Source: a virus. From it: a stretch of 25,332 nucleotides of DNA. Every line of letters starts with the position of its first letter. Position 1 is the first letter of the stretch. The stretch lies in IMG/VR virus record IMGVR_UViG_3300034096_000509, positions 1-25,332 of that record; one strand, written 5' to 3'. This document shows, one piece after another, positions 1 through 25,332 of this stretch. The notes under the pieces were generated by a model that was not told the DNA's origin, ran no database searches, and worked only from the letters and a program-made list of their open reading frames with translations. A program made the position numbers and the translations under genes.

Positions 1-2002
1 ACTTCAGCTGGGACTGGTCCCAGTAGAGGTCTCGACCCGATGCCGGGAACGAATAGCCAGTCGCCATGAATGAGGCTGGCAGCAAGAACGGCTCGTTAGG
101 CAGGTACAAGATGTAGTGGCCCGAATCGATTCGGTCAGCCATCACTCCCACCACGCCAAATCCTGCGTTCACATCGTTGTACACTGCATGACTAGATGTG
201 ATCGGCCTCCCAACCATCTCGGCAGTTAGCGTATGTGCCGCCTGCTGCACGACGACTGCCTTGCAGGAGCCATTGTTCCTCGGCAGGGACAGCATCTCAA
301 TCTCTGCGGTATTCGCCAGCGTCCGATCAAGCCCCAGAGACAACCCGCCATAACCTCCACACAGGTTGCCATCCAGCATCACCTGGGAAGCGGCGAGGTT
401 GCCGGTGTGGATCGAGAAGTCATTCGCATACTTCAGGATCGAGTTGTCTTTGATGCGAATGCTGCCGCCAGTTGACAGCGAAGCAACCTCTATTGCCGCC
501 TTCTTGTAGCCCGTAACAAACTGGTATCCGCAGTTGTCGAAGGTGTTTCCAATGATCTCGTGGTCAGTTCCAGTTGACACATAAATCGCCGGAGTCACGA
601 AGTTCCTGAACGTGTTGTTTGTAAAGCGAACCTTGTCAACATTCTTGAACGACGAAACCAGCGGCGGAGAGATTACCTCGCAACGCAGTCCTCCGTTGAA
701 GGTGTTGTTCGAGACATTGGCCCTGGCAGCGTAAATGGCAATCGGCGTTGCGCCAGGACCACAGTGGAAGGTGTTATTGCGAATCACAGCGTCCCGATAC
801 CTGACGCTGATTCCCCTGTTCTGCACGCTCTGCTCGCCAGGGACGTAGAACACATTGTCTGATATCGTGATCCTCCGACCCTCTTCGTGCGGGTTCAGGA
901 TGGACACGCCGGAAAGAGTAGAGCCAGAAAGTCGCCCGTTGTTTCCAAACTTGTTGCCATGGATCAACACGTTCTTTACTGCGCCAACGCGATCAGCACT
1001 TGAGGAGCTGTGGATCAGTGATGCAGCCGCGCCGCCTGTTGTGTATGCGTGACGCATCCCGCCAAAAGTGCAGTGTTGCGTGTCCGTTCCATTGCAGATC
1101 GAGTCGAGGATCCCATACACAAGCCCTGCCTCAGAGTCATACTCGAAGTTCTCAACCGAACTCCAATGGCAGCCATGCCTCCGCACATTTGCACAGTACC
1201 TGAAGTGCGTCGTGCCAGGGTTCCACTCTCCGAAGTAGCAGTTGCTCAACTCAACGTCGTGACACCGCTCAAAGTAGAGAGCGGACATGTAGATCGACGG
1301 ACCAGCACTCGCACTGTAGTAGGCGTTTTTCATGCGGTAATTGAAGTTCCTAATCCTGATGCCTTTCATCATGTTAGGAACAACGGCTACTCGCGGAGCA
1401 CGCACCACTCCATTCAGAGTGACGGTCTGGTAAACCTCGTCAAGGAAGTCATCAAACACATAATCGCATCGACTGCCGGTCGTGGTATTGCATGTGCCGG
1501 TGCTGGCACGGCGATTGATACGCTGCAACTCCATAGGAAAGCTCTTGGTTCCCGTGGCGTGCGGCGTGTTGTCCGTCAGCTGGTTAAAGCCGTAGACAAT
1601 CACCCAATTACCAGTGGCAAGCTGGTAGCTGTAGGGAACACTGATGACACCAGCTCCAGCTGCGGTGTCCGTCATGTCAGCGTATGGTGCTGATGAATAC
1701 GAGAAGCCACCAGTGGTGATGCCATCACCCTGCGACTGGTTGTAGGATATCTTCGCGGTGATATCCTCTCGCACAAGCCAGCTGCCCTTGGAACACTCAA
1801 GGCCAGTCGGGCTGGTGAATACATGCTCGCCAGTAATGTGGACATCTCGGTCAATCAAGATCGTCGCTGGACGGTCTGTGGCTGCGTAGTATGCATTCGC
1901 TGCGGCTACGGCAGAAGCGAACCGCGCGTTGTCCACTCCGACAGTGCCAGTCCCCACGACCGAGATGACGTTGTCCTTGGTTGTCTTGATAGTCGCTACC
2001 AT
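1..2002 (-). CDS. tail spike with right-handed beta-helix (partial, 3' end off the window)
   Basis: The frame is open from an ATG at 2002 to the left edge of the window (667 codons, no stop), so the C terminus is missing. The middle of the protein carries a ladder of short Asn-rich turns (NNTF, NNKF and GNTF type, roughly residues 365-520), as in the pectate-lyase-like right-handed parallel beta-helix of phage tail spikes. This fold usually binds or cuts surface polysaccharide of the host; no catalytic residues can be assigned by eye. Many Cys residues are scattered through it. The start codon overlaps the stop of the tail-fibre gene (ATGGTAG), which fixes the start and implies translational coupling. 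Role as a receptor-binding spike is inferred from fold and position after the fibre gene. Confidence 0.8.
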   Translation of the reverse strand, partial: MVATIKTTKDNVISVVGTGTVGVDNARFASAVAAANAYYAATDRPATILIDRDVHITGEHVFTSPTGLECSKGSWLVREDITAKISYNQSQGDGITTGGFSYSSAPYADMTDTAAGAGVISVPYSYQLATGNWVIVYGFNQLTDNTPHATGTKSFPMELQRINRRASTGTCNTTTGSRCDYVFDDFLDEVYQTVTLNGVVRAPRVAVVPNMMKGIRIRNFNYRMKNAYYSASAGPSIYMSALYFERCHDVELSNCYFGEWNPGTTHFRYCANVRRHGCHWSSVENFEYDSEAGLVYGILDSICNGTDTQHCTFGGMRHAYTTGGAAASLIHSSSSADRVGAVKNVLIHGNKFGNNGRLSGSTLSGVSILNPHEEGRRITISDNVFYVPGEQSVQNRGISVRYRDAVIRNNTFHCGPGATPIAIYAARANVSNNTFNGGLRCEVISPPLVSSFKNVDKVRFTNNTFRNFVTPAIYVSTGTDHEIIGNTFDNCGYQFVTGYKKAAIEVASLSTGGSIRIKDNSILKYANDFSIHTGNLAASQVMLDGNLCGGYGGLSLGLDRTLANTAEIEMLSLPRNNGSCKAVVVQQAAHTLTAEMVGRPITSSHAVYNDVNAGFGVVGVMADRIDSGHYILYLPNEPFLLPASFMATGYSFPASGRDLYWDQSQLK

Positions 2003-4053
2003 GAGTTTGGCCCCAGTCCAAGTACGGTGCAATTAAACTTGCCAGACTCCAAGTAGTTCACCATCAGGATTGGGCCAATTCTTGGGTCAGAGTCAACGGG
2101 CTTCTGTGACTCGTACTTCAAGTCAGAGTGGTCCCAGAAAACAAACCTGCCACCGTTATCGATGGTATATCCGGTTGCAAAGAGAGCAGCCGAGATGTCG
2201 ATGGTCGATCCCTCCGTTGCATACCGAAAAGAAGCTGGAGAGACGTAATCCGAAAAGACACCTGTCGGCCATGCATCTGGGTTCGTGTCGACATAGACTG
2301 ACGACGCAGACATCGGATAGCCAATGTTGGCGGCAGTCAGGCCATGAGGAAGGCTGGTCACCATCAACGGATTCAAGGCCGGTGACTGGGGTCCAGTTGG
2401 CGTCACCCACTGCAAGTCAGACCCCGCTCCAACGCCTAGAACCTGACCATTGGATCCGATTGTGCTTGGAAACGTGTACGCTTGATTAAATCGAATCGCC
2501 CCGTTGGCCCCGACATTGATCCGCTCTGTGCCATCTGTCGCAATAGAGATTGGACGAGAGGCACCGCCAGAAGATCCCTTCTCGGTAGCTATGCAGCCTA
2601 CATTGCCAGACCATCCGATCAGGATTCGCTCGTAGTTGGCGACCGTCTGGTAAGCATTGTAGACGGCCAGCTTATTGGGAGCGGCACCACTCCGCACCTC
2701 AAGCAGGTTGGCCTGTGTGCTATGCAAGCCTGCTCCACCATTGCTCGTGCTTCCTAGCAGGGCAGATCTGAATTGAATGTCGGCGTCGTCGTCAACCTTC
2801 CACACGCCACCAGTCACCTGAATGTCGCCGTAGTCGTTGTCCGGCACGGTGAGGCTGGCACTGAGAGTAGTGCCAGTCATGGTCAGGCCAGTCCCGATGG
2901 TGATTTCCTGCGGGTCACCAGGGCTGGAAGATCCGCGACCAATAAGCCGGGATGCGGCTGTTACATCCTGCATCTTGGAGTAGGTGATGGAGTTCGAGTC
3001 CACCAACCAGGACGCCCCGGACGCGCTGACCGTGATGTCGCCCTTATCCCCATCACTTAAGCCGCCATCGGAGCCCTTTTGAGCCAAGATCGTCCAGTAG
3101 GCACCTTGGACCGGAGCCTGATTCACGCTGGACTGCAATGCCCTCCAGCTGCTGCCTTGGTGCAGCACGCCATCGTTGGCGGAGTAGCTGGCACTGCCTG
3201 ACCAGTTACCCTTCCAGACAATACCCGCTGGGCCTGCTGGGCCTGCTGGTCCAGGCGGTCCCTGCTGGGCAGTCAGGTCTCGAATGCAAACGACCCCGCC
3301 AGCACGATCAACAAACCAAGCAAAAGCCGGATCGTTTGCCGGACCACCACCCGCAAAGGTAATGACAGTGGGGCCAACCAGACCCAACGAGGCGGCATAG
3401 GACTGCGCCTCGGCTGGGGTTGGTTCTGATGGATTGGCTGGGTAGCTTCCCGGCATAGTGGCGTAGGCGTCTGCCGTGGCAGGCACCTCCAGTCGCTCCC
3501 AGATCGACCCTGTGGAGTACCAGAGATTGCCACCGGCCACATCCACATAGATGTCGTTGAGCGACGTAGGAAGGCCCAGGGGCGGCCCATTGCCGCGAGA
3601 CACCTCGGCTTCATTGGTGACAACATTCTGCCATGCACCATCGCCACGGAGGAATCTATTCTGATGACCAGCTGCCGGGGCCGGAACCAGTCCCTTGGTT
3701 CCAGCCGCACCAGCGGTTGCACCCGTCATCACGGCAATTCGTGAGGTCGCCGAGGCGGGGCTTACAAATTCAACGCCAGTGGCATCAGCCTTGGCGGTTA
3801 CGAAGAAAGTGCCAGAGCCAACGTAGGAACCAGGAGTGTCGGCCAGAGCAATGAACTCATCGACGACACCGCTTGCACCAGTACTCGGTTGCCAGCCATC
3901 ATTTGCGTAAACGTAAAGGATGGAATTGGCCGTGTTGAAGAACTGACTTCCATCAGCAAACTTGCCAGGGGGCAGCGATGCACCCACCTGGATCTGATTG
4001 GTGTCAGCATTCAGCGGAGAGAACTTCTTAGACGCTGGCTTGACGTTCGCCAT
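1996..4053 (-). CDS. tail fibre protein with collagen-like segment
   Basis: The 685-residue protein has a modular tail-fibre layout. Residues 111-141 hold a motif common in phage fibres (GTKGLVPAPAAG followed by FLRGDGAWQ). Residues 265-277 are a short collagen-like Gly-X-Y run (GPPGPAGPAGPAG). Residues 280-325 resemble a small Trp-rich carbohydrate-binding repeat (WKGNWSGSASY). Residues 333-400 carry the fibre motif SDGDKGDITVS, followed by SYSKMQ-like and IGRGS elements. The C-terminal 120 residues are probably a beta-rich receptor-binding or chaperone-type head, not assigned. The ATG overlaps the stop of the upstream gene by one base (TAATG). It probably forms trimeric fibres for host attachment. 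Family level is confident; the exact domain ends are not. Confidence 0.82.
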   Translation of the reverse strand: MANVKPASKKFSPLNADTNQIQVGASLPPGKFADGSQFFNTANSILYVYANDGWQPSTGASGVVDEFIALADTPGSYVGSGTFFVTAKADATGVEFVSPASATSRIAVMTGATAGAAGTKGLVPAPAAGHQNRFLRGDGAWQNVVTNEAEVSRGNGPPLGLPTSLNDIYVDVAGGNLWYSTGSIWERLEVPATADAYATMPGSYPANPSEPTPAEAQSYAASLGLVGPTVITFAGGGPANDPAFAWFVDRAGGVVCIRDLTAQQGPPGPAGPAGPAGIVWKGNWSGSASYSANDGVLHQGSSWRALQSSVNQAPVQGAYWTILAQKGSDGGLSDGDKGDITVSASGASWLVDSNSITYSKMQDVTAASRLIGRGSSSPGDPQEITIGTGLTMTGTTLSASLTVPDNDYGDIQVTGGVWKVDDDADIQFRSALLGSTSNGGAGLHSTQANLLEVRSGAAPNKLAVYNAYQTVANYERILIGWSGNVGCIATEKGSSGGASRPISIATDGTERINVGANGAIRFNQAYTFPSTIGSNGQVLGVGAGSDLQWVTPTGPQSPALNPLMVTSLPHGLTAANIGYPMSASSVYVDTNPDAWPTGVFSDYVSPASFRYATEGSTIDISAALFATGYTIDNGGRFVFWDHSDLKYESQKPVDSDPRIGPILMVNYLESGKFNCTVLGLGPNSW

Positions 4054-4481
4054 TACTGCTCCACGATCAACTCAAACTTCAGCGGATCATCACCCTCGTC
4101 GGGCGACCAGTAACGGCCATTGCGGCGGTTGTAGTCCGCACGAGCAGTCTCTGGATCCGACGCATCAGACCAGAACTCGTGGGTGACCGGGTCACCTGCC
4201 GCATCACGATACCTAGAATTATGAACCCGCCAGCGATTGCTACCGTTTCCGCGAGATGCAATACGCACCTGCTGAACGATGTCATTCGCCTTCTGGCTCA
4301 CCTCCTCCAGGCTCTCTCTCTTACCCGTAAGCGACCGAAGCTGTAGCTCCATCGAGCGAATACGGGATTGCAGTGCCTCCGTGTCGCCCTCCTGCTGCAT
4401 TCTCGGAGCTGGCTCCGTCAATGACTTGGGAGGACGACCTGGACCACGCTTTACTTCAATCTCTTCCACGTCTTGCCCCAC
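4053..4481 (-). CDS. small coiled-coil virion-region protein with AT-hook-like N terminus
   Basis: No family is recognised. The 142-residue protein starts with GTG, 14 bases after the capsid gene stop. Residues 11-20 (KRGPGRPPKS) resemble an AT-hook, the short GRP-centred motif that binds the minor groove of AT-rich DNA. Residues 31-75 look like a charged amphipathic helix or coiled coil. The C-terminal half is acidic and aromatic (HEFWSD, RNGRYWSPDEG). It lies between the probable capsid protein and the tail fibre, where a head-tail connector or completion protein would be usual, so a virion or DNA-associated role is possible but is inference only. The AT-hook match is short and could be chance. 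Confidence 0.7.
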   Translation of the reverse strand: MGQDVEEIEVKRGPGRPPKSLTEPAPRMQQEGDTEALQSRIRSMELQLRSLTGKRESLEEVSQKANDIVQQVRIASRGNGSNRWRVHNSRYRDAAGDPVTHEFWSDASDPETARADYNRRNGRYWSPDEGDDPLKFELIVEQ

Positions 4482-4495
4482 TTTCTAAAGACTGG

Positions 4496-5869
4496 CTAGT
4501 CGAGAGGATCGGGCGTGTAGAACGCACGAATCAGGAGCGACATCCACGGGCGGAGCCACATATAGCTGGCCTTCCGCTCGTACCGGCGCATCCAGGTCAC
4601 ACCACGGTCGAAGTACTGCCAAGTGTCCGTACCCGACAGTTCGCGAGTGCTGACATCGAAGTCGACCATGAAGCCGAACGTCTCCGCCAGCGACTTCGAC
4701 ACCAGATAGGTGTTGGTCGCGGCGTAGGCAGCCTGGGCGTCATTGTAGGTCCGAGTCGTCCCGCCAATGTCGACGTAGGCTCCGCTCTTGTAGAACTTCA
4801 CCAGCTCGTCATACACCCAGCGACTCATCAGCGGATTGGTCGACCAGCCGTCTCGGCCCATTCGATCAGTCACTGCTGCACACTCGCAGTCCTGGCCGGA
4901 CTGGGCGCGAGTGATCGACTTCGGTGCAATCATATCCAGGTACGGATACTTCTGGCAGTCTCGCGTCAACATGACCTGATAGCCATTTCCGCAGTCAATC
5001 GGGAAACAGTTATACGGATCACGCATGTCTTCATAGACCTGCTCGATAGCACACAGCGGAGCCTCGGAGCAGCCGTTGAGCTTCAGAGAAGGATTCTCGA
5101 TCAGGTTTGTCCACGGAGCACCCGAACCCTTGTAGCCAGACGAGTAGGTCGTACCGTCGTAGCTGTAGGGGTAGCTGCACATGCCAGCACCCTTGATGTC
5201 GAACATCAGGCGAGCGGCATTCTTCTCGTCGATAACATCGAACCAGCGCACACGCTGCTCGATCTGTCGACGCACCTCGCCCGTGGGGTCCACGCACACG
5301 AGGTTGCGATGGAGGGCGAAGCTGAAGCTGACGTAGTTCGGCTTCGGCATCGTCCAGCAACGCTGGCGACCAAGCTGGTAGAACCGTGCTGGCTCCTCAT
5401 CCTCCTCCGACTTTCCGCACAGGTCCGGCGGGGGATCCATGGGGAACTCGCACAGCTTGCGGTCGTTGTAGCTGGAGCAGGGGGCATCCACCCGCGTGAC
5501 CAGACCACGCAGCAGCGTGGGGGCCATGTCGCAGGTGAACTGAGCCATCTGCCGCGTCACGCACCGATCCAGGAACTGGTCGAAGTAGCTCGCCTTGATG
5601 GCAGCCTCTGCCGATTCCTTGAGTGGCTTCAGCGTTTCCTTGCTCTGGATCCGGCCCGAGTTGTTGAACAGGTCGAACACCTGCTTCGGCATGATCCGCT
5701 CGAAGAGATGCTTGTAGTCCAGCTCGTTGAAGTCCAGCTCCCGGTCGAGGGCGCGATTGTCTACATCGCGAAAGACTTCTTGCAGGCGTTCCTGGCTAGT
5801 CACCGTGCCGTTCGGGGCGGCACTACGGTAGCCTTCGACCAGGAAGTCGTTAATGTTGGTCTTGGACAT
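4496..5869 (-). CDS. probable major capsid protein
   Basis: The 457-residue protein follows TerL, portal, protease/scaffold and a small decoration-like protein, the standard place for the major capsid protein in tailed phages. It has one of the strongest ribosome binding sites in the window (AGGAGGACATT before ATG), as expected for the most abundant virion protein. No sequence signature proves an HK97 fold, so the call rests on size, order and translation signal. It is unusually Cys-rich for a capsid protein (15 Cys by eye, including PCSSY, CGNG and CEC), which hints at disulfides or metal binding. Alternative: a major structural protein other than the capsid. A 755-codon frame on the opposite strand here is a shadow. 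Confidence 0.68.
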   Translation of the reverse strand: MSKTNINDFLVEGYRSAAPNGTVTSQERLQEVFRDVDNRALDRELDFNELDYKHLFERIMPKQVFDLFNNSGRIQSKETLKPLKESAEAAIKASYFDQFLDRCVTRQMAQFTCDMAPTLLRGLVTRVDAPCSSYNDRKLCEFPMDPPPDLCGKSEEDEEPARFYQLGRQRCWTMPKPNYVSFSFALHRNLVCVDPTGEVRRQIEQRVRWFDVIDEKNAARLMFDIKGAGMCSYPYSYDGTTYSSGYKGSGAPWTNLIENPSLKLNGCSEAPLCAIEQVYEDMRDPYNCFPIDCGNGYQVMLTRDCQKYPYLDMIAPKSITRAQSGQDCECAAVTDRMGRDGWSTNPLMSRWVYDELVKFYKSGAYVDIGGTTRTYNDAQAAYAATNTYLVSKSLAETFGFMVDFDVSTRELSGTDTWQYFDRGVTWMRRYERKASYMWLRPWMSLLIRAFYTPDPLD

Positions 5870-5878
5870 AATGTCCTC

Positions 5879-6415
5879 CTAGCTACAGAACTTGCCGACC
5901 GCGTTCGTCACGTTGGCAATGGTGAGTGGGGTAGTGGGCGATTCGTCAGCCACCGGGCCAGCGGTCTGGCAGTTGTCGGAGTACTGAGACTGGCAGATAC
6001 ATGGACCATGCTGGATGGCCGTCAAGATCGGAGTATCGCCTTCGCCAGCGACTGCGAACTTGGTGTTGCTCACAGCAGATCCATCGAGATACGGGATGAA
6101 TCCAGTGACTCCACCGACAACCTCGGTTGCCGAGGAGATGTCGAATTGGAACAGACCGCAGGTCCAGACGACCAGAACGCGATCCACGCCGGGCCGAACG
6201 AAATCCTGAACGACGCCCTTTACGGGGCTGTTCTGGATATCAGACACGCTGCTCGTGGAAGAGAACGGACGAATCATGTTCGTCGTCGTATCGAGGAACA
6301 CCCAGCAGTTCGGAGCGGGGATGCCCCATTCCGGGTCCACCGGCAGTTCGTAGTAAGCATGGTCGTACTTCCGGCGAAGCCCGACGTTTGCATGGTTGGT
6401 TGCAGTACAAGCCAT
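5879..6415 (-). CDS. probable head decoration protein
   Basis: This 178-residue protein sits between the protease/scaffold gene and the probable major capsid gene, where head-stabilising decoration proteins (lambda gpD-like position) are often found. It is beta-rich in appearance, with many Val, Ile, Gly and Thr residues, and has seven Cys including a GPCICQ cluster near residue 138. Its start has a good AAAGGAG site eight bases upstream, and it is separated from the next gene by only nine bases. The function is inferred from position and size; no diagnostic motif is visible. Confidence 0.55.
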   Translation of the reverse strand: MACTATNHANVGLRRKYDHAYYELPVDPEWGIPAPNCWVFLDTTTNMIRPFSSTSSVSDIQNSPVKGVVQDFVRPGVDRVLVVWTCGLFQFDISSATEVVGGVTGFIPYLDGSAVSNTKFAVAGEGDTPILTAIQHGPCICQSQYSDNCQTAGPVADESPTTPLTIANVTNAVGKFCS

Positions 6416-6427
6416 CGTGAAACTCCT

Positions 6428-6886
6428 TTAGAAGCGGTTCTGAAAACCAATCTTATTGATGGGGGCCGAACCGCTGGCATACGCTGCGCCACTCGTACTG
6501 TCGGGCGTCGAGACACCCGGCTCCGGCTGGCTGACATTGGCGGTCTTGCTGGCCTTGATTTCTGCCAGCACTTCACGGATCTGCTCTTCTCCAAGCGGAA
6601 GAAGGCTCTCGACAAGCCTCTCGCTGACAGCAGAGCCTAGGACTTCTTTCGCCGCTTCGTGGATGTGCTTTTGCTTCGCCGCACGTTCTTCCACCGCCCG
6701 ATACTCGGAAAGCGTCGACTCGACTTCATTTAGCTTCTCCTGGAGAGATTCCTTCTCAGCCACGACCTTGGCAAGTTCTTTCTGGGCCACGGTCAACTCG
6801 TTCTTCGCGGTATCCTCGGCGAGGATTTCGTTGCGCAGCTGCTCGACCAGTTCGGCGTGCTGCGTCTTCAGGGTCTTAAGATCCAT
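6428..6886 (-). CDS. nested in-frame scaffold protein from internal start (candidate)
   Basis: Met169 of the protease gene (ATG at 6886) is preceded by GGAG with nine bases between it and the ATG (GGAGACAGTACAG). Starting there would give a 152-residue protein made only of the coiled-coil scaffold part. Phage lambda makes its scaffold Nu3 the same way from inside the protease gene C, so the arrangement has a well-known precedent. What is seen is the ATG, its spacing and the domain boundary; that it is used is inference. Confidence 0.42.
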   Translation of the reverse strand: MDLKTLKTQHAELVEQLRNEILAEDTAKNELTVAQKELAKVVAEKESLQEKLNEVESTLSEYRAVEERAAKQKHIHEAAKEVLGSAVSERLVESLLPLGEEQIREVLAEIKASKTANVSQPEPGVSTPDSTSGAAYASGSAPINKIGFQNRF

Positions 6887-7390
6887 CTGTACTGTCTCCG
6901 ATTCAAACAATGAGCGGTTCGTTCCGCCTCGATAGACAGCGGCGACCCCGTCCACTTCGATTAAACGCTCGACATGGAGGATACCCCCCTCGTCCACTTC
7001 TCCCTGGTACACACTGACCTCATGGGACAGAGGGACGTTTTCGGGAAAATGCTCCGCGTCGTAGCAGATCTTTTCCGTTAGCTCGTCCGCAGGGTTCAGG
7101 TGCCAGTCGTAATAACTCGCGGCCTTGTCGGTCCCGAGACTACGAGCTGTTCCGTTTCGCAGCTGGCCGTTCTGGCTGTGGTAGTCACGGTCTTCGCGGT
7201 TATGTCCACCACGAACCGTCACAGGCAGATTTTCGCAGAGAACCGAGGAGTCCTTGATCGCAGCATCCTCGTAGACTCGGCCATTGCGACTGGTGCGCCC
7301 AAGGACTTTCACGCCCTTGATGATCCAGTTTTCCCGGTCCACAGTGGAACCGCGAAAGTCGAAGCTCTCGACAAGTCGTTCTGGTTTCAT
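6428..7390 (-). CDS. prohead protease fused to scaffold protein
   Basis: Residues 1-165 resemble phage prohead (head maturation) proteases: the SRNGRVY motif near residue 34, a His in RGGH near residue 63, and DAEHFPENVPLSHEVSV near residues 110-126, where SH is the likely nucleophile region, followed by a closing SLFES. From memory this pattern is also found in planctomycete phage-like proteins. Residues 175-290 are a long charged coiled coil rich in Glu and Lys, typical of scaffold proteins. The protease would cleave scaffold and capsid precursor during head maturation. The ATG at 7390 has AGGAG four bases upstream. An in-frame internal start (listed separately) may make free scaffold. Assignment of catalytic residues is by similarity only. 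Confidence 0.75.
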   Translation of the reverse strand: MKPERLVESFDFRGSTVDRENWIIKGVKVLGRTSRNGRVYEDAAIKDSSVLCENLPVTVRGGHNREDRDYHSQNGQLRNGTARSLGTDKAASYYDWHLNPADELTEKICYDAEHFPENVPLSHEVSVYQGEVDEGGILHVERLIEVDGVAAVYRGGTNRSLFESETVQMDLKTLKTQHAELVEQLRNEILAEDTAKNELTVAQKELAKVVAEKESLQEKLNEVESTLSEYRAVEERAAKQKHIHEAAKEVLGSAVSERLVESLLPLGEEQIREVLAEIKASKTANVSQPEPGVSTPDSTSGAAYASGSAPINKIGFQNRF

Positions 7391-7415
7391 GGCACTCCTA
7401 TATATGAAGAGGCTG

Positions 7416-8957
7416 TCAGCTTCCCTGCTGGCTTCCGTTCACAGCCTCAGGAGGATTATTAGTAGACAGATCTGCGTCAGTTCGCACTGGAGTTGCTTCT
7501 CGAACTTTCAACTCATAGACCATCTGCTCGTCATCAACATCCATGCGTCGATTGATCTGCTGGGCGGACACAACTCCCTCGCGATACAACTCCAGCATCA
7601 CATTCATTTCTTTAGCCCAGTCGCGTATGGCTGCTGTCGGGTACTCGGCACGAATGCGGACAGACGACTGCACTGAAGCCAACTTGGCCGCAGTCCAACC
7701 CAGCTTCCTGGCAACCGCCTGCCACATGAGGCTCACATCCTGAGCAGACTGGTTCTTCTGCTCACGCTGGATCCGCAAAGCGAACGGACCTTCGGCTGCA
7801 ATCAGCGAAGAGCGGTTCCCGGTATTTGCGTCACCAGTCGCCATAAACTCTGGGATTCCATAAACATTTCCCAGGATTCTCTGAAGCGACTGGATCAATT
7901 CAACGTATTGAGTGGCGCGGACATTCATGCCGGGAAGCTCCAACTCCGCTCCCTTGACATGCACGATCTGCCCAGGGTTCGGCCTGCCGTCGTTTTCCTG
8001 GACCATCTTCTGGGTCTGCTTAGCGATGTTCCGCAGTGCATCCGCAGTGGTCGCGGCTTTGTGGGTGTAGACCGCAGCGAAGCTGGACTGGGTGATCGCC
8101 AACTCCACCATGGCGTTGATCACCTCCTCCAGTTGCTTGCAATGGCAGTACACATCGTAGAAGGCAGGCACCCCTCTCGGGTCGTTCATGTCCACCCCAG
8201 CCTTGCCTGACTGGATGTTGGAGGCTGGCTCGAACAAATACTCAGAAGTTTTTCCGAGTTGGGCATTTTGCCCAATGCGCCTTCTCCAGTAGCCCAGGAT
8301 GTTGCAGGCATCGTTCAGGTCGGTGACCACGCCGAACTCGCCCAGCCAGACATGGCTGCCGACGACGGGGACCATCTGTCCTCCAGCATTGAGCATGCGG
8401 ATTTGGTCCAGGGGGCCATTGGCCGTCACGGCAGACTGGATGAAGGACGGAGGGCGGACATCCATGGGCTCGATGAACCGGACCCATAGCTTGCCGTTGG
8501 GGTAGAAGCCGAACTTGCGAAACCACTGGCCGTCCCGGTAATGGCGGCGGACGGTTTCCTCCTGGAGCAAGTACCAGCCTGTGGCGTTGCCCAGGTCCAC
8601 CTCCTCCATGATGTCTTCGATGGCACCCTCGATCCGCGTCAGAGTGCTTTGGGTCACCGACTTCCCCGTCTTCCGCTGGGGGATGTACTTGTGGCCCTTC
8701 GCCACGCAGTAGGAGACGAGGTGTTCGATCATCGCCCGGATGATGGGGAACCTCCATAGCTCGAAACCGACGCGGTACATGTGGTCCATGCTCATCGCGT
8801 CGTAGTAGGGAAGCCTCTTGCCACCGTCCTCCCAGTAGCCGAACGTGCCAAAGCCGTTCCACCCTGACTGGCAGAGGGCCTGCCTCGACAACCCGCCCAA
8901 GCGATTCGACAACTGCTCCATGATCTGGAGTTCACCGCTTACAGATTCATCGATCAT
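7416..8957 (-). CDS. portal protein
   Basis: This 513-residue protein is immediately downstream of TerL, sharing an ATGA overlap. It has features of phage portals: a DPRGVPAFYDVY segment near residues 259-270 (the usual RGxP turn), a helix-rich region after it with repeated Ala and Gln, and the segment NTGNRSSLIAAEGPFALRIQ that resembles the conserved region before the portal crown helix. Portals form the twelve-fold ring at one head vertex through which DNA is packaged and to which the terminase docks. Length is within the usual 400-550 range. A polar tail (residues 485-513) ends the protein. Confidence 0.87.
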   Translation of the reverse strand: MIDESVSGELQIMEQLSNRLGGLSRQALCQSGWNGFGTFGYWEDGGKRLPYYDAMSMDHMYRVGFELWRFPIIRAMIEHLVSYCVAKGHKYIPQRKTGKSVTQSTLTRIEGAIEDIMEEVDLGNATGWYLLQEETVRRHYRDGQWFRKFGFYPNGKLWVRFIEPMDVRPPSFIQSAVTANGPLDQIRMLNAGGQMVPVVGSHVWLGEFGVVTDLNDACNILGYWRRRIGQNAQLGKTSEYLFEPASNIQSGKAGVDMNDPRGVPAFYDVYCHCKQLEEVINAMVELAITQSSFAAVYTHKAATTADALRNIAKQTQKMVQENDGRPNPGQIVHVKGAELELPGMNVRATQYVELIQSLQRILGNVYGIPEFMATGDANTGNRSSLIAAEGPFALRIQREQKNQSAQDVSLMWQAVARKLGWTAAKLASVQSSVRIRAEYPTAAIRDWAKEMNVMLELYREGVVSAQQINRRMDVDDEQMVYELKVREATPVRTDADLSTNNPPEAVNGSQQGS

Positions 8958-10378
8958 TCCGCGATCATCCTCATCAGCTTGCAGGCCATGTGCAGGGCAT
9001 CAGGCCCGTCATCATGTCGCCCGTGGGGGAACTGTTTTAGCTGCGACACAAGGATCTCAGTACCCTTGTCACGAACAAACATGAAGTCCTGGTGCCGAAC
9101 CGAACCGTCCAGCTCCATGATCCTGTTCTCTTTGTTCATCCGCATTTCGTCCTCAATAGGGATGATGGGAGTGACAACCCCCGCATCCTGGAGACGGTCG
9201 GCGGCGATGTTCACAATGAAACTCTGGAACTGATTGGCATCCGAACCAATGATGTCCGGCTGGACAGGCAGGTCGCGAATGAACTCTATCAGTCGCTCAA
9301 TAGTCTGGTCCGGTCCCGTGCGCTCCAGTGAAGCCTTGACGTACAGGCGATCCGAAGATTTCGTGACAGCCAACGCCACGATGGCAGAGTAGTCGGAGTT
9401 CTTCAGGTCTCGACCCAAAGCATGGTCGACAGCAATGGCACAATACAGAATGTCCTGAGGAAGCTCGTCGCACCACATCGTCACTTCATCGTTGTCGACA
9501 AACAGGTTGCCGTCCCACAGGTTGCCATCGGGAGTGACGGGATTGCCTTGATACATCGTCTCCCAGATGTGCCTAGGGACGGTGTGCTTAGCCTCCAGCA
9601 ACTGCTCGATGGGGTGCAGATCAGGACAGAGCGGCTCTCCCTCCTGTCGCCAAACATCGCCCTTGTGATCCAGCTCATCCTCAAGGGCGATGGCCTTAAA
9701 GACCGCCTCGTGCCACTGGGGGCCATAGATCCGCTTCTCTCGCAGGATCTGACCAATCAAGTCGTCCGGTGACCAGCGCGTTCCGATCAGCAAAACCCGA
9801 GCGTCCTTAGACAATCGCTGGCTTGCGACAGCTTGCCAGAACTGCATCCACTTCACCTGGAAGGTGGCACTCAGGGCTTCCTCCATCGACTTGCAGATAT
9901 CGTCGATCACCAGGAGATCCGAGGGAAAGCCCGTGAGCGGCGAACCCCAACCAACCGAACGCATGCTGCCCCGGTAGCCTTGCAGGAACCAGTGGACCTT
10001 ACTGCGATTGCCCTTGTCCACTTCCACCCCGAACAGGTGTCCATACTCGGTAAGCAGGTCGCGGCATTGGGAGCCAATGTTTTGTGCGCGGTCGTCGCCG
10101 TAACTGACAATCGTCACATGCTTGTTCGGATTCTTTGCCAAGTACCGGCTGGCAAACAGGTTAGCCGCAACCGTACTCTTGCCGTGCTGACTTGGGGCTG
10201 AAATTGCCAGCCGCCGGATCTCACCTTTCTCCAACGGGTGCAAGTACTTATGCTCCAACACACGGAGCCAGGGGTAAGCCTGGAAGTTCTCACCCAAAGC
10301 CACTCGCCCCCAGCCAATCGTGCTGGCTTGGGCAAGCATAGATGCTAATTGTGTTGAATCCAGGGCCGCTGTACTCAA
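8954..10378 (-). CDS. terL: terminase large subunit (ATPase and nuclease)
   Basis: The 474-residue protein has both terminase domains. ATPase: an APSQHGKST Walker A loop at residues 61-69, Walker B LLVIDD at 155-160 and a coupling motif LIGTRW at 197-202; RHIWETMYQGNP at 268-279 is the typical linker motif. Nuclease (RNase H fold): Asp317 in AVDHALGRD, Asp379 in GSDANQFQ and the acidic HDDGPDAL near 454-461. It packages phage DNA into the prohead. The start chosen is TTG, preceded by GGAG at eight bases; the first ATG would remove 13 residues and has no such site. It overlaps the portal start (ATGA). Confidence 0.95.
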   Translation of the reverse strand: MSTAALDSTQLASMLAQASTIGWGRVALGENFQAYPWLRVLEHKYLHPLEKGEIRRLAISAPSQHGKSTVAANLFASRYLAKNPNKHVTIVSYGDDRAQNIGSQCRDLLTEYGHLFGVEVDKGNRSKVHWFLQGYRGSMRSVGWGSPLTGFPSDLLVIDDICKSMEEALSATFQVKWMQFWQAVASQRLSKDARVLLIGTRWSPDDLIGQILREKRIYGPQWHEAVFKAIALEDELDHKGDVWRQEGEPLCPDLHPIEQLLEAKHTVPRHIWETMYQGNPVTPDGNLWDGNLFVDNDEVTMWCDELPQDILYCAIAVDHALGRDLKNSDYSAIVALAVTKSSDRLYVKASLERTGPDQTIERLIEFIRDLPVQPDIIGSDANQFQSFIVNIAADRLQDAGVVTPIIPIEDEMRMNKENRIMELDGSVRHQDFMFVRDKGTEILVSQLKQFPHGRHDDGPDALHMACKLMRMIAE

Positions 10379-10450
10379 AGCGTTTTCTCCGACACCCGAT
10401 TGACTCCGCCCATTTTTGGTGGCAAATAGATATCAAAGGGGGACACTAGG

Positions 10451-10759
10451 GTGAAAAAACGACTTACTCGGTACGAGATGGCCCAACAGCTCCGCGAGGA
10501 AGCTGAGGAACTACTGCGACTTGCCATCGAACTGGAGGGTAGCCACAGCCGGGTTGAACCCGAGGTATCAAGCCATATCCAACGCAAGGAGGGGCTGACC
10601 CTTGAGTCATTGATCGAAGCCATGGATGGCAAGATGCGCCGCAAGCAAAGCCTCTCTGAAATAATGGGCGTTCCCATGGAGCGTCTTGATGAACTGATGA
10701 CCAGGGAGAACGGGTTCCACATGACCGAACGCGGGTGGTGGAAGTACGACCCTACATAG
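10451..10759 (+). CDS. small helical protein with HTH-like C terminus, on the opposite strand
   Basis: This is the only plus-strand gene inside the minus-strand late region. The 102-residue product starts with GTG behind a GGGGGA site. Residues 5-30 form a charged amphipathic helix (coiled coil likely). Residues 57-100 look like a small helix-turn-helix or winged-helix unit (SLSEIMGVPMERLDELM, then a GF...RGWWKY hairpin). The minus-strand frame in the same place is Ser/Arg-rich and not protein-like, supporting this strand. Its 3' end overlaps the convergent 112-residue gene by eight bases. A DNA-binding regulator or a small terminase-type protein are both possible; neither is shown. Confidence 0.7.
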   Translation: MKKRLTRYEMAQQLREEAEELLRLAIELEGSHSRVEPEVSSHIQRKEGLTLESLIEAMDGKMRRKQSLSEIMGVPMERLDELMTRENGFHMTERGWWKYDPT

Positions 10760-11090
10760 CACAGCGGACAGTGATCACCTCAGCGTACACGGTGTATCGA
10801 TCTCCGCTCGACTCAATGACCCGGACACGCATCTGGTGCTTCCCCTCTGGAAGCAACGCTGTCTGGGCTGGATCTAGCGTCAGCGACACCTCTCCGTTGG
10901 CAGGGGGGCCAACAGTGACTGCGCCAGCCGGAAAGCTGAATGTCTGGATCGCACCTGCGGGGCAATCGCCAATGGCAACTTCGATTGTCTGAGCAAACGA
11001 CAGGTCGTAGATCCCTGATGGATCGCGAGGGTCAGCAATCTGCAACAGCAGGTGCCTCGTGTCATTCTGGTAGATCACCCTTACGGCCAT
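10752..11090 (-). CDS. small beta-rich phage structural protein
   Basis: The 112-residue protein is probably a single beta-sandwich: alternating hydrophobic strands and Gly/Pro turns, with IYDLSFAQTIEV and GEVSLTLDPAQ segments like those in phage baseplate or fibre accessory domains. The ATG overlaps the stop of the LamG-like gene by ten bases and has a GGAGGG site nine bases upstream, so the pair is translationally coupled. Function is unknown; a virion role is inferred from the neighbours. Confidence 0.72.
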   Translation of the reverse strand: MAVRVIYQNDTRHLLLQIADPRDPSGIYDLSFAQTIEVAIGDCPAGAIQTFSFPAGAVTVGPPANGEVSLTLDPAQTALLPEGKHQMRVRVIESSGDRYTVYAEVITVRCAM

Positions 11091-12685
11091 ATCTTGCGAC
11101 CCTCCAATACGTCGTATCTTACGCGGCCCTGGACCGAGGGGACCGATATACCTCCCGCCAGCTCTGTTAGTTCTACAGAGGCATCCAGCACAACATCAAT
11201 CTCTGCGACGACTCCAGCACTAATGCAGTAGGCGGACTCAAGTGTTGCCGCCACTGAGCCCTGAGTCGGGATGCCGCCTGTTGCCTGCGAGATAGAGTCG
11301 CCAGTGGTAGCCAACCCTACCGCGATAATGCTCACAACACCAGCTGCACTAGCCGATGCATCTGTGGTCGAAGAGCCTGTCCCAATGAGCCCGACAAATG
11401 CGGACGCTGAAGCCAGCGCATCGTCGGTGGTTACCGATGAAGAGCCGACATCGGTGACCAATCCACTCGAACCACATTGACAGCCAGTGGATGTAGCACC
11501 TGATCCAATACTCGAAACAACTGCGGCACACTGAGAAACAGCTTGATCCAGCTGAACGGTTGCAGATCCAAAGAATCCAGATCCGCCTACAGCGGACGAT
11601 GCAGCACTGCCGGTTGTCGCGGCTGCCGTACCCGACACACCAACAACTCCAGCAGCAGAACAGCTGGAGTCACCAGTGACGCAAGAAGCAGTTCCGATTA
11701 CAGCGACCGAACCACTGGCAGCCGAAGAGGCATCGCCCAGCGTCGTCGATGCGGAACCAACTACTTTAACTTGGCCTGAAGCCGAGCAAACAGAACTGTC
11801 TGTCGAAGCTGATGCCGCCCCAGTGATTGTTTGCAGGCCAGACGCGGATGATGTCGCTGCATCTGTGATTACTGCACTACTGCCTGTGATCGTCTCTGCG
11901 CCTAGCGATATGGCGACACGAGACAGCATGCTCCTGCGGCGGAAGCCTGCCCCAGGTCCAGAACCAAGCTCTCGAACTTCCTCACTGCTGAGAGAACGAT
12001 TCCACAGTCGGATGTCTGCTATATACAGATCATTCGATGCTTCAGCAGCAGCTGAACTGATGCGGCCACCAATGCCGATCCCGTAAGCCGATGTGGAACG
12101 AATCACATCGCCGCTATTAGATGCCGTGCGGACGGAAACTCCATCTCGATAGAGATTGATCGTCGCCTGCGCCGCCGAGTAAGTCACACACCAATGAGAC
12201 CATCGACCATAAGTGTCAGTCGTGACCGAAGCAGTCAATGGGCTCAGTGATCGCTGCGTGTACGGATCACGCATCTGGAACTGGATATTGCCTGCATTAG
12301 TCCACAGCAGGCCAAACCTTGCACCAGTTAGTGCAGTGGCAGTGTCCTGGTAGATCGCAGCGGTCGTCGCTGGAGTGGCAACCAACCAGACCCAACAGGA
12401 GATTGTCGCCTCACCCTGACCAAGGAGCGAAGAAGATAGAGGCGGAATAAATCGCCCAGTGGCGTTCGCCTCTTGGAAATAGGCTGAGCTGAACTGCTTC
12501 GTTACCCAGTCAGTGGCATTCGTTCGATTGTTCGCAGCCGCGTGGTATCCGCGAGGCCCAACATCGAAGAGCGTTGAGCCTGTCGAACCCAGCACCGGCA
12601 TCCACGCAGCCCAGAGGTTGCGATGCAGGTGCGGAGCATCGCTCTGATCTCCAGTTGCGTAATCGGACCAGCTGGGATACCGCAT
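11081..12685 (-). CDS. virion protein with LamG-like domain and ~21-residue tandem repeats
   Basis: Residues 25-240 of this 534-residue protein match a LamG / concanavalin A-like jelly-roll: GPRGYHAAANN, ATISCWVW, RWSHWCVTYS, INLYRDGVSV, and ending DLYIADIRLWNRSLSSEEV, the usual last strand and helix of this fold in phage and bacterial proteins. These domains generally bind glycans or other surface ligands. Residues about 261-512 are around twelve tandem units of 20-21 residues, each of the form G-x-V-x-x-x-G-(S/T)-A followed by a D-A-x-x-x-A-S type end. The repeat tract probably forms a long beta-rich stalk. A receptor-binding or adhesive virion role is inferred. Confidence 0.75.
   Translation of the reverse strand: MRYPSWSDYATGDQSDAPHLHRNLWAAWMPVLGSTGSTLFDVGPRGYHAAANNRTNATDWVTKQFSSAYFQEANATGRFIPPLSSSLLGQGEATISCWVWLVATPATTAAIYQDTATALTGARFGLLWTNAGNIQFQMRDPYTQRSLSPLTASVTTDTYGRWSHWCVTYSAAQATINLYRDGVSVRTASNSGDVIRSTSAYGIGIGGRISSAAAEASNDLYIADIRLWNRSLSSEEVRELGSGPGAGFRRRSMLSRVAISLGAETITGSSAVITDAATSSASGLQTITGAASASTDSSVCSASGQVKVVGSASTTLGDASSAASGSVAVIGTASCVTGDSSCSAAGVVGVSGTAAATTGSAASSAVGGSGFFGSATVQLDQAVSQCAAVVSSIGSGATSTGCQCGSSGLVTDVGSSSVTTDDALASASAFVGLIGTGSSTTDASASAAGVVSIIAVGLATTGDSISQATGGIPTQGSVAATLESAYCISAGVVAEIDVVLDASVELTELAGGISVPSVQGRVRYDVLEGRKIWP
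11150..11905 (-). repeat. tract encoding about twelve 20-21-residue repeats
   Basis: This part of the LamG-like gene encodes about twelve degenerate units of 20-21 residues, for example GQVKVVGSASTTLGDASSAAS followed by GSVAVIGTASCVTGDSSCSAA. The units are diverged at DNA level, so the tract is an old expansion and not a recent slippage product. Several units carry Cys. Confidence 0.75.
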
Positions 12686-12692
12686 TGGTGGC

Positions 12693-13223
12693 CTATTCGT
12701 TAATGACCACTCGTCGCGGAACCAGGATTACACGAGAGCCATTGTCAGTGGCAGTAATCTCATCCCTGACCGCCTGCCCCAGGTTGTTGTCGGCAATCGC
12801 CACCACATACCGTCCACGCGGTCGCCAGATCACTGGCTGCTGCTCTAGCACGGTGTTGGTGTCTGCCGTTGCAATCAGCACAGACACTGGAGGTCCAGCC
12901 TGCTTGATGTTGGCGTCACTGCTGCCGAGCGTGTAGGAGCCAGCACTGCCAGTTACCTTGGCGGGCCAGTTGGTGTTGTCGTAGCTTGACAACAGGTAAA
13001 GGTCCATCGTGTTACCGGCAGTGGGGGCAGTCCCGGTTTCAATACGAAAGTAGACCAAGTATTCGTCAGCGTAGTTGGCACCGAGGTCTGCCGATGCACT
13101 CATCTGCGCCGTAGCGTTCGCCTGCCCATCAAAACTCAGCGTGTGCGTCACGCCAGAGGCACCGCTCTCCCCGAAGACGATTGCCGTCCCCTGTGTGATC
13201 TCTACATAGTCGGGCAGTGCCAT
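12693..13223 (-). CDS. probable virion protein, beta-rich
   Basis: The 176-residue protein is rich in beta-strand type sequence: YLVYFRIETGTAPTAGNTMDLYLL, then a final IWRPRGRYVVAIADNN strand pair. The pattern resembles small phage structural proteins of the tail or neck, though no named family is recognised. It starts three bases after the upstream stop with GAGG eight bases before the ATG. Neighbours on both sides are also virion-like, so it belongs to the same translationally linked group. Confidence 0.7.
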   Translation of the reverse strand: MALPDYVEITQGTAIVFGESGASGVTHTLSFDGQANATAQMSASADLGANYADEYLVYFRIETGTAPTAGNTMDLYLLSSYDNTNWPAKVTGSAGSYTLGSSDANIKQAGPPVSVLIATADTNTVLEQQPVIWRPRGRYVVAIADNNLGQAVRDEITATDNGSRVILVPRRVVINE

Positions 13224-13226
13224 GCG

Positions 13227-13700
13227 TTACACCTCGCTCGGGATCGGTTGGATTTTGCCGTCTGGCCGCCAAGGGGACACTGCTTCACCGACCTGAGAGA
13301 TAGTCACCTGACCAGGGCGCGTACCCAGCTGGTTCAGCGCGGCCAACTCATTTGCCGAGAGGATCCCTGCGACATTGAGACCAGCCAGCATTTGCTTCAC
13401 ATCCTGGTTCTGAAAGTCCAACCCACCATTGGATGGGTGCAACCACCGAAGACCCCTCGCCACCACGGACGATCCACTGTTGCCAGTGGAGGCGAAGCTC
13501 TCCAGCTTGGAGAAGATGCTTTCGCCCATGATGGGACCGACCGCCGCGAACACGGCCCGCTCCGTATACAGCTCACCAGTCGGCTCCGGGTCCGCCAGCA
13601 GAGATAACGCATCGGCCACCAGCTGGTCGTCTCCCTGCTCGATAGCCAAGCGGAGATCCGGGTCAGCCAGGATCGCGGCCCTGATCTGTTCAGCATCCAT
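13227..13700 (-). CDS. conserved-looking helical phage protein, function unknown
   Basis: No family is recognised. The 157-residue protein begins with an acidic helical region (MDAEQIRAAILADPDLRLAI, residues 1-50), has a Gly/Ser segment and a WLHPSNGGLDF stretch in the middle (residues 85-95), and a second helical region that reads like a small domain (LAGLNVAGILSANELAAL). The ATG overlaps the stop of the 140-residue gene by one base (TGATG). By position it could be an assembly or virion accessory protein. Confidence 0.7.
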   Translation of the reverse strand: MDAEQIRAAILADPDLRLAIEQGDDQLVADALSLLADPEPTGELYTERAVFAAVGPIMGESIFSKLESFASTGNSGSSVVARGLRWLHPSNGGLDFQNQDVKQMLAGLNVAGILSANELAALNQLGTRPGQVTISQVGEAVSPWRPDGKIQPIPSEV

Positions 13701-14122
13701 CAGACGTTGCCTTCGGTGATGACAAAGCTGGTGATGGAGACGGCAGCACCACTGGAGATCGACGTAGTGTTCAGGGTTAAGTCTCCACCGCCGCCGGTGG
13801 CTGTCACAGTTCCCTGGACAATCGCCGTTCCGTTGGTGCTATTGATAATCCGAAAGAAGGTTGCCGTACCAGTCGCATTCGCTGACGAGTCCTGCGTGAT
13901 CGCGTTCAGCGTCAGAACACCGCCAACGCCTGTGCTTGCCGCCGGTGCGAGTGCTGTACCGCAGGTTAGCTCCGCCAGAAGCGTGTTGCCGCCACCCGTG
14001 GCTGTACCCACGTTGGCGGGAGCGGTGCCGGAATAGATCCGCAGCACAGCGGAAGTGCCAGCTGATGCGGTGATTTCATCGGCGCGGTTATTGCGCAGCG
14101 TTGTGTCGAATGACAGTGCCAT
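13700..14122 (-). CDS. minor virion protein of the LRIYSGTAPA type
   Basis: This 140-residue beta-rich protein has the signature of a small phage structural protein seen in many prophages: an N-terminal SFDTTLRNNRADEITA, then VLRIYSGTAPANVGTA, LLAELTCGTALA, ATGTATFFRIINSTNGTAI and a closing GAAVSITSFVIT. The start is set at the ATG at 14122 because GGAGG lies five bases upstream (GGAGGGCCACATG); a longer frame upstream has no such site. It is the first gene after the terminator at 14224-14260 and so probably the first cistron of the late transcript. Confidence 0.78.
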   Translation of the reverse strand: MALSFDTTLRNNRADEITASAGTSAVLRIYSGTAPANVGTATGGGNTLLAELTCGTALAPAASTGVGGVLTLNAITQDSSANATGTATFFRIINSTNGTAIVQGTVTATGGGGDLTLNTTSISSGAAVSITSFVITEGNV

Positions 14123-14143
14123 GTGGCCCTCCAGTGATCTGAT

Positions 14144-14158
14144 CGTGGGATTCCCACG
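14144..14158. promoter_or_regulatory. perfect dyad in the late-operon leader (operator candidate)
   Basis: CGTGGGA and TCCCACG form a perfect 7+1+7 palindrome 22 bases upstream of the first gene after the terminator. It lies where a late promoter or operator would be expected. No convincing -35/-10 pair was found next to it, so binding is a guess. Confidence 0.35.
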
Positions 14159-14223
14159 GATGATCGTAACTGGCAGGGCAGGGCAGTCCGCTCGTTGCTG
14201 TGAGAGAAACAACTGGAGGCGCA

Positions 14224-14260
14224 AAGAAAAGGGTCATGGCCGCGTCAACAGCCATGACCC
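14224..14260 (-). terminator. rho-independent terminator
   Basis: On the minus strand a perfect ten-base-pair stem (GGGTCATGGC / GCCATGACCC, arms 14251-14260 and 14231-14240) with a ten-base loop is followed directly by TTTTCTTT. It separates the small DNA-metabolism genes upstream (14330-16606) from the virion genes downstream, so the two groups are probably separate transcripts. On the plus strand no T-run follows. Confidence 0.82.
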
Positions 14261-14329
14261 GTGATTCGTTCGGATGGCCAGGAAAGCAATCCCAAACGAG
14301 GTAACTATGCTGGATACTGTACCAGAACC

Positions 14330-14566
14330 CTATTCCTTCCGCAACCTTGCACCGGGGACCGTGAGATCCTTCACGAGGAAGCCGTTGGTCATCTCGTTGT
14401 TCTTGAGCCGGATCGACTCGGCGTCCGAGAGCCTGCGGCAGACCTCCCAGAACTTCTCCTGCTTGACGACCTCTCCACCGCCGTCGTAGGTGGTGACCTC
14501 CACCTCCTGAACAAGGAAGCCGCCATCGGTCCAGGCCACTCGCCCAAAGGTCTCCACGGTACGCAT
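14330..14566 (-). CDS. small protein of unknown function
   Basis: The 78-residue product (MRTVETFGRVAWTDGG...) starts at an ATG with GGAGG eight bases upstream; an in-frame GTG 17 codons earlier gives an Ala/Val-rich extension without a site and was not chosen. The first half is beta-like (FLVQEVEVTTYDGGGEVV), the second is helical and basic (FWEVCRRLSDAESIRLKNN). No family is recognised. It is the last gene before the terminator. Confidence 0.65.
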   Translation of the reverse strand: MRTVETFGRVAWTDGGFLVQEVEVTTYDGGGEVVKQEKFWEVCRRLSDAESIRLKNNEMTNGFLVKDLTVPGARLRKE

Positions 14567-14643
14567 GGCTGGATCCTCCCCCACGGCAAAGGCAGTCGCT
14601 ACCGCCGCCACTGCCACAATCGCAATCTAGCTGTAAATAGACA

Positions 14644-14934
14644 TTACCACTTCACCTTGTCGGCCCAGTAGGCTGCCGACATCTTTCCTTTCTTGATGTT
14701 CTTCGCATGTCGGGCCTTGAAGGCAGCACGACGCTTTCGATCCTTCTCAGACTCCCCCTGCCGTGCAGGACTTCCGCTCACACCCTGCTGGCCGAAGCGG
14801 ATGATCTTCTCCTCCCCGCCCTGGCATGCCTTCACGACATGGCTCTTGGTGGGGTGATTCGGGGTCCGCTTCGGTTTGTTGCAGGGCATGTCCGCCTTGC
14901 TGATCTTCTTCTTAGCTGCCTTCCGTTTCGCCAC
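14644..14934 (-). CDS. small basic conserved phage protein
   Basis: The 96-residue protein is strongly basic: an N-terminal AKRKAAKKKISKAD run, then NKPKRTPNHPTKSHVVKAC, GEEKIIRFGQQGVSGSPA and a C-terminal FKARHAKNIKKGKMSAAYWADKVKW. I recognise this as a small protein family shared by many phages (PTKSHVVK and IIRFGQQG ... KMSAAYWA are its hallmarks); its function is not known to me, and the charge suggests nucleic acid binding. The GTG start at 14934 has AGGAGG five bases upstream, much better than a GTG or ATG further out. Confidence 0.8.
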   Translation of the reverse strand: MAKRKAAKKKISKADMPCNKPKRTPNHPTKSHVVKACQGGEEKIIRFGQQGVSGSPARQGESEKDRKRRAAFKARHAKNIKKGKMSAAYWADKVKW

Positions 14935-14962
14935 AGGTTCCTCCTTGAAAATCGAACCGCAT

Positions 14963-15256
14963 CTACTCCTCACCACCCCAGGGGATGGTGATCATCACCG
15001 AATGCTCCATCGTGGACGCATCCAGCACCGGACGATGGCAGGCCCTCGCCGCAGCCAAGAGAGCCACGGCGTAGCTGTCCTCGTACCAGTCGCAGCCCAA
15101 GATCACCGCGTCCGCACCCAGCACCGAGGTGACATCGTGCAGATAGGTATCCGCCCCGCTGACCCAGTCGTTCCTCGACGCGAAGTAACGGATGAGCAGG
15201 GCGTCCAGCTGGAACCCCTCTGGCAGCTCGCCAATGACAAAGTATCTACTCTTCAT
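14963..15256 (-). CDS. nucleoside 2-deoxyribosyltransferase-like / DUF4406-type small protein
   Basis: The 97-residue product has the second half of a deoxyribosyltransferase-like Rossmann-type fold: SGADTYLHDVTSVLGADAVILGCDWYEDSYAVALLAAARACHRPVLD, where the LGADAVILGCDWYEDS strand-loop matches the ligand-binding region of that superfamily (phage and bacterial DUF4406-like proteins are about this long). Such proteins act on, or sense, nucleoside derivatives; activity here is not demonstrable. The start is fixed by an ATGA overlap with the 34-residue ORF upstream, and the alternative longer frame is ignored. Confidence 0.68.
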   Translation of the reverse strand: MKSRYFVIGELPEGFQLDALLIRYFASRNDWVSGADTYLHDVTSVLGADAVILGCDWYEDSYAVALLAAARACHRPVLDASTMEHSVMITIPWGGEE

Positions 15257-15357
15257 TTGGTCTTCTTGATCCGCTTCTTGGCCGCTGTGTTGGTGGCGAT
15301 CTTCACCGCCTTCTTGCATCCCTTGCAGCCGCCGATATTAGCTGGCTTCTTGCCCAT
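15253..15357 (-). CDS. 34-residue basic Cys-containing small protein
   Basis: This short gene encodes MGKKPANIGGCKGCKKAVKI and a Lys-rich tail (AAKKRIKKTK). It has a good AAGGAG site eight bases before ATG, and its stop overlaps the start of the next gene (ATGA), the strongest evidence that it is translated. A CxxC pair sits in GGCKGCKK. It overlaps the end of the resolvase-like gene by 20 bases. Function is unknown; the charge suggests nucleic acid contact. Confidence 0.66.
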   Translation of the reverse strand: MGKKPANIGGCKGCKKAVKIATNTAAKKRIKKTK

Positions 15358-15661
15358 CTTCACACTCCTTCTTCAATAGCTCGAACAGACGATCCAAGGA
15401 CATCAGCACCATGGCGGGCTTGCGGTCCTGCCGAAAGACTACCGCATCGCAGGCTTCTGGCACCTGCAAGAATGTGGCAATCGACTTCCGCCGCTTGGCC
15501 TGAATCTTCAAGCCTGCCAGCAGGAGGTCGACCGTCTCGTGCTCTCCCAGTGCCTTGCCATTGCTGCCCCAGGCCCGTTTCGCCGGGAGGCCCCGCTCCG
15601 CAGCCAGATTGACAATCTCTCGTTCCAGGTCGTTACCCCTGCGTTTGTTCGGATGTACCAC
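15338..15661 (-). CDS. Holliday-junction-resolvase-like PD-(D/E)XK nuclease
   Basis: The 107-residue protein has the layout of small archaeal/phage Hjc-type resolvases: NKRRGNDLEREIVNLAAERG at the N terminus (Glu13 as the first acid), RAWGSNGKALGEHETVDLLL with Asp45, then KIQAKRRK, where the expected (D/E)xK is QxK (Gln54, Lys56). The replaced acid is also found in some phage relatives, to my memory, so activity is likely but not certain. It would resolve branched DNA during replication or before packaging. GTG start with AAAGG eight bases upstream; its 5' end overlaps the HTH gene by 29 bases. Confidence 0.78.
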   Translation of the reverse strand: MVHPNKRRGNDLEREIVNLAAERGLPAKRAWGSNGKALGEHETVDLLLAGLKIQAKRRKSIATFLQVPEACDAVVFRQDRKPAMVLMSLDRLFELLKKECEDGQEAS

Positions 15662-15845
15662 GGGGGCGACCTTTCAGACCATAGTTGATGAAGTCTGCCA
15701 CCGTGCCTATGGAGCACTGGTACATCGCAGCAATTGTCTTCTGCTTCATGCCACCGAGGTACAGCTTCCGCATTTGCAGGATGTCCTTATCAGAGAACCG
15801 GGACATGCGACCTCGCGAACCTCGTCGATACAACCCACTCGTCAT
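15633..15845 (-). CDS. small helix-turn-helix DNA-binding protein
   Basis: A 70-residue protein: basic N terminus (YRRGSRGRMSR), then DKDILQMRKLYLGGMKQKTIAAMYQCSIGTVADFINYGL, which fits a helix-turn-helix (first helix about residues 20-30, KTIAAMYQCSIGTVADFI as the turn and recognition helix). Such small HTH proteins are common in phage early regions as regulators. The ATG at 15845 lies two bases after the exonuclease stop with GAGGG seven bases upstream. A longer overlapping frame (to 16235) lies inside the exonuclease gene and is not used. Confidence 0.72.
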   Translation of the reverse strand: MTSGLYRRGSRGRMSRFSDKDILQMRKLYLGGMKQKTIAAMYQCSIGTVADFINYGLKGRPRGTSEQTQG

Positions 15846-15847
15846 TG

Positions 15848-16606
15848 CTAAACCCTCGTCGATGGCGGAGCCATCACCCCAAAGATCCCCCTGGTCTGCC
15901 GACAGTCGTTCTCCAGGTACGCCATCGCCCTGGGCCTGTCGGTCGCATACGTTCGCCACCAGCCCTTGCCGCTGACGCTCTCCACAATCTTGCCCCCGGA
16001 GCCGAGGCAGTGGCCCACCGCATCGAGGGACCACTTCGTGTCGCGGTTGTATTGCCCCAGCAACCACAGGGTCGCGGTGTCTTGAAACAGCGGATGCCAG
16101 TTGGTGTACCGCCCCTTCACGACCACCGCGTCTGTAGGCACCTTCACGCCCAGCGACCAGCTCCGCCGCACGATGAAGGGCAGGTCGAAGCCGAGGATGT
16201 TGTGGCCCACCATTTCTTTCGCCCGCTTGCTGCACTCCCGAAACAAATCCCAGAATTCCTCCAGGATTTTTCTTTCATCCCCTTCTATTGCCCGGAAATT
16301 ATCTTCTTCCAAAACCCCGATCACCAGCACGCGACCGAGGTGGGCGAACAGGCAGGCCGAGTCCAGGAACTCCTCCCGCTTCTCTGCCGTGTCCGCGTGG
16401 TGCTTGCCAGCCTTCTCCGCCGCTTTCAGGACGTAAGCCTCGTGGGCTTCCTGCACGCGATCCTGGTAGCTGGCGTCCGTGTCCTTCTTGAGCCGCTTCA
16501 CACTGGCAGCGTCAAAGGGCCGGTGCTCGAAGGTCTCGTTGCCGGGAGCGAACTTGCTCCCCAAGATGCCGTCCTGCGGCCCCGTCTCAATGTCAAAGAA
16601 GACCAT
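15848..16606 (-). CDS. DEDD-type 3'-5' exonuclease
   Basis: The 252-residue protein has all three exonuclease motifs of the DnaQ/PolB-like DEDD superfamily: FFDIET (Asp5, Glu7), GHNILGFDLPFI (Asp141), and YLENDCRQT (Tyr230, Asp234; DEDDy type). FQDTATLWL near 174-182 fits a further conserved strand. It probably acts in DNA replication, repair or degradation of host DNA; no polymerase domain is attached. It is the most upstream gene of its minus-strand group. The ATG has a GGGGG tract seven bases upstream. Confidence 0.88.
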   Translation of the reverse strand: MVFFDIETGPQDGILGSKFAPGNETFEHRPFDAASVKRLKKDTDASYQDRVQEAHEAYVLKAAEKAGKHHADTAEKREEFLDSACLFAHLGRVLVIGVLEEDNFRAIEGDERKILEEFWDLFRECSKRAKEMVGHNILGFDLPFIVRRSWSLGVKVPTDAVVVKGRYTNWHPLFQDTATLWLLGQYNRDTKWSLDAVGHCLGSGGKIVESVSGKGWWRTYATDRPRAMAYLENDCRQTRGIFGVMAPPSTRV

Positions 16607-16689
16607 TCACAAACCCCCACCTTGTCAGAATGTCGAATCCCCTGAACAGGAACCTTAGCGTCTATGGACCATTGCGTAAAGAGGGCTTT

Positions 16690-17434
16690 GCCTGTAGAAT
16701 CCGGGGGTCTGCTGATCATCGTCTATAGGCTGGCCGGTGCCTGCGCCGCGTGCAAACCCGGGCCACTCCGTCGCGAGTGGTGACTCCCAGGAAATCAGAC
16801 TACTTCTGGGTGGTGCCAATGGCTGCGAAAGCAACTCCTTTGAGGTGCATGCGTGACGCAGCCCAGTCGAAGCCATCAAAAGCAAAATGAATACTGTGGC
16901 CGACTTAAAAGAAATCTCCTCTCGCCGTCGTCTCTACGCCGGTGCCGCTTGCGGTGAATGATTCACCCCAACTCGCGGAGGCCCAAAGGGGACGCTGAAA
17001 TCCAGCGGTTGGATCAGGGCCTGACCATGTGATCCAAGGGGCGTAACCGCCTCCTGTCCTGCTTTTCCTCGTGCATCAAAAATGCACTTGGGGGGGTAGG
17101 GGGGGGCGTAGGTCAGCACAGGATGTGATGACAGAAGCTAGGTACGCGACAGCGTGCCTGGGCCGCAAGGCCGTTTAACGAGACACTCACACAAGACGAG
17201 CGAACAGCACGGACCAACGGGTAGTGCTGTGAGTCGAGTGCGAGCAGCGCGAGCGTCCCACCATTCATCGACCAACGGGAGATGAACTGGACTGCCATCG
17301 GTACTGGATCGCGGTGAAGACCGGGTCGCCGCCTTGGCGGATGGCGGCGCAGACTCGGTCGGAGGGGCCGTCCGGATGGCGGACCCGACAATGCAGCTCG
17401 CGTCAGCGAGCTGTTAGGGGTGCGTCAGCACCCC
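16690..17434 (+). ncRNA. hairpin-dense non-coding interval, candidate large structured RNA
   Basis: No convincing gene lies between 16607 and 17583; this is the densest part. Perfect or near-perfect hairpins visible by eye include: 16690-16730 (8 bp with one G-U), 16763-16780 (6 bp), 16993-17007, 17009-17037 (8 bp), 17071-17087, 17112-17132, 17141-17158 (7 bp, GACA loop), 17161-17172 (GCAA loop), 17204-17230 (7 bp), 17264-17286 (6 bp), 17327-17349 (7 bp), 17358-17389 (two stacked 5 bp stems), 17394-17413 (8 bp) and 17417-17434 (7 bp). The sequence fits either strand; plus is assumed because the early genes run that way. Alternatives: replication origin, packaging site, or chance in GC-rich DNA. 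The gap 17435-17583 holds only the leader of the next gene. Confidence 0.35.
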
Positions 17435-17583
17435 GGTACTTGTCCAGGTTGTGTCTCGTTTATTGGGGTTGGAGTTAAGGGAAGGTGCGCCCGTCACCAG
17501 CTACCCAAAGTCAGTAAGGGGATTCGAGATCCTGGCGGAGCAGTAGAATGGACTCGTCCCACCAACCCACAGGAGAACCCGTC

Positions 17584-17832
17584 ATGGAATGGATCGAACC
17601 CGAAGGCGATTCACTCGACCACCAGACCGATGTGATCTACACCGCCTTGTATGGCGTCCAGGTAGCCCAGGTTGTCGGTGCCAACCCCTATGACGGAACC
17701 ACCGTCTTTGGCCTCCTCTTCGACCCAGACGAAGAAGCGACCTACATCACCCGTGAATGTGCCGAACGGATTGTCGCCTGCCTCACCGAAGCCATTGCCC
17801 AATCCCAGCTGCTCTTCGGGCAAGAAGAGTAG
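17584..17832 (+). CDS. 82-residue protein of unknown function
   Basis: The product (MEWIEPEGDS...) is acidic, with a central beta-like region (IYTALYGVQVAQVVGANPYDGTTVFGLLF) and a C-terminal helix (RECAERIVACLTEAIAQSQ). No family is recognised. The ATG at 17584 has AGGAGA eight bases upstream; an upstream ATG in frame at 17548 lacks a site. It is convergent with the small-terminase candidate, about 110 bases away. Confidence 0.65.
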   Translation: MEWIEPEGDSLDHQTDVIYTALYGVQVAQVVGANPYDGTTVFGLLFDPDEEATYITRECAERIVACLTEAIAQSQLLFGQEE

Positions 17833-17915
17833 TGCGTTTTATTTGGCAGGATCGATAGCCTACGAGGCATCAAAAAACCTCGTGGCAGAATGTGCAAAGA
17901 TCTACCCCAAAATGA

Positions 17916-17936
17916 CCGGGAAAGGGATTTCCCCGG
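17916..17936 (-). terminator. possible weak terminator between convergent genes
   Basis: CCGGGAAA pairs with TTTCCCCGG around a GGGA loop, with one bulged base. On the minus strand the stem is followed by TCATTTTGG, a weak T-run, directly after the stop of the small-terminase candidate. Weak but in the expected place. Confidence 0.3.
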
Positions 17937-17943
17937 GGGTACC

Positions 17944-18327
17944 TTACTCGTCGACAGCAGGCCCCTCGGCCTCCAGCAGGGGAGCATCCTTCTCCCCCGA
18001 CAGCTTGTCCAACAGTTGATAAACACTATCTAAATCACCCACGGCGATTTGGGTAAAGTTGTTGTTGGTCACCTTCTCCTGACGCGCTGCCGTCATCAGG
18101 TCCAGGTATCGATGCTGGTCCTTCTGCACCTGGGCCTCCATGGTCGCCAGGATCTGGATGGCCTTGGTGGCAATCCTCCCATCAGGGTGCTCCACCAACT
18201 CCATGGCCTTCAGCAAAGCCTTCTGCTTCACCTCGTCAGGGATCTCCCACCGCTGCTCCATGGCCTTCAGCACCATGTTTAAGTCGCGGCGGTAACGCTT
18301 ATCGTCCTCAAAGAGAAGATCTGACAT
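17944..18327 (-). CDS. small terminase subunit candidate
   Basis: The 127-residue protein is mostly helical: RRDLNMVLKAMEQRWEIPDEVKQKALLKAMELV (residues 12-45), then GRIATKAIQILATMEAQVQKDQHRYLDLM, then an Asn-rich linker and a C-terminal acidic helix. The pattern resembles, from memory, small proteins near terminases in planctomycete phage-like regions, and TerS proteins have a similar size and helical make-up. The DNA-binding region cannot be located with confidence. The start is the ATG at 18327 with AAGG seven bases upstream; the frame stays open further upstream but the extension is not protein-like. It lies about 7.5 kb from terL on the same strand, an unusual distance. Confidence 0.5.
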   Translation of the reverse strand: MSDLLFEDDKRYRRDLNMVLKAMEQRWEIPDEVKQKALLKAMELVEHPDGRIATKAIQILATMEAQVQKDQHRYLDLMTAARQEKVTNNNFTQIAVGDLDSVYQLLDKLSGEKDAPLLEAEGPAVDE

Positions 18328-18840
18328 AAGAAAACCTTGACAAAAAGTGGTCGAATTCTCGCTTAAGGTCGGTTGGCCTGGCACCCCCCGTTGGGGTGGG
18401 TACGGGGAGGCTCCTTGCCTAGCTTGACATGGGACACTCACATTGCTGGGGAAGTGAGTGTCGGTGGTCAAGTGGGCTTGGCACCACCCATGGACACCGG
18501 ACCGTGGCACCAGAGTGTGACACTTGCGGCAACCCGCAACCACCACCACCAGACCACCAGACCGCCCTCCCCAGAGACACCAGAAACGCGGCAAGCCCAA
18601 GCCCTTGGTAGGACACCCGGAGGGCGGGTTGACCCCGGGGGGAGGCAGTGTAGCCAAGCCCCGGTCGACACCACAACCAACCACCCCATTTTCGCCCCCA
18701 GTCGACACCCTCAGGAAGCCCCCTAGGAGCCCCGCTAACGAGACCGACACTCGGACGTACTGGTGGTCGGAAAATCGTCCAGCGTCGATCCTGATCGATT
18801 TTCGGGTTCCCGCAAACATAAACACACCGCGCCACTGGCA
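18328..18840. other. GC-rich stretch without a supported gene, with several hairpins
   Basis: No frame here looks like protein. Perfect inverted repeats are present: 18382-18398 (6 bp), 18433-18462 (9 bp, GACACTCAC/GTGAGTGTC), 18463-18488 (10 bp with a two-base bulge), 18524-18539 (6 bp, CAAC loop), 18562-18627 (9 bp, CCGCCCTCC/GGAGGGCGG), and 18770-18803 (8 bp, GAAAATCG/CGATTTTC). It holds the upstream region of the small-terminase candidate. The 10-mer GACACTCACA recurs in the 17 kb structured interval (17182-17191). Confidence 0.55.
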
Positions 18841-18842
18841 TT

Positions 18843-18977
18843 TAAACATCGTCGACGCAAGTCCTTACGCCACAAGGACTTACGCAAAAAGTCAAAAGCA
18901 TAGTAACATATATGTTTCATATTGCTTTATAAAGTAACCATAAACATCGTCGTAAGTCCATGGCACATAAGGACTTA
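18843..18977. promoter_or_regulatory. paired repeat modules around an AT-rich core (operator or origin candidate)
   Basis: The 12-mer TAAACATCGTCG occurs exactly at 18843-18854 and 18941-18952. Each copy is followed by an inverted repeat of the same half-site: AAGTCCTT / AAGGACTT at 18859-18881 and TAAGTCC / GGACTTA at 18953-18977. Thus four half-sites and two modules flank about 55 bases of AT-rich sequence (18886-18940) in otherwise GC-rich DNA. This is typical of repressor or initiator binding regions; it lies just upstream of the probable early promoter. Confidence 0.6.
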
Positions 18978-19005
18978 AAATTTCCCGAATTCTGCCCAAA
19001 TGCGG

Positions 19006-19035
19006 TTGCAATTGCCTATTGACAATCACTAGAAT
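19006..19035 (+). promoter_or_regulatory. probable sigma70-type promoter of the early block
   Basis: TTGCAA at 19006 and TAGAAT at 19030 are separated by 18 bases, with AT-rich sequence upstream, giving a start of transcription near 19042 and a leader of about 70 bases to the first early gene. A TTGACA at 19019 exists but has no -10 at the right distance. It sits 29 bases after the last repeat of the paired modules. Confidence 0.42.
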
Positions 19036-19077
19036 GCAAGCCCCGGGAGACACCAGTCACCCGAGTGGGACACCGAT

Positions 19078-19092
19078 CCTCCTCCTCCTCCT
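19078..19092 (+). repeat. (CCT)5 tract in the early leader
   Basis: Five tandem CCT units end four bases before the AAGGA ribosome binding site of the first early gene. CCU-rich RNA resembles the anti-Shine-Dalgarno end of 16S rRNA and could pair with nearby ribosome binding sites; function is speculative. A similar (CCT)6 tract precedes a later gene (20912). Confidence 0.7.
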
Positions 19093-19109
19093 CACAAGGA
19101 ACCATGACC

Positions 19110-19910
19110 ATGACCACCAGCACCAGCACCAGCACCAGCACCACGGGCAAGGGCAAGGGCAAGGGCAAGCCCCGCAAGCCCACCACCCACCGTGGTGTCA
19201 TCGTGTGGCAAGGGGCTTCCCTGATCGACGGTTCCCCTATCGTCGTAATCGCGACCATGAAAACGTCAAACCGCAAGACTGGTGACATGGTGCAAACTTG
19301 GATTCTCCGTACCGATATGACACCAGTCGACGCGGTATCGACTGGTGCGGACGATGCTATCTGCGGGGATTGCCCACTACGCGGGGTGGGCGGAAAGGAT
19401 CGGGCTTGCTATGTCAACGTCGGTCAAGCCCCGCAAGCGGTTTACCGCGCGTTCCATCGTGGTGCCTACCCGGTTTTTGATGCCGAAAAACATGGGTGGT
19501 TGTTCGCCGGTCGTGGTCTGCGTTGTGGTGCCTACGGGGATCCGACCGCAAGCCCTCTGGATGCTTGGTTGCCCCTCATCGCGATCACGGGGAAGCGCAG
19601 GACGGGTTACACCCACCAGTGGCGCAACTGCGATCAGGCGTGGCGCGAATTCCTGATGGCGTCGGTAGAGACACTCCCGGGTGCGGAAACCGCCATCGCA
19701 GCGGGATGGCGTACGTTCCGCCTGCGTCGTGCCGATCAGCCCCTGATGGCGGGGGAACGCGTCTGCCCCGCGTCTGATGAGGGTGGGAAGCGGAAGACCT
19801 GCGACCAGTGTTTCGGCTGCTCTGGCACGCAGTATGGCAAGGGCGGTTACGCCATCGTCGGCCACGGATCCGCCCCCAAGCTCCACGCGATCAGTCTGGT
19901 GATGGCATAG
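19110..19910 (+). CDS. conserved phage protein with Cys clusters (GP88-like family)
   Basis: This 266-residue protein opens with low-complexity (TS)n then (GK)n stretches (residues 2-20), encoded by hexanucleotide repeats. The rest matches a widespread phage family by pattern: NRKTGDMVQTWIL (54-66), CGDCPLR (85-91), CYVNVGQAP (100-108), RCGAYGDPTASPLDAW (138-153), TGYTHQWR (165-172), LMASVET (182-188), GWRTFRLRR (199-207), and GERVCPASDEGG...CDQCFGC (216-237). Seven Cys in two groups suggest a metal or iron-sulfur site. Function is unknown to me. Two in-frame ATGs (19104, 19110) exist; AAGGA sits three and nine bases from them, so the second is preferred. Confidence 0.72.
   Translation: MTTSTSTSTSTTGKGKGKGKPRKPTTHRGVIVWQGASLIDGSPIVVIATMKTSNRKTGDMVQTWILRTDMTPVDAVSTGADDAICGDCPLRGVGGKDRACYVNVGQAPQAVYRAFHRGAYPVFDAEKHGWLFAGRGLRCGAYGDPTASPLDAWLPLIAITGKRRTGYTHQWRNCDQAWREFLMASVETLPGAETAIAAGWRTFRLRRADQPLMAGERVCPASDEGGKRKTCDQCFGCSGTQYGKGGYAIVGHGSAPKLHAISLVMA
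19116..19169 (+). repeat. two hexanucleotide microsatellites inside a coding N terminus
   Basis: ACCAGC units repeat about 4.5 times (19116-19142), then GGGCAA units about four times (19145-19169), encoding Thr-Ser and Gly-Lys repeats. Because units are six bases, slippage would lengthen or shorten the N terminus without frameshift. Confidence 0.85.
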
Positions 19911-19921
19911 CCTATAGACCA

Positions 19922-19986
19922 GTCGAAACGTCCCTGATATGGGGGCGTCACTCCGGAGTAGCCTACCGGGGTCTGACGAGACAGGC
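19922..19986 (+). ncRNA. type II hammerhead ribozyme, copy 1
   Basis: All conserved hammerhead parts are present in type II order. GUC (5' strand of stem II, 19922) is followed by GAAA (19925), stem III (ACGUCCC / GGGGCGU, with one U-G pair, ending at 19948), cleavage-site C at 19949, stem I (ACUCCGG / CCGGGGU, 19950-19972, one U-G pair), CUGACGA (19973-19979) and GAC, the 3' strand of stem II. Loop I AGUAGCCUA can pair through GCCU with AGGC at 19983-19986. Cleavage is predicted between 19949 and 19950. It lies 11 bases after the stop of the Cys-cluster gene and upstream of the 97-residue gene. Confidence 0.93.
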
Positions 19987-20019
19987 CAAACCACAACCAC
20001 ATGTACAAGGGGCAGAACG

Positions 20020-20313
20020 ATGAAGGTCAAAGCGAGCATCAACGGGGAGTTTCTGGTGGGAAGCATGACCAAGGAGAACACTTCGGTATCTATGTGCTGC
20101 GTGCGGGCGATGATCAGGACGGAGGGCTTTAAAGTCACGCTGCGTGTAGACACCGATGGTCGGCACTTCAACTATCTGTGGGTGACGGGGTCCAAGGCAG
20201 CGGCGCAGAGACTGTGCGATCTGCTACGCGGCATGTCGCACTACGACTATTCCTACGCCGTGGCGAAGGGGCTCATCGTCAACAGCCCGAAGGACATGGT
20301 GTCTGACCTCTAG
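20020..20313 (+). CDS. 97-residue protein, member of a small early-gene family
   Basis: No named family is recognised. The C-terminal half (DTDGRHFNYLWVTGSKAAAQRLCDLLRGMSHYDYSYA) resembles the 88-residue protein near 24754 (PDGDVAHLCVTGSQASLRRIEDYVAGYQLGYDRGY), suggesting paralogues with a beta-hairpin followed by a helix. The ATG at 20020 has AAGGGG seven bases upstream and lies downstream of ribozyme copy 1. The stop codon's last base is also the first base of ribozyme copy 2. Confidence 0.78.
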   Translation: MKVKASINGEFLVGSMTKENTSVSMCCVRAMIRTEGFKVTLRVDTDGRHFNYLWVTGSKAAAQRLCDLLRGMSHYDYSYAVAKGLIVNSPKDMVSDL

Positions 20314-20376
20314 TCGAAACGTCCCGCTATGGGGCGTCAATCCCGCGCTGGCCTGCGGGGTTCTGATGAGACAGGC
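20313..20376 (+). ncRNA. type II hammerhead ribozyme, copy 2
   Basis: GUC (20313) GAAA (20316), stem III ACGUCCC / GGGGCGU with a GCUAU loop, cleavage-site C at 20338, stem I AAUCCCGC / GCGGGGUU (eight pairs, 20339-20362), CUGAUGA (20363-20369) and GAC. Stem I differs from copies 1 and 3 in both arms, keeping pairing. Position 7 of the core is U here and C in the other copies, which is the one freely variable core base. Loop I GCCU (20351-20354) pairs with AGGC (20373-20376). The first base of the element is the last base of the upstream TAG stop. Confidence 0.94.
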
Positions 20377-20395
20377 TGACACAAGGAGAATGACC

Positions 20396-20911
20396 ATGAA
20401 CGACAATGACCGCTTGGTAGCGACGAAACTGCTGGAACTGGTGGTCCAGCGCGGCTTGGTGATGAACGTCGACTACGGTGATGGGCCGGTGCTCGACCGC
20501 CCCTCCGGCGACATCCAACTTCTGCTGCGGGAGATGAACGCCACGGGTGACGAACTGCTGACGCTGCACGATGCACACACCGGCAACGTGGTGGGCTGCG
20601 TGCGTCTCATCTACGGGAACGGGGACTGGGAACTGATCGCCGACAACTCAGACAGTGCGGAGCCGCTCTGCCAGGAGGTGTCCGACTGGTGCTTCCAGCA
20701 GGAGCGGTTGATCACCCGCGTGGCCGTCAGCCTATGGGGCTGGGACCGCGCGCAACTCTTCGACCCCGGCGTGGACGAGCGCCGCGCCTGCGACCTCTAC
20801 GCAGCCGACCACGAGTACTGGCTGAACGACTCAGGGAGCACCACGCTCACCGTCTGGTACTGCACGACTGATGGCGAACCCTACTGGTCCCACCAGCGCA
20901 AGATTTCCTGA
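20396..20911 (+). CDS. 171-residue early protein of unknown function
   Basis: No family is recognised. The start chosen is the second ATG of an MTM pair (20390 and 20396), which has the better spacing to AAGGAG; the same AATGACCATG context precedes two other early genes. The sequence is acidic and probably alpha/beta (NDRLVATKLLELVVQRGLVMNVDY, then RLIYGNGDWELIADN, then AVSLWGWDRAQLFDPG). The C terminus is beta-like with TTLTVWYCTTDGEPYW. It follows ribozyme copy 2. Confidence 0.78.
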   Translation: MNDNDRLVATKLLELVVQRGLVMNVDYGDGPVLDRPSGDIQLLLREMNATGDELLTLHDAHTGNVVGCVRLIYGNGDWELIADNSDSAEPLCQEVSDWCFQQERLITRVAVSLWGWDRAQLFDPGVDERRACDLYAADHEYWLNDSGSTTLTVWYCTTDGEPYWSHQRKIS

Positions 20912-20929
20912 CCTCCTCCTCCTCCTCCT
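20912..20929 (+). repeat. (CCT)6 tract directly after a stop codon
   Basis: Six CCT units begin immediately after the TGA of the 171-residue gene and precede the next ribosome binding site by about 12 bases. This spacer has no ribozyme, unlike its neighbours. Confidence 0.8.
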
Positions 20930-20952
20930 CCACGCAACGAAAGGGTTTGACA

Positions 20953-21159
20953 ATGAACGAATTCAACTGGACGACGCAGCTACGGAAGCGGGTCGACCGC
21001 ATCAAGCAGATCGCGCTGGAACGATACGAGAGGGGTGGTGATGTCATCATCGAGACCATGACGGATGAGGAGATTGCAACGGAGTTCTCCTCAGTGCGAG
21101 ATGCGACGGGCTTCATGCGGGACCACTTCGATGTGCGTGAGGAGCGTGGGGGTTGGTAA
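20953..21159 (+). CDS. 68-residue basic/acidic helical protein
   Basis: The product (MNEFNWTTQLRKRVDRIKQI...) is largely helical and charged, with a helical C-terminal half (TDEEIATEFSSVRDATGFMRDHF). Its leader CAACGAAAGGGTTTGACA is identical to that of the 75-residue gene at 22542, with GAAAGGG as the ribosome binding site. Function is unknown. Its TAA stop directly abuts ribozyme copy 3. Confidence 0.74.
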   Translation: MNEFNWTTQLRKRVDRIKQIALERYERGGDVIIETMTDEEIATEFSSVRDATGFMRDHFDVREERGGW

Positions 21160-21222
21160 GTCGAAACGCCCCGCTACGGGGCGTCATCCCGGAGTAGCCT
21201 ACCGGGGTCTGACGAGACAGGC
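21160..21222 (+). ncRNA. type II hammerhead ribozyme, copy 3
   Basis: GUC (21160) GAAA (21163), stem III ACGCCCC / GGGGCGU (all Watson-Crick, GCUAC loop), cleavage-site C at 21185, stem I AUCCCGG / CCGGGGU (21186-21208), CUGACGA (21209-21215) and GAC. The third pair from the end of stem III is C-G here but U-G in copies 1 and 2. Loop I GCCU (21197-21200) pairs with AGGC (21219-21222). It begins on the base after the upstream stop codon. Confidence 0.95.
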
Positions 21223-21241
21223 TGACACCAGGGGAATGACC

Positions 21242-22420
21242 ATGACCACGATTTACGCAACGCCCGATGGACTGGATCGACTGCAAGACCGCGTGCAGAA
21301 GCACGCCAGCAAGGCCCGCAAGTTGGGCCAACCGGCCCCCACCATCCAGACGCAGGTGATCACGGTGATCCCCGTCGTGGATGGACTGTTCGACCACTGG
21401 TCGCAGTACAGTTTCTACCGCGTGACGGTCAGCGGCACCGTCCCCCACATCAACGGCTGGACGCCCGTGGCCCGCGTCGAGCCGGTCCAAGGAGGCACCA
21501 TGGTCCACCTCGCACCGGGGGTCGATGCGGTCGATCCGAGGTGGCGGGAGTGGGGCAACACCTGCGAGCACTGCCGGACGAAACGGCGACGGACCGATCT
21601 GGTGGTGCTGCGGCATGACGACGGGCGCGAGATGGCGGTGGGCCGGAAGTGCCTTGCCGATTTTCTGGGGGCCGAGGGAGCGGAGGTGTCGGTCGACTGG
21701 TGGTTTAAGCCGATCCAGTTCGGCGACGACGACTACCTCGGAGGCATGGGGTCGGTGCTGCCGACACCCGCGCAGGCCATCGCCCATGCCAGCGCGGTGA
21801 TCCGCGCAATCGGTTACGTCAGCAAGGCGGCTGCCGAACGAGATGGCGTGCTGCCAACCTCGCACCCGGTCCAGTTGTTTTTGCGAGACCAGGAGCAGTT
21901 CCAGCGACAGTACGGCAGGGTGCAGGTCGACGACCACGACATGCAGACCGCGTCGGAGGTGCTGGGCTGGTGCCTGTCGCAACGCGACTCGACCAGCGAC
22001 TACCTGCGGAACCTCGCGTTAATCTGCTCGCAGGACTTCGTGGCGTGGAAGCACCTAGCCTACGTCGTCTCCTCCATCCCTGCGTGGCAACGTGCCATGG
22101 CGGAGAAGATGGAGCGTGCCGCAACGAACGAGAAGCCCAAGGAGTGGATCGAGCAGGACAAGGTCAAAGGACTGCGGGCCACGATCCGCCGCGCGACGGT
22201 CAACGACGGCTACTACGGCACGACCACCATCATCTCGATGATCGCCGAGGACGAGGGGCAGCAATACCCGCTCGTCTGGTTTGCCAGCGGCACGCACGAT
22301 TGGCGACCTGGAGAGCAGGTGGAGGTGAGCGGCACCGTGAAGGACCGCCGGGACGACGACCGCTATGGCAAGCAGACCATCTTGACCAGATGTAGGCTAG
22401 TTGAGGTTGACGCTCAATAG
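21242..22420 (+). CDS. zinc-finger and OB-fold-like phage protein
   Basis: The 392-residue protein has a short zinc-binding-like segment CEHCRTKRRRTDLVVLRHDD...VGRKCLADFLG (Cys108, Cys111, Cys137) of a type seen in many phage proteins. Residues about 315-392 read as an OB-like beta-barrel (RATIRRATVNDGYYGTTTIISM, QYPLVWFASG, GEQVEVSGTVKDRR, TILTRCRLVEV). Together they suggest a nucleic-acid-binding protein, possibly single-strand binding; this is inference. The middle is helical. ATG at 21242 is the second of a pair (AATGACCATG) behind AGGGGA. It lies between ribozyme copies 3 and 4. Confidence 0.75.
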   Translation: MTTIYATPDGLDRLQDRVQKHASKARKLGQPAPTIQTQVITVIPVVDGLFDHWSQYSFYRVTVSGTVPHINGWTPVARVEPVQGGTMVHLAPGVDAVDPRWREWGNTCEHCRTKRRRTDLVVLRHDDGREMAVGRKCLADFLGAEGAEVSVDWWFKPIQFGDDDYLGGMGSVLPTPAQAIAHASAVIRAIGYVSKAAAERDGVLPTSHPVQLFLRDQEQFQRQYGRVQVDDHDMQTASEVLGWCLSQRDSTSDYLRNLALICSQDFVAWKHLAYVVSSIPAWQRAMAEKMERAATNEKPKEWIEQDKVKGLRATIRRATVNDGYYGTTTIISMIAEDEGQQYPLVWFASGTHDWRPGEQVEVSGTVKDRRDDDRYGKQTILTRCRLVEVDAQ

Positions 22421-22450
22421 CCTGCGGTGTATGATGTGGTTCCAAGCACA

Positions 22451-22514
22451 GCCGAAACGCCCCTACGATGGGGCGTCATCGCCCGGTGACCTCGGGCGGT
22501 CTGACGAGGCAGGT
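22451..22514 (+). ncRNA. type II hammerhead ribozyme, copy 4 (diverged)
   Basis: GCC (22451) GAAA (22454), stem III ACGCCCC / GGGGCGU with a UACGAU loop, cleavage-site C at 22477, stem I AUCGCCCG / CGGGCGGU (eight pairs, 22478-22500), CUGACGA (22501-22507), GGC. Relative to the other copies stem II has changed on both sides (GUC/GAC to GCC/GGC) and so has the pseudoknot (GCCU/AGGC to ACCU/AGGU, 22489-22492 with 22511-22514). These paired changes strongly support the fold. It lies 30 bases after the stop of the 392-residue gene. Confidence 0.94.
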
Positions 22515-22541
22515 TACCTCGACCAACGAAAGGGTTTGACA

Positions 22542-22769
22542 ATGGCAACGAAAGAACCGATGCGGCGAATCCTCTTTTTCCCGGTCTCGCAGGAGGACCG
22601 CATCATGTCTCTGTTCGCCGAGTTCGTCGAGAACAACAGGATCCGGTGCGATTTTCGCGTGGTCGGAGACGGACAGTGGCGCATGCTTCAGGCCCGCGCG
22701 TATCCGCAGGCGATGCGCCGCCTGGATGACTGGGCGACGGGCTTCGCCGCACGCGGTGAACTGAGCTAA
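22542..22769 (+). CDS. 75-residue early protein, small-family member
   Basis: The product (MATKEPMRRILFFPVSQED...) is alpha/beta in appearance, with FRVVGDGQWRMLQARAYPQAMRRLDDWATGF matching the beta-hairpin plus helix layout of the 97- and 88-residue proteins. Its leader CAACGAAAGGGTTTGACA matches that of the 68-residue gene exactly. It follows ribozyme copy 4. No named family is known to me. Confidence 0.74.
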   Translation: MATKEPMRRILFFPVSQEDRIMSLFAEFVENNRIRCDFRVVGDGQWRMLQARAYPQAMRRLDDWATGFAARGELS

Positions 22770-22793
22770 CCAACCAACGCAAGGAGAGTAACG

Positions 22794-22985
22794 ATGACCA
22801 AGTATCTCAAAGTCCGATGCCGCGCCTTCTCGTGCGAGGGTGTGCGGCTGAATAAGATCATGATCGATGGCGACACGATCCGAGTGTACGACTCAGTGGC
22901 TGGCTACTACGTCACGCTGCACAGCATCACTTCGCGGACGCAGGCTAGGATCATCAAGATGGCAAAGGACAATGACAATGAGTAA
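22794..22985 (+). CDS. 63-residue early protein of unknown function
   Basis: MTKYLKVRCRAFSCEGVRLN is followed by a beta-like DGDTIRVYDSVAGYYVTLHS and a helical C terminus (ITSRTQARIIKMAKDN). It has an AAGGAGAG site and overlaps the next gene by eight bases. No family is recognised. Confidence 0.72.
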   Translation: MTKYLKVRCRAFSCEGVRLNKIMIDGDTIRVYDSVAGYYVTLHSITSRTQARIIKMAKDNDNE

Positions 22986-23301
22986 GAAGTACCACCTACT
23001 GCGGGAACTGGGGATCAGCAAAAGCACCCTGTGTTTCGTTCTCGATGAGGAGTCGGGTTCGGACCACCTCACCGACGAGAGGGTGTCGCAACTCCGGCGA
23101 CTGATCGACCGCGAGGGCATGAGCTATACGCTCGCTGAACTGGAAGAACTGTCGGCAGTATTCTGCCGGTCGCATGACGAGGTCTGCGACGGAGAGTGCG
23201 GATGCTCATCGGCTGAGCAGAGGAAGAGCCAGGGGAGATTCTCGAAGGCTCTGGATGCACTCGAATTCATCGAAGGTGAACGCGACGCTGACAACGAATA
23301 G
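22978..23301 (+). CDS. 107-residue helical protein, HTH-like N terminus
   Basis: The first half (YHLLRELGISKSTLCFVLDEE, then TDERVSQLRRLIDREGMSYTLAELEELSAVFC) is helical, and the RELGISKSTLCFVLDE segment could be a helix-turn-helix. Four Cys occur in CRSHDEVCDGECGCS (near residue 61), possibly a metal site. The ATG at 22978 overlaps the previous gene and has GGACAATG as a weak site. Function unknown. Confidence 0.7.
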   Translation: MSKKYHLLRELGISKSTLCFVLDEESGSDHLTDERVSQLRRLIDREGMSYTLAELEELSAVFCRSHDEVCDGECGCSSAEQRKSQGRFSKALDALEFIEGERDADNE

Positions 23302-23330
23302 GCTGCGGTCCATACCGACAAGGAGACGAA

Positions 23331-23618
23331 ATGTACAAAGCGTACTACGAGATTGACGACGAGTCCTGCCCTGATCGGGTGGTCCAGGTTTCGGTCACCA
23401 GGGTTGATGGAGGGTGGGTGCCGGAGGTACAAGATGTTGCCGACTTCCAGTGGACTGGCAGCGGGTGCCGCGTGAGTGTCGACTATGTCGGCTACCTGGA
23501 CTGCGGCCCGTGTGAGTCGAAGGAAGAAGCGATCCACGCCATCAACGAATGGCTGGAGAAAAGGGAGCATCGCCCGTGGCGGGTTGTGCCTGAGTCGATC
23601 AACGACTGGTCTTACTAG
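23331..23618 (+). CDS. 95-residue beta-rich early protein
   Basis: MYKAYYEIDDESCPDRVVQV, SVTRVDGGWVPEVQDV and GSGCRVSVDYVGYLDCGPCESKEEAIHAINEWL suggest a beta-sheet followed by a helix (layout beta-beta-beta-alpha), a frequent form in small phage proteins. The ATG has AAGGAG seven bases upstream. No family is recognised. Confidence 0.74.
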   Translation: MYKAYYEIDDESCPDRVVQVSVTRVDGGWVPEVQDVADFQWTGSGCRVSVDYVGYLDCGPCESKEEAIHAINEWLEKREHRPWRVVPESINDWSY

Positions 23619-23628
23619 GAGAATGGCA

Positions 23629-24456
23629 ATGGATCTTCGATGGAGTACCGACAGGTGCGACCTGCTGGGACCGAGGAACGAGGACGAGGAGAGGCAGTTG
23701 ATCGATGTCGTGCTGGCCTCGGCCCAGATCGGAATGACCAGGATCACTGCCGACAACTGCGACGAGTGGGAGTTTAGGGTCAGGGTCATGCAGCGAGCCA
23801 GACTGGGCTACGGGATGCAGGACATGCAGGCGAGGGTCATGTCGGTGCGCTGGGCCGGACTGACGGTGGACTGCAAGGAGATGACACGAGAGCAGTTCAT
23901 GGCTCGTGTCATGAAGATGCTGGAACGCCGTGTCGAGAAAGACATGGTGGACGAAAAGAGACGAATCAACACAAGGAAACTGGCTATGAATTTTGTGATC
24001 TGCACGAACACCGAGATTCTGGGCGATGGCACCTACCTCGCCTATGCAGGTCGGCATATCGATGTTGGCGGTGTCATTGATGCCGCCAAGAATGTGGTAC
24101 TCAAGGTAGACAGCGCCGACTATGAGTGCGCCAGTTCCTTCTCGGACTGGAAGGGTGGCATCTATGACCAGTTCTATGCACGGTGTGGACTGGTTGCGTA
24201 CCCCAAGGACTCGGGGCCAGAGGTTGCTGCGGTTGCCGAACAGATCAACGATGCGATCAGGCAGGAGATCGAGCGACAGGACATGGAGGAACAGCTAGAC
24301 GACTGCGAGCACTATGCTGCCGGTCTGGCCTGCGGCGAGGTGGAACTGGACGAGCAGCTCAAGCGACTGCTGGTGGAGTTGATTCCCGATGTGGACAGCA
24401 GCGACAAGGATGAGATCATCACCGCCCTGCGGCTGCGTGCTGCGAGCGGCAAGTAG
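23629..24456 (+). CDS. 275-residue early protein, possibly two fused genes
   Basis: No family is recognised. The start is the second ATG (23629) after AGGAG. Residues 1-119 are basic and helical with repeated Met-Arg-Val-Met patterns (RVRVMQRARLGYGMQDMQARVMSV, then FMARVMKMLERRV). Residues 120-275 begin at an in-frame ATG (23986) preceded by AAGGAAA with seven bases between, a leader like those of neighbouring genes, and read as a separate alpha/beta domain (MNFVICTNTEILGDGTYLAY) with an acidic helical tail. This suggests a past fusion of two genes, or a second start in use today. Confidence 0.74.
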   Translation: MDLRWSTDRCDLLGPRNEDEERQLIDVVLASAQIGMTRITADNCDEWEFRVRVMQRARLGYGMQDMQARVMSVRWAGLTVDCKEMTREQFMARVMKMLERRVEKDMVDEKRRINTRKLAMNFVICTNTEILGDGTYLAYAGRHIDVGGVIDAAKNVVLKVDSADYECASSFSDWKGGIYDQFYARCGLVAYPKDSGPEVAAVAEQINDAIRQEIERQDMEEQLDDCEHYAAGLACGEVELDEQLKRLLVELIPDVDSSDKDEIITALRLRAASGK

Positions 24457-24480
24457 TTTCAAACGACAAGGAGACAGACA

Positions 24481-24726
24481 ATGAACAGCGTCAAGCTTCC
24501 CGCGTCCATCTCGCGCAAGTGGCAGACGGTCGGCCATGACCGTCCCTTTATGGGGTGCGTCAATCACGAGGATTGCAATCCCTCCTCGCATGGCGGCGTG
24601 CAGGTGGTGCAGGTGAGGAAGACATCGAAGCAGTACGAGGTTCGCGTTTGCAACGTGAACGGCTGGCACGATGAGGATGGCAGGGCGTGTCCTGCTACGC
24701 TCGTCGACGGTCGTCTGTGCTGGTAG
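24481..24726 (+). CDS. 81-residue Cys-containing early protein
   Basis: The product has six short beta-like segments and five Cys (GCVNHEDCNPSSHGG, EVRVCNVNGWHDEDGRACPAT, LCW); the spacing could suit a small zinc-binding fold. AAGGAG lies nine bases before the ATG. Function unknown. Confidence 0.7.
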   Translation: MNSVKLPASISRKWQTVGHDRPFMGCVNHEDCNPSSHGGVQVVQVRKTSKQYEVRVCNVNGWHDEDGRACPATLVDGRLCW

Positions 24727-24753
24727 TTTCAACAACAACGCAAGGAGAAAGAC

Positions 24754-25020
24754 ATGCCAACTGGCCGTACTAACTGGCTGACTCACCGAGTCATTACCGT
24801 ACCCATCCTCCACCGAGAGGTCACCGCAGACTTGGTGGGAGATTTCGTGTGGGATAACAAGCTGAACGTCGACGCAGAGTGGCATTACTCCCCCGATGGC
24901 GACGTGGCGCACCTCTGTGTGACCGGCTCGCAGGCTTCGCTCAGGCGAATCGAGGATTATGTGGCTGGGTATCAACTCGGCTACGACAGGGGCTACAACC
25001 TGGGTGCCAAATTGGGCTGA
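24754..25020 (+). CDS. 88-residue early protein, small-family member
   Basis: Alpha/beta layout with DGDVAHLCVTGSQASLRRIEDYVAGYQLGYDRGY, closely similar to the C-terminal half of the 97-residue protein at 20020. The leader AACGCAAGGAGAAAGAC carries a strong site. A paralogue from duplication is likely. Confidence 0.76.
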   Translation: MPTGRTNWLTHRVITVPILHREVTADLVGDFVWDNKLNVDAEWHYSPDGDVAHLCVTGSQASLRRIEDYVAGYQLGYDRGYNLGAKLG

Positions 25021-25051
25021 GACAGTCCACCACTGACGAAGGAGAATGACA

Positions 25052-25300
25052 ATGGCTAGAGCCATGGACCACCCAGACTTCATTTCGGTCGTGGAAGAAG
25101 ACATGAAGAAGCAGGCACTGCAAGGCCTGCGGTACTTTGCTGCCTGTGCGGGCATCAGGGGAGAGATTACCTGCGAACTGATGGATGACGGGATCGCCTC
25201 CAAGTTCAAGATCATGGGGGTCGGCGTTTCACTGCGGGGGAAGCAGCGACTCAAGGACTGCTTTAGTGGGATGGTTATTGCCAATCGCTACCTAGAGTGA
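25052..25300 (+). CDS. 82-residue early protein, possible small-family member
   Basis: N-terminal helical half (DHPDFISVVEEDMKKQALQGLRYFAACAG) then beta-hairpin and helix (GIRGEITCELMDDGIASKFKIMGVGVSLRGKQRLKDCFSGMV), a layout like the other small early proteins. The ATG at 25052 is the second of an ATGACAATG pair behind AAGGAG. No named family is recognised. Nothing is seen in the last 32 bases of the window. Confidence 0.72.
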   Translation: MARAMDHPDFISVVEEDMKKQALQGLRYFAACAGIRGEITCELMDDGIASKFKIMGVGVSLRGKQRLKDCFSGMVIANRYLE

Positions 25301-25332
25301 TTCTTTCTGGGAATTCGGCCCCCTGCCTGTTG

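Follow-up and report, generated by a model that had tools for sequence, protein, structure and literature searches.

Clustered hammerhead ribozymes that flank single prophage genes were described by Perreault et al. in 2011, who proposed a role in mRNA processing (PMC3088659). Such clusters are found in prophages of Agrobacterium tumefaciens, Azorhizobium caulinodans and Clostridium scindens; they were shown to cleave in vitro, and the A. tumefaciens cluster did so in E. coli as well (PMC3088659). Among published consensus hammerheads, 14 of 18 were active in vitro. The HHphage hammerhead of haloviruses HF1/HF2 is situated just upstream of an early gene, and a mapped transcript 5' end lies at most 3 nt from its cleavage site (PMC3088659). 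A second class of structured phage spacer, the PeSL (promoter early stem-loop), is described for T4-like phages (Arbiol 2010 and Comeau 2014, as cited in PMC4503421). The role of hammerhead ribozymes in phages is a named open question (PMC6155905; PMC10085705). We have analysed a stretch of DNA of 25,332 nt, referred to in its entirety as the window, in which four spacers of one gene block carry such elements, together with related phage loci.

Identity and placement of the four elements

A first-pass annotation had claimed type II hammerheads in four spacers of the block and proposed a covariance-model search as a check; the Rfam model RF02276 (Hammerhead_II) matches at all four places, on the + strand, with 45.5-52.6 bits against a gathering cut-off of 37 bits (Table 1). 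The Rfam search detected no fifth RF02276 copy anywhere in the window. Above the Rfam cut-offs, the window and 25 related loci contain RF02276 and tRNA only, with no match to twister, pistol, hatchet, HDV-like or type I/III hammerhead models. A strict descriptor (stem II, GAAA, stem III, UH, stem I, CUGANGA, stem II) recovers exactly HHR1-4 and nothing else in the window; it misses ribozymes that have an extra base separating A9 from stem II, as in Paenibacillales G099, so that counts obtained with it are lower bounds.

Table 1. Genes and ribozymes of the block. Stem lengths are from the descriptor; E-values are for a search of 4227 families; G005 and G006 are close relatives.
Feature	Position	Strand	Description	RF02276 match
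Gene A	19104..19910	+	268 aa, conserved phage family phrog_2554; upstream of HHR1; stop codon 19908-19910, 5' of HHR1; 91% identical in G005	
HHR1	19922..19986	+	stem II GUC/GAC, GAAA, stem III, predicted cut 19949/19950, stem I, CUGACGA; stems II/III/I 3/9/7 bp	19921-19990, 51.8 bits, E 3.6e-8
HHR1 pseudoknot		+	tail AGGC pairs with loop I GCCU (descriptor)	
Gene B	20020..20313	+	97 aa; between HHR1 and HHR2; stop codon TAG 20311-20313; without close ortholog in G005/G006	
HHR2	20313..20376	+	stem II GUC/GAC; predicted cut 20338/20339; tail AGGC; stems II/III/I 3/8/9 bp	20312-20380, 47.7 bits, E 4.3e-7
Gene C	20396..20911	+	171 aa; after HHR2; only 39% identical to G005/G006 homologs	
Gene D	20953..21159	+	68 aa; no ribozyme ahead; stop codon TAA 21157-21159; 87% identical in G005	
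HHR3	21160..21223	+	predicted cut 21185/21186; pseudoknot tail AGGCU; stems II/III/I 3/8/7 bp	21159-21226, 52.6 bits, E 2.3e-8
Gene E	21242..22420	+	392 aa, phrog_2319; between HHR3 and HHR4; stop codon 22418-22420, 5' of HHR4	
HHR4	22451..22514	+	stem II GCC/GGC; pseudoknot ACCU/AGGU; predicted cut 22477/22478; stems II/III/I 3/7/9 bp	22450-22518, 45.5 bits, E 1.6e-6
Gene F	22542..22769	+	75 aa; after HHR4; 87% identical in G005 and G006	

The conserved core (C3-U-G-A-N-G-A9, G12-A-A, A15.1-U16.1, H17) is present in HHR1-4, written in each as CUGACGA or CUGAUGA together with GAAA and GUC. Stems I and III are closed by loops, stem II is open, and loop I can pair with the 3' tail in a pseudoknot of at least 4 nt in all four. 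In HHR4, both stem II and the pseudoknot are altered relative to HHR1-3, in each case with compensation. If the pseudoknot is given no credit in the folding calculation, the native fold of HHR1-3 lies 1.4-5.3 kcal/mol above the minimum and that of HHR4 equals it. The predicted cut sites, each between GUC and A, are the same as those named in the first-pass annotation. Combined, the covariance model, core, stems and covarying pseudoknot strongly support identification of the four elements as type II hammerheads.

All four occupy spacers between co-directional genes, on the coding strand, and these genes presumably share one transcript; the designation of the block as early, taken solely from its layout, is likewise presumptive. 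The claimed order of stop codon, ribozyme and ribosome binding site holds at all four, each being preceded by a stop codon and followed by a Shine-Dalgarno-like sequence and the ATG of genes B, C, E and F, respectively, and it is correct that the other genes of the block are not preceded by a ribozyme. The G of the gene B stop codon doubles as the first base of HHR2 stem II, and the gene D stop codon directly abuts HHR3. No sigma-70-like promoter is found at HHR1-3, and a promoter-like match ahead of HHR4 (22407-22435) is weak and not above chance.

Ribozymes and gene content in related phages

The description of a ribozyme set dividing one phage operon as unusual does not stand, as prophage clusters were published in 2011 (PMC3088659) and our survey found phages with 5-11 copies, the maximum being 11 within 5 kb. 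Four copies in one phage is therefore not extreme. None of the multi-ribozyme contigs mixes strands. Fused stop codons, the pseudoknot and gene exchange at ribozymes are features additional to those in the first-pass annotation.

In 97 of 148 phage and prophage ribozymes (66%), the upstream stop codon touches or overlaps stem II, lying no more than 6 nt 5' of GAAA, compared with a control mean of 5.0 (3%), an association that is new here. Because the pattern by which contigs were collected demanded a GTC/GAC stem II, this set cannot show how constant stem II is; copies outside the pattern were therefore examined for stop fusion as well, and 55 of 81 have it (control 3.2). The pseudoknot is required by neither the collection pattern nor the descriptor; in 127 of 141 ribozymes the loop matches the ribozyme's own tail, compared with 37.9 +/- 4.9 when tails are re-dealt. 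No convincing match to similar ribozyme DNA was obtained among cultured phages, and searching with proteins for further sisters of ribozyme-rich contigs returned nothing beyond those contigs themselves or a distant contig that lacks ribozymes.

Five comparisons between sister phages indicate that genes between ribozymes are gained, lost or swapped, only one pair being clean enough for base-level mapping of the junction. Contigs L063 and L081 differ by exactly 827 nt at a 14-nt core repeat, ACTGATGAGACAGG, a hybrid ribozyme being left at the junction, and the flanks of the difference are identical over 1244 and 221 nt. An assembly artefact is unlikely for this pair, the contigs being from two metagenomes and the 14-nt repeat being shorter than usual assembly words. 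Gene gain or loss at ribozymes is also observed in L025 compared with L060, L006 with L050, and L014 with L020. In the fifth comparison, that of the window with G005, HHR3 and gene E together sit between gene D and the ribozyme on the gene F side, gene E being missing from this position in G005. The G005 counterpart of HHR4, between D and F, scores 35.3 bits and has 15.1-16.1 exchanged to U-A with pairing retained, a natural variant for which slower cleavage is reported (PMC3088659). G006 has a gene 54% identical to E, placed downstream and without a ribozyme, and no relatives of gene E were found in viral contigs. The homologs of gene C in G005 and G006 are likewise at a different location and without a ribozyme. 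Since one ribozyme is present in the close relative G005 and none was found in G006, this phage type does not depend on the ribozymes. In the clearest pairs, the 5' half of the ribozyme goes with the gene upstream of it and the 3' half with the gene downstream; over all homologous pairs, no consistent difference of this kind was detected. Phages commonly have breakpoints between genes in any case. The apparent gain and loss of genes at breakpoints inside ribozymes is new here.

Proposed role and alternative explanations

The four elements are probably active ribozymes that divide a polycistronic mRNA into pieces with hairpin ends and act as joints at which gene cassettes are swapped. Anatomy, placement, covariation and the junctions inside the ribozymes of relatives are read directly from sequence, and the best inference that we draw from them is that the polycistronic message would be cut by the ribozymes. 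Self-cutting after each GUC would divide it as ..A / B / C-D / E / F-... Since stems III and I are both loop-closed in the type II layout, both pieces would carry hairpin ends: the upstream piece would finish in a hairpin soon past its stop codon, with a 2',3'-cyclic phosphate, and the downstream piece would begin with a 5'-OH and a hairpin, its own Shine-Dalgarno site coming next. Joined only by the 3-bp stem II, the cut pieces should separate; in the cell, cleavage and separation would presumably be accompanied by effects on insulation and stability. The advantage would probably be a standard leader and trailer for each gene or gene pair regardless of its neighbours, so that genes could be swapped in or out without disturbing the rest of the block, with the repeated ribozyme cores offering the short homologies at which swaps would occur.

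A broader proposal, which we advance tentatively, is that the type II hammerhead may link interchangeable gene cassettes as a universal joint in these phages. The trailer half would consist of a stop codon fused to GUC-GAAA-stem III and the leader half of stem I-CUGANGA-GAC, the pseudoknot tail and the Shine-Dalgarno sequence. As stem III belongs entirely to the trailer, and loop I and the tail entirely to the leader, the only pairing between halves would be the short, nearly constant stem II, so that a working ribozyme should result from any trailer joined to any leader. Recombination within the repeated cores would then trade one gene for another, and all mRNAs would continue to receive standard cut ends.

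The strongest alternative, to which we assign somewhat less than an even chance, is that the ribozymes are active in ordinary mRNA maturation only and that gene gain and loss coincide with them because both lie between genes. Maturation, as tuning of the stability or expression of single genes, was already proposed in 2011, and it agrees with pseudoknot covariation, with the placement between stop codon and Shine-Dalgarno-ATG, and with L032 and L049, in which TTGACA-N17-TATAAT promoter-like sequences adjoin ribozymes, one ribozyme being a transcript leader. However, patchy presence among close relatives and the hybrid-giving junction inside the L063/L081 core repeat fit a role in exchange as well.

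That the elements are mainly DNA repeats for recombination, marking boundaries or shuffling genes with ribozyme activity incidental or lost, would account for the five comparisons and for near-identical ribozyme copies within one phage (L053/L082). It is nevertheless improbable, as stems I and III vary widely with pairing kept and the pseudoknot covaries within phages, for example between paralogues in L036 (loop/tail TTGGCT/AAGCC and GTGGTT/AAACC), which indicates selection on RNA structure and not on DNA identity. Still less probable is a function as intrinsic terminators or as ordinary hairpins that stabilise mRNA: stem III is strong, GC-rich and shortly past stop codons, and one L050 spacer retains a stem III-like hairpin only, but no terminator (GC-rich stem and T run) scored on the + strand at HHR1-4, and a simple hairpin needs neither the GAAA/CUGANGA core nor the pseudoknot. 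Chance matches to a consensus whose simplicity is the sole point in their favour can be dismissed, given E-values of 2e-8 to 2e-6 across 4227 families, zero descriptor matches in 1.01 Mb of shuffled window and the position of all four elements in spacers on the coding strand.

The gene gain and loss breakpoints inside ribozymes are a clue to ribozyme purpose. Together with stop-fused placement, they suggest a testable answer, namely that standard cut joints may make phage gene blocks modular.

Comparison with known systems

RiboJ-type insulators of synthetic biology, engineered from a satellite RNA hammerhead, cut ahead of a gene and leave a standard 5' leader whatever lies upstream; the ribozymes of the window differ in that insulation is presumed. 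PeSLs resemble them as small, repeated, structured spacers and mediate phage gene shuffling; the PeSL, however, consists of a promoter and a terminator-like stem-loop (cited in PMC4503421), whereas HHR1-3 are ribozymes without a promoter. The HHphage hammerhead is a single copy with a variant core, unlike the set of four (PMC3088659). HHR1-4 share with RF02276 the core, element order, short open stem II, pseudoknot and prophage setting, with no essential difference, stem II here being the canonical 3 bp (GUC/GAC or GCC/GGC) (PMC3088659). As in the clusters of PMC3088659, several coding-strand ribozymes flank genes of what is presumably one phage transcript, and the window is a good example of an arrangement already described, such clusters having been known before. 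High densities are not given in PMC3088659, compared with four copies in the window and up to 11 in other phages, and fused stop codons and junctions inside ribozymes, absent from the available text of that paper, are seen here.

Four type II hammerheads in a phage gene block

The window takes in the whole of an IMG/VR virus record (25,332 bases), which may itself be a fragment of a genome. Portal and terminase genes lie on its minus strand, and a block of small genes, A-F among them, runs along the plus strand from ~19,100 onward. At permissive thresholds, Rfam scored four sites as Hammerhead_II (RF02276), each exceeding the curated cut-off and located where the first-pass annotation had placed it; the window gave no other match of note. 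An independent descriptor demanding the core and stems II, III and I recovered the same four elements (HHR1-HHR4) and gave no match in 1.01 Mb of shuffled window. The first-pass annotation had called these four ribozymes, an observation which is confirmed here, and its predicted cut sites agree with the present analysis; judged by sequence, their identity as ribozymes is secure.

HHR1-3 have a GUC/GAC stem II and a GCCU/AGGC pseudoknot between loop I and the 3' tail, the corresponding pairs in HHR4 being GCC/GGC and ACCU/AGGU, so that both differences are compensated. The gene B TAG has one base in common with HHR2, the gene D TAA adjoins HHR3, and downstream of each ribozyme come a Shine-Dalgarno-like sequence and ATG. 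We infer that the four ribozymes cleave in the cell, which would divide the block transcript into ..A, B, C-D, E and F-... None of genes A-F matched Pfam; PHROG places A, C and E in families without an assigned function.

Coordinates of ribozymes and hairpins in the window and the compared loci
Feature	Locus	Coordinates	Strand	Context
HHR1	window	19922-19986	plus	genes A/B
HHR2	window	20313-20376	plus	genes B/C
HHR3	window	21160-21223	plus	genes D/E
HHR4	window	22451-22514	plus	genes E/F
G005 ribozyme	L088	8895-8964	minus	genes D/F
Hairpin GGGCAGCACCTCGACCAGTTCGGCGTGCTGCC	L088	9851-9882, 9497-9528	minus	spacer
Hairpin GGGCAGCACCTCGACCAGTTCGGCGTGCTGCC	L091	13417-13448, 12991-13022	minus	spacer
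Hairpin GGGCAGCACCTCGACCAGTTCGGCGTGCTGCC	L098	8916-8947, 9342-9373	plus	spacer
GGGCAGCACCTCGACCAGTTCGGCGTGCTGCC match, 28/32 bases	window	6833-6864	plus	inside minus-strand structural gene (6428-7390)
Ribozymes at promoter-like repeats	L049	2119-2255, 4090-4207		
Ribozyme at promoter-like repeat	L032	3645-3770		
Halorubrum tailed virus 25 hammerhead	L041	6687-6760	minus	
Four type II hammerheads	L103	4970-7376		between small genes
Stem III-like hairpin GGGGGCTTCGGCCCCC	L050	~4985-5010		

Placement and selection across phages

A strict pattern search found 61 viral contigs, against just 6 loci across 257 Gb of genome sequence from bacteria and archaea; the family is rare in sampled bacterial genomes (3/250 and 3/295). 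In 50 of the viral contigs, copy number reached 11 within ~5 kb (G041), with 7 each in G012, G016 and G026 and 6 in G013. Copies on multi-copy contigs always lie on the same strand (0 mixed) with a median spacing of 572 nt, and Rfam detected no self-cleaving class other than type II in the window and 25 loci. In 97 of 148 copies (shifted controls average 5.0), and in 55 of the 81 outside the collection pattern (control 3.2), GAAA is preceded within 6 nt by a stop codon; only stops closing reading frames of 60 codons or more were counted. In 39/141 the stop, TAG in all but one (38/39), ends 2 nt before GAAA and overlaps the first base of stem II. The start codon follows the ribozyme at a median of 26 nt; the ribozyme thus occupies the spacer almost exactly.

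The pseudoknot is a criterion of neither the collection pattern nor the descriptor. In 127 of 141 ribozymes the loop matches the ribozyme's own tail over 4 nt or more, versus 37.9 +/- 4.9 with tails re-dealt, and in one phage, with the same stem I, loop TTGGCT accompanies tail AAGCC and loop GTGGTT tail AAACC. The A15.1-U16.1 pair is normally essential; in the ribozyme of G005, a relative of the window, it is U-A, a compensated core swap (GAAT...ACA), and such a variant is reported to self-cleave, less efficiently (PMC3088659). Loop/tail matching, paralogue co-change and core-pair swap are evidence of selection on the RNA.

Several further settings were observed. Ribozymes of two related contigs (L049 and L032, ~153 kb) sit directly beside strong TTGACA-N17-TATAAT promoter-like repeats, either just after them, which would place the ribozyme in a transcript leader, or just before them. 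A type II hammerhead above cut-off is also present in Halorubrum tailed virus 25 (MZ334521). This haloarchaeal virus has been isolated and is a possible laboratory model; a related hammerhead occurs on a Halorubrum halodurans contig (L101). Two genomes from the order of Paenibacillus (G099, with three clustered, and G284; L113, L115-L117) have type II hammerheads in which an extra U separates A9 from stem II (CUGACGA-U-GGC). L103 is filed under a Patescibacteria MAG.

Gene gain and loss at ribozymes

Nine contigs have a terminase 84-95% identical to that of the window, and only G005 among them has an RF02276 match. The block is comparable in G005 and G006. Its conserved members are A (91%), D (87%), F (87%) and G (79%). 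Conservation does not extend to B, C and E, the genes directly 3' of HHR1, HHR2 and HHR3: B lacks a close ortholog, C (39% identical) is placed elsewhere without a ribozyme in both, and E (54%) is placed elsewhere in G006. G005 has D-ribozyme-F for D-HHR3-E-HHR4-F, its ribozyme agreeing with HHR4 in both of these stems, I and II, and in the tail. The G005/G006 spacers comparable to HHR1 and HHR2 contain a different repeated hairpin, GGGCAGCACCTCGACCAGTTCGGCGTGCTGCC, which lacks an Rfam match and may take over the ribozyme's function. This hairpin fills spacers of G005, G006 and G007; its partial match within a structural gene of the window would make it antisense to that mRNA or derived from the gene.

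The sharpest case is L063 and L081, ~98.7% identical, which differ by exactly 827 nt, L063 having one extra gene between two ribozymes. Both junctions fall within ACTGATGAGACAGG, the 3' core, between identical flanks of 1244 and 221 nt. The L081 ribozyme is a hybrid with the body of the first and tail of the second, and both versions retain the pseudoknot because loop I (GGCCTAACCC) can pair with either tail. L077, a distant relative, has kept that loop and tail and also the downstream gene, so it is simpler to suppose that L081 underwent a loss. L025/L060, L006/L050 and L014/L020 likewise show gene gain, loss or exchange at spacers that hold ribozymes, the picture there being less sharp. A general tendency of ribozyme halves to follow neighbouring genes was unsupported across all pairs. 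One L050 spacer holds a stem III-like hairpin alone, whereas the corresponding gene in L006 is followed by a complete ribozyme; the L050 form appears to be a ribozyme that has decayed or has yet to form.

Relation to known systems

The first-pass annotation considered a set dividing one phage operon unusual, yet ribozymes between phage genes are an arrangement of known kind: hammerhead clusters flank single genes in prophages, were proposed to process long phage transcripts, and cleaved in vitro (three clusters) and in E. coli (one) (Perreault et al. 2011, PMC3088659). More recent papers treat what they do biologically as an open question (PMC6155905, PMC10085705). A search covering mainly open-access papers turned up none that links hammerheads to gene exchange or to fused stop codons. 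What is new is the stereotyped stop-codon fusion together with junctions that map within ribozymes; these features suggest a testable role as modular joints. In T4-like phages genes shuffle at repeated stem-loops, the PeSLs (cited through PMC4503421).
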